A stretch of DNA of 35,997 bases from a virus: positions 1 through 35,997 of the IMG/VR virus record IMGVR_UViG_3300020195_000094; one strand, 5' to 3'. The notes beneath the pieces were generated by a model, which was not told the DNA's origin, did no database searches, and worked only from the letters and a program-made list of their open reading frames with translations. Both the position numbers and the translations under genes were made by a program. Of the stretch, positions 1 through 35,997 are shown one piece after another. Within the stretch, counting starts at the first letter, position 1, and every line of letters starts with the position of its first letter.

Positions 1-77
1 GCGTTGGTGTTGTTCGTGTTCCCAGGTTTGGAGGGATGCTAGGCAGTAGGGGCAGGGTTGCATGTGGCCTCCCTCGT

Positions 78-545
78 TCAGAGGTGGGCGTGCCGCGATG
101 TGCTTGGGGGCCACGGCTGGGTGAGTGTCACCCGTCTGGTCGCCATCAGGACACTCAAACGCTCGCGGTAAGCCAACAGCAACTCACACTGTGTCGGTTC
201 CAGGCCGTCAAGGGCACGAGGATCGGTCCGTCGCTGAAGCTCGGCGCGAGCCTCGGTCGACAACTGGGTGGCCCAGCGATGAAACACGAGTCCGCTAAGA
301 AGCGTCACTCCCGACGACGTGTCGATCACTCGTCGCACGCGCGAGCGCAACTGCTGGACGGCAGGGTGATCGCCAGGCAGCACGCCCGTCAGTACGTCGT
401 CTGCGATCTCGTCGCGAAGCCGCCAGAAACGATGGCGATGCAAACTGCGCGCGAACCACCGCGGCACTGTGAACAGTGCGACGACGATAGTTACGAAGAT
501 GGCAGCCCAGATGAGAACAGCGCCCAAGACCATGTTCAGAAGCAC
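78..545 (-). CDS. hypothetical membrane protein
   Basis: This 155-residue protein is not recognised. Its N-terminus has one clear hydrophobic segment (about residues 3-27, containing VLIWAAIFVTIVVALF). An Arg/His-rich stretch follows directly (FARSLHRHRFW), which suggests a single-pass anchor with a basic cytoplasmic tail. The rest is charged and probably helical. The start at 545 is GTG with no good Shine-Dalgarno; an ATG four codons later is the alternative. The reverse-strand reading was preferred to the overlapping forward frame (36-554) because only this one has a sensible membrane segment. About 500 bp of non-coding DNA separate it from the early operon, so it may have its own promoter. 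Confidence 0.55.
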   Translation of the reverse strand: MLLNMVLGAVLIWAAIFVTIVVALFTVPRWFARSLHRHRFWRLRDEIADDVLTGVLPGDHPAVQQLRSRVRRVIDTSSGVTLLSGLVFHRWATQLSTEARAELQRRTDPRALDGLEPTQCELLLAYRERLSVLMATRRVTLTQPWPPSTSRHAHL

Positions 546-573
546 TCTATGTGATTCGTCGGCGTTTTGGAGA

Positions 574-618
574 GGTAGGGCAGCCCTTCGGCCCAGCAGC
601 TTGCGGGGCTGCCCTACC
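574..618. repeat. perfect 13-bp inverted repeat (hairpin)
   Basis: The arm GGTAGGGCAGCCC (574-586) is exactly complementary to 606-618, with a 19-nt loop. The core GGGCTGCCC recurs once more at 648-656. Neither side is followed by a T-run, so it is not a classical intrinsic terminator. It sits just upstream of the gene starting at 545. Confidence 0.8.
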
Positions 619-654
619 CGAAACCAACATTCCCCCTACATGGGGATGGGCTGC

Positions 655-670
655 CCAACATGAGTGTTGG
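655..670. repeat. small hairpin
   Basis: CCAACA, then the loop TGAG, then TGTTGG forms a perfect 6-bp stem with a tetraloop inside the non-coding region. Confidence 0.6.
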
Positions 671-756
671 AATCATAATCCCAACCGTGTGTTTCGTCAA
701 TGACCTGCTCAGAGGGCAACTCCGAAACTCCGAGTTCAGGCTGCACCGGCTATCTA

Positions 757-772
757 TTCCGGTTAACCGGAA
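757..772. promoter_or_regulatory. 16-bp perfect palindrome, operator-like
   Basis: TTCCGGTTAACCGGAA reads the same on both strands with no spacer. This is the usual form of a site bound by a dimeric regulator. No regulator can be assigned. Confidence 0.4.
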
Positions 773-823
773 GCGCCCGAGATGTGCACGGTGCGCTGCG
801 GCATCGATGTGAGGAAAGCGGTC

Positions 824-865
824 GGGGGCCGGCGAGAGCCTGTCTGAACCGGATGACCGGCCCCC
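824..865. terminator. GC-rich hairpin, possible operon terminator
   Basis: GGGGGCCGG (824-832) pairs perfectly with CCGGCCCCC (857-865) around a 24-nt loop. It lies about 180 nt beyond the last gene of the leftward early operon. GC-rich stems without a T-run are common terminator candidates in actinobacteria, but the long loop makes this tentative. Confidence 0.35.
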
Positions 866-1043
866 AATAACCCACCCGCTGGTCGGGGCGGCCGTTCCAG
901 GCCGCCTCGTCCAGCATCATCGGGGTGCGAGCAGATTCGCCTGCGGGTCACTTAGACGGGCCCCGGAGGGGTTTGATTCCCACGCACTCCACGATCAGGG
1001 TACCACCCGACTAGGTAGGCCAGGCACACCCCAGGTTTGGTTG

Positions 1044-1439
1044 CTACTGGTCCAGGCGCAGGACGATCTGCCCGAGGCGATTGAGCCTGCGGTCCAGGAA
1101 GTTCCTGACGTTGCTGTTGGTATGGCTGGTCCCGAACCCGACAAGCCCTGCGTCGTTGTCGAAGTAGGCAACGTCCGGCCCGTCACCACCCAGCCGTTGA
1201 CGCACGTTCTGCGCCCATCCGGCCGCCTCTGTCTCGATCGGCCCGGCATCGGCGGTCGCCGGGAGCGCCTTCGCCTTCACGGCGATCTCGGCGCCCACGG
1301 TGAGCAGCACGCCGAGATCGCCGCGGAGACGGTGACGGGCCCGATCGCGTGCCCACAACACGACGAAGACGAGCAGGCACCCAACGAAGCCCACCGCGTA
1401 GACCACGGCCGTTGTGTCCCCGACGAGCGCAGCAGTCAT
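1044..1439 (-). CDS. hypothetical single-pass membrane protein
   Basis: This 131-residue protein is not recognised. Residues about 11-30 (VVYAVGFVGCLLVFVVLWAR) form one membrane helix, followed by a basic stretch (RDRARHRLRGD) that should be cytoplasmic. The C-terminal half is soluble and contains GPDVAYFDNDAGLVGFGTSH and a charged end. Its ATG overlaps the stop of the preceding gene as ATGA, so it is the last gene of the long leftward operon. Confidence 0.65.
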   Translation of the reverse strand: MTAALVGDTTAVVYAVGFVGCLLVFVVLWARDRARHRLRGDLGVLLTVGAEIAVKAKALPATADAGPIETEAAGWAQNVRQRLGGDGPDVAYFDNDAGLVGFGTSHTNSNVRNFLDRRLNRLGQIVLRLDQ

Positions 1440-2047
1440 GCTGCGCCTTGCCGCACCGAGTCGGGATGATACCGGGCGATCAGAACACGGACCTGCTTGT
1501 CGATCCGACCCCGATCATCCCGAGCTCGGACAACCTCAGGGTGAGGGACAGTCCCCAACGCGGCTCGTAGCTCCCCACACGGCCGGCAGAGGACATCTTT
1601 GGGGTAACGGTCCATGTCAGCAAACGCGAACAGGCGTGCCCTCTGGTGTGCTACACACACCGGCTCACCAACCTCGACTTCTTCGGGGCTGTCTTTCCAT
1701 TCGGTCGAGTAGGCGCGTGCCATGCGTGCCAAACCACCGATGAGAGCGCCCAGGTTCATCGCTTTCGCGTCGAACTGTCTGTGGGCCTGGTCGAAGTGGG
1801 CGGGTTTGCCGCCCTTCAAGGCGCTGCGTGCTGTCGGGTCGGAATGGTCGCTACCTGGGATGCCGCCTGTACCGCCAGCGGAGAAGCCGTGCCCACCCCA
1901 ACGGTGGAGACGGTCACGTACCAGCATCCACCGGGGGATCGCTTTACCTGGTTCCCCTTCACGGTGGGGGGGGACGATCTGCTCTTCGAGGAAGTCGAGA
2001 TGTTCACGGACCGAGTTCAACAGGCGCGCGAACTGCTGATCCCTCAT
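1436..2047 (-). CDS. hypothetical protein with possible zinc-binding C-terminus
   Basis: This 203-residue soluble protein is not recognised. It starts MRDQQFARLLNSVREHLDFL, an amphipathic helical segment, then has a Gly/His-rich middle. Its C-terminal part contains CVAHQRAR and then LCRPCGELR, a spacing of Cys/His residues that could hold zinc. The ATG at 2047 was chosen over an upstream in-frame start because it overlaps the preceding stop as ATGA, the rule in this operon. Confidence 0.65.
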   Translation of the reverse strand: MRDQQFARLLNSVREHLDFLEEQIVPPHREGEPGKAIPRWMLVRDRLHRWGGHGFSAGGTGGIPGSDHSDPTARSALKGGKPAHFDQAHRQFDAKAMNLGALIGGLARMARAYSTEWKDSPEEVEVGEPVCVAHQRARLFAFADMDRYPKDVLCRPCGELRAALGTVPHPEVVRARDDRGRIDKQVRVLIARYHPDSVRQGAA

Positions 2048-2244
2048 AGTTGCCCCTTCTCTGAGTCGACCACCCACGCTTCGATTTCGTACTCCCTGGC
2101 GATTTGCCAGTACCCGTCTCCCCCTTCCCAGGGGCGGCCGCCGCTAACGGCTTGCGCCTTCTCTAACGTCGAGTACACGCCGTACACGCCGTACTGGTCG
2201 TAATCGTTCGGCATGAGCACAAACACTGTCGTCGGCTCAGCCAT
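2044..2244 (-). CDS. hypothetical small protein
   Basis: This 66-residue acidic protein begins MAEPTTVFVLMPNDYDQYGV. The pattern of hydrophobic residues, the phrase STLEKAQAVSGG and the C-terminal EYEIEAWVVD suggest a small alpha/beta protein. I do not recognise its family. It overlaps the preceding gene by 8 nt and the next by 4 nt. Confidence 0.65.
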   Translation of the reverse strand: MAEPTTVFVLMPNDYDQYGVYGVYSTLEKAQAVSGGRPWEGGDGYWQIAREYEIEAWVVDSEKGQL

Positions 2245-2443
2245 TAGCTGTCTCCTTGTTCTCAGACCCGGAACCGAACGGGTGCAACACCAGATTCCCC
2301 TGACCGTGCGTGTTCGGTGACCAGCCCATCGCCCGCACAGCGAAGACGGTCGGGGGACGGGCTGCCACCCTCAACGCACGGCCGAGCGTGCCAGTCCAAG
2401 GGTTGCTCGTCGGTGAGGAGAAGTCGCCTCTCACGGCGATCAC
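2237..2443 (-). CDS. micro-gene protein, paralogue of the 2745-2933 product
   Basis: This is a 68-residue protein of unknown role. From its fourth residue it closely matches the product of 2745-2933: both contain the blocks SNPWTG, LGRALRVAA, then MGWSPNTHGQGNLVLHPF. The duplication is also visible in the DNA (about 2275-2435 against 2774-2934). The GTG at 2443 is chosen because it overlaps the preceding stop as GTGA after the GAGGAGAAG ribosome-binding sequence; a second GTG at 2434 would align exactly with the start of the paralogue. No catalytic or metal-binding pattern is seen. Confidence 0.55.
   Translation of the reverse strand: MIAVRGDFSSPTSNPWTGTLGRALRVAARPPTVFAVRAMGWSPNTHGQGNLVLHPFGSGSENKETANG
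2275..2435. repeat. direct repeat copy 1 (pair with 2774-2934)
   Basis: About 160 bp that recur with high identity 499 bp to the right. They span nearly the whole coding region of two paralogous micro-genes. A different gene (2440-2748) sits between the two copies. Confidence 0.8.
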
Positions 2444-2748
2444 TTCTTCTCCTCGCGGGTGGCGGCGAGCACGGCAACAGCCGCATCGTCGGCTTGCGCG
2501 CAACGCACGAACACCTGCTCCATCGTCATCGACCACGGAGTCAGAGTCTCAGGATGGTTGGGCCACGGTGTCGCCAGCCGCGGCTTCACCACGACGACCG
2601 CCAGGAGCAGGTCGTGAAGTGCCGCCGATGCCGCGGCGAGGGCTTCTCGGAGACGGACAACCTCGGCGTCCGCGGCTTCTAGCCACTCTTTTGGGACCAG
2701 GACTACGCCTCGCAGCTTCTCTGCCGCAACGTCCGCCTCGTCGGTCAC
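2440..2748 (-). CDS. hypothetical coiled-coil protein
   Basis: This 102-residue protein begins MTDEADVAAEKLRGVVLVPK, then has a heptad-rich segment with VVRLREALAAASAALHDLL. The DNA encoding RLREAL is a 26-bp exact match to a segment of the gene at 3920-4120, and a near copy occurs in the gene at 5561-5953. The C-terminus ends AATREEKK; those GAG GAG AAG codons also serve as the ribosome-binding site of the next gene. The GTG start overlaps the previous stop as GTGA. The function is unknown; the helix could mediate oligomerisation. Confidence 0.6.
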   Translation of the reverse strand: MTDEADVAAEKLRGVVLVPKEWLEAADAEVVRLREALAAASAALHDLLLAVVVVKPRLATPWPNHPETLTPWSMTMEQVFVRCAQADDAAVAVLAATREEKK

Positions 2749-2933
2749 GGCTTCTCCTCGTCTGCGTGTCCTGCGAACGGGTGCAACACCAGATTCCCCT
2801 GACCGTGCGTGTTCGGTGACCAGCCCATCCCCCGCACAGCGAGGAACCGCGGGGGATGGGCTGCCACCCTCAACGCACGGCCGAGCCTTCCAGTCCAAGG
2901 GTTGCTCGTCGGGGAACAGAAATCGCCTCTCAC
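2745..2933 (-). CDS. micro-gene protein, paralogue of the 2237-2443 product
   Basis: This 62-residue protein of unknown role has a GTG start overlapping the upstream stop as GTGA. It shares the blocks SNPWTG, LGRALRVAA and MGWSPNTHGQGNLVLHPF with the paralogue at 2237-2443. It ends FAGHADEEKP, and its last codons supply the ribosome-binding site of the next gene. The DNA of this C-terminus is repeated, 27 bp identical, inside the gene at 3321-3923. Confidence 0.55.
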   Translation of the reverse strand: MRGDFCSPTSNPWTGRLGRALRVAAHPPRFLAVRGMGWSPNTHGQGNLVLHPFAGHADEEKP

Positions 2934-2934
2934 G
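2774..2934. repeat. direct repeat copy 2 (pair with 2275-2435)
   Basis: Second copy of the roughly 160-bp repeat, containing the start and most of the coding sequence of the 2745-2933 gene. Confidence 0.8.
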
Positions 2935-3196
2935 GCTTCTCCAGGCGCGACGTGCCCGTCGCGACCTTCGACCAGGCGCCGTCCTTCTTCTTCGAGACGC
3001 CGTACCAGTAGCCGCCGCCATTCCAGTGGATGCTGACGTTGCGAACGATGACGAGATCCCGCCCCATCATCGCCTCGTCACCCACCTGGAACGGCGCCTC
3101 CTCGATCTGCGCCGCACGCAGACGGTTCTCCGCCTCAGCGAGCTTCACCCTTGCGTCACCCACACGGGCCTTCAAGTCGTCCACGCGCTTACTCAC
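2930..3196 (-). CDS. hypothetical protein with N-terminal coiled coil
   Basis: This protein has 88 residues. Residues about 1-35 form a charged amphipathic helix (KRVDDLKARVGDARVKLAEA). A predicted beta-rich part follows, with DLVIVRNVSIHWNGGGYWYG, which resembles a small barrel, and then a basic KKKDGAWSK segment. It ends RLEKP. The GTG at 3196 overlaps the preceding stop as GTGA and follows AAGGAGAAGCC. The family is not recognised. Confidence 0.6.
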   Translation of the reverse strand: MSKRVDDLKARVGDARVKLAEAENRLRAAQIEEAPFQVGDEAMMGRDLVIVRNVSIHWNGGGYWYGVSKKKDGAWSKVATGTSRLEKP

Positions 3197-3324
3197 GGCT
3201 TCTCCTTGGGGATGACGGCCCCACAATCGACGCAGACGCCCGTAGAGACATCCCAGCAATGCCCGTCCCACCTTCCGCGACACAACCACACCCAAGCGCT
3301 CCGCAACCAACACCATGCACTCAC
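3193..3324 (-). CDS. very small Cys/Trp-rich protein, possible zinc knuckle
   Basis: A 43-residue protein, MSAWCWLRSAWVWLCRGRW followed by DGHCWDVSTGVCVDCGAVIP. The His-Cys and Cys-x2-Cys arrangement in the second half is a plausible minimal zinc site. GTG starts and GTGA overlaps on both sides, plus an AGGAG site before it, support translation. A competing frame is open over the same DNA but lacks the start and ribosome-site pattern. Confidence 0.45.
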   Translation of the reverse strand: MSAWCWLRSAWVWLCRGRWDGHCWDVSTGVCVDCGAVIPKEKP

Positions 3325-3923
3325 GGCTTCTCCTCCTCGCGGGTGGCGGCGGCGGGCGAGTAATGCACTCGGGCGCAACGCGGATTAGAGCAAGGGCAAG
3401 AGCCATGCTTCGCGAGCTCCCAACTGTGTCCAGAGCCGCACCAGCAAGTGCCGTTGCTCACGTCGTGACTGGCTCCACGGGGGCCACGGCTGCGTACAGG
3501 TCTGAGAATGTGCATTTCGGCTTCTCCTCGCAGGTGACTCCATGAAGCGGTCGAGGGCATCTCCTCGTCTGCGTGTCCTGCGAACGACCCGAGGTCCACC
3601 ACCCGACCAGCCGACGCATCAGCCACCCCACGCACCAGCGACGCGTTCTCTGGAACCGCGACCGTGACCACGGGCCGCACAGTAAAAACGGGGGCATGGA
3701 GATGCGCGTAACTGTCGTCGTCGTTGCCGACATACACCCATTCTTCGCCCTCAGGAATGCCCCACCCGACTTGGGTGAGTCCAATCGCTTCCAGAGCTGC
3801 CCGAGCGAGACGGAAAAAGTCGGGAGCGTAGTCAGGTATCCCAAACGCCATCGGGTCCTCGTCCTCCAAGTCGGAAAACGCGTTCCCGATTCGTTTTACG
3901 AGTTCTTCTGTGATGTCGCTCAC
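3321..3923 (-). CDS. hypothetical protein, probably a composite of several micro-genes
   Basis: This 200-residue frame starts MSDITEELVKRIGNAFSDLE. About residues 1-105 look like one soluble domain. Then comes FAGHADEEMP, which mirrors the C-terminus of the 2745-2933 product but without its stop codon. The last 46 residues contain CWCGSGH and CPCSNPRC, a likely zinc-binding module. A GTG at 3461 with a GTGA overlap to a stop in another frame could start that module as its own gene. Either this is a fusion of former small genes, or the true annotation is two genes. It ends AAATREEEKP, matching the end of the 2440-2748 product. Confidence 0.5.
   Translation of the reverse strand: MSDITEELVKRIGNAFSDLEDEDPMAFGIPDYAPDFFRLARAALEAIGLTQVGWGIPEGEEWVYVGNDDDSYAHLHAPVFTVRPVVTVAVPENASLVRGVADASAGRVVDLGSFAGHADEEMPSTASWSHLRGEAEMHILRPVRSRGPRGASHDVSNGTCWCGSGHSWELAKHGSCPCSNPRCARVHYSPAAATREEEKP
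3560..3586. repeat. 27-bp exact repeat of a gene-end module
   Basis: Identical to 2753-2779. There it encodes the end of a gene plus the ribosome-binding site of the next. Here it lies inside an open frame. Confidence 0.75.
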
Positions 3924-4120
3924 GACTTCTTCTCCTCTTCGATTTCTCGACGTGCGCCATCGAGGGCGGCTCGCAACCCAACATCGTGCTCCCACGGTCC
4001 TACACGCGCTGCGCGGTAGAGCGCGGCGAGGGCTTCTCGGAGACGGACGTTCTCCGCTGACAGTTGTTCGTTGAGATCCATCTCGTTCGCCCACTTGGCA
4101 GCGAGGTCGAAATCACTCAC
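3920..4120 (-). CDS. hypothetical coiled-coil protein
   Basis: This 66-residue protein, MSDFDLAAKWANEMDLNEQ onward, has the heptad block ENVRLREALAALYRAAR and a charged end (REIEEEKKS). The GTG at 4120 is preceded by a strong GGAGGAG, and a 35-nt gap separates it from the preceding gene, one of the few gaps in the operon. The RLREAL-coding DNA is duplicated in the genes at 2440-2748 and 5561-5953. The function is unknown. Confidence 0.6.
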   Translation of the reverse strand: MSDFDLAAKWANEMDLNEQLSAENVRLREALAALYRAARVGPWEHDVGLRAALDGARREIEEEKKS

Positions 4121-4154
4121 GGCTTCTCCTCCTCGGGCTTCCGAGTCTCCACAA

Positions 4155-4457
4155 TCACGCCGACCTCCGACGAGGCTGATACCCACGCGCACCCGCCGGC
4201 TCCGACCGCGACGGATTGCACGACTCGCACCGGTAGGCAGCCTCACCATCCCGTTTCGCTACCACCCGCACCCCCAACCGCACATCACCACCCACCGTCT
4301 GGTACGACTCGCCGACCATGACTTCCACCCACCCACTGTCCAAGCATTCGCGGCACGTATAGAACTTCGGGGTGGTCGGGACGCCACGGACGAGGCCGAG
4401 TTTCGCGAGGAGGTCACGCACTTCTGTCGGGTTCACCGAATACCGGGAACCGGTCAT
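4155..4457 (-). CDS. hypothetical zinc-ribbon-like protein
   Basis: This 100-residue protein begins MTGSRYSVNPTEVRDLLAKL, a short helical lead. The central part has CRECLDSGW and, about 40 residues on, CESCNPSR. Two Cys-x2-Cys knuckles at this spacing are typical of a four-cysteine zinc ribbon. It follows the replication-initiator-like gene with an ATGA overlap, so a helper role in replication is possible but unproven. Confidence 0.65.
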   Translation of the reverse strand: MTGSRYSVNPTEVRDLLAKLGLVRGVPTTPKFYTCRECLDSGWVEVMVGESYQTVGGDVRLGVRVVAKRDGEAAYRCESCNPSRSEPAGARGYQPRRRSA

Positions 4458-5170
4458 CGGACTGCCGCCCTCGGGGTGCGGGCCGTCTGATCATCCTGCG
4501 CCTTCAACATCCAGTTATCCCACGCCCGATCCCAATCCTGATATTTCGCACCCTTCGACTCGGCCCACGCCAAGAACCGATCTGTTTGGAGTCGCCAGTC
4601 GATGAGGGGGCATCGGTCTTCCACCCACGTTTGCATCCCGTCAGTGACACCCCAGCCGTCAGGACAAGGCACGGCGGTCTTGCGTTTGTCGTGCGGTCCT
4701 AGCGCGGGTGCGGCGACCGGCGAAGCTGGCGCCTCCCCCTCCATTCCCTTCCATTCCCCTTCCCCTTCAGGGCAGAGAGAATCGGGAGCCTCTCCGGAGG
4801 ATTTCGGGAGGACCACGGTAAGGGGGTGGAATGGCTCCGAAGGGTTCGGGAGTCGCGACGGGGACGGATGCGAAACCCTCTGATGTTCGGTGAAACCGGG
4901 GACGACGAGTAGCGACGCGTCACCCACCGTGTACCGGTACGCGAGGTCGGCACGTTCGAGCTCCGCTGCCCACGCGTCGATGACAGTCCCGTCAACGTCA
5001 TCGTCGGAACCGAACAGGACACCGGCAAGCCGTTTGGCGTTGTAGCGAAGCTTGCCTTCGTCATCGCATTCGGTGAGGAGCCCGAGGAAGAACAGGCGGG
5101 CATCGCGGGACACTTTCGCCACCTTCGGGTGTTCCCAATATTCGGGTTTGACGGTACGGATTCGGCTCAT
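4454..5170 (-). CDS. phage replication initiator / replisome organiser-like protein
   Basis: This 238-residue protein starts MSRIRTVKPEYWEHPKVAKV and continues DARLFFLGLLTECDDEGKL. That N-terminal pattern (arginine-rich start, KPE-W, DARLFF-GL, DDEG) is characteristic of phage replisome-organiser and DnaD-like initiators, which bind the origin through a winged-helix fold and recruit the host helicase. The middle (about 120-175) is low-complexity and acidic. The C-terminal 55 residues are Trp-rich (WRLQTDRFLAWAESKGAKY), as in helicase-loader tails. The ATG at 5170 overlaps the upstream stop as ATGA. No helicase gene is in the window, so host DnaB is the likely partner. Confidence 0.75.
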   Translation of the reverse strand: MSRIRTVKPEYWEHPKVAKVSRDARLFFLGLLTECDDEGKLRYNAKRLAGVLFGSDDDVDGTVIDAWAAELERADLAYRYTVGDASLLVVPGFTEHQRVSHPSPSRLPNPSEPFHPLTVVLPKSSGEAPDSLCPEGEGEWKGMEGEAPASPVAAPALGPHDKRKTAVPCPDGWGVTDGMQTWVEDRCPLIDWRLQTDRFLAWAESKGAKYQDWDRAWDNWMLKAQDDQTARTPRAAVR

Positions 5171-5556
5171 ACACACACCTTGCCGACATCGGTGACATCT
5201 ACCAGGAGAGACGCACGAAATTTCTTGCACACCGGGCACGAACATTTCGCGGCCATCTCTGCTCGACCGTGACGCAACGTCGACGGCGGTGGCCGGTAAC
5301 TCTGCCGGCGTTCCCGTGCCGCCCGTTTACACGCCGCACAACTACACCCAGCCTGGTAGCTGGCGTCTGTCCCGTGCCCCTCTACCGGTTTGTGGCCGGA
5401 GGGACGCAGAAGGACTTGCAACTCCCACTCAGCACCACACTTCAGGCATTCCGCGACCGCGACAGCGAACGTCCCTACCGTTGGGGCCGGGTTTTGGACG
5501 GGGGTGAGTTCCCCCCCACATTCGAGACAATCGACCTTGAACGAGTAGCCGATCAT
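5167..5556 (-). CDS. hypothetical multi-zinc-knuckle protein
   Basis: A 129-residue protein with four cysteine clusters. CLECGGELTP and CLKCGAEWEL form one complete zinc ribbon in the first half. GCSCAACKRAARER and KCSCPVCKKF make a second Cys-rich module in the basic second half. The combination suggests nucleic-acid binding. The ATG at 5556 lies 4 nt beyond the preceding stop and fits the operon. The family is not recognised. Confidence 0.65.
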   Translation of the reverse strand: MIGYSFKVDCLECGGELTPVQNPAPTVGTFAVAVAECLKCGAEWELQVLLRPSGHKPVEGHGTDASYQAGCSCAACKRAARERRQSYRPPPSTLRHGRAEMAAKCSCPVCKKFRASLLVDVTDVGKVCV

Positions 5557-5560
5557 GCGC

Positions 5561-5953
5561 TCACAGCTTCGGCTCCGCTGGGGATAGCGGTGGAACGAAT
5601 GGCGTCGCAGCGGCGGCCCAAGCGGCGTCAGCCTTGGCAGCGGCGCTTCTCGCGCTCGCGGCCAACACGGAGCAGGCCGCATCCGTCGCCGCTCCCAGCC
5701 GTAACCAGCCGTAACCAGTCGTGTCCGCTCGGGAGCCGTTCAACGTGTCACAGAGTTCGGTGAGGGCTTCTCGGAGACGGACGTTCTCGGCCTCCGCTGC
5801 CAGTCGTGCTTTCTGCTCGATGAGGACTTCTTCCTCGACGATACGCAGCTTCCCCTCCGCTACTTCCAGCCCCCTCGACGCGCTCAAAAAAGGGGCAGAC
5901 GTGACGGTGCCGGCTTGTGCGACGTCCACGCGCTTGCTGCTCGGATCACCCAT
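5561..5953 (-). CDS. hypothetical coiled-coil protein
   Basis: This 130-residue protein has a long charged helix at about residues 30-70 (VEEEVLIEQKARLAAEAENV, then RLREALTELCDTL). It is followed by an Ala-rich helical C-terminus ending PPLSPAEPKL. It shares the RLREAL block at the DNA level with two other small genes of the operon. The ATG at 5953 overlaps the previous gene by 8 nt. It is probably an oligomerising protein; its role is unknown. Confidence 0.6.
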   Translation of the reverse strand: MGDPSSKRVDVAQAGTVTSAPFLSASRGLEVAEGKLRIVEEEVLIEQKARLAAEAENVRLREALTELCDTLNGSRADTTGYGWLRLGAATDAACSVLAASARSAAAKADAAWAAAATPFVPPLSPAEPKL

Positions 5954-6149
5954 CGTGCCGCTCCTCGGGACATCCCTCCACGATGCGGACGTAATAGCTG
6001 TCCATGTTCAGATTGATGTAGGCGCCCATCTCCACTCGGTCAGCCCTAGAGGCCGACATCGGTCCCATCCGTTTGACAACTTCGCCGCTCTCGAAGTTGA
6101 CGATCTCGACGTATGAAATGCTCAACGGCTTCTCCCCATTCGTGTTCAT
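5946..6149 (-). CDS. hypothetical small protein
   Basis: A 67-residue protein starting MNTNGEKPLSISYVEIVNFE and containing VVKRMGPMSASRADRVEMG and MDSYYVRIVEG. The strand-helix-strand character suggests a small alpha/beta fold. I recall similar short proteins in actinobacteriophages but cannot give a name or role. It directly follows the WhiB-like gene with an ATGA overlap. Confidence 0.7.
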   Translation of the reverse strand: MNTNGEKPLSISYVEIVNFESGEVVKRMGPMSASRADRVEMGAYINLNMDSYYVRIVEGCPEERHDG

Positions 6150-6364
6150 GCGACCCTCCGACGTTTCCGACGCAACCTGTCACGTTCAATCTCGTCCAAA
6201 CCGCCCCACACGCCGGCCGGTTCCCTCACTGTCATCGCATGTTCGAGACATTCGACGTTCACAGGGCAGGCCGCACACATCGTTCGGGCGGTGGTGCGGT
6301 AACCGTCGCTGTAAAACACGGCGATCGGTTCACCCGCACACTTGGCGTGTACCTGCCAGGTCAT
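6146..6364 (-). CDS. whiB: WhiB-family transcriptional regulator
   Basis: This 72-residue protein has the four cysteines of the WhiB family (C9, C30, C33, C39, in the order C-x20-C-x2-C-x5-C), which hold a 4Fe-4S cluster. It also has the GVWGG turn (51-55) and a strongly basic tail (RDRLRRKRRRVA) for DNA contact. WhiB proteins bind the primary sigma factor and occur almost only in actinobacteria and their phages, which is the best host indicator here. Phage copies can alter host division and septation genes or superinfection. The ATG at 6364 overlaps the upstream stop as ATGA. Confidence 0.92.
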   Translation of the reverse strand: MTWQVHAKCAGEPIAVFYSDGYRTTARTMCAACPVNVECLEHAMTVREPAGVWGGLDEIERDRLRRKRRRVA

Positions 6365-6675
6365 GCGGCACCTTCCGTCAATGGAAGCCTGAGGTCGGCG
6401 CGCCCGAGGTCGGCCCGGCATTGAGCGATACGCGCCTGATAGGTGGCGATGACCTGTTCGCTGAAGGCGATTTGACGTTCGATCAGCCGAGCGAGGACTT
6501 CTTCGTCGATGTGGACGGCCGCGCATCGCTTCGAGCAGAAATCGCCGACGTGATGGGCGCCTCGTACCCGACCGGCCGTTAGGACCGTCCCGCATTCGGC
6601 GCACGTCACGGGGTTGAGGACACCAGCCGTGTACCACTCGACGTACCGGTCGATCAGGTCGCGGGAGACGGTCAT
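6361..6675 (-). CDS. hypothetical zinc-finger protein
   Basis: This 104-residue protein has CAECGTVLTAG near residue 25 and DFCSKRCAAVH near residue 45. This two-knuckle treble-clef pattern resembles small nucleic-acid-binding fingers. The C-terminal half is a long helix (EVLARLIERQIAFSEQVIAT) that could dimerise. It lies between an exported transglycosylase gene and whiB, with ATGA overlaps on both sides. The function is unknown. Confidence 0.65.
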   Translation of the reverse strand: MTVSRDLIDRYVEWYTAGVLNPVTCAECGTVLTAGRVRGAHHVGDFCSKRCAAVHIDEEVLARLIERQIAFSEQVIATYQARIAQCRADLGRADLRLPLTEGAA

Positions 6676-7211
6676 CCGGTCACCGGGGCGTAGATGGTGC
6701 AACTAGCCCACGGCCGGTTGTGGAGCCCCACCTGATCACGGACACGCTTCGCTATCTCGGTCTGTGCCCACGGTGACGCGAGGCCAGCATTCGAGGCGAA
6801 CTCGCGTCCACCGAACGCATCCCACGTCCCATTGAAGAAGCCAAGGCCACCCGAGTAGGTGGAGCCACGCATCTGCCAATTCCCGGCCGTCTCGCAGCGA
6901 GCTAAGGCAGACCATCTGGCGACTTGGGCGTGGGCGGCTGCGAAGAAGTCAGCGACCGCCTGGGCGGCCCGCACTCCCTCGTCATGTTCAGCCTGTAGAT
7001 AGACGCTCACTGAATGGTCTTCTTTCGCTATCGAGATGAACAGCACTTCGGCTTCCTGGGATGCACGCTCACCGTGCAAGGCATGGGGAGGCGGATCGGT
7101 TTCTTCCATCCGTTGCGCCTCCTTGTGCTCATCGCCACGGAACATGTGCGACGCGAGTGCGACGATCAACACGACGGTGCAGTACGGGACAACCAACCAC
7201 CGCGGCGTCAT
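6672..7211 (-). CDS. exported Rpf-like transglycosylase (lysozyme-like)
   Basis: This 179-residue protein has an N-terminal membrane anchor or uncleaved signal (about residues 5-22, VVPYCTVVLIVALASHMF), a charged linker to about residue 95, then an Rpf/transglycosylase-like domain. ARCETAGNW (104-112) matches the catalytic C-E-S/T-x-G-N-W signature, with E107 as the likely acid. GGLGFFNGTWDAFGG (121-135) matches the second conserved block. C106 and C171 could form the domain's disulfide. It should cleave the glycan strand of peptidoglycan outside the membrane. It is encoded among DNA-metabolism genes, far from the lysis cassette. The ATG overlaps the methyltransferase stop as ATGA. Confidence 0.8.
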   Translation of the reverse strand: MTPRWLVVPYCTVVLIVALASHMFRGDEHKEAQRMEETDPPPHALHGERASQEAEVLFISIAKEDHSVSVYLQAEHDEGVRAAQAVADFFAAAHAQVARWSALARCETAGNWQMRGSTYSGGLGFFNGTWDAFGGREFASNAGLASPWAQTEIAKRVRDQVGLHNRPWASCTIYAPVTG

Positions 7212-7795
7212 GCTGCGGTCTTCACTGACGCGAGTAACTGAGCGCCGATGAACTCCGTGTACGCCGGCGGGATGGCTTCGCGCGCCTCTACGCCAGACAT
7301 CCACTCGCAATCCATCGCGTCGGCATACGCGCGCTCACCCTTGTGCATAAACGGCAACAAACCCTTATGGCAACACGACGGCATCAACGAAAACAGGGGA
7401 GGCGACGTAACAAACCATCGGTGGCGGCGAACACGCAACCCGAAATGCGACCCACACAAGATCAGATTTGGAACCATCGGGGCTCCCGGCACGTTCTCGA
7501 CCACCCACGGCACGTCAACCCCGGCCAAGCGTTCGAGCATCGTGGGGAGCAGATCGGGATGGTCGGCTTGATTGCCTCGCCACGCTGTCACCGCCGCGTA
7601 GTGCTGACATGGCGGCGACGCGTGGATAGCGTCGAACCCATCGAGCGGGAATGTCATCGCGTCTGCTTGGTGGAACTCGAACGGGTACCGGGGTTGCGGG
7701 TTGATATCCACCCCGGTCACATCGAACCCTGCGCGGTGATAACCGACAGCGGCACCACCGGCACCGCAGAACAGGTCGAGCAGACGGGGCTTCAC
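7208..7795 (-). CDS. C5 cytosine DNA methyltransferase, short phage form
   Basis: This 195-residue protein carries ordered cytosine-C5 methyltransferase motifs: motif I DLFCGAGGAAVGYHRAGF (7-24) for S-adenosylmethionine; motif IV ASPPCQHYA with catalytic C63; motif VI VVENVPGAP (98-106); motif VIII RVRRHRWFVTS (121-131); and a final IPPAYTEFIG resembling motif X. It is much shorter than bacterial enzymes (usually over 300 residues), with little room for a target-recognition domain, as in other phage orphans. It probably modifies phage DNA against host restriction. No cognate endonuclease is adjacent. The GTG start at 7795 overlaps the upstream stop as GTGA. Confidence 0.88.
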   Translation of the reverse strand: MKPRLLDLFCGAGGAAVGYHRAGFDVTGVDINPQPRYPFEFHQADAMTFPLDGFDAIHASPPCQHYAAVTAWRGNQADHPDLLPTMLERLAGVDVPWVVENVPGAPMVPNLILCGSHFGLRVRRHRWFVTSPPLFSLMPSCCHKGLLPFMHKGERAYADAMDCEWMSGVEAREAIPPAYTEFIGAQLLASVKTAA

Positions 7796-8127
7796 TCGGC
7801 GTCGATCAGTGAGGGATGGGACAGTGACCGCAGGTCTTCCCGGGCACGCGCACACCACGGGTTGGCACGGGAAGACAACACGCGTGGCGGCGGGTCGCCA
7901 ATCAGTGTCTCGGCCTGCTTCCAGGCAGGGTTCAGGGTGTTGACGTGCACGGTCACGTCGAGCGCCGGGAATAGGCCCCAGTCGGCGAGCACGCGGCTTT
8001 TTGTGCCATCGGCTTCCATCCTCTGGGCGACGACTTCAGCGGTGACGACTTCCGGCGCGTCCCCGTCAGGCCAGATGTCATGCACAGACAGGTCGAAATC
8101 TGCGACCACGGAAACCGTGATGTTCAC
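7792..8127 (-). CDS. hypothetical protein
   Basis: A 111-residue protein beginning with hydrophobic strand-like segments (NITVSVVADFDLSVHDIWPD), with VVTAEVVAQRMEADGTKSRV in the middle and a more polar C-terminus containing NPWCARAREDLRSLSHPS. It is not recognised. There are two adjacent GTG codons (8130 and 8127); the second makes the GTGA overlap usual here. Confidence 0.6.
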   Translation of the reverse strand: MNITVSVVADFDLSVHDIWPDGDAPEVVTAEVVAQRMEADGTKSRVLADWGLFPALDVTVHVNTLNPAWKQAETLIGDPPPRVLSSRANPWCARAREDLRSLSHPSLIDAE

Positions 8128-8387
8128 CACGCTTCCTCCAACGCGTGGACGGCGTGTTTCCAGACGAGCTGCACATCCTCAAACGTCGTATCCGGATGAT
8201 CGTTGAACCCGGCCACCACCCCGAGAGCACCGGTCCGTTCGGGGAACAATGCGCTGACCGACCGGTACAAGTGACCGGAGAAGACGCCGCGACGGCCGGA
8301 AAGGTACAGGTGGCCGAGCAGGCAGGCACGGCCCGCGTCGAACGTGCGGCCTTTGCCCCATTGGTCTTCGGTAAACGAGTAGTTCAC
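8124..8387 (-). CDS. hypothetical protein, DUF6197-like
   Basis: An 87-residue protein with GRACLLGHLYLSGRR in the first half and GFNDHPDTTFEDVQLVWKHA near the end. The C-L-x-G-A/H, FND and TT-x-EDV pattern resembles, from memory, the uncharacterised DUF6197 family of small actinobacterial and phage proteins. No function is known for that family. The GTG at 8387 overlaps the preceding stop as GTGA. Confidence 0.6.
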   Translation of the reverse strand: MNYSFTEDQWGKGRTFDAGRACLLGHLYLSGRRGVFSGHLYRSVSALFPERTGALGVVAGFNDHPDTTFEDVQLVWKHAVHALEEAW

Positions 8388-8521
8388 GACGTCTCCTTCA
8401 CCATCAGTAAGGGTTTGCGGGTCGGGTGACGGTTCACCGCGATGCATGTCACCGTCGCGGTGGAAGGCGCACCGGGGAGGACATGACCGCACCCCGGACA
8501 CTTGAACGGGACAAGAGTCAC
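8384..8521 (-). CDS. very small zinc-knuckle protein
   Basis: A 45-residue protein, MTLVPFKCPGCGHVLPGAPS and a basic tail with RHPTRKPLLMVKETS. The CPGCG knuckle at residues 8-12 and a third cysteine at 26 suggest a partial zinc site. It is supported by GTGA overlaps at both ends: its GTG overlaps the stop of the winged-helix gene, and its stop overlaps the next GTG. The function is unknown. Confidence 0.6.
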   Translation of the reverse strand: MTLVPFKCPGCGHVLPGAPSTATVTCIAVNRHPTRKPLLMVKETS

Positions 8522-8856
8522 GCGGCCTGCCAGACGCTCTGCCACACCCCACGTCGCGACATCCGCATCCCACCGGCAGGCGCAACCACCCCACGCTTCA
8601 ACAGACGAGACGTCGCACTCACCAACGTCGGGGGATGCTGCGCCGGCAGATGCGCCGCGATCTCATCCGCGGTGAGCGGCCCGTACGCCCGCAACGTCGC
8701 GAGGACCAGTTCTTCGGAGCTGCCCGAGATGCGTGAGGCGGCGAGCACCGAAGTGATCGGATCGGACTTTCGTGCCCGGCCTCGGGGTGTGGGGTCGGCA
8801 CGGTGGACACGTACCGGGACGTCCCACTCATCCCCAAACAGTTGATCCCGGCTCAT
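8518..8856 (-). CDS. winged-helix DNA-binding protein
   Basis: This 112-residue protein has, after a basic lead (PTPRGRARKSDPITSVLAAS), a winged-helix region at about 55-100: EELVLATLRAYGPLTADEIA, then a recognition-helix-like stretch PPTLVSATSRLLKRG and a wing VVAPAGGMRMSRRG. The D-P-x-T-S segment before an HTH is common in small actinophage regulators or replication helpers. The ATG at 8856 overlaps the HNH gene's stop as ATGA. Its target is unknown. Confidence 0.72.
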   Translation of the reverse strand: MSRDQLFGDEWDVPVRVHRADPTPRGRARKSDPITSVLAASRISGSSEELVLATLRAYGPLTADEIAAHLPAQHPPTLVSATSRLLKRGVVAPAGGMRMSRRGVWQSVWQAA

Positions 8857-9221
8857 GTGGCCTCCTGCATTGCGGCCCAGACGGCCTTCAAGCGGACGAC
8901 TTCGGCATCCCAATCGAACTTCCGACCCACACCAGTCGACGCGATGGAGCGCAGAGCCCCGTATACGCGAACGCCGATCGTCTGGTCGACGAGCTGCATG
9001 AACGAGTCAGCGAAGTGGTCGACTTCGTAGTGGCACGTCCCACACAAACACCACGCGTTCTCCGTGTCGGTGCGGGTCCACGCATACGTCCGGCGGATGA
9101 TGTGACACCACATCAAGCCGTCCGTCACGCCACACCGTTCGCACACACCGCGGGCCCGGACGATCTGACGGGCGAGGTCATCAGCTTTCTTTTTCGCACC
9201 CTTCGCAGCGGTGACAGGCAT
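8853..9221 (-). CDS. HNH nuclease-like protein
   Basis: This 122-residue protein has a zinc-finger HNH core: CERCG (27-31), then WCHIIRR with H40, then DTENAWCLCGTCHYEVD (52-68) with N55 and the second cysteine pair and histidine. This arrangement binds zinc and one catalytic metal for DNA cleavage. It is encoded within the early operon beside the SSB-like and winged-helix genes, not beside terminase, so recombination or homing-like roles are more likely than packaging. The ATG at 9221 forms a TGATG overlap. Confidence 0.82.
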   Translation of the reverse strand: MPVTAAKGAKKKADDLARQIVRARGVCERCGVTDGLMWCHIIRRTYAWTRTDTENAWCLCGTCHYEVDHFADSFMQLVDQTIGVRVYGALRSIASTGVGRKFDWDAEVVRLKAVWAAMQEAT

Positions 9222-9433
9222 CAGACGTGCATCTCCCAGAAGCCGACCGACTTCCGATCCTGAGCCACCCACCGGCGAGCCCACCGGCAAGCACCCCACC
9301 GCGTGAACGCCGGCGCACCAACTTGCGGATACGGACGGTCTGCGTGACCGGGACGCCACACCGCCACCCAGTAGCGGGGACGGTTCCACCTGACGTCTTC
9401 ACGGTCGATACGCACCGTGTAACGAGCCGTCAT
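9221..9433 (-). CDS. hypothetical basic, Trp-rich protein
   Basis: A 70-residue protein, MTARYTVRIDREDVRWNRPR, then YWVAVWRPGHADRPYPQ and a segment rich in Trp and Arg (WGACRWARRWVAQ). The strand-like first half and high basic charge would suit nucleic-acid contact, but the family is not recognised. TGATG overlaps at both ends support this frame over the shifted one (9181-9402). Confidence 0.6.
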   Translation of the reverse strand: MTARYTVRIDREDVRWNRPRYWVAVWRPGHADRPYPQVGAPAFTRWGACRWARRWVAQDRKSVGFWEMHV

Positions 9434-9675
9434 CAGAACGGGTCGCCGTCGTCATACGCGTCGCACACGGTGGGTGATGCAGCGGTGACGAGTAAGCGAA
9501 GGAGGCGGCCCACCACTGCCCTTGAACAAGAGGCCGGATCGCACGCCGCTTCCATCAGGCCGGCTTCCTCCACAGAGACGGGGATGACGCCGCCAAGGCG
9601 GGCCAGTTCGATGTTCACTCTGGTGACCTGCACGGCCATCGCCGGGAACGCGCCGATCGTCCGTTCCGACAACAT
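9433..9675 (-). CDS. hypothetical protein with SSB-like acidic C-terminal tip
   Basis: An 80-residue protein whose body is helical (TRVNIELARLGGVIPVSVEE and SRAVVGRLLRLLVTAAS). Its end, DAYDDGDPF, strongly resembles the acidic partner-binding tip of bacterial SSB (consensus DDDIPF) and the end of the adjacent SSB-like product (YDDNGEPF). The last 25 bases of both genes are also alike at DNA level. It may bind the same partners as SSB or interact in the same complex; this is inference. It begins at a TGATG overlap. Confidence 0.65.
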   Translation of the reverse strand: MLSERTIGAFPAMAVQVTRVNIELARLGGVIPVSVEEAGLMEAACDPASCSRAVVGRLLRLLVTAASPTVCDAYDDGDPF

Positions 9676-10136
9676 CAGAACGGTTCGCCGTTGTCGTCGT
9701 ACTCGTCGGCGCCGAGCTCGTCAGTCTGTGCCGGCGGCTCAAACTTCGCGGCGTACACCTTCGGGGCGTTGAACCCCCGTTTCGTCACCTCACCATCCGC
9801 GGCGTACTTGACGCCGAGGAACCCGCCTACCAGGTCGCCCCTGTGTCCCGACTTGCGGACCGCTTCACGGATAGCGCCGAGCATCTGCGCTTTGGCGTAC
9901 ACCTTGCGGGTGCCGTCATCGCCCTCTACATCAGCGTCGATCTCCCCGGTGTCGATCGTGAACACGATCTGCCACATTGGGTCGCCGTTCTCCCACGTCT
10001 TCGGGTTCCCATCGAGGTCGCGTTGCTGGGTCTTCTCGTACGACCGGATCGTCCCCTCGCACTTGCTACCGATCGTGGGGAACTTCGCGGACGGGACACC
10101 CGCCGACATCAGATAGTCGAGAGCTTCGTTACTCAT
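9675..10136 (-). CDS. ssb: single-stranded DNA-binding protein-like
   Basis: This 153-residue protein's central part has beta-rich OB-fold character (KCEGTIRSYEKTQQRDLDGN, WQIVFTIDTGEID, GGFLGVKYAADGEV). The final acidic tail, DELGADEYDDNGEPF, ends with the D-D-x-x-x-P-F tip used by SSBs to recruit replication and repair partners. Many actinophages encode such an SSB in the early operon. It would coat single-stranded DNA near the initiator and nuclease encoded downstream. The ATG at 10136 overlaps the preceding stop as ATGA and was preferred to an upstream in-frame start at 10223. Confidence 0.72.
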   Translation of the reverse strand: MSNEALDYLMSAGVPSAKFPTIGSKCEGTIRSYEKTQQRDLDGNPKTWENGDPMWQIVFTIDTGEIDADVEGDDGTRKVYAKAQMLGAIREAVRKSGHRGDLVGGFLGVKYAADGEVTKRGFNAPKVYAAKFEPPAQTDELGADEYDDNGEPF

Positions 10137-10327
10137 GCTGGCTCCTTGAGTTTCGGTATCCACTGCTGAGCGAAGAAGGTGGGTAACGGGATCGACTCGA
10201 CATCGACGTTGGGGACGACACACATCACGTTCCTGGTGGTGCCGTCCTTACGCTTGTACGGGAAGAACAAGGTGGAACATGGCGGGCCGTGCCGTTCCAA
10301 TTCGAGGAGTTCGTAGATCGTGGTCAT
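10133..10327 (-). CDS. hypothetical protein
   Basis: A 64-residue protein: MTTIYELLELERHGPPCSTL, FFPYKRKDGTTRNVMCVVPN, and a C-terminus with PTFFAQQWIPKLKEPA. The alternation of hydrophobic residues suggests a small beta-rich fold. No family is recognised. The ATG at 10327 overlaps the previous stop (ATGA). Confidence 0.65.
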   Translation of the reverse strand: MTTIYELLELERHGPPCSTLFFPYKRKDGTTRNVMCVVPNVDVESIPLPTFFAQQWIPKLKEPA

Positions 10328-10482
10328 CGGCCAACCCGTGCCCTCGCCCCGATGAGGACTCCTAAGGCCGCAGAAGCCACAGCAACGAACGCGTATCCAC
10401 CGGCAAGGATCAACCACGTCGACACGCCCACGAAGGCGAGCCACGAAAGAACGAAGAGCCAGAAACCGCGCATCGTCGCCAT
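10324..10482 (-). CDS. small two-helix membrane protein
   Basis: A 52-residue protein: MATMRGFWLFVLSWLAFVGV, then STWLILAGGYAFVAVASAAL and GVLIGARARVGR. Two hydrophobic helices (about 7-22 and 24-45) and a basic C-terminus give a hairpin topology. Its ATG forms TGATG with the preceding gene, and its TGA overlaps the next ATG. In the early operon it might affect the host envelope, but nothing specific is seen. Confidence 0.7.
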   Translation of the reverse strand: MATMRGFWLFVLSWLAFVGVSTWLILAGGYAFVAVASAALGVLIGARARVGR

Positions 10483-10712
10483 CAGTACCGCTCTCCCTTG
10501 ATGTCTTGTTCACGGTCGCAGCCGCAACGACCGAACTGGCCGGGCATCTCGCCACACAGGACGCACTGGATCACGCGTGGCGGTCCGTTGAAGACTTCTT
10601 CGGCGGGGTCGAGGTCGTCTGCCCAACCGTCTTCGTCGCGTCGTGCGATCCAGTCGGCTTCCGTTTCGTAATACTCCTCACGGGAGAGGGGCCAACGCGG
10701 GCCGTCACTCAT
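10482..10712 (-). CDS. hypothetical protein with C-terminal zinc knuckle
   Basis: A 76-residue acidic protein: MSDGPRWPLSREEYYETEAD, WIARRDEDGWADDLDPAEE, then CVLCGEMPGQFGRCGCDRE near the end. The Cys-x2-Cys and Cys-x-Cys pair is a probable small zinc site. The ATG at 10712 is preferred to upstream starts because it overlaps the preceding gene by only 8 nt. The family is not recognised. Confidence 0.65.
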   Translation of the reverse strand: MSDGPRWPLSREEYYETEADWIARRDEDGWADDLDPAEEVFNGPPRVIQCVLCGEMPGQFGRCGCDREQDIKGERY

Positions 10713-11013
10713 CGGACGTCCGCAGGCGGTACACGGGAACCCACGGCGGGACGCTGAGGAAACGGACGACCGACAAAGACCACGGGAAATGGTCGGGGCG
10801 TGCCACCTGACTGCCCTCTGCTGCCGGGTACGCCTTCCCAACCTGTTCGAGCACTGCTTCCAACACGGCACGGGAACCGAGTCGGTAAAGGCGAGCCAGG
10901 CCGGGTTCGAGCTCGAGGACGTGTTCCCAACCGAACCGATTCGGCCAGTCGCTGACGTACAGCGCCCGTGCTCCCGCTTCGATGGCTTCTTCGGGGAGTT
11001 CGGGGACGGTCAT
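10705..11013 (-). CDS. hypothetical protein
   Basis: A 102-residue protein: MTVPELPEEAIEAGARALYV, a segment with WEHVLELEPGLARLYRLGSR and AVLEAVLEQVGKAYPAAEG, then a short C-terminal part with VPPWVPVYRLRTSDE. The sequence resembles, loosely, the small helical actinophage proteins that begin with a predicted 'eAaaRALy' helix and are of unknown function. The ATG overlaps the preceding stop as ATGA. Confidence 0.65.
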   Translation of the reverse strand: MTVPELPEEAIEAGARALYVSDWPNRFGWEHVLELEPGLARLYRLGSRAVLEAVLEQVGKAYPAAEGSQVARPDHFPWSLSVVRFLSVPPWVPVYRLRTSDE

Positions 11014-11162
11014 CGCTCGTCCTTGTCGGGAAGAGGCCACCAGTCGATCGTGGAGGTACCGTCGCCGGTGACGTACTGGCACGCACCGCGATGGTCGAGC
11101 CGTAGGTAACAGACAAACGTCGCGGTGGAGAGCTGAAAAATCTTGCAACACCGCTCAGTCAT
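11010..11162 (-). CDS. very small hypothetical protein
   Basis: A 50-residue protein: MTERCCKIFQLSTATFVCYL, RLDHRGACQYVTGDGTSTID, WWPLPDKDER. Four cysteines and a compact size suggest a small beta-hairpin or metal-binding fold. ATGA overlaps at both ends (with the CHAP gene and with the next gene) are the main support. No family is recognised. Confidence 0.6.
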   Translation of the reverse strand: MTERCCKIFQLSTATFVCYLRLDHRGACQYVTGDGTSTIDWWPLPDKDER

Positions 11163-11896
11163 GAGACCGCTCCGAACGCCACTACGTCCTTGTCGCGCAT
11201 GTCACGCTGGTGGACGGTCACTCGCCGGCGGTCCGGGTCGGCGTTCCCCTCGATGCTGGTGAACCCGAACCCGCCCGCCTCGACAGAGACGACAACACCA
11301 ACATGAGTGACCAACGCGCCTGGTTGCGTCCCCGAGCTCAGGTCGATGAAGACCAGCCATCCGACGTGTGGTGCCGACTGAAGTAGTGGTGAGTTGCGGT
11401 GGAGGCGGGCGGGGGACGTTTCGCCGGGCCACGGGACACCGGCGATGGTGAGGATGCGGGCTACTTGGATGGCACACCAGAACCGGTCTGTGCTGTAGTC
11501 CCGCCCAACTTCGGACCATGCTGCGGCGACGATCCGTTCGGTGGGGCCAGCTTCGTCGGGTTCGATGGTGGGGGTGGGAGACGACACGGCAGGGTTCTCC
11601 CCCGCGTCGTCTCCCACCCCGGCCGTGATGACGTCAGCGACACCGTCACCACGGACAACCTCAGAGGACGCAGGAGGACTGCCGTCACTCGCGGTAGGTG
11701 GCCCTGGGCGGTACGCATTGCCGCTCAGTCCCACGCCCTCTGAGATGTTGGGTGACGCGTTTACAGCAGCCGTGTCCAGCGGTGCTGATCGAACGCCACC
11801 CGAACTAACCGCGGCAGGGGCAAGCAACGCGACAACCAACGCAGTCAACGCGAGCAGCCCGAACCCGGCACACACACCAAGCTGACGATCGTTCAC
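11159..11896 (-). CDS. exported CHAP-type cysteine peptidoglycan hydrolase
   Basis: This 245-residue protein has an N-terminal signal or anchor helix (about 7-32, GVCAGFGLLALTALVVALLA), a Pro/Ser/Gly/acidic low-complexity linker (33-118), then a CHAP-like domain. The catalytic triad is readable: C141 in STDRFWCAIQVARI, H198 in ALVTHVGVVVSVE, N218 in SIEGNADPD. Such enzymes are amidases or endopeptidases of cell-wall peptides. A GTG start at 11896 was chosen because the signal begins there; a weak AAGAGA precedes it. It lies in the early operon, not in the lysis cassette. It may be tethered to the outer face of the membrane. Confidence 0.78.
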   Translation of the reverse strand: MNDRQLGVCAGFGLLALTALVVALLAPAAVSSGGVRSAPLDTAAVNASPNISEGVGLSGNAYRPGPPTASDGSPPASSEVVRGDGVADVITAGVGDDAGENPAVSSPTPTIEPDEAGPTERIVAAAWSEVGRDYSTDRFWCAIQVARILTIAGVPWPGETSPARLHRNSPLLQSAPHVGWLVFIDLSSGTQPGALVTHVGVVVSVEAGGFGFTSIEGNADPDRRRVTVHQRDMRDKDVVAFGAVS

Positions 11897-11907
11897 AGCA
11901 TCTCTTT

Positions 11908-12075
11908 TCAGATACCGGTGAGGGGCGGGTCGTGCGGATCGTCGAGCGCGTCTTGCACCCGTCCGAGAACCGTGTTCAGGCACCCGAGAGCGACCCGCAA
12001 AGCACGTCCGATTTCGACGAGCTGCGCTTCGAGGTCGAGTAGCGGTGCCTCGTCCATCGGCGTGATGTCGGTCAC
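11908..12075 (-). CDS. hypothetical small acidic helical protein
   Basis: A 55-residue protein: MTDITPMDEAPLLDLEAQLV, EIGRALRVALGCLNTVLGRV, QDALDDPHDPPLTGI. It has one long amphipathic helix and a polar tail. The GTG at 12075 forms GTGA with the preceding stop. It is followed by an 11-nt gap before the CHAP gene. Its role is unknown. Confidence 0.55.
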   Translation of the reverse strand: MTDITPMDEAPLLDLEAQLVEIGRALRVALGCLNTVLGRVQDALDDPHDPPLTGI

Positions 12076-12293
12076 TGGTCGATCCCCGCGACGGCCCACC
12101 AGGCAAGCGAGATGAGAAACCAGGCGGCACTGACAGCCATCCCGGCGAGCGGGTCGACAGCGAACCCGACCGCGACCGAGATCGGTACAGCGAGGAACAA
12201 GACGGCGACGAGGACGCCACGGAATACGCGGGTGCCGTCGTGATCGACGATCTGGTAGCGGAGTGCGCGACCCTTGTTCCGCGCGCCGGTCAT
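12072..12293 (-). CDS. small two-helix membrane protein
   Basis: A 73-residue protein. After a basic lead (GARNKGRALRYQIVDHDGTR) there are two hydrophobic helices, about residues 25-45 (GVLVAVLFLAVPISVAVGFA) and 49-69 (AGMAVSAAWFLISLAWWAVA). It may be an inner-membrane effector or a scaffold for the exported hydrolase encoded two genes downstream. It has ATGA and GTGA overlaps with its neighbours. Confidence 0.65.
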   Translation of the reverse strand: MTGARNKGRALRYQIVDHDGTRVFRGVLVAVLFLAVPISVAVGFAVDPLAGMAVSAAWFLISLAWWAVAGIDQ

Positions 12294-12505
12294 GACGGCA
12301 CCGGAGGGGCGAGCGCCACGGCCAAAGAGGCGAGCAGCGTGTGAGCTACCTCCACCGTCAAATGGACGTCGAAATTGCTGTAGGTGTCGTCCCCCCCCAC
12401 GAACACGGTGATGAGCCCAGCAGCGTCACCTCGGCCGCGGTACGCCAACGCGATCGCGATGTGCCTGTCGTCCAGCGCGATGACATCGCGGGTCGCGCCG
12501 GTCAT
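12290..12505 (-). CDS. hypothetical small protein
   Basis: A 71-residue protein: MTGATRDVIALDDRHIAIAL, AYRGRGDAAGLITVFVGGDD, TYSNFDVHLTVEVAHTLLAS. Strand-rich with a hydrophobic C-terminal helix (LLASLAVALAP). It is not recognised. It has ATGA overlaps on both sides. Confidence 0.55.
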   Translation of the reverse strand: MTGATRDVIALDDRHIAIALAYRGRGDAAGLITVFVGGDDTYSNFDVHLTVEVAHTLLASLAVALAPPVPS

Positions 12506-13017
12506 GCCGTCGCCTCGTCATCGAGGAAGTAGTCGTTCGGGTCCAGGCCCGCGGCTTCGATGGCGTCCACGACGGTGGCCTCCGCCATCAACTCCGGCCG
12601 CAGGTTCAGCAGACCGACGATTTCGAGGCGCTCGCGGTTAGCCTTGGCGCGGCCATCGATGATGTTCTGCTCAGCCTTCGCCGCTTCGATGAATTCCGCC
12701 GGCGAGCACTCACGCCAGAACGACAACTGCCGGACGATCTGGCCGTCCGGGGTGCGGTACCGCGTCGTCAGCACGCTGCCGCTGCTCAGCGGGCGCCCGT
12801 CGTGCGTCACGGCCGGCATCGCCTCTCGCTTGGCGCTGTCGCATTGACGCGCGCACGCCGCGATCTGCGCCGTCACCAGCCAGTGGTCGAAGATCGGATC
12901 GCCGACAGACGTCAGTCGCTGGTACAGCGCTGCGCCCATCGAGGTCTTGTGCGCGTGCGGCATGCACTCGTAGATCGCGCGGGCCTCTTCGATGATGACT
13001 GGATGGGTAGAAGTCAC
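12502..13017 (-). CDS. hypothetical protein
   Basis: A 171-residue soluble protein: MTSTHPVIIEEARAIYECMP, a helical first half, a central beta-like segment (SSGSVLTTRYRTPDGQIVRQ), then helices rich in Glu/Ala/Lys (EFIEAAKAEQNIIDGRAKAN) and an acidic end (DPNDYFLDDEATA). Its gene follows the ParB-like gene with an ATGA overlap, which suggests they act together. The family is not recognised. Confidence 0.6.
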   Translation of the reverse strand: MTSTHPVIIEEARAIYECMPHAHKTSMGAALYQRLTSVGDPIFDHWLVTAQIAACARQCDSAKREAMPAVTHDGRPLSSGSVLTTRYRTPDGQIVRQLSFWRECSPAEFIEAAKAEQNIIDGRAKANRERLEIVGLLNLRPELMAEATVVDAIEAAGLDPNDYFLDDEATA

Positions 13018-13859
13018 TGCACCGCCTTGAGTTGGCGCCGGGAGGCGCGGACCCGTTCCATGAACGACACGATGCGGACGACCTCGCTCTCGACGCTCTC
13101 GACGTGCGCGGCGTCGGCATGCGAGGCGAAGTGATCTGGGTCTGCGTTGACGAACGACGCGATGGCCGCGGCAACCTTCGAGGCGTGCGCGTTCCAGTTG
13201 GCTTTCGCGACCTCGGGCGAGCCGCCCGTGAGTTCACCGACCTTGCGGTCGAACGCTTCGTTGCGGGCCGCTTCGACCTTCTTGAACGCGCCGTCGACCT
13301 TGCCGCTGCGATCCATCTCTGCGACGGCCTCGCGTGCGACCTCTCGGACTTCGGGGGTCAGCGATTCGTCCTCGGCCGCGGCTACGACGGCCTTTGCCTT
13401 CTCGTAGGTGCGCGGGGAGACGCCGACCGCGGGGGCGACGATCTTGTTGACCTCGCCGGCCGACCCTCCCGCAACTTGCGGGGGGGTTCCGGCCTTCATC
13501 CGCTCCTCGGCCTTCGGCTTCTCGATCGCCTCCAACGCTGCGCCGAGAGCGACGTACTCGGAGGGCGACATCTCCTTGCGGCAGGTGTTCTCGTCGCGCT
13601 CGGCGATCAGGAGCAGGCGAGCCGAGTCGACCGTCTTGACGATGTGCGACGGCACGGGCTCGTTCGGGCCGTGGAGCAACTGCCAAGCGGCGAGGCGACG
13701 TTCGCCGGCGATCAGACGGTGGCGCTCGTCCAGCACGAGCGGGTGCAGGAGGCCGACCGCGAGGATCGAGTCGGCCAGCTTCTGCACGTCGCCCATGTCT
13801 GTGCGGTGGCGATCACGCACGACGATCTGCGCGGGCGGGATCTTGGCGATCCGGCTCAC
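13014..13859 (-). CDS. ParB/Spo0J-like nuclease-domain protein
   Basis: This 281-residue protein starts MSRIAKIPPAQIVVRDRHRT. The N-terminal 60 residues show the ParB pattern (KLADSILAVGLLHPLVLDE, then HRLIAGERRLAAWQ with the GERR CTP/DNA-contact motif at 52-55). A helix-turn-helix-like part follows, with VGVSPRTYEKAKAV near residue 125. The C-terminal half is long, helical and charged. The segment TVDSARLLLIAERDENTCRK resembles the ParB Box III region. No ParA is present, so it may be a regulator, as in KorB-like proteins, rather than a partition protein. The GTG at 13859 overlaps the preceding stop as GTGA. Confidence 0.78.
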   Translation of the reverse strand: MSRIAKIPPAQIVVRDRHRTDMGDVQKLADSILAVGLLHPLVLDERHRLIAGERRLAAWQLLHGPNEPVPSHIVKTVDSARLLLIAERDENTCRKEMSPSEYVALGAALEAIEKPKAEERMKAGTPPQVAGGSAGEVNKIVAPAVGVSPRTYEKAKAVVAAAEDESLTPEVREVAREAVAEMDRSGKVDGAFKKVEAARNEAFDRKVGELTGGSPEVAKANWNAHASKVAAAIASFVNADPDHFASHADAAHVESVESEVVRIVSFMERVRASRRQLKAVQ

Positions 13860-14059
13860 TGAGCTGCGGCTTGTTCGGGCTCCAGCGCGAGGCACCACTG
13901 GCGGACTGTCTCGCCCGAGACAGCTACGACGCCGTCGTCTCGGAGGCGGGCAGCGATCTCGTCGTACGAGAGGCCTTCTGCCCGCTGCGTGCGGAGCCGG
14001 GCAGCGAGCGTGCCGTCGAGGAGTCGATCTACGAGTGGGTAAGTCCCTCGGGGAGCCAT
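13856..14059 (-). CDS. small HTH protein, Cro-like or early regulator candidate
   Basis: A 67-residue protein: MAPRGTYPLVDRLLDGTLAA, RLRTQRAEGLSYDEIAARLR, DDGVVAVSGETVRQWCLALE. Residues about 28-57 fit a helix-turn-helix (SYDEIAARL, then SGETVRQW as recognition helix). It is the first gene of the leftward early operon, transcribed from a promoter that carries operator-like repeats and faces the repressor gene. This is the position of Cro or an excisionase-type regulator. The start codon lies 6 nt from the -10 box, so the mRNA would be nearly leaderless. Confidence 0.65.
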   Translation of the reverse strand: MAPRGTYPLVDRLLDGTLAARLRTQRAEGLSYDEIAARLRDDGVVAVSGETVRQWCLALEPEQAAAQ

Positions 14060-14061
14060 GC

Positions 14062-14072
14062 CAATGTTCTAA
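14062..14072 (+). promoter_or_regulatory. operator-like site 1
   Basis: CAATGTTCTAA overlaps the leftward -10 box. It is a weaker match to the consensus CAA-R-GTTCTTG. Confidence 0.5.
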
Positions 14073-14073
14073 C

Positions 14074-14084
14074 CAAAGTTCTTG
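14074..14084 (+). promoter_or_regulatory. operator-like site 2
   Basis: CAAAGTTCTTG, followed by GGGA, lies in the leftward promoter spacer, 12 bp from site 1 (about one helical turn). Confidence 0.6.
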
Positions 14085-14127
14085 GGAGTGTCAAGGACCT
14101 ATCCCAACACTCCGGCTTGACTCTTGG

Positions 14128-14138
14128 CAAGGTTCTTG
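14128..14138 (+). promoter_or_regulatory. operator-like site 3
   Basis: CAAGGTTCTTG, followed by GGGA, is a perfect 4-bp inverted repeat around GTT. It lies in the rightward promoter spacer, 54 bp from site 2, and could mediate repressor autoregulation. Confidence 0.6.
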
Positions 14139-14151
14139 GGATGCTCTCCGT

Positions 14152-14466
14152 ATGACTACTCAGCGTGACCCTCAGGAAGTCCTCGGCCGTTGGCTCCGCA
14201 AGCGCGTCGGAAACCGCAAAGCCACCGACCTCCACCGCAAGATGCTCTCCGAGATGGGAGACGTCGCACCCTCCGATCAGACGATCAGCAACTACCTCAA
14301 GCGGCCACCCACGCCTCGGGGGATCGACGTTCCCGTGCTGATGTGGCTCGTCACCGAAGTCGGCGCCAAGGTCAGCGACGTCCCAGTTGCCGAGTACCGG
14401 GACGTCCTGAATCGGGTACGTGATCTGGCAATGAGCACAACTGCATGTTTCCCCCTTGCCGCCTGA
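14152..14466 (+). CDS. putative immunity repressor (HTH)
   Basis: This 104-residue protein begins MTTQRDPQEVLGRWLRKRVG. Residues about 24-52 look like a helix-turn-helix, with the recognition helix near SDQTISNYLKR. The basic N-terminus and the DVPVAEYRDVLNRVRDLAMS C-terminal helix could dimerise. It is the only gene read rightward from the switch region before the integrase, as for a lysogeny repressor. The ATG at 14152 sits 6 nt after the -10 box. It is shorter than CI proteins with a peptidase domain, so RecA-type induction by self-cleavage is unlikely. Confidence 0.68.
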   Translation: MTTQRDPQEVLGRWLRKRVGNRKATDLHRKMLSEMGDVAPSDQTISNYLKRPPTPRGIDVPVLMWLVTEVGAKVSDVPVAEYRDVLNRVRDLAMSTTACFPLAA

Positions 14467-14546
14467 TGCGCCCCTTGCCGACGGCCACTCCCCGTGGCAA
14501 CCTGCGGCTGGCGCTCGGGGGGGAGCCACCACAGCCGGGGGGCCCT

Positions 14547-15437
14547 GTGAACACCCTGCACGATCACATCGAGACGTACCTGCGCGGCCAAGTCCGACTC
14601 CACCGCATCACCCACGGATCAGCAAAGGCATACCGATCCACCCTCTACCAGTTCGCCGAACACTGCGGCCGCCGACCCATCAACAAGCTCGGCCCGCGCA
14701 TTGTCGAAGACTGGATGATGAGCATCGAGCACCTCGCCGACGCCACCCGATACCGCGCGTTCTCCACCGTCCGGACCTTCGCCCGGTGGCTTGCCGTCCA
14801 CGGGCACACGCGTCGGGACATCACCCTCGGGATCGAACCGCCCGCCTCACCACGCCACTGCGCCCGTTACCTTCACGTCCCACAAATCGCTGCGCTAATC
14901 CGAGCACTCCCCGACCGGCGCGCGTACGCCATCGTCCAACTGATCTTCCAACTCGGCCTCCGGGTGGGTGAGGTGTCCCGCCTCCAGATGGGCGACTGGG
15001 ACCAGACCAGCGAGACACTCCACGTCATCGGGAAAGGCCGCAAAGAACGCGACGTCCCCCTCCCCGACGCGGCACGCCTCGCCCTCGTCGCGTACCTCCA
15101 AGAACACCCCGCCACGGCCGGGCCGATCTTCCGCAGCTACGTCTCCCCGTTCGGGGCGATGAGCCCGAAGACGATCACATTGCTGTTCTCAAGCTGGTGT
15201 TACGACGCGGGGATCAAAGCTGGTCCCCACGACGGGGTGTCGGCGCACGCAGGGCGCCATACCGCAGCCACCGACGTGCTCCGCATGCACGGCGACCTCC
15301 GGGTCGTGCAGCGGCTCCTCGGCCATTCCAGGCTGTCGACCACCGCCGACTTCTACATCCATCACGCTGACATGGGGGAGCTCCGGAAGGCTGTCGGCGG
15401 CCGGGAGTACCCGGCACCAGAGCAAGACGCCGCGTAG
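14547..15437 (+). CDS. int: tyrosine-type site-specific integrase
   Basis: This 296-residue protein has an N-terminal SAM-like core-binding domain (residues about 1-95, HDHIETYLRGQVRLHRITHG) followed by the catalytic domain. The catalytic residues are readable: R139 in LGLRVGEVSRL, lysine in the GKGRKERDVPL loop (162-172), H234 and R237 in SAHAGRHTAA, H260 in LLGHSRLS, nucleophile Y270 in TTADFYIHH. It integrates and excises the phage at an attachment site not identified here. The GTG at 14547 has a GGGGGG ribosome site. An ATG at 14466, overlapping the repressor stop as TGATG, would add 27 residues and is a real alternative. Confidence 0.93.
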   Translation: MNTLHDHIETYLRGQVRLHRITHGSAKAYRSTLYQFAEHCGRRPINKLGPRIVEDWMMSIEHLADATRYRAFSTVRTFARWLAVHGHTRRDITLGIEPPASPRHCARYLHVPQIAALIRALPDRRAYAIVQLIFQLGLRVGEVSRLQMGDWDQTSETLHVIGKGRKERDVPLPDAARLALVAYLQEHPATAGPIFRSYVSPFGAMSPKTITLLFSSWCYDAGIKAGPHDGVSAHAGRHTAATDVLRMHGDLRVVQRLLGHSRLSTTADFYIHHADMGELRKAVGGREYPAPEQDAA

Positions 15438-15492
15438 TCCAGTAGCGTCCCGCCCCGCTCGGGGTAGGGCACAGAGACAAGGGGGGATCACC

Positions 15493-15861
15493 ATGGCTGA
15501 CGACGACATCGTGGGCGAAGACGGACCAGCGGAAGACGCAGCACCAACAGCGGCACTACCGCCGGCTTGGGCGCCGCCCCCAATGGAAACGGAACGGAAG
15601 ACGTCCGACGAACGCAAAGCCCGTCTCGCCGCCACGATCTCGGCGCAAGTTGCTCGAGGAGCCCGAGTCGAGTCGCAGTCCGACTACCAGGCGGTGGTCG
15701 TCACCGGGAAGCCTGTCAACCACGTCCTCCACTTGATCCTCACGTTGGTGACGTGCGGGCTGTGGGGCATCGTGTGGATCGTCTTGGCCGTTTCGGGTGG
15801 TGAGAAGCGCAGCATCGCGTCGGTGGACGAGTTCGGAAACGCGGCCGTTCAACGCGGCTGA
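15493..15861 (+). CDS. small membrane protein, possible lysogenic-conversion factor
   Basis: This 122-residue protein has an acidic, Pro/Ala-rich N-terminus (1-30), a charged middle (RKARLAATISAQVARG), then a hydrophobic segment with PVNHVLHLILTLVTCGLWGI (about 74-93) continuing to VWIVLAVSGG, and a soluble end KRSIASVDEFG. From memory, the VNH-LHL-TCGLW segment followed by a GGE/DE-x-G end recurs in small actinobacterial and actinophage membrane proteins. It is read with the integrase, against the lysis genes. The ATG has an AAGGGGGG site. Such a position fits a gene expressed in the lysogen, for example for superinfection exclusion; this is inference. Confidence 0.7.
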   Translation: MADDDIVGEDGPAEDAAPTAALPPAWAPPPMETERKTSDERKARLAATISAQVARGARVESQSDYQAVVVTGKPVNHVLHLILTLVTCGLWGIVWIVLAVSGGEKRSIASVDEFGNAAVQRG

Positions 15862-16003
15862 GATCGGTCCCCAGGCGCGACGGCCGGCGCCAACCGGTGC
15901 GGGGGCACAACACGGCCATTCTCTCACCCGGGTGCGACATCTACGTTCTCGCGCGACGGTGCCCCCCGACCCGAAGGCCGAGGGGCACGCGCAGCAGTCG
16001 GGA

Positions 16004-16023
16004 TCGGGCGGGGGGATGCCCGA
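16004..16023. terminator. hairpin between convergent genes
   Basis: TCGGGC (16004-16009) pairs with GCCCGA (16018-16023). A 7-bp stem GTGCCCC/GGGGCAC lies just before it (about 15959-15987). Both lie in the 258-bp gap between the convergent rightward membrane-protein gene and the leftward lysis genes, where transcription from each side should stop. No T-run follows. Confidence 0.4.
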
Positions 16024-16119
16024 CCGTTCTACCCTCGATGGCGGCGCCACCATGTCGCGACCCACCGCCAGAACCTCATGAGGTTGGTGTCACCAGCAGA
16101 CCGAGGCCGACACCTTGAC

Positions 16120-16278
16120 TCACGCAGCAGCCTTGTTCGGAGCGGCCCATACTGCGAACGCACCACCGAGCACGATAACAAGCTGCAAGACGTACTGGAC
16201 TGTCCCGTCAGTCACCGTAGGGGCGGCAGCAGCGGCGAGTAGCACTAGCAACGCCACGTACGCCTTCAGGTTTTCCAT
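16120..16278 (-). CDS. small holin-like membrane protein
   Basis: A 52-residue protein: MENLKAYVALLVLLAAAAPT, VTDGTVQYVLQLVIVLGGAF, AVWAAPNKAAA. Two hydrophobic helices are separated by a short polar turn (VTDGT), and the end is basic and Ala-rich, as in small class II holins. It is last in the lysis cassette, after the endolysin and a second membrane protein. Its ATG directly follows the preceding stop (TGAATG). The holin role is inferred from size, topology and place. Confidence 0.6.
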   Translation of the reverse strand: MENLKAYVALLVLLAAAAAPTVTDGTVQYVLQLVIVLGGAFAVWAAPNKAAA

Positions 16279-16674
16279 TCACTTTGCTCCTTCGCCTAGT
16301 CGTGCGCGGATGTCCGCGAACGCAACTTCGTCATCCAACCTGTGTTGGTCTTGCTCGACACGAATCGCGTCGACTTCGGCTTGGACGTTCCGCACATCCG
16401 AGTTGATGCCCCCCACCGCGACGAGCGTCCGGTCGAGCATTTCGATGACGTTGCCTTTACCGTTCGGGGTACCGACACGAGCGTCGACTACTTCGGCGAC
16501 TTCACGACGGAACCACGTCGCGATCGGATCGCCGAACAACTGGCGGCTCAACCATCGGACCGGTGGTAGGCGGCCAAGAACCCCGAGCGCGGCCGTCAAT
16601 GCCGCCAACGCGACAATGAAAGTGACGGCTCCACGCCATAACTCCGCGAACGTTATGGCGATTGCCGTTTCCAT
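16279..16674 (-). CDS. membrane protein of the lysis cassette
   Basis: This 131-residue protein has one or two hydrophobic segments at about 5-33 (IAITFAELWRGAVTFIVALA, then ALTAALGVLGRL), a basic or aromatic part (PVRWLSRQLFGDPIATWFRR), and a long charged C-terminal helix (VQAEVDAIRVEQDQHRLDDE). The topology suits a holin partner or spanin-like factor acting with the adjacent endolysin. Its ATG overlaps the endolysin stop as TAATG. The exact role is unknown. Confidence 0.6.
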   Translation of the reverse strand: METAIAITFAELWRGAVTFIVALAALTAALGVLGRLPPVRWLSRQLFGDPIATWFRREVAEVVDARVGTPNGKGNVIEMLDRTLVAVGGINSDVRNVQAEVDAIRVEQDQHRLDDEVAFADIRARLGEGAK

Positions 16675-17288
16675 TACGTCGGGATACCCGACTTGGTGGC
16701 GATCTTCACGACAAGATCGTTTGTTCGTTGGATCGCGGTTGAGTGATCGTGGACGCGTTCGTCACCTGACGTGAAGGCCCGCACCCCATACAAGGTGTTG
16801 TAAACCACGTCGATTTTGTGGCCCCACTCCTCGATTTTCTTCCACTGTTCCGGGGTCATCACGTCCTCCTCAGGTTCCTGGTACCAGACGGACAGGCCTG
16901 CTGCCCCTTTGGGGCCTTGCCCACAATGGATGTGGGAACGGTGAGCGTCAGTTCCCAACACCGAATCGTCGCGGACGCCTTCACTTGCACGTCGTAACGT
17001 CCAAATCCGTCCGCGTTCCAGTTCGGATGGCGCCCACCGCAACTCGATCAAGTCAAGTTCGACACGATGTGCGTACAGCCACCAGAACGCGCTTTCGCCT
17101 GGGCCGTGCAAGTCGCGGGAACCGACTGTCACCCCCAGGTCGAGTGCCGCACCCTGAGCGTGGAGGGAAGGGCTGCCGTCATCGTTGCGCGACGCCGGGT
17201 TGAAGATGCCGAGGTCGAACGAGCCGGGGTAGAACGTGGCAAGCAAGTAGTCGAGGAGTGTGCGGGTACCTGGCTGTTCACCCATCAC
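16674..17288 (-). CDS. endolysin, peptidase M15-like
   Basis: This 204-residue protein has the zinc-peptidase M15 signature: SLHAQGAALDLGV with H43 and D50 (H-x2-G-x-A-x-D), and SHIHCGQGPKG with H119 and H121 near residue 120. Such enzymes cut cross-linked or D-Ala-containing peptides of peptidoglycan. A C-terminal extension (145-204, PEQWKKIEEWGHKIDVVYNT) is helical and could bind the wall or oligomerise. The gene sits between the tail genes and two membrane-protein genes, the usual lysis order. GTG and ATG start codons are adjacent at 17288 and 17285. Confidence 0.8.
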   Translation of the reverse strand: MMGEQPGTRTLLDYLLATFYPGSFDLGIFNPASRNDDGSPSLHAQGAALDLGVTVGSRDLHGPGESAFWWLYAHRVELDLIELRWAPSELERGRIWTLRRASEGVRDDSVLGTDAHRSHIHCGQGPKGAAGLSVWYQEPEEDVMTPEQWKKIEEWGHKIDVVYNTLYGVRAFTSGDERVHDHSTAIQRTNDLVVKIATKSGIPT

Positions 17289-17294
17289 AACCCC

Positions 17295-17546
17295 CTACCA
17301 CTTCGCGACGATCACACTGCCGGACGGTGGCTGCCATTCCCACGCCACCCGATCCCCCGCCGCGATCGACGCGCCCGACTGGTTGACAGCAAACACGATC
17401 CCCTGCCCATCCACCCGGGCTTGGAGATCAACACCAACCGCTGCGGCGGTGACCGCCTCACCGTTGTATCGGCGGGGCGTTGTGTGCCTGGCACGCCGTT
17501 CCGTCTCCGCGAACAATTCAGTGAACGCATCACGATCCACGACCAC
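17295..17546 (-). CDS. small structural or tail-associated protein
   Basis: An 83-residue protein: MVVDRDAFTELFAETERRAR, HTTPRRYNGEAVTAAAVGVD and then strand-like QGIVFAVNQSG, SIAAGDRVAWEWQPPSG, SVIVAKW. The C-terminal half has the rhythm of a small beta-barrel domain, as in tail-needle or adaptor proteins. A GTG start follows TAGGGGG. It lies between the hub-like gene and the endolysin. The family is not recognised. Confidence 0.6.
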   Translation of the reverse strand: MVVDRDAFTELFAETERRARHTTPRRYNGEAVTAAAVGVDLQARVDGQGIVFAVNQSGASIAAGDRVAWEWQPPSGSVIVAKW

Positions 17547-17549
17547 CCC

Positions 17550-18824
17550 CTACGAGCTGATCAGACGGAGCTTGTGGAGATGTTCGCCGGACGTCAGGTT
17601 CAACTGCCATGACTGTTCCCGCATGTTCGTCCCGAGGTAGTTCACAACCTCATGCAAACCGTGACGCGGGTCGATCGGGGCGACAAACTCGACCCACAAG
17701 TAGGCGCTCATGTCCTGCGCGGCTGCGGCTTGCGCCGCTGATTGTGCCGCCACCGAATCTTGTGCGCCTTGCATCTCAATCACTTTCGTGAACACGAATC
17801 CACGGTTCACCGCCGACTGTGGCGCGTCGTCTGGGACGTCGTAGAAACCGGCGATCTCAACATCGGTAGATGTCGTGTTGATCACCAGGTACCGGGATGG
17901 GGCATCAATCAGATCGTCGGATTCGAGGAGACTGTTGCGGACCATCCGGCAGTCGGCCCCCTCCAAGTAGGTGTGATCAGCGTCCACCGCTGACAGAGGG
18001 GTTGGCACTTCCCGGCAGCGGAGCACACCCGCATTGTCGAAGTACGCGGAGTAGAAACCGACCATCGCACACAAAGCGTTGATGATCGTCCGGCCCGTCG
18101 TTCCCGCCGGCCAGGCGGTAGGCCCTGACGTCACCTTGTCTGTCGTGTCGACATTCACTCGCGTGTCAGAGAAGCCGTACTCCGCGGCGACATCGAGAAT
18201 CGCGGTGCGGACCGACGACCCGGACGGCAACGAATACGCGGCGGGTCGACCCTGTTCGAGGATGCGGGTCTGATCTTCCAACGAGCCGGTCAGGTACAGG
18301 CCTTCGGAAGTGCGACGCCGGTCGGCGGACGACCAGATGAACACGCCGAGCGGATATTCATCGCCGGTGTCTTTGAGGACGAACATCGGGCGGACCCGAT
18401 GCGACAGAATCTTCAGGCGGGCTTCGTCGCCGGGGGTGAGTTGCAACCCGTTCAACGTCCGTTTGATCGTCGCGTTCGTATTCGCGTTGATCGTCGCACC
18501 AGACATGATCGGGTTCAGCTCGAACCGTTTCGTGAGTGTCTGGTCGAGGACATCGAACCTGACTGACCAGCCGAACCCGGGGATACGGGCGGGGAGGTTG
18601 AGGATCGTGTCGGTGGTGTCAGGTCGGAATGGTGTGCCGGGGACGGCGGGGGCGGGTGCCCCGTACCGGAACTGCCAGTGGAGAATCGCGCGGTCTTCCG
18701 CGGCGATTGTGTTGGGGAGGGGGAGGATGCCGATGAAACCTGCGGAAGTGGCGATGAGCCGTCGGCGGCGGTCACCAGATTCGGCTGGAGCTGCGACACC
18801 CCCGAAGAGGAGTAGGAGACTCAC
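17550..18824 (-). CDS. tail hub-like / minor tail protein
   Basis: This 424-residue protein has an N-terminal region (1-60) that is Arg-rich after a hydrophobic start. From about 80 to 300 the sequence has phrases typical of tail-hub and gp27-like folds: VRFDVLDQTLTKRFELNP, IKRTLNGLQLTPGDEARLKI, YPLGVFIWSSADRRRTSEGL, YLTGSLEDQTRILEQGRPAA and TTGRTIINALCAMVGFYSAY. It probably forms part of the tail tip and contacts the fibre proteins encoded upstream. The C-terminal part (LWVEFVAPIDPRHGLHEVVN) is also consistent with a hub domain. A GTG start is used. Confidence 0.62.
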   Translation of the reverse strand: MSLLLLFGGVAAPAESGDRRRRLIATSAGFIGILPLPNTIAAEDRAILHWQFRYGAPAPAVPGTPFRPDTTDTILNLPARIPGFGWSVRFDVLDQTLTKRFELNPIMSGATINANTNATIKRTLNGLQLTPGDEARLKILSHRVRPMFVLKDTGDEYPLGVFIWSSADRRRTSEGLYLTGSLEDQTRILEQGRPAAYSLPSGSSVRTAILDVAAEYGFSDTRVNVDTTDKVTSGPTAWPAGTTGRTIINALCAMVGFYSAYFDNAGVLRCREVPTPLSAVDADHTYLEGADCRMVRNSLLESDDLIDAPSRYLVINTTSTDVEIAGFYDVPDDAPQSAVNRGFVFTKVIEMQGAQDSVAAQSAAQAAAAQDMSAYLWVEFVAPIDPRHGLHEVVNYLGTNMREQSWQLNLTSGEHLHKLRLISS

Positions 18825-18827
18825 CGG

Positions 18828-19733
18828 TCAGTCGCGAACGACGGTGATGGTCACCACAAGGTCGTCGGTCGCTACCGCGTCGTACGCGCCTCTCGCCTCT
18901 AGCACCCCGAACAATGACGTCGACCCGGACGTCACATAGGGCAACACGACAGGACCACCCAGCCACGTCCCCTGACACACACGACTTGACGACGCGACCG
19001 TTTTCGTGTTGGCAGCGGCGAAGTCGATCACTCCAACAAACGCGGCGGTCGCCAAGTTCGCGTCGGTGATATCGAAGGCAGCGTTATCGGCGCCGACAAG
19101 TGTGGGAGACGCCTTGAACAACCACAACTCGATATCGAAGTTGGAGCCGGCATCATCGACGAGGCGGGCACCAACGATCGTTCCGCCCCTACCAGACGCG
19201 AGCGCCGCGCTTGTGAACGTCATCACAGACCCGAGACGGTCGCCGTCCGCGTACACGGCGGTGTCGATCGTCGGGGTGACCGAAATATCGACCAGCCCGA
19301 GAGATGGTTGCACGACTAGGGCGCCGTCGAGTGTCGCCCACGGTGTAACAACATCGCCGTCGTCAACCGCTGGCGGGACGGTCGAGTCGGCCCTCACTCC
19401 GATCCGCACAGGGTTACCTGCGATGGCGGCACCATCGGCAACATCGCCGACGATCTCGTTCGTGGCCGTACCCGCGGTGAGGGCAACCGCGTTCGTGGTA
19501 CCGGGTGTGGTCTGATCAATCCCAACCTTGCCGACAATGGCCGACCCAGCCACCAACGCCGACAGGCGCGTCACATCAACGTCGATACCGTTCGTCGCGT
19601 CAGCCGGGATCAGAGTCCCCGACGCGTCCGTTGAGATCGCCAACTTCACGACCTGGGCGTGACCACCCGCCCCCGTGTCATCCGTCAGGACCGTGGTACC
19701 CGCACCAGCGGTTATAGCTACTCCGTCGGGCAT
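18828..19733 (-). CDS. tail fibre-like structural protein
   Basis: A 301-residue protein starting MPDGVAITAGAGTTVLTDDT. The whole sequence is Gly/Ala/Val/Asp-rich with short beta repeats (VAGSAIVGKVGIDQT), as in trimeric fibres. The C-terminal 140 residues form a possible receptor-binding head (SPTLVGADNAAFDITDANLA, YVTSGSTSLFGVLEARGAYD). The ATG at 19733 has a GAGAGGA site. It probably attaches to the tip proteins. Confidence 0.6.
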   Translation of the reverse strand: MPDGVAITAGAGTTVLTDDTGAGGHAQVVKLAISTDASGTLIPADATNGIDVDVTRLSALVAGSAIVGKVGIDQTTPGTTNAVALTAGTATNEIVGDVADGAAIAGNPVRIGVRADSTVPPAVDDGDVVTPWATLDGALVVQPSLGLVDISVTPTIDTAVYADGDRLGSVMTFTSAALASGRGGTIVGARLVDDAGSNFDIELWLFKASPTLVGADNAAFDITDANLATAAFVGVIDFAAANTKTVASSSRVCQGTWLGGPVVLPYVTSGSTSLFGVLEARGAYDAVATDDLVVTITVVRD

Positions 19734-19745
19734 GACGTGTTCCTC

Positions 19746-20954
19746 TCATCGGCCTAGCCTGTGTAGGCGGCGGCGTGCTCTGACGGCGGCGGCGCCGTAC
19801 GCGACTTCAATACCGACCGTCGCGAGCCACGGGTTCGGGGTCACGTCCGACGCGTAGCCGAACCGGACCTTCAACGCATCGACCGCGGCGGCGTCCCACC
19901 CACCGGCAGGGGTCGGAAGCGCGACCGTCCGGTAGACGAGCGACGCGGGCCACGTCACGGCCCCCGAGTAGAGCGTCGTTGACACGGCGTCCTCGTCGAT
20001 GACGCGAAGCTCCGGGTTGTTCGCGGCGGCGCTCGCGTTGCGGATCGCGGCGTACACCGCGGCGCCATGAACGACGAACCCGGCCTCGACGGCACCCAAC
20101 GTGATCTCAGCGTAATGGGCGGCGTTGGCTGTGACCTGCGTGATGTAGTCCGCGTCGGACGCCACAGCGCCAGGCCATTCGTCGACATCGAGCCAAGCGT
20201 CGAGGCCACCACCACCCGTGATCGCGACCGACGCGGCATCTTGAAACGAGGCGCCCGTAGCGTGGGTGCCGAACCCGTCCGGCGCGATCATCTCGACGAA
20301 ACCTTCACCGATCGGATAGTCCGCCGCGGTCTCGCTCATCACCAAATCATCGAACTTGTAGTTCGCGAACGGCGGACCGTAGATCTGTGCCCCGAGGATG
20401 CACTGAGCGTCGGTCTGCGCTACGCGCGACGCTTGCGACAACGCTGTCTGCGCTACCCCGTCCACCTGCCAACTGGCGGTGTGGGTCGTGCCTGTCATGT
20501 TGACGTGCCAGTCGAGGCGGTAGACCGTCCCGAGCGTGAGCGTCGGGCCTGTCACGCTTGAGATGACGGCGTCGTCGTACGACACGCACTTCATCACGCC
20601 GCCGTTGTTGACCGTGAACAGCACGCCGCGGAAGTTGACAGCGAACGTGCCCCATATCCCGATGGCGTCGTCGTCGCCTGCCCCTACGGCGGGGAACGCG
20701 TCGACCTTGAAGTAGATACGCCCGATGTTCCGGCCCGATGACATCTGATCGACACCGAACTGCAACTTCGTATCACCGCCAGCGTTCGCGAGGATCTGCA
20801 ATGCCCGTGCGCCAGGCACACCGGCCCGCAACGGTCCCACCACAATCGACGCACCGGTGCCCTGCACCGCGGTGCAAACACGGTTCGCTGTCGTAGTCGT
20901 GTCTGCGGTGATGACCCGCGACTCGAACCCGTTCACGTATTTCAGGGTGGGCAT
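19746..20954 (-). CDS. minor tail protein with jelly-roll-like domains
   Basis: This 402-residue protein begins MPTLKYVNGFESRVITADTT. The first 200 residues resemble a concanavalin-type beta-sandwich: KLQFGVDQMSSGRNIGRIYF, DDDAIGIWGTFAVNFRGVLF, VYRLDWHVNMTGTTHTASWQ, and ANYKFDDLVMSETAADYPIG. The second half has a strand-rich segment with YAEITLGAVEAGFVVHGAAV, often seen in phage minor tail proteins. It ends with a basic RARRRLHRLGR tail. It is probably a surface-exposed fibre or carbohydrate-binding protein. Confidence 0.65.
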   Translation of the reverse strand: MPTLKYVNGFESRVITADTTTTANRVCTAVQGTGASIVVGPLRAGVPGARALQILANAGGDTKLQFGVDQMSSGRNIGRIYFKVDAFPAVGAGDDDAIGIWGTFAVNFRGVLFTVNNGGVMKCVSYDDAVISSVTGPTLTLGTVYRLDWHVNMTGTTHTASWQVDGVAQTALSQASRVAQTDAQCILGAQIYGPPFANYKFDDLVMSETAADYPIGEGFVEMIAPDGFGTHATGASFQDAASVAITGGGGLDAWLDVDEWPGAVASDADYITQVTANAAHYAEITLGAVEAGFVVHGAAVYAAIRNASAAANNPELRVIDEDAVSTTLYSGAVTWPASLVYRTVALPTPAGGWDAAAVDALKVRFGYASDVTPNPWLATVGIEVAYGAAAVRARRRLHRLGR

Positions 20955-20958
20955 CAGG

Positions 20959-21036
20959 TCACCGCCACCCGTCGAGGGTCGAGAAGTCCGTCTCGTACAC
21001 GACTCGCGCCGGCGGGACGGTCTCCACGCGTCTCAC
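20959..21036 (-). CDS. micro-ORF or truncated gene remnant
   Basis: A 25-residue frame, MRRVETVPPARVVYETDFST followed by LDGWR. It starts with GTG overlapping the preceding stop (GTGA) and ends 4 nt before the next ATG. The phrase YETDFSTLDGW resembles the first strand of concanavalin-like tail domains, so it may be what is left of a deleted gene. Translation is uncertain. Confidence 0.35.
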   Translation of the reverse strand: MRRVETVPPARVVYETDFSTLDGWR

Positions 21037-21296
21037 AGTGCATCCCCCTCAAACTTGGTCCAGTCGATCCCCGCCTCGGGAGCACCAAACCCCGGCCACT
21101 CACCACCCGGGTTCTGGAATCCCCACTCCTCAATATACGAGATGGCGTGAGCCTGGTCTTTCTGATATGCGGCTACCGACTGGCCCCGCACCTTCGCCCA
21201 CTTCTTCAGGAGACGATGTTCACGGTCGGGATACGTCGACACGACTTGGACGGCACCTTCGGCACGATCGAAATCGTCAGCGATGTCGACCATCAC
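21033..21296 (-). CDS. small tail-associated hypothetical protein
   Basis: An 87-residue acidic protein: MMVDIADDFDRAEGAVQVVS, TYPDREHRLLKKWAKVRGQS, VAAYQKDQAHAISYIEEWGF, then a Gly/Pro/Trp-rich end (PGGEWPGFGAPEAGIDWTKF). It is mainly helical. It overlaps the previous gene as GTGA. The family is not recognised. Its place among fibre genes suggests an assembly or structural role. Confidence 0.6.
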   Translation of the reverse strand: MMVDIADDFDRAEGAVQVVSTYPDREHRLLKKWAKVRGQSVAAYQKDQAHAISYIEEWGFQNPGGEWPGFGAPEAGIDWTKFEGDAL

Positions 21297-21874
21297 GAAG
21301 CCTCCGACGAGGTGAAGGTCGTGCCGTCGTCGGCTGTTGCCCGGGTGTAAATCGTTCCCGAGTCGGCATCGTTACGGACCGTCATCGTCCCAGACGTTTG
21401 CGTCACCTTGTTCCGACTCAACGCCCCAAGCAGTTGCACCAGCTTCCGGGGAGTGAACGAAGCCCACGCGAACATCGCTGTCGGTTCCGTCACCGGCTCA
21501 TCCCAGATCGTGTCCGCCACCGTCGACCATGACGTATCCAAATCCAGTTCGTGAAGCGCAGACGAGTTGCCGTACGTCTCGATCACAACCATCTGATCCT
21601 CGACAGCTTTCGTCGCCGCGTCCGACACGACCACAACAACGAGAGCTGCTTGCATCTCCGTCGCGGTAAGAGTCAACTTCCACATCGCACCGTTCCCCAT
21701 CGTGATCGCTGACGGGCTGTTCGACGCCGTCACCGCTGCGCCACCATCTTTGGAGACCTTCACATCCCCAGACGCGTGGGTGTAGTCACCAGACACCGCG
21801 AAGTTTTGGGTACCGGCGTCGATGAGCGGGAAGTAAATGTCGGCCTGGACACCGTACTTCCGTGATTCGGCCAT
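21293..21874 (-). CDS. tail/baseplate structural protein
   Basis: This 193-residue protein starts MAESRKYGVQADIYFPLIDA. The first 100 residues form a predicted beta-sandwich (NFAVSGDYTHASGDVKVSKD, MWKLTLTATEMQAALVVVVV). It is followed by DTIWDEPVTEPTAMFAWASF, a W-D-E pattern that I recall from other phage tail proteins. The C-terminal TMTVRNDADSGTIYTRATAD is also typical of virion proteins. It lies within the fibre gene block. Confidence 0.62.
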   Translation of the reverse strand: MAESRKYGVQADIYFPLIDAGTQNFAVSGDYTHASGDVKVSKDGGAAVTASNSPSAITMGNGAMWKLTLTATEMQAALVVVVVSDAATKAVEDQMVVIETYGNSSALHELDLDTSWSTVADTIWDEPVTEPTAMFAWASFTPRKLVQLLGALSRNKVTQTSGTMTVRNDADSGTIYTRATADDGTTFTSSEAS

Positions 21875-21875
21875 C

Positions 21876-22472
21876 TCAGGCAGCTCCTCGCATCACGCCG
21901 CGCAACACGCCACGGGGAACGGACCGATCAATCCGCGTAGACGTCGCGGCTTTCACATACACACCCGAATCGGTGCGACACCACACCGAGTCGAAATAGA
22001 AGCCGTCACTCGCGACAGCCTGCCCAGATTCGATCCACACCGGGAACAGGGCAAGGATCGTGGTCGTCGCAGAAGTCGTCAGTGTCAGATACACGGCCGT
22101 GTCAGCCGATGTTGTGACCGACGCCGTACTCCCAGACGTCCCCGCACCACCGGCTGTGGTGCCCCCCACCTGCACGTAACCGGCCGTGAACTGGTTCACT
22201 CCGACCTTCACCGCCCGGCCGTTGTCACGGGCACGGCAGTACGTACCAAGCGTGTACGACGTCGAGGGCGACACCCCGAAGATCGCACCCGACCCTCGGT
22301 AAGTGAGCACCGACGATGACGTCACCGCTATCAGCATCGACTTCGTACCTTCGTACGACCATGCCGACGAATCCGCGACAGTGTTGTTCGCCCCGTCAGT
22401 CCACGCCCGAGGACTCGCCCCCGTCTCGAAGCCTTCGTCTTCCTCAGCGACAATCGAACCCGTAACAGCCAT
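21876..22472 (-). CDS. carbohydrate-binding-module-like tail protein
   Basis: A 198-residue protein. From residue about 12 it reads like a jelly-roll carbohydrate-binding domain: EDEGFETGASPRAWTDGANN, STSYTLGTYCRARDNGRAVK, VYLTLTTSATTTILALFPVW, DGFYFDSVWCRTD. The ordered pattern of F-E-x-G start and FYFDSV end is as in CBM4/9-like folds. The C-terminus is basic (RSVPRGVLRGVMRGAA). It probably contributes to binding of host surface glycans. Confidence 0.62.
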   Translation of the reverse strand: MAVTGSIVAEEDEGFETGASPRAWTDGANNTVADSSAWSYEGTKSMLIAVTSSSVLTYRGSGAIFGVSPSTSYTLGTYCRARDNGRAVKVGVNQFTAGYVQVGGTTAGGAGTSGSTASVTTSADTAVYLTLTTSATTTILALFPVWIESGQAVASDGFYFDSVWCRTDSGVYVKAATSTRIDRSVPRGVLRGVMRGAA

Positions 22473-24752
22473 CTAGACGGCCGGAGCCAACGGTGCGATC
22501 GGGTTGCCGCCACCCTTCTGACGTTGATCTGGGGCACAAATCGGGGAGCCGTTCGGACCGTTGTTCGTCCCTCGTCGTAACGACCCACGAAACTGGGTCA
22601 TCGACTGGATGACCTGATCCCGATATGTGAGGCCCGTGGCATCATTGTTGGGGAACTGCTCCAACTGGATGGTGAGACCACCACCCGACTGGTCGGTTAC
22701 GAACGCCCCGTAGTTACGAATCGCGTATGCGACAGCTTTCCCGAGGTTCGATGTGATACCTGCCGTCGCAGGGTTGTACGTGGACGGGAGGTACAGAAAC
22801 GTCCCGATCGGGATGTTCCCCGTGTAGCGCAACGGATGGTTCGGGTCGGTCGCGAAACCGTCTTCTGAACCGGCGGGCCACACCCACCCAGACCGCAGAT
22901 AGTTGAAGGTGAGCATCACCGAGATCGCATGGGGGATCGCGGCGGCCAACGCCACTTCTGTTGCGGCGGCGACGGCGGCGGTGATCTCATGCAATCGGAT
23001 CAGACCGGCACACGCAGGACCGTCAGCAGCACGGGGGCCGTCTTCGCACCAGCCGATCGCGTAGCCGCGGGCGTTGTGCTGATATCCGAGGTCGGCGCTG
23101 ATCGTGTTCGCCACATCGTTGATGTCGATGCCACCTTGGGTTTGGCCGACCGCGTCGGCACCCCACCCGTACAGGGAATACAACGTCTCGTTATCCGTGG
23201 TGAACAACGTGACGTGCTTGTCGTTCCCTGACTGGGGCGTGATCCCCGACGGGACTTTGATCGAGATGGGATGCGGACTGATCCCCGTGTGGTTGTTTTC
23301 GATCGTCACCGCGTACGTGTCGTCGGCGCCGGTCCCTTCCCACGCGGAGTGGGTCCACCGGTCGGGGTTGCAGTTCACCCCGATCGACGGGTAGTCCCAC
23401 ACGCCACCTTGGATACCGTCCGTGACGGGATAGTTCCACGGGCTGTACGTGTGGAACGGCCACAAGAACAAGTCGCGGGCGCCAGGACTCACCGCGGGGA
23501 GTGGCGCCGACGCGAACGCGAGGACCGCCGACCCGGACTGCTCGAAATACTCGACCTTGAACGCGACGGTCGCTTCGACCGCCTGCGTCCAATCGTCAGT
23601 GAACGTCGTCGAGGCTTGCTGCTGCCACTGATTGATTTCGAGGACCGCGTCCCGGTAGACGCGCACCCCATCGTCAGCAGTGACAGTCATCCGCCAATCC
23701 CCGGCGGTGATCACCTGATTCCAAGTGACTTCCAACGAGAACCCGTCAGAAAGGACACCCGCCCTGGGGGTAGACGCCGTGTTGAACGACGGGAACGTAG
23801 CGAGCTGCTCATCGAGGACAGCGGTACCGGTAAGAGTCGTGTTGTTGAACCATCTCGCCCGGTACGTGAGCGTCGCCTGCGGCGTGACGGTCGGAGACAC
23901 GCCAGACGCTGCCGACAAACCGACCGCGTTGCGTGCTTGGACCGTCCAGTAGTAGGAGGTGCCGTTCGTCAAACCGGTCACCGTCGTCGACGTCGTCAAC
24001 CCGAGCGCCGTAGTGGCAAGCAGCGTCCCACCCGACGAGTACCGCAACAACGAATACCCGGTGAGTGGCGAACTCCCCACGACAGTCGGCGCGACCCACG
24101 TCAACGTGACCTGACCGGTACCAGCCGTAGCAGTCAGGTTCGTCGGTGCTGCCGGTACTGTCCCCGCCGGTGGCGGAGCAGTCGACAGCGCCGGTTCCAG
24201 CCCGCAGGAGAAGTCATCCCACCGGGCGGCGACATCGGGTCCGGCGAGCACCCCGACACGTTGCGCCGTGCGGAACGTCGCATCGTTGATCGAGCCGCCA
24301 CCCTCCTGAAACTGGCGGAGCACCCCATTCACATAGAACTCGAACGTTGTGCCTTTCGCTACGACACGAACCTTGTCCCCGTCGGCGGGGATAACCGCGA
24401 CGGTCCGCCACGACCCGGCGACGTTCACACCAGCTTGACGGCGGACCACAAAATATTTGCCGAGCGCGGTGTCCGCGAAGAACTTCCAGCAGTTCAACTT
24501 GTCGACGACACGCCACACCAAACCGCCGCCGTACTTCACAGTGCTCAACGTGATTTGCACGTCGACGTCCCCGTCAAGTTGGGGGCTGTCCGGGTTGAGG
24601 ACACGTGCCTCGACGACAGTCATGTTGTCGTACTCGTCGGCACCCGACCCGGCCGTTTCGAGTTCGAGCTTGTTCGTCGCGATGCCCCACACGCCGGCGA
24701 GGTCATCCCACGTCCGAGCCCCTGAAGGGGTGGCGCCAAGGTCGCTGCTCAT
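22473..24752 (-). CDS. large multidomain tail fibre protein (LamG-like, FN3, PA14-like, C-terminal domain)
   Basis: A 759-residue protein with four regions. Residues 1-190 read as a concanavalin/LamG-like sandwich missing its first strand (LGATPSGARTWDDLAGVWGI). About 200-290 is a fibronectin type III domain (APTNLTATAGTGQVTLTWVA, GLTNGTSYYWTVQARNAVG). About 295-425 looks like a PA14-type domain (MTVTADDGVRVYRDAVLEIN). About 430-759 is a Trp- and Gly-rich domain with NYPVTDG, IPHAISVMLTFNYLRSGWVW and RNYGAFVTDQSG, which resembles, from memory, an uncharacterised family of secreted bacterial proteins. It is a probable host-surface-binding fibre. The ATG lacks a clear ribosome site. Confidence 0.7.
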   Translation of the reverse strand: MSSDLGATPSGARTWDDLAGVWGIATNKLELETAGSGADEYDNMTVVEARVLNPDSPQLDGDVDVQITLSTVKYGGGLVWRVVDKLNCWKFFADTALGKYFVVRRQAGVNVAGSWRTVAVIPADGDKVRVVAKGTTFEFYVNGVLRQFQEGGGSINDATFRTAQRVGVLAGPDVAARWDDFSCGLEPALSTAPPPAGTVPAAPTNLTATAGTGQVTLTWVAPTVVGSSPLTGYSLLRYSSGGTLLATTALGLTTSTTVTGLTNGTSYYWTVQARNAVGLSAASGVSPTVTPQATLTYRARWFNNTTLTGTAVLDEQLATFPSFNTASTPRAGVLSDGFSLEVTWNQVITAGDWRMTVTADDGVRVYRDAVLEINQWQQQASTTFTDDWTQAVEATVAFKVEYFEQSGSAVLAFASAPLPAVSPGARDLFLWPFHTYSPWNYPVTDGIQGGVWDYPSIGVNCNPDRWTHSAWEGTGADDTYAVTIENNHTGISPHPISIKVPSGITPQSGNDKHVTLFTTDNETLYSLYGWGADAVGQTQGGIDINDVANTISADLGYQHNARGYAIGWCEDGPRAADGPACAGLIRLHEITAAVAAATEVALAAAIPHAISVMLTFNYLRSGWVWPAGSEDGFATDPNHPLRYTGNIPIGTFLYLPSTYNPATAGITSNLGKAVAYAIRNYGAFVTDQSGGGLTIQLEQFPNNDATGLTYRDQVIQSMTQFRGSLRRGTNNGPNGSPICAPDQRQKGGGNPIAPLAPAV

Positions 24753-24787
24753 GGGCGCGTCGAACCGAACATGAGGGTTCCCATCGT

Positions 24788-25117
24788 TTAGACGTCCGCC
24801 CGGTTGAAGTTGTCGAAGATCGTTTCGCCAGACGGCGTAGGCGCCACCGGCGGCGGGTTCGTACCCACCTGCCCACCCAGCCCTTTACGGAACGCGGCAG
24901 CTTGTTCGTATGCGGTTGCTACGTCAGCGAGGCGGGGGCCACGACCCGGTACGGCAGTCAACGCGGCCGAGCGGTACTCGTCAGCGACGTCCGTATAAAT
25001 CTGGGCGAGGACCGCATCCGACGGGACGGTGTGCCGCTGATCGACCGGACGGCGGGCACGCACCTCGGGTTGCTCATCGACTGGTAACACCAGTTCGGCA
25101 AGCAGGTTGCGACTCAT
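24788..25117 (-). CDS. minor tail protein, possibly the detached N-terminus of the next gene's product
   Basis: A 109-residue protein: MSRNLLAELVLPVDEQPEVR, a helical segment (LAQIYTDVADEYRSAALTAV), then a Pro-rich linker and the end SGETIFDNFNRADV. FDNFNRAD is the usual first strand of phage concanavalin-like domains, and the next gene begins where such a domain should continue (LGATPSGARTW). The two may be one gene split by a frameshift, or they may be coupled proteins. The ATG overlaps the previous stop. Confidence 0.58.
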   Translation of the reverse strand: MSRNLLAELVLPVDEQPEVRARRPVDQRHTVPSDAVLAQIYTDVADEYRSAALTAVPGRGPRLADVATAYEQAAAFRKGLGGQVGTNPPPVAPTPSGETIFDNFNRADV

Positions 25118-25785
25118 GCCGCCGCGTCGAACACGCTCGGCGTCCGCGTCGTTTCGACCACTTCGACGTGAGCCCGGTACACGCCCGTCACCGGGTGATA
25201 CCCGATCTGCGTAACGCTCACATCACCGAATAGACGGTCGTTGCGGAGATGCACACACTTGTACGACAGGAACTCGCGGCTGATTGCGAGAAGGGCATCG
25301 AACTCGTCGAAGCCGTCATCGACCGCGTCGCCACGAGCGACGTACACGTCGAACTCGACACGCCGACCCCGGTTCTCCGACCCTCGAAGGACGACAGCCA
25401 TGTCGCGTGAGTGAAGGTCGAACACCTGCCGATACTCAGGGAGGCTTGCCCCGAGAAGGTCGACGTTCGCGACTTCGTACGTCACTGCTTCGTCGGGTGC
25501 TTCGTTCGACGTGAACACCGCCGACGACGACGACGCGAGAGTGGCCTGCTTGACGTCAGTCCAGAGGGACACAGCCCCGTCAGTGCGTTGGACTCGCATC
25601 CTGAAATGGGCGGTATGCCCACGCCGCGATTCGTGATCCTCAACCGACTGGACATTCTCAGTGGTGACTTCCGCGATGGTGTTGTAGGTGGTGCCACCAT
25701 CATCGGAACGGGCGATCACATACTTGGCGAACACCCCACCGAGACTGGTTCCCGTCCATGACAACAACACATGCTGTGCGGTCAT
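25114..25785 (-). CDS. minor tail protein with FN3-like N-terminal domain
   Basis: A 223-residue protein. Residues 1-90 fit a fibronectin III-like sandwich (VLLSWTGTSLGGVFAKYVIA, SVEDHESRRGHTAHFRMRVQ). The C-terminal part has YEVANVDLLGASLPEYRQVF, LLAISREFLSYKCVHLRNDR and GVYRAHVEVVETTRTPSVF. The last segments are similar in style to the ends of distal tail proteins that assemble a ring under the tape measure. Its place after the 516-residue protein agrees. Confidence 0.6.
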   Translation of the reverse strand: MTAQHVLLSWTGTSLGGVFAKYVIARSDDGGTTYNTIAEVTTENVQSVEDHESRRGHTAHFRMRVQRTDGAVSLWTDVKQATLASSSSAVFTSNEAPDEAVTYEVANVDLLGASLPEYRQVFDLHSRDMAVVLRGSENRGRRVEFDVYVARGDAVDDGFDEFDALLAISREFLSYKCVHLRNDRLFGDVSVTQIGYHPVTGVYRAHVEVVETTRTPSVFDAAA

Positions 25786-27332
25786 ACGACCACCGCTGTG
25801 AACCCGGCCGGGGCGGACGGAACAGTCCCCAACGTTGTGACGATGTCCTGATCGGATGATTCGACCGTCGCGATTGTTGCCCGGTCTGTCGTCCCACCAA
25901 AGTTGGCAGTGTTACCCGACCCTTTAGTGTCGAGGGCGTACAGCACCCATCCGCCACCGGTAGCGGCCGTGGACGTGAACTCCAAGTAATGCTGGGCGGC
26001 AGTCACGGCCGTGGGAGTGTCCATCGCCCGGGTGAGCAGCCGCGGTGCAGTTTTCGTGCCAGTCAGGTCGGCGCTCGCGAACGTGATTGTCGACCCGATT
26101 TGCACACCATCCGACCGGCGTTTCAACTTGACGGTCAGGTTCGCTGCCACCGTCGCAGCTTCAGCCGCGGCTACCAGTTGCAAAAACCCGTATGTCAACG
26201 TTCCAGGGAACGTGATTTCCTGCTCGACAGTCGAACTCGAATGGACCGTCGCCACGGTGCGCGTCACGTACGGCTGTGATGCGGTAGACGTTGCCGGTGC
26301 GGTCGTGGTGAGCAGCAACGGTGGCACCGCCGTACGAGACGACCCGAGCCCACCCGTCACAATCCAGCCGGAAGCGTTGAGGAACGACGGACGGTACGAC
26401 CGGAACCCCGCATGCGGGCATGCGACCCCCGAGTCGAGGGCACGGACAGTCACCGACCCGGACGTGCTGATCTTGCGGAGCACGACGAGGTAATCGGTAC
26501 CGGACGTCATCGACGCGCTCGCAACCCCGCCGGGGGTGGACAGATCAATCGTCGCCCAGCCGGTAGCGACAAGGTTCGTTGAGCCGAGCAACACCCGGTT
26601 TTCTGTCGCGGTGGCGAACACCAGATTGGCCATCGAGACGCGAGCATCACTGTTCGCGGCGCCACCCGCGACGGTGATTTCGACACCCCACTCGTCGGTA
26701 GTGTCGAACAGGACCGCTTCAGCGACAGTCCACGGCCGTAACGTCGACGGGTTCGTCGGCCACGACCCCACATTCGCGGTGACCCACCCCGCACCACCCG
26801 AAAGGGTTTGTGTAGGCCCGTAATACTTCACGCCACTCAAACTCAGGTACGGCTTGTATTGCACCTGCCCGGCAGCGGGCCGGTACATGCGGAGGATGAG
26901 TTCGACGTTGAAGATGCGTTGGGCGACCAGCGCGGAGGTGCCAACCCGTCCCGCATATTCGGCGGTGCTCGCATTCGCGGAGATGTAGTTCGTGTCGTCC
27001 GGGGTGCCGAGCGCCTCATCGAGGAGGGGGTGGACGTCTGTCCCGGACGTGTACGCCAACGTCGTTTCGACAACATCTTCGTTCGGGAGCGCGTAGACGG
27101 GGGTGAGAGTCGCGGTTTCGGCGGTTGCGAGTGGCATCACTTCCACTTCACACTTGATGCCGAACGACGCGAGGTCCGACACATAGACGGAGAGGGTGTC
27201 GATCGTTTCCGTAGCGGGCATCGTGAACGCCCAGCCGATCCCCTGCCCTGACGACGAGAGAGTGGTTGTCTCGTCGCCGGTGACAAGCCATTCGGGGCCG
27301 AGCGTCGACGGGGTAGACGGGTTGAAACTCAA
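25782..27332 (-). CDS. minor tail protein
   Basis: This 516-residue protein begins MSFNPSTPSTLGPEWLVTGD. It is almost entirely beta-rich and Thr/Ala/Ser/Gly-rich: WAFTMPATETIDTLSVYVSD, YGPTQTLSGGAGWVTANVGS, LVFATATENRVLLGSTNLVA, KRRSDGVQIGSTITFASADL. Three or four sandwich domains seem likely. The start is TTG one base after the tape-measure stop, unlike its neighbours; no ATG or GTG nearby keeps the full N-terminus. As the first gene after the tape measure it is a candidate distal-tail or upper-tip component. Confidence 0.62.
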   Translation of the reverse strand: MSFNPSTPSTLGPEWLVTGDETTTLSSSGQGIGWAFTMPATETIDTLSVYVSDLASFGIKCEVEVMPLATAETATLTPVYALPNEDVVETTLAYTSGTDVHPLLDEALGTPDDTNYISANASTAEYAGRVGTSALVAQRIFNVELILRMYRPAAGQVQYKPYLSLSGVKYYGPTQTLSGGAGWVTANVGSWPTNPSTLRPWTVAEAVLFDTTDEWGVEITVAGGAANSDARVSMANLVFATATENRVLLGSTNLVATGWATIDLSTPGGVASASMTSGTDYLVVLRKISTSGSVTVRALDSGVACPHAGFRSYRPSFLNASGWIVTGGLGSSRTAVPPLLLTTTAPATSTASQPYVTRTVATVHSSSTVEQEITFPGTLTYGFLQLVAAAEAATVAANLTVKLKRRSDGVQIGSTITFASADLTGTKTAPRLLTRAMDTPTAVTAAQHYLEFTSTAATGGGWVLYALDTKGSGNTANFGGTTDRATIATVESSDQDIVTTLGTVPSAPAGFTAVVV

Positions 27333-27333
27333 C

Positions 27334-29151
27334 TCAGGCGCTCTTCATCGCAGCGCGGAACTCACGCGAGTTCACAGCCGACATCACGGACTGCCCGTCG
27401 GTTTGGCCGTTGAAGTTCAAGTTCACGACCACACCACCGCCCATCGCATGGTTCGGGACGATCTGCCCCGACGCACCAGGCACGAACAGTTCCGGGCCGC
27501 GTTCACCGACGATGTACGGCTGGAACGCCGACACCGGCCCGCCAGACGCGCGCTTCTCAGTGCCGAGCAGAAAATCGAGACCGATCTGTGCCGGGTTGAG
27601 GATCTTCCCGGCGAGGCCGCCCAGGCTTTCCAACTTCGCCGTGAAGCCATCAGCGAGACCGCGGGCCATGTCCCACCCGGCCTCCCACAAGATGTAGTAC
27701 CAGTTGCCCAACGCGTCGATGATCATGTCGGGGAGGCCCGCAATCCAACCGGGAATCTTCTGCGCCGTGTCGATCATGCCTTCAAGAAGGGCTTTGCCGA
27801 GTTGCCGGCCGATCTCTACTGCCTTCGGGTAGCCGTCCTCGTCCAGCCATTTTGCTATCGCTGCGGCGATTTTCGACAATTCGCCCGGCAACTTCGGGAG
27901 CACATCGGTTGCTACCCACTCGACAAACTTCAACGCTAGGGCTGCGAGCCACCCGACCGCCGCCGGAATAGCGGTAGTGAGAATCCAGTTTCCGAGCGCC
28001 AACGCCCACACACCAAGTTGGGCGAGCGCCTTCGGTGTCATGTCCTTGATCCACTCCCAGAACGCAGCGGCGAGCTTCTGCAACTGGACCACGGCTTCAT
28101 CGAGGAGGGCAGAGAATCCGCCGTCCTTGAACGCGGAGACAAGCGCGTCGATCGCCTCGCGGAACGTCTCCGACCGCTGATACAGGAGGTAGAAGCCCGC
28201 CGCGAGTGCAGCCAAGGCAAGGACCACCAAACCTACCGGTGACAACAACAAACCGATAATCGTCGTGACGGGGCCTATCGCAGCGATAAGCCCCCCAGCG
28301 ATGAGGATGACTTTCTGCATCTCGGGTGACAAACCCTGAAACTTGTCGATCAGGCGTTGTACGAACTCCACGAGCTTCAACGCAATGGGAAGAAGCTGCT
28401 GTCCGAGTGTCGCAGCGGTGTCCTTGAACCGGGCCATGAGAATGCGTTGCTGGTTTGCAAGACCTCCGGCGGTCCGAGCGAAGTCGCCTTGCGCGAGGGC
28501 CGTGTCTTCCATGATCGCCATGTAGGCGAGCGTGGACTTCTCAGCACCCGTCATGTCCTTGCCGAGTTTCTTGATCCCGACCGACGCGCCGATTGCTTCG
28601 AGTCGCGCCACGGAGAGGTTCACACCGAACCTGCGGAGCGGTTCTGCTTCGCCAGCCAGCCCAGCCCGAAGAGCGAGCAGCACTTCTTCAGGGTTCACGT
28701 TGTTGAACGACGCGAGGTCGGCGGCGAGCCCGATCAGAGCCTTGCTCATGTCTTTCGACTCTTCGACGCCGTTCCCCATCGCTATCAGGAAGTTGCCGAA
28801 GGTTCCAGCAGCTTCCAACGCTTCTTGACGGCTCATGCCGAACGCCCGGGCGGCAGACCTCGCCCATTCCTGTATCTCGCGGGCGCTCTCCCCGAAGACG
28901 ACGTCGACCTTGCTCATCGACTCAGTCAAGTCCGACGCGAACTTGACTGCCGCAACGCCGGCACCAACGATCGGAACCGTGGCAAACAGCGTCATATTCT
29001 TGCCGATGTCACGCATCTTCGACCCGACGTCCGCAATGCGTGAACCGACGCGATCCATGCGGGACGATTCCTGATCGACGTCCTTGAACGCTCGAACAGC
29101 GCCAGACGCGTCACCGGAAATGACAACCTGGATTGTCGACTTTCCGGCCAT
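27334..29151 (-). CDS. tail tape measure protein
   Basis: This 605-residue protein is typical of the family. The N-terminus (IQVVISGDASGAVRAFKDVD) and the region ESMSKVDVVFGESAREIQEW, AAGTFGNFLIAMGNG and LALRAGLAGEAEPLRRFGVN form the conserved tape-measure core. Hydrophobic segments at about 265-315 (VILIAGGLIAAIGPVTTIIG, VVLALAALAAGFYLLY) may enter the host membrane during DNA injection. The middle is Trp/Ala/Leu-rich and helical. The end VVVNLNFNGQTDGQS is also typical. At about 600 residues it predicts a tail of roughly 90 nm by the usual 1.5 angstrom per residue rule. The ATG forms TGATG with the GT stop; an in-frame TTG one codon earlier is unnecessary. Confidence 0.9.
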   Translation of the reverse strand: MAGKSTIQVVISGDASGAVRAFKDVDQESSRMDRVGSRIADVGSKMRDIGKNMTLFATVPIVGAGVAAVKFASDLTESMSKVDVVFGESAREIQEWARSAARAFGMSRQEALEAAGTFGNFLIAMGNGVEESKDMSKALIGLAADLASFNNVNPEEVLLALRAGLAGEAEPLRRFGVNLSVARLEAIGASVGIKKLGKDMTGAEKSTLAYMAIMEDTALAQGDFARTAGGLANQQRILMARFKDTAATLGQQLLPIALKLVEFVQRLIDKFQGLSPEMQKVILIAGGLIAAIGPVTTIIGLLLSPVGLVVLALAALAAGFYLLYQRSETFREAIDALVSAFKDGGFSALLDEAVVQLQKLAAAFWEWIKDMTPKALAQLGVWALALGNWILTTAIPAAVGWLAALALKFVEWVATDVLPKLPGELSKIAAAIAKWLDEDGYPKAVEIGRQLGKALLEGMIDTAQKIPGWIAGLPDMIIDALGNWYYILWEAGWDMARGLADGFTAKLESLGGLAGKILNPAQIGLDFLLGTEKRASGGPVSAFQPYIVGERGPELFVPGASGQIVPNHAMGGGVVVNLNFNGQTDGQSVMSAVNSREFRAAMKSA

Positions 29152-29545
29152 CAAGACTCCCTAGCTTCCCTAACCGCCTCAGCTCGCGCTACCAGATAGT
29201 CCTGCATCGCTTGGATCATCCGGTCTTCTTCAGCGAGCAGCACCGACGGTGCGATGCCCGTCTCACACGCGAGAGCAGCGATCAAGGCGTGGGCGGGCTG
29301 TTCTCCAAAGGGACGGTTTCCACCTGCTCTACGTCGGCGTCGTCGATCAACGCCAACCAGTCGTCGAAGCTCTGCGTGTCGTCTTCCCGCAATGCGAGCC
29401 ACGCGAGACGGAACACATCTTCGGTTGTCTCCCGCAACGCTCGCCCCTCGGCCCGCTCGAAACGGATCACGTCGAGTGGTACCCGTGGGCTGAACGCCAC
29501 TTCGGTCCCGTCAAGGAACCGAATCTGAATCTTCGCCTTCGCCAC
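29151..29545 (-). CDS. tail assembly chaperone GT fusion via -1 frameshift
   Basis: If ribosomes slip back one base at the slippery heptamer (29306-29312), the first 80 residues of the G protein continue as GEQPAHALIAALACETGIAP and a charged helix ending VREARES, giving a 131-residue product. This G/GT pair before the tape measure gene is the hallmark of siphophage tail assembly, where both forms chaperone the tape measure at a fixed ratio. The extension frame has no good start of its own and ends in a TGATG overlap with the tape measure gene. Confidence 0.82.
29282..29545 (-). CDS. tail assembly chaperone G
   Basis: An 87-residue protein: MAKAKIQIRFLDGTEVAFSP, RVPLDVIRFERAEGRALRET, TEDVFRLAWLALREDDTQSF, then an acidic end with VEQVETVPLENSPPTP. 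The strand-helix pattern and the 'D-x-x-x-FE' segment match small G-type chaperones (the sequence type found in many actinophages). The GTG start follows a GGGGGG run. The slippery heptamer lies eight codons before the stop. Confidence 0.82.
   Translation of the reverse strand: MAKAKIQIRFLDGTEVAFSPRVPLDVIRFERAEGRALRETTEDVFRLAWLALREDDTQSFDDWLALIDDADVEQVETVPLENSPPTP
29306..29312 (-). promoter_or_regulatory. programmed -1 frameshift slippery site
   Basis: On the coding strand this reads CCCTTTG, a perfect X-XXY-YYZ heptamer. In the G frame it is C CCT TTG; after a -1 slip the tRNAs re-pair on CCC TTT and the next codon GGA enters the T frame. It lies just inside the end of G, the usual place. 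Confidence 0.88.
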
Positions 29546-29554
29546 TTGCCCCCC

Positions 29555-29935
29555 CTACTTCAGTCCCGCTTTGCGGAACAAACTTTCGATACCGGACTCA
29601 AACTTGCGGACCACCTGCTCACGCCGGGCGTCGAGCGCGTCGTAAATGAATGGTTGCGGACGGATGTTCCGGGCACGCCAACCGAAATGGATTGGACCCG
29701 CATACGGCAGCCGAGCCCCACCAGCACGCACCGAACCGGCCTTCTGTGTTGCTGTCGCCCTAATCGACCCTGCGAGACGACCAGTACGACGTGGAGCACG
29801 AGCGGCGGCCGTCACCGCGACGATCTGCGCGGCTTCTTTCTGCACTTCCCGTAACTCTTTACGGAGGTCCGGGTCGATCTGGCGTAGCGCCCGTTGAAAC
29901 TCGCGCAACCCAACAAACGCGACTTTGTCGGCCAC
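29555..29935 (-). CDS. HK97 gp10-like head-tail/neck protein
   Basis: A 126-residue protein: MADKVAFVGLREFQRALRQI, DPDLRKELREVQKEAAQIVA, APRRTGRLAGSIRATATQ, LPYAGPIHFGWRARNIRPQP, and the helical end. The core R-T-G-x-L-x-x-S-I-R, then Y-A-x-x-x-H-F-G, then I-x-P-x-P-F/FI is the characteristic signature of the gp10-like family of tail/neck proteins. It is positioned between the second tail-tube gene and the chaperone, rather later than in HK97. The GTG overlaps the preceding TAG. Confidence 0.82.
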   Translation of the reverse strand: MADKVAFVGLREFQRALRQIDPDLRKELREVQKEAAQIVAVTAAARAPRRTGRLAGSIRATATQKAGSVRAGGARLPYAGPIHFGWRARNIRPQPFIYDALDARREQVVRKFESGIESLFRKAGLK

Positions 29936-30420
29936 TACGCCGTGAGCCGCGCGTACGTGCCAGTCACCGCGAGGGACACAGTCACCGCAGCACGATCACC
30001 GACCGTCTGACCGATCACCGGGTAGGACGCCACATACGCCGCGTACACGTACGACGGGTTCGTTGCACCCCGAGCCGAGTTCGTCGGCTTGAAATCCCAG
30101 TAGCCGAGCGTCTTGTTCGTGAACGCCGCCCCGAAAGTCGCGTCGACCGAAGCCGCAGCAAAATCCTGGTTGAGCTCGACTTGGATATCAGCACCGATCA
30201 AACCAGGCTTCTGGGTAGTGAACCCACCATCACCGAACGTGGTGAAGTCCTGCATTGCGACAGTGTCGTTGACGGTCAAAGACCGGACATGATCCGAAAA
30301 ATCGGTCAACGACGCGGCAGTGATCGTCCCCGCGACGGTCGGGTTACCCGGCCCCGGAGCAGTCGCAGCGAAAATCGTGCCGTAAACGGCCATGACGTTG
30401 GTGTAAACGAGCGAGGCCAC
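29935..30420 (-). CDS. tail tube protein, second paralogue
   Basis: A 161-residue protein: MASLVYTNVMAVYGTIFAAT, SLTDFSDHVRSLTVNDTVAM, then TTFGDGGFTTQKPGLIGADI, and WDFKPTNSARGATNPSYVYA. The D-F-S-x-H-V-x-x-L-T-V start, the TTFGDGGF turn and the closing VSLAVTG strand are typical of a one-domain tail tube protein. The TTF-[GN]-DGGF and PGL-I block is shared with the upstream 247-residue gene. The GTG has an AAGGAG site. It is the likely main tube protein, from its compact form. Confidence 0.72.
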   Translation of the reverse strand: MASLVYTNVMAVYGTIFAATAPGPGNPTVAGTITAASLTDFSDHVRSLTVNDTVAMQDFTTFGDGGFTTQKPGLIGADIQVELNQDFAAASVDATFGAAFTNKTLGYWDFKPTNSARGATNPSYVYAAYVASYPVIGQTVGDRAAVTVSLAVTGTYARLTA

Positions 30421-30442
30421 GGAGGCTCCTTCAACGCAAGGA

Positions 30443-30460
30443 AGCCGCCCGGAGGCGGCT
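30443..30460. terminator. hairpin between the two tail-tube genes
   Basis: AGCCGCC (30443-30449), a CGGA loop and GGCGGCT (30454-30460) form a perfect 7-bp stem with a tetraloop in the 68-nt gap. On the coding strand it is followed by TTCCTTG. It could be a partial terminator, an RNA processing point, or a stabiliser of the downstream transcript. Confidence 0.5.
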
Positions 30461-30488
30461 CTGATGGGTTAGGTGGTACAGACGGGGC

Positions 30489-31232
30489 TTAGATCACTCC
30501 GAACGCGGCTACGAAGGTCACAGACCCCGATCCGGTGACATCCCAAGTGATCCGGTGATGCGTTTCGGAGGAGAAGCTGCCAGCAACCGACGCGAACTGG
30601 TGAGTTGTTCCCGACACTGTCGTGAACGTGATCCGGTCCGTCGCGCTTGCCATACCAGACGAATCGTCCGACTGGATTTTGAACACGACGTCCGTCAAAC
30701 CCGAATAGGCGGTGACATGCAAAGCGGCATACAACTTCTGGGAAGCGGTCGGGCCCGTCAACGCTACGGCCGTCCCATTCCCGTCCGTGGTACGAGCCGC
30801 GGAAGGATGCGCGACCAACGCCCGCACAATCGCCGTGTCATACGGGAACTGGTACTCGAACTGGGCGACTTCACCAACCATCGGAGTTCGGGCAGACCGC
30901 CCGAACAACGCCCGAGACACCCATGCCGCGTCCCCGGCCGTGACAGTTCCCGTCGGGTTCGGGACCACCGTCACCGGATATTGCGTTCCGAGCGCCGCAG
31001 GGGTGAACACCGAATCGGGGCCACCCGACGCGAAGTCTTGGACGCCGGCGACGAGACCTTCACCCGAAATCAGTCCGGGGAGGACACAGTCGAACCCGCC
31101 ATCGTTGAACGTTGTTGACGGTTGCATCGCACAAGTCAACGGCCCGAAATCGACTCGGTTCGCGTAGCCGGACAAATCGACTGCCCCGACATACACCCGG
31201 TTGTGAAGCCCCACAAAGGTTGCCACCGTCAC
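30489..31232 (-). CDS. tail tube-like protein with C-terminal domain
   Basis: This 247-residue protein has an N-terminal 150-residue tube-like domain (AVDLSGYANRVDFGPLTCAM, STTFNDGGFDCVLPGLISGE, FEYQFPYDTAIVRALVAHPS). It is followed by an extra 90-residue beta-rich domain (LYAALHVTAYSGLTDVVFKI, RITWDVTGSGSVTFVAAFGV) that looks like an outer-surface decoration. The STTF-N-DGGF block matches the downstream paralogue. A GTG start overlaps the preceding stop. Confidence 0.7.
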   Translation of the reverse strand: MTVATFVGLHNRVYVGAVDLSGYANRVDFGPLTCAMQPSTTFNDGGFDCVLPGLISGEGLVAGVQDFASGGPDSVFTPAALGTQYPVTVVPNPTGTVTAGDAAWVSRALFGRSARTPMVGEVAQFEYQFPYDTAIVRALVAHPSAARTTDGNGTAVALTGPTASQKLYAALHVTAYSGLTDVVFKIQSDDSSGMASATDRITFTTVSGTTHQFASVAGSFSSETHHRITWDVTGSGSVTFVAAFGVI

Positions 31233-31672
31233 GTCCTCGTAATGAAGATACGGACCGGAATTTCGAAACCGACGTACACACGCGCATCCGACATTTCGAT
31301 GGACCGGATACCAGACACCTCAACCGCACGGATGTTCCCCGCCGGGATCGCACCGTTCAACGTCGTGTCGTCGTAGATGGCGTCCAACACCGACTTGGTT
31401 TGGCCGGTCCCCGAACCCATGTACTGGTCGAGGGCTTGTACCCCAGCCGAGAAACTGCCGGGCTGACCACCAATGACACGAACGATCAACTCGATTTGGC
31501 AGAGACCATCTCGCATCGCTTCGAACGGTTCCGGCATGAACGGGTCACCCGCCGCGACGAACCCGCACGGTGGGCTCACCGAATCGACTTCCCACGCCGA
31601 CATGGTAAGGCCCGTCCCCGCGTTGATCACATGGGCGAGGCCGGCACGGACCGCAGCAACGTTGAGGGCCAT
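31229..31672 (-). CDS. tail terminator / tail completion-like protein
   Basis: This 147-residue protein starts MALNVAAVRAGLAHVINAGT. It has SAWEVDSVSPPCGFVAAGDP, ELIVRVIGGQPGSFSAGVQA, LDQYMGSGTGQTKSVLDAIY and EMSDARVYVGFEIPVRIFIT. This pattern of helix, paired strands, 'LDxYmgsGtg-SV--AI' helix and a final strand is common in siphophage tail terminators (gpU-like). It follows the connector and precedes the tail tube genes as expected. The ATG forms TAATG with the preceding stop; a longer in-frame opening (to 32008) is discarded. Confidence 0.75.
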   Translation of the reverse strand: MALNVAAVRAGLAHVINAGTGLTMSAWEVDSVSPPCGFVAAGDPFMPEPFEAMRDGLCQIELIVRVIGGQPGSFSAGVQALDQYMGSGTGQTKSVLDAIYDDTTLNGAIPAGNIRAVEVSGIRSIEMSDARVYVGFEIPVRIFITRT

Positions 31673-32280
31673 TAGCCGAACACTGCCGGGCGGATCACGT
31701 AACGGCGGAGGAGCCGTTCGACGTCGCGGTCTTCGTACACGCGGATCGGCCCGAACGAATCGAACCCTGCGACACCCAACGCCGCGTTTCGGCGTTCCAA
31801 GTTCTTGTAGGCGAGGAGCAGGGTCGCTTGCGTGACAGGGGCGGGGACTGCCGCCCATCCCCACGCTGCCGTCACTTGCACCGTCGGCCGGTACCCCGTA
31901 GTGAACGTCCGAGTGCCAACCGCCCGGACTGTCGTCCACGGCCACCCTGCGAGACCTTCGACAACACCGTTGAACGGTTCGAGAACAAAATCGGTATCGA
32001 TAGTCCACGTCGTCTCATACGTGCCGTCATCATCGTCGTCGGACTTCACGACAAGGTTTGTAACGGACCAGAAATCGTCGACGTCGACCCGGACTGTCGA
32101 CTCTGGGCGGAACACCCTCGCCGCCACCGACCCGGTCGCGACCTTCGGGACGAACTCCCTATGACAATGGGAACGCACTTCGTCGTTCGCGGCGGCGACC
32201 GCCCACGCAATTTGGGAAGCGTCAGCAGTCGCAGGAAGCGTTCCCCACGTCGTGAGATCGGCGGAAGCGATGATCGTCAC
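31672..32280 (-). CDS. head-tail connector protein, gp6-like
   Basis: A 202-residue protein: MTIIASADLTTWGTLPATAD, SQIAWAVAAANDEVRSHCHR, then a beta-rich centre (VATGSVAARVFRPESTVRVD, DFWSVTNLVVKSDDD) and a C-terminal helical part (TQATLLLAYKNLERRNAALG, VYEDRDVERLLRRYVIRPAV). The N-terminal helices and the strand insert resemble gp6/gp15-like adaptors that sit under the portal. The GTG at 32280 overlaps the methyltransferase stop as GTGA and is preferred to 32298. Portal and capsid genes are not in the window. Confidence 0.75.
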   Translation of the reverse strand: MTIIASADLTTWGTLPATADASQIAWAVAAANDEVRSHCHREFVPKVATGSVAARVFRPESTVRVDVDDFWSVTNLVVKSDDDDDGTYETTWTIDTDFVLEPFNGVVEGLAGWPWTTVRAVGTRTFTTGYRPTVQVTAAWGWAAVPAPVTQATLLLAYKNLERRNAALGVAGFDSFGPIRVYEDRDVERLLRRYVIRPAVFG

Positions 32281-32807
32281 CGAATCTCCTTCCACCACAA
32301 GGACGCATCACGGTTCACCGAACCGAGCTGATCTACCGCCGCGTCCCACACCGGTGGGTGGTGGGCGTCGTCACCACTGATGATCCCGCCCGGCACCATC
32401 AGCGGGACCGCAGCAGCAATGTTGTCGGCCACTTCGTCGTACGTGTGGGTCGCGTCGATATGCAAAAACCGGATGGGGGTCCGGTCCCGTTCGAAATAGG
32501 ACCGCCAGTCCTCACGATGGACGGTCACGTTCCCGCGGGTGAGTTCAGCGACGTTCTGTTCGAACGTGACGTACACGTTACGGGACCGGGTAGTAGCAAG
32601 ATCACGCGAAATTTCGCCTGGCGACCCTGCCCACGTATCGACAGCTTGGACGTTGTACGGCCAGGCGGCGTTGATCAGATGGCATGTCGACCGGCCTTCC
32701 CAACAACCCACCTCGACGATACGACCATCGAGACGGCGGGTCCGGTTGAACAACTTGACCAACGCTCGCACCGACGCGTCTGAGAACCATTGCTCACGGA
32801 ACGTCAT
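32277..32807 (-). CDS. class I SAM-dependent methyltransferase (TylF/sugar-type candidate)
   Basis: This 176-residue protein, MTFREQWFSDASVRALVKLF, has the motif I glycine loop VEVGCWEGRSTCHL (about 31-44), an acidic strand end QAVDTWAGSPG, and the sequence RFLHIDATHTYDEVADNI, followed by PGGIISGDDAHHP. Asp and His residues in HIDATHTYDEV and GDDAH are typical of the TylF/cephalosporin-hydroxylase-like sugar methyltransferase group that use a metal. The ATG overlaps the other methyltransferase's stop (ATGA). It probably modifies sugars or proteins of the virion. Confidence 0.74.
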   Translation of the reverse strand: MTFREQWFSDASVRALVKLFNRTRRLDGRIVEVGCWEGRSTCHLINAAWPYNVQAVDTWAGSPGEISRDLATTRSRNVYVTFEQNVAELTRGNVTVHREDWRSYFERDRTPIRFLHIDATHTYDEVADNIAAAVPLMVPGGIISGDDAHHPPVWDAAVDQLGSVNRDASLWWKEIR

Positions 32808-33340
32808 GGGATGTACACGATCCCGAGACCCCAACAGTTCGGATGGTTCTCCCACCGCAACCCGTTGGCCTCACAAAACTCGTTGACGGCACGCTTCACC
32901 GGGAACAACGGACCGTCCGTCCCTTCCGGCATCGGCAATTCAGTGTCATGCAACACGATCCGGCCACCCGGCCGGACCAGCCGTGCGTACAACGACAATT
33001 CGACGGTCGTGTGCTTGTAGGCGTGGGACGTGTCAATGAACACGATGTCCACACCGGACGGCAGTTGAGCGAACACGTCGATGGTCGTGTCGTCACCGTG
33101 GATGAACGACCAATGGTCGTACTCACCGATCGGTGGTCGCTGATCAACGTCCACGGACCAGAGATGCCCACGACCCTCTAGGGCGTACAGCCAGGCGATA
33201 GTCGACACGCCCGTACGGGTGCCGAGCTCGATTACTTGGGTGGCGTCGAGGTCTTCGACCAACTGCACGAACGTGGGGAGGTGTTCGTAAATGTCGGACG
33301 GTTCGGCACACACACGGGTGTAGTCGTCGGTGAGGGTCAC
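32804..33340 (-). CDS. class I SAM-dependent methyltransferase, second copy type
   Basis: A 178-residue protein: MTLTDDYTRVCAEPSDIYEH, motif I VIELGTRTGVSTIAWL (36-51), LWSVDVDQRPPIGEYDHWSF, then VDIVFIDTSHAYKHTTVELS and PGGRIVLHDTE. The D-T-S-H-x-Y and HDTE pattern again points to the TylF-like group. A GTG start overlaps the preceding GT17 stop as GTGA. It differs from the neighbouring methyltransferase but has the same fold, so these may be ancient paralogues with distinct targets. Confidence 0.76.
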   Translation of the reverse strand: MTLTDDYTRVCAEPSDIYEHLPTFVQLVEDLDATQVIELGTRTGVSTIAWLYALEGRGHLWSVDVDQRPPIGEYDHWSFIHGDDTTIDVFAQLPSGVDIVFIDTSHAYKHTTVELSLYARLVRPGGRIVLHDTELPMPEGTDGPLFPVKRAVNEFCEANGLRWENHPNCWGLGIVYIP

Positions 33341-34089
33341 GGCCGGTACCAACTGTCGGGGGCGTGACCGTCCCTGATCCACACGGGCCACGATCCGTCT
33401 ACCACGACAGGGATGAGTTTCGACCCATCTACGTGCAGCCCAGTCTGGTAGCACTCGTCTAGACGTTCCCGCCATCCCATGTCAGCAATCTCGGGGTGGC
33501 AGAACGAATCCAACTTCTGTTCTGCTGCCTCACGTCCCCCCATCCAGGAAAGATGCCAACCAGCGGCAGGGAGAATGTTCGGCGCATACATGCGTGCGTT
33601 ACGCAACATAGCGAACGTGTCGATATCCGCCGCATAAGCGGCGACGGTCCCGTACCAGGGGACGGGATGCTGCCAGTCAACCGCGAAGCAATACAACTTC
33701 TGTTCGAAACGAACAATCCCACGCGGGCGGACCAGAGACGCGGCGAGCACGGTCGGAATCTCGTCCACATCACCGTGAAGGACGATGTCTTCCGGGCCGG
33801 CGTCGAGACGGCGGAGCCCTTCCCACACCCATTCTCGTTGTGCCAACTCGCGGGACCACGCATCAGGAATTGTGGGGAGGCCTGTTGCGTGAACGTTGAC
33901 GATCCGGTCAGCCCACGGAGCGAACCGGTCCATGTGGTCTTGGAGATGGAACGGCTTTGGGGTGTTGCCACCGTGGGTTACGTCAGCTTCGACAATCACC
34001 CAATAGTCGACTGCCGAGTCCATCTCGGTCAGTCTGCATTCGAGGATGTCGAACTCGTTGTTGAACGAGAACGTATCAATCCGTTTCAC
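33337..34089 (-). CDS. glycosyltransferase family 17-like
   Basis: This 250-residue protein begins MKRIDTFSFNNEFDILECRL. YWVIVEADVTHGGNTPKPFH (29-48) and the metal-binding DVDEIP (107-112) preceded by EDIVLHG match family GT17, the bacterial and eukaryotic N-acetylglucosaminyltransferases of the MGAT3 type. The later part VDWQHPVPWYGTVAAY and GWHLSWMGG fits as well. It should transfer a sugar from an activated donor to a glycan or protein. The GTG start overlaps the previous stop as GTGA. It lies between the GT4/GT2 fusion gene and two methyltransferase genes. Confidence 0.8.
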   Translation of the reverse strand: MKRIDTFSFNNEFDILECRLTEMDSAVDYWVIVEADVTHGGNTPKPFHLQDHMDRFAPWADRIVNVHATGLPTIPDAWSRELAQREWVWEGLRRLDAGPEDIVLHGDVDEIPTVLAASLVRPRGIVRFEQKLYCFAVDWQHPVPWYGTVAAYAADIDTFAMLRNARMYAPNILPAAGWHLSWMGGREAAEQKLDSFCHPEIADMGWRERLDECYQTGLHVDGSKLIPVVVDGSWPVWIRDGHAPDSWYRP

Positions 34090-35966
34090 GCTTCACGAAC
34101 CCGGCCGAGGCCCTGCACCTGCATCGCGACGAACGGGCGGCGACGCAACCACTCGGCCTCATCAGCCGAACGTTGCGACCAACCCTTCCGGTACACGTCG
34201 TCCGGCTCAGCGAGCCCCATATCTGGGTGGAGATGTTCCACCATCGACGCGAGGCACGGCGTGAACACCCTACGAGCCTTCGCGAGCTCGACCAGTTCGA
34301 CGTCCGAGTAGAAGTGGCCGTACCCCTCATGGAACACGCCGCCTTGCAACGAACCGCCATGCTCATCGACATACGAACGGCGGACGAAGAAATGGTCGGC
34401 GTGACTGCCGTTCGCCACCTTCGGGTTGCCTTGCCCAGTGAGCGAATCGTTCGTGCCGATCACATCGAACTCGTCGGACAAACCGCGGGCAGCGTCAATC
34501 CACCCCTTATGGAACCGGACGTCGTCACCAGCAACAAAAATCCACGGTTCTGACGTCTGCCCGAACGCCCAGTTGACTTTCTGGGCGTACGTCCCCGCCT
34601 TGTCGGCCGTGTAGACAATCACGTCGGCGCCGGCGTCTTTCACCGCGGCGATCTCGACGGGATCGTCAGCGTCGCACACGAAATACAGGTTCGCTACCCC
34701 ACGCCCCGACGCCGACCGGAACGAATCGACAAGCGGCTGCACGTTCTGAGGGCGGGACAACACCGGGACGATGACCGCCACCCCGTCACGCGACGGAATC
34801 TTCGGGCGGTCCAACTCGACCGGCTCGCCAGCCATCTCCGCGAGGAGCGGCTTCCAGTACCGGTCGAACACAAGGTCGGCGTCGTACTCGCGTGCCTTCC
34901 CGATCGCCGTGTCACGGTTGATTTCCGAACCGCGTTCTTCGTACGCCTGTTCCAACGCGTCGATGATGTGACGGACGTCAGCTTTCATGTACCAGGCTTG
35001 CAACGCCGGGTCCCAGTCACGTTCGCCACTCACTGTCCATCCCGCACCAACCAATTCGGGTTGGGCAGAAAACCGGGAGACGATGACTGGCGTACCACAC
35101 GCTTGCGCTTCGATCAGTGGGACACAGAACCCCTCCCCCCGTGAAGGGGCGAGAAGCACATCAGCAGCCGAATACGCGGTGGCGAGCTGTTCAGGGCTGA
35201 TGAACCCGCACCGGTAGGCGTACTGGTCACAAAACTTGAGTTGATGTTCCGCGATTCCAGACGCCATCGCCAACTCGATCAAGTTGATCCCATTCGCGTA
35301 CGGTCCCCACTGCTCCGAATGGACTAGCAGGACCGCGTCTGGGTGACGTTTCGCGAACTGGCCGAACGCTATGAACGCCTCAGGGAAACCCTTCCGTGAC
35401 GGGTACGCCCCCTTGTTCATCCCGTTGATCATCACGACGAACTGATCGTCAACGAATCCGGCGATCCGTTTCGCGTCGTCAACGGGAGCGAAAAGCGTCG
35501 TGTCGACGGCGAGGGGCACGTATTTCGGGTCGAGGCCCTTCTGGCGGAGGAGATGTTCCCCAAACCGGGACATCGCGACTGGTACCGCGTCTGTCCTAGC
35601 GAAAAACTCGGTGACCGCTACCGGGGCTGGTTCATGGTCGACAGGTGTCCACGCCGCAACGTTGAACTCGCGCAACGCCGGTGACGACAAGCCGAACACA
35701 TCCATGATTGGGATGATCCACCCACCCAACGGGTCACCGTTGAACCACCGGATTGCGTGGTCGTGGAGGACGTCGTTGCCGTACGCCTCCCCGGAACAGG
35801 GGAGGAGCGGAATGCCATCCCAGCTACCAAGCCCGGTTTGGTGGCCGTAGTAGACGGAGATCGCTACTTCGTGGCCTGCGTCCCGCAACCTTGATGCGAG
35901 AAGCGCAGTTTGGACGCCGTAACCCGTAGGGGTGTTCGGCCCGTTGGAGTGCAGCAGGAGACGCAC
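34086..35966 (-). CDS. bifunctional glycosyltransferase (GT4 domain plus GT2-like domain)
   Basis: A 626-residue protein. Residues 1-385 are a GT-B fold, family 4 type: N-terminal glycine-rich start (LLLHSNGPNTPTGYGVQTAL), then SRGEGFCVPLIEAQACGTPV with E278 and E286 as the E-x7-E motif. Residues about 394-626 are GT-A type, resembling GT2: VAVIVPVLSRPQNVQPLVDS, FVCDADDPVEI, WIFVAGDDVRFHKGWIDAA with the D-D/DxD-like metal site near 481-482, and FYSDVELVELA. Such fusions make two linkages in series. The GTG at 35966 is within the terminal palindrome, so the first codons may be altered if the end is an artefact. Confidence 0.8.
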   Translation of the reverse strand: MRLLLHSNGPNTPTGYGVQTALLASRLRDAGHEVAISVYYGHQTGLGSWDGIPLLPCSGEAYGNDVLHDHAIRWFNGDPLGGWIIPIMDVFGLSSPALREFNVAAWTPVDHEPAPVAVTEFFARTDAVPVAMSRFGEHLLRQKGLDPKYVPLAVDTTLFAPVDDAKRIAGFVDDQFVVMINGMNKGAYPSRKGFPEAFIAFGQFAKRHPDAVLLVHSEQWGPYANGINLIELAMASGIAEHQLKFCDQYAYRCGFISPEQLATAYSAADVLLAPSRGEGFCVPLIEAQACGTPVIVSRFSAQPELVGAGWTVSGERDWDPALQAWYMKADVRHIIDALEQAYEERGSEINRDTAIGKAREYDADLVFDRYWKPLLAEMAGEPVELDRPKIPSRDGVAVIVPVLSRPQNVQPLVDSFRSASGRGVANLYFVCDADDPVEIAAVKDAGADVIVYTADKAGTYAQKVNWAFGQTSEPWIFVAGDDVRFHKGWIDAARGLSDEFDVIGTNDSLTGQGNPKVANGSHADHFFVRRSYVDEHGGSLQGGVFHEGYGHFYSDVELVELAKARRVFTPCLASMVEHLHPDMGLAEPDDVYRKGWSQRSADEAEWLRRRPFVAMQVQGLGRVREA

Positions 35967-35997
35967 TTACCGGGTCTCCTGCTGCACTCCAACGGGC
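35939..35997. repeat. 24-bp perfect inverted repeat ending at the window edge
   Basis: Arms 35939-35962 and 35974-35997 are exactly complementary around an 11-nt loop. The right arm finishes on the last base of the window. If real, RNA from the leftward strand would hide the start of the glycosyltransferase gene in a strong hairpin. If not, it is a fold-back artefact at a contig end. Confidence 0.9.

Follow-up and report, generated by a model that had tools for sequence, protein, structure and literature searches.

Known Systems of Small-Gene Exchange and Start-Associated Repeats

Phages can gain tiny accessory genes without breakage of their operons, and this is usually explained by illegitimate recombination followed by selection. 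More specific arrangements have been described at the edges of phage genes. In comparison with Brujita, genes 67 and 68 of Island3 have 60 bp in common at their 3′ ends, and recombination was proposed (PMC3029335); we confirmed this 3′-end sharing in the sequence. Conserved short sequences at the boundaries of phage gene modules are also reported as foci of exchange in works cited there (references 21 and 22 of PMC3029335). The start-associated sequences (SAS) and ESAS of cluster K mycobacteriophages are short repeats located just upstream of many small-gene starts; SAS were proposed as a site and not as a recombination linker, and no sharing of coding tails is described in the part consulted (PMC3203893). 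In T4-type phages, the promoter/stem-loop (PeSL) cassettes recur as regulatory elements between small genes and mediate gene shuffling, as summarized in a later paper (Arbiol 2010; Comeau 2014; cited in PMC4503421).

Here, we analyzed an array of small genes in an IMG/VR virus record of 35,997 bases (the whole record is hereafter referred to as the window). Precedents exist for each element of this array, namely, the Island3 3′ ends, SAS, and PeSL. What is new is that one stop/start junction is used repeatedly within a short stretch of a single genome, and that it recurs in clusters in nine other viral contigs. The boundary sequences, as cited, involve homology at gene edges between related genomes, whereas the array sequences are repeated within one genome. 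We give a probability of roughly 60% to the reading that micro-genes entered this array, were duplicated, and were exchanged through short-homology recombination, with the translational junctions serving as portable linkers.

Organization of the Micro-Gene Array

The genes of the window between about 1.4 and 14 kb lie on the minus strand. A WhiB gene points to an actinobacterial host and an actinophage-like record, and a plus-strand tyrosine integrase points to a temperate phage; no recombinase was identified in the record beyond this integrase, which weighs against the recombination reading. The original prediction described small genes that share boundary pieces within 1.9 kb, and this was confirmed by the open reading frames, the repeats, and self-BLAST, with every array gene on the minus strand (as are all window features given with coordinates below). 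Positions 2237-4120 contain seven small open frames when 3321-3923 is counted as a single frame. The junctions within the array are mostly 4-nt GTGA overlaps, where the stop of one gene has bases in common with the start of the next.

Gene A (3920-4120, 66 aa, from its ORF and translation) is coiled-coil-like, has the C-terminus EEEKKS, and has a GTGA overlap with the frame at 4117-4230. Gene B (3516-3923, about 135 aa to the next start) has no stop of its own, and its frame continues into gene C as a 200-aa frame (3321-3923) that is probably genes B and C with the stop codon of their junction lost. Gene C (3321-3515, 64 aa) is Cys-rich (CWCGSG..CPC), ends in AATREEEKP, and has its own ATG with GAGGAGAAGCCGAA before it; its frame is not favored by codon usage, and a SEC-C match was weak (E 0.084, below the cut-off). 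The ORFs of genes D (3193-3324, 43 aa) and E (2930-3196, 88 aa) end in PKEKP and RLEKP, respectively, and gene E has the top codon score in the array. Gene F (2745-2933, 62 aa) ends in FAGHADEEKP, and its paralog F′ (2237-2443, 68 aa) has an F-like body with a different tail (GSGSENKETANG). Gene G (2440-2748, 102 aa) contains a coil (VRLREALAAAS) and ends in AATREEKK. Adjoining the array downstream is gene H (2044-2244, 66 aa), which has a different ribosome site (AAGGAG). Codon statistics supported most of these frames, with weaker support for C, D, and F, and searches of the array genes against Pfam and PHROGs found no confident family for any of them.

This layout differs from that of the PeSL cassettes. 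As summarized in PMC4503421, those are transcriptional and intergenic, whereas the array junctions are translational and lie inside overlapping genes that leave no room for a promoter or terminator. An early promoter with a stem-loop between genes, as in the T4-type phages, was absent from these mostly 4-nt overlaps, and no sigma-70-like site was found in 2000-4500; actinophage promoters in general may differ from this type.

A Junction Sequence Repeated at Five Start Codons

The 13-mer GGAGAAGCCGTGA spans five start codons within 1.4 kb, with exact copies at 4117, 3321, 3193, 2930, and 2745. These precede genes A (4117-4129), D (3321-3333), E (3193-3205), F (2930-2942), and G (2745-2757), all occupy -9 to +4 relative to the start, and no other copy was found when both strands of the record were scanned. 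Exact matches of the longer 16-mer GAGGAGAAGCCGTGAG are confined to the starts at 4120 and 3324. Variant junctions precede B (GGAGAAGAAGTCGTGA, 3920-3935, start at 3923), C (GGAGAAGCCGAAATG, 3513-3527, start at 3515, without a stop codon), and F′ (GGAGAAGAAGTGA, 2440-2452, start at 2443). With up to two mismatches allowed, GGAGAAGCCGTGAG was found seven times compared with 0.33 expected. Five frames end in EKP (EEEKP twice, EEKP, KEKP, and LEKP), in agreement with the prediction that the ribosome-site/start sequence doubles as the ...EEKP codons of the preceding gene. Judged from its sequence, GGAGAAGCCGTTGAGC (6120-6135), located directly after the WhiB gene, is a possible outlying junction remnant. 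We also considered a Chi-like role for GAGAAGCC, which has 11 minus-strand copies (10 of them at 2.6-6.2 kb), but rejected it because these are mostly junctions and three represent one coil repeat.

A GGAG at the right distance and a TGA overlap constrain part of this sequence, and under convergence the ribosome site and the 4-nt overlap would dictate both the common sequence and the ending in EKP. For comparison, we assembled 126 control viral loci through a neutral 15-mer or other routes (1.15 Mb, with 2357 mechanically found junction candidates). Overlaps of 4 nt that end in EKP numbered 0 of 4410 in these loci versus 5 of 198 in the window, where the counts serve as a background and not as a census, many overlaps being mechanical rather than genes. 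None of the 47 control overlaps with GGAG at -9 has AAGCC among the listed spacers; none of them can carry AAGCC before GTGA because such a sequence would read EKP. Furthermore, the likeness among the window junctions reaches past the constrained bases. Convergence is thus largely refuted and retains hardly any probability.

Identical 13-mers at two junctions of one locus were found in none of the 126 control loci. A looser test, which accepts any start with the ribosome-site core, gave 12 of 126 control loci with two or more, and this test is sensitive to the known case since it recovers the cluster K SAS in Adephagia.

Shared Gene Tails and Duplicated Segments

Self-BLAST of the whole window found that all significant spaced direct repeats are in the array or have a copy there, with one coil copy at 5.75 kb. 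The first FAGHADEE tail lies inside the open frame of B (3556-3586) and matches the second, at the end of F (2749-2779), in 30 of 31 nt, of which 27 nt are exact. The AATREE pair consists of AATREEEK at the end of C (3327-3351) and AATREEKK at the end of G (2443-2467), with 24 of 25 nt identical and 19 nt exact. The original prediction that the ends AATREE(E)K and FAGHADEE are each present twice holds for the occurrence of both pairs, but not for the position of every copy, since the FAGHADEE copy at 3556-3586 is not at a stop and its frame runs on (EEMPSTASW...), as if it were a junction with its stop/start lost. Codons were shuffled within genes while the start codon and the five final codons of each gene stayed in place, which kept ribosome sites and stop/start overlaps. 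Over 2000 such trials, no exact repeat exceeded 21 nt, whereas the real sequence has two exact repeats of 27 nt and another of 19 nt.

In the B/F and C/G pairs, the tail alone is in common (96-97% DNA identity), with no likeness upstream. The array therefore contains unrelated small genes with common C-terminal codons at the DNA level, which is the same kind of feature as in Island3, where neighboring small genes have their C-terminal codons and the sequence as far as the next start in common, and the gain or loss of one gene is explained in this way. Island3 has one such pair and a known relative, whereas the array has many junctions, several tails, a common ribosome-site core, and no relative found. 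The repeat identity past the ribosome site extends 20 nt upstream in the FAGHADEE pair, 13 nt in the AATREE pair, and only a few nucleotides in the 4114/3318 pair; such variable-length flanking homology fits exchange rather than a fixed site. Moreover, a block consisting of a FAGHADEE tail, a gene, and an AATREE tail is present twice, with C inside one and G inside the other.

The largest repeat of the array is a 163-nt body found in F (2774-2936, from GCC GTGAG to CCGTTCG) and in F′ (2275-2437, 92% identity), which is mostly intragenic. The homology runs from 3 nt ahead of the start codon to CCGTTCG inside the tail, past which F goes on to FAGHADEEKP (the tail also found in B) and F′ to another tail. 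Around its start, F′ combines the junction at the G tail with the junction of F, with GAGAAGAAGTGATC adjoining GCCGTGAGAGG. We examined this repeat as an RNA element, given its strong fold (z -4.7 and -2.35), but there was no Rfam match and pN/pS had its lowest value (0.53) in the annotated frame; a coding role was kept as the working view for these reasons.

A third kind of repeat is internal to coiled-coil genes and away from the junctions, namely, the VRLREAL coil. Based on self-BLAST, copies are located in A (AENVRLREALAAL, 4018-4057; 90% to 5752-5791 and 27 nt exact to G), in G (2634-2676), and outside the array (5752-5800, in the gene at 5561-5953, with VRLREAL at 5758-5800). Neither the coil repeats nor the whole of the F copy are thus located at junctions, and most repeats are short, with a direction and order of events that cannot be polarized; these observations count against a linker reading.

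Tandem gene duplication followed by divergence, in which the shared tails would be the last conserved remains of old paralogs, deserves consideration here. F and F′ are clear paralogs, A, G, and the gene at 5561-5953 have a common coil stretch, and in another motif-bearing contig (L026) the two genes upstream of a 37-nt shared tail are also alike (score 115). Nevertheless, B and F are alike in tail and not in body (as are C and G), whereas F and F′ are alike in body and not in tail, and simple divergence does not give both patterns. Together with the twin tail brackets, the combination suggests exchange at tails or junctions rather than plain duplication with divergence, such that we regard tandem duplication as quite improbable.

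Putative Mechanism of Junction Recombination

In the preferred reading of short-homology recombination at portable junctions, the array would be an operon of early accessory micro-genes whose translation is coupled. The last codons of each gene would form the ribosome site of the next, with overlapping stop and start (GTGA), and GAGGAGAAGCC-GTGAG would combine tail, ribosome site, and start in one short sequence. Recombination may then occur between any two junction copies, either by unequal crossing-over within the genome or by exchange with another phage. At the recombinant junction, the upstream gene would still stop and the downstream gene would still be translated, because one sequence serves as tail, ribosome site, and start together. 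Whole genes could be copied, inserted, or replaced between junctions in this manner, with longer or shorter stretches of neighboring tails carried along. Homologous or single-strand-annealing recombination may be the agent in the window, and selection for preserved coupling would presumably filter the products.

It had been predicted that recombination at the junctions swaps whole genes while keeping coupling intact. The variable flanks, the F/F′ breakpoint, the swapped tail, and the twin brackets make junction recombination the best fit, but some of the sharing is intragenic (VRLREAL and the 163-nt copy), and whole-gene swaps are something that we infer in the window because no related genome of the locus was found. 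If true, a repeated junction that guarantees a translatable exchange product would offer a concrete and testable explanation of how micro-genes are gained. Identical stop/start junctions in local clusters would then be a signature of gene-turnover hot spots in unannotated phages.

Occurrence of the Junction Sequence in Other Viral Contigs

A scan with GAGGAGAAGCCGTGAG gave 56 matches, compared with four for a letter-shuffled 16-mer used as a single control. Among the 56 viral loci obtained, 10 have the same 13-mer at two or more junctions, and this 13-mer is GGAGAAGCCGTGA in seven of them. When whole contigs with at least two GGAGAAGCCGTGA copies were considered (the window included), 10 of 11 have all copies on one strand within 0.2-1.5 kb; these contigs were picked by the motif, such that the counts show clustering and not frequency. 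The motif was found in none of 22 control contigs and is absent in the ParB-gene relatives L003 and L004. Shared tails are also present in several motif-bearing contigs: ALAPPVQEKP in L045 (39 nt, two full copies and a third of 22 nt), LSTTEEKP twice in L006 (32 nt), and a tail of 23 nt in L022. No protein kinship was found among the motif-bearing contigs in the stretches compared, and one of them had a weak match to the window.

These patterns bear on the main rival, namely, that GGAGAAGCCGTGA is a selected functional site similar to SAS, recognized by a protein, RNA, or ribosome feature, and carries no mark of recombination. That all five exact copies are placed alike with respect to the start is consistent with such a site, as are the clusters of the same 13-mer in nine other contigs without detectable mutual protein kinship in the stretches compared, and SAS provide a precedent that our looser test recovers. 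SAS (PMC3203893) and the array junction both contain the ribosome-site core directly upstream of starts in one orientation. However, SAS have the consensus GGGATAGGAGCCC and are dispersed genome-wide (12 over 28 kb in Adephagia), whereas the array junction has another sequence with all copies packed into 1.4 kb. This consensus (13 bp, up to two mismatches) had no match in the window, compared with 12 exact matches in the Adephagia stretch examined. A functional site also leaves unexplained the additional 13-20 nt of upstream identity in particular pairs, the swapped tail of F/F′, and the repeated block of tail, gene, and tail. On its own, this explanation appears unlikely; the two are compatible, and a site of this kind could coexist with junction recombination. 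In a broader extension of the linker reading, GGAGAAGCCGTGA-type junctions would form a self-propagating translational linker that recurs in many unrelated high-GC phages. Their micro-gene operons would be assembled and rearranged by recombination at copies of a single sequence acting as gene tail, ribosome site, stop, and start together, such that nearly all exchanges remain translatable. We consider this extension possible but doubtful.

Gene Turnover at Start Codons in Mae-JY02 and Mel-JY03

Phages, viral contigs, and genome contigs were searched at the DNA and protein levels with the array genes, the flanking genes, and the replication-type, tape-measure, and ParB-like genes as queries, and no usable relatives of the array locus were found. 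A match to L006 led to two isolated phages with annotated genomes deposited as complete, Mae-JY02 and Mel-JY03 (PP395635 and PP395636). These are about 98% identical around the early region, with blocks of small genes that differ between conserved parts. Three of the edges where identity sets in lie no more than about 3 nt from a start codon, namely, at the ATG of the genes for MTTETDTDD and MTLIDKAEAH and just upstream of the 9494/12270 start. In addition, a 27-nt island of tail, ribosome site, and start is kept while the sequence is unlike on both sides.

Short repeats can cause misjoins in metagenomic assembly. An assembly artifact would imply that reads of several related phages were joined at short shared sequences, and the metagenome-derived record has a perfect 24-nt foldback at its right end, which is a suspicious edge. 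Yet neither sequence nor context is the same from copy to copy, the frames are open across the junctions, and gene turnover at start codons also occurs in the phages deposited as complete genomes, which together make an artifact very improbable.

Mae-JY02 and Mel-JY03 resemble the window in their small overlapping genes and in a conserved island of tail, ribosome site, and start, but belong to a different phage lineage and have a different island sequence. The breakpoints at start codons between related genomes were found in this pair, which shows that arrays of this kind do turn over genes at translational junctions, albeit in a lineage other than that of the window.

In Mae-JY02 (L185, whose positions are given here), an annotated phage genome of a lineage other than that of the window, we found two copies of the junction sequence GCGAGGCCCGCGATGAC (4579-4595 and 4871-4887): one at a gene start and the other within the C-terminal codons of another gene. 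The latter copy resembles the lost junction between B and C, two probable genes in one frame of the window's micro-gene array. A similar repeat, TGGAGGCCCGCGATGAGTGA, is present in L026, a viral contig that has a 37-nt repeated tail. Mae-JY02 also contains a 41-nt repeat (5751-5791 and 6529-6569) that encodes DAIAAIPARGVGV and is common to two small genes that otherwise differ. This repeat probably represents an exchange of an internal gene piece.

The early region of the window harbors a gene for a WhiB-family transcription factor (6146-6637, minus strand; Pfam E-value 1.5e-18). Immediately behind this gene, GGAGAAGCCGTTGAGC is found at 6120-6149 (minus strand), preceded by MNTNGEKP; it looks like an array junction that acquired one inserted base and is now read through.

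Each body copy of the paralogous array genes F and F' contains a long, near-symmetrical hairpin (2801-2882 and 2302-2383, respectively; minus strand), with a 10-bp outer stem, a 4 × 4 internal loop, and an inner stem of ~20 bp. The fold z-scores are −4.7 and −2.35, and no Rfam match was found for either copy. This hairpin could be a structured element that overlaps or replaces a gene.

Adjoining the virion genes, 32277-35966 (minus strand) includes two glycosyltransferase genes (one GT17-like and one group 1) and two methyltransferase-looking genes, which together are a possible glycan modification cassette. A 24-nt perfect inverted repeat with an 11-nt loop lies exactly at the contig end (35939-35997) and looks like a foldback assembly artifact.
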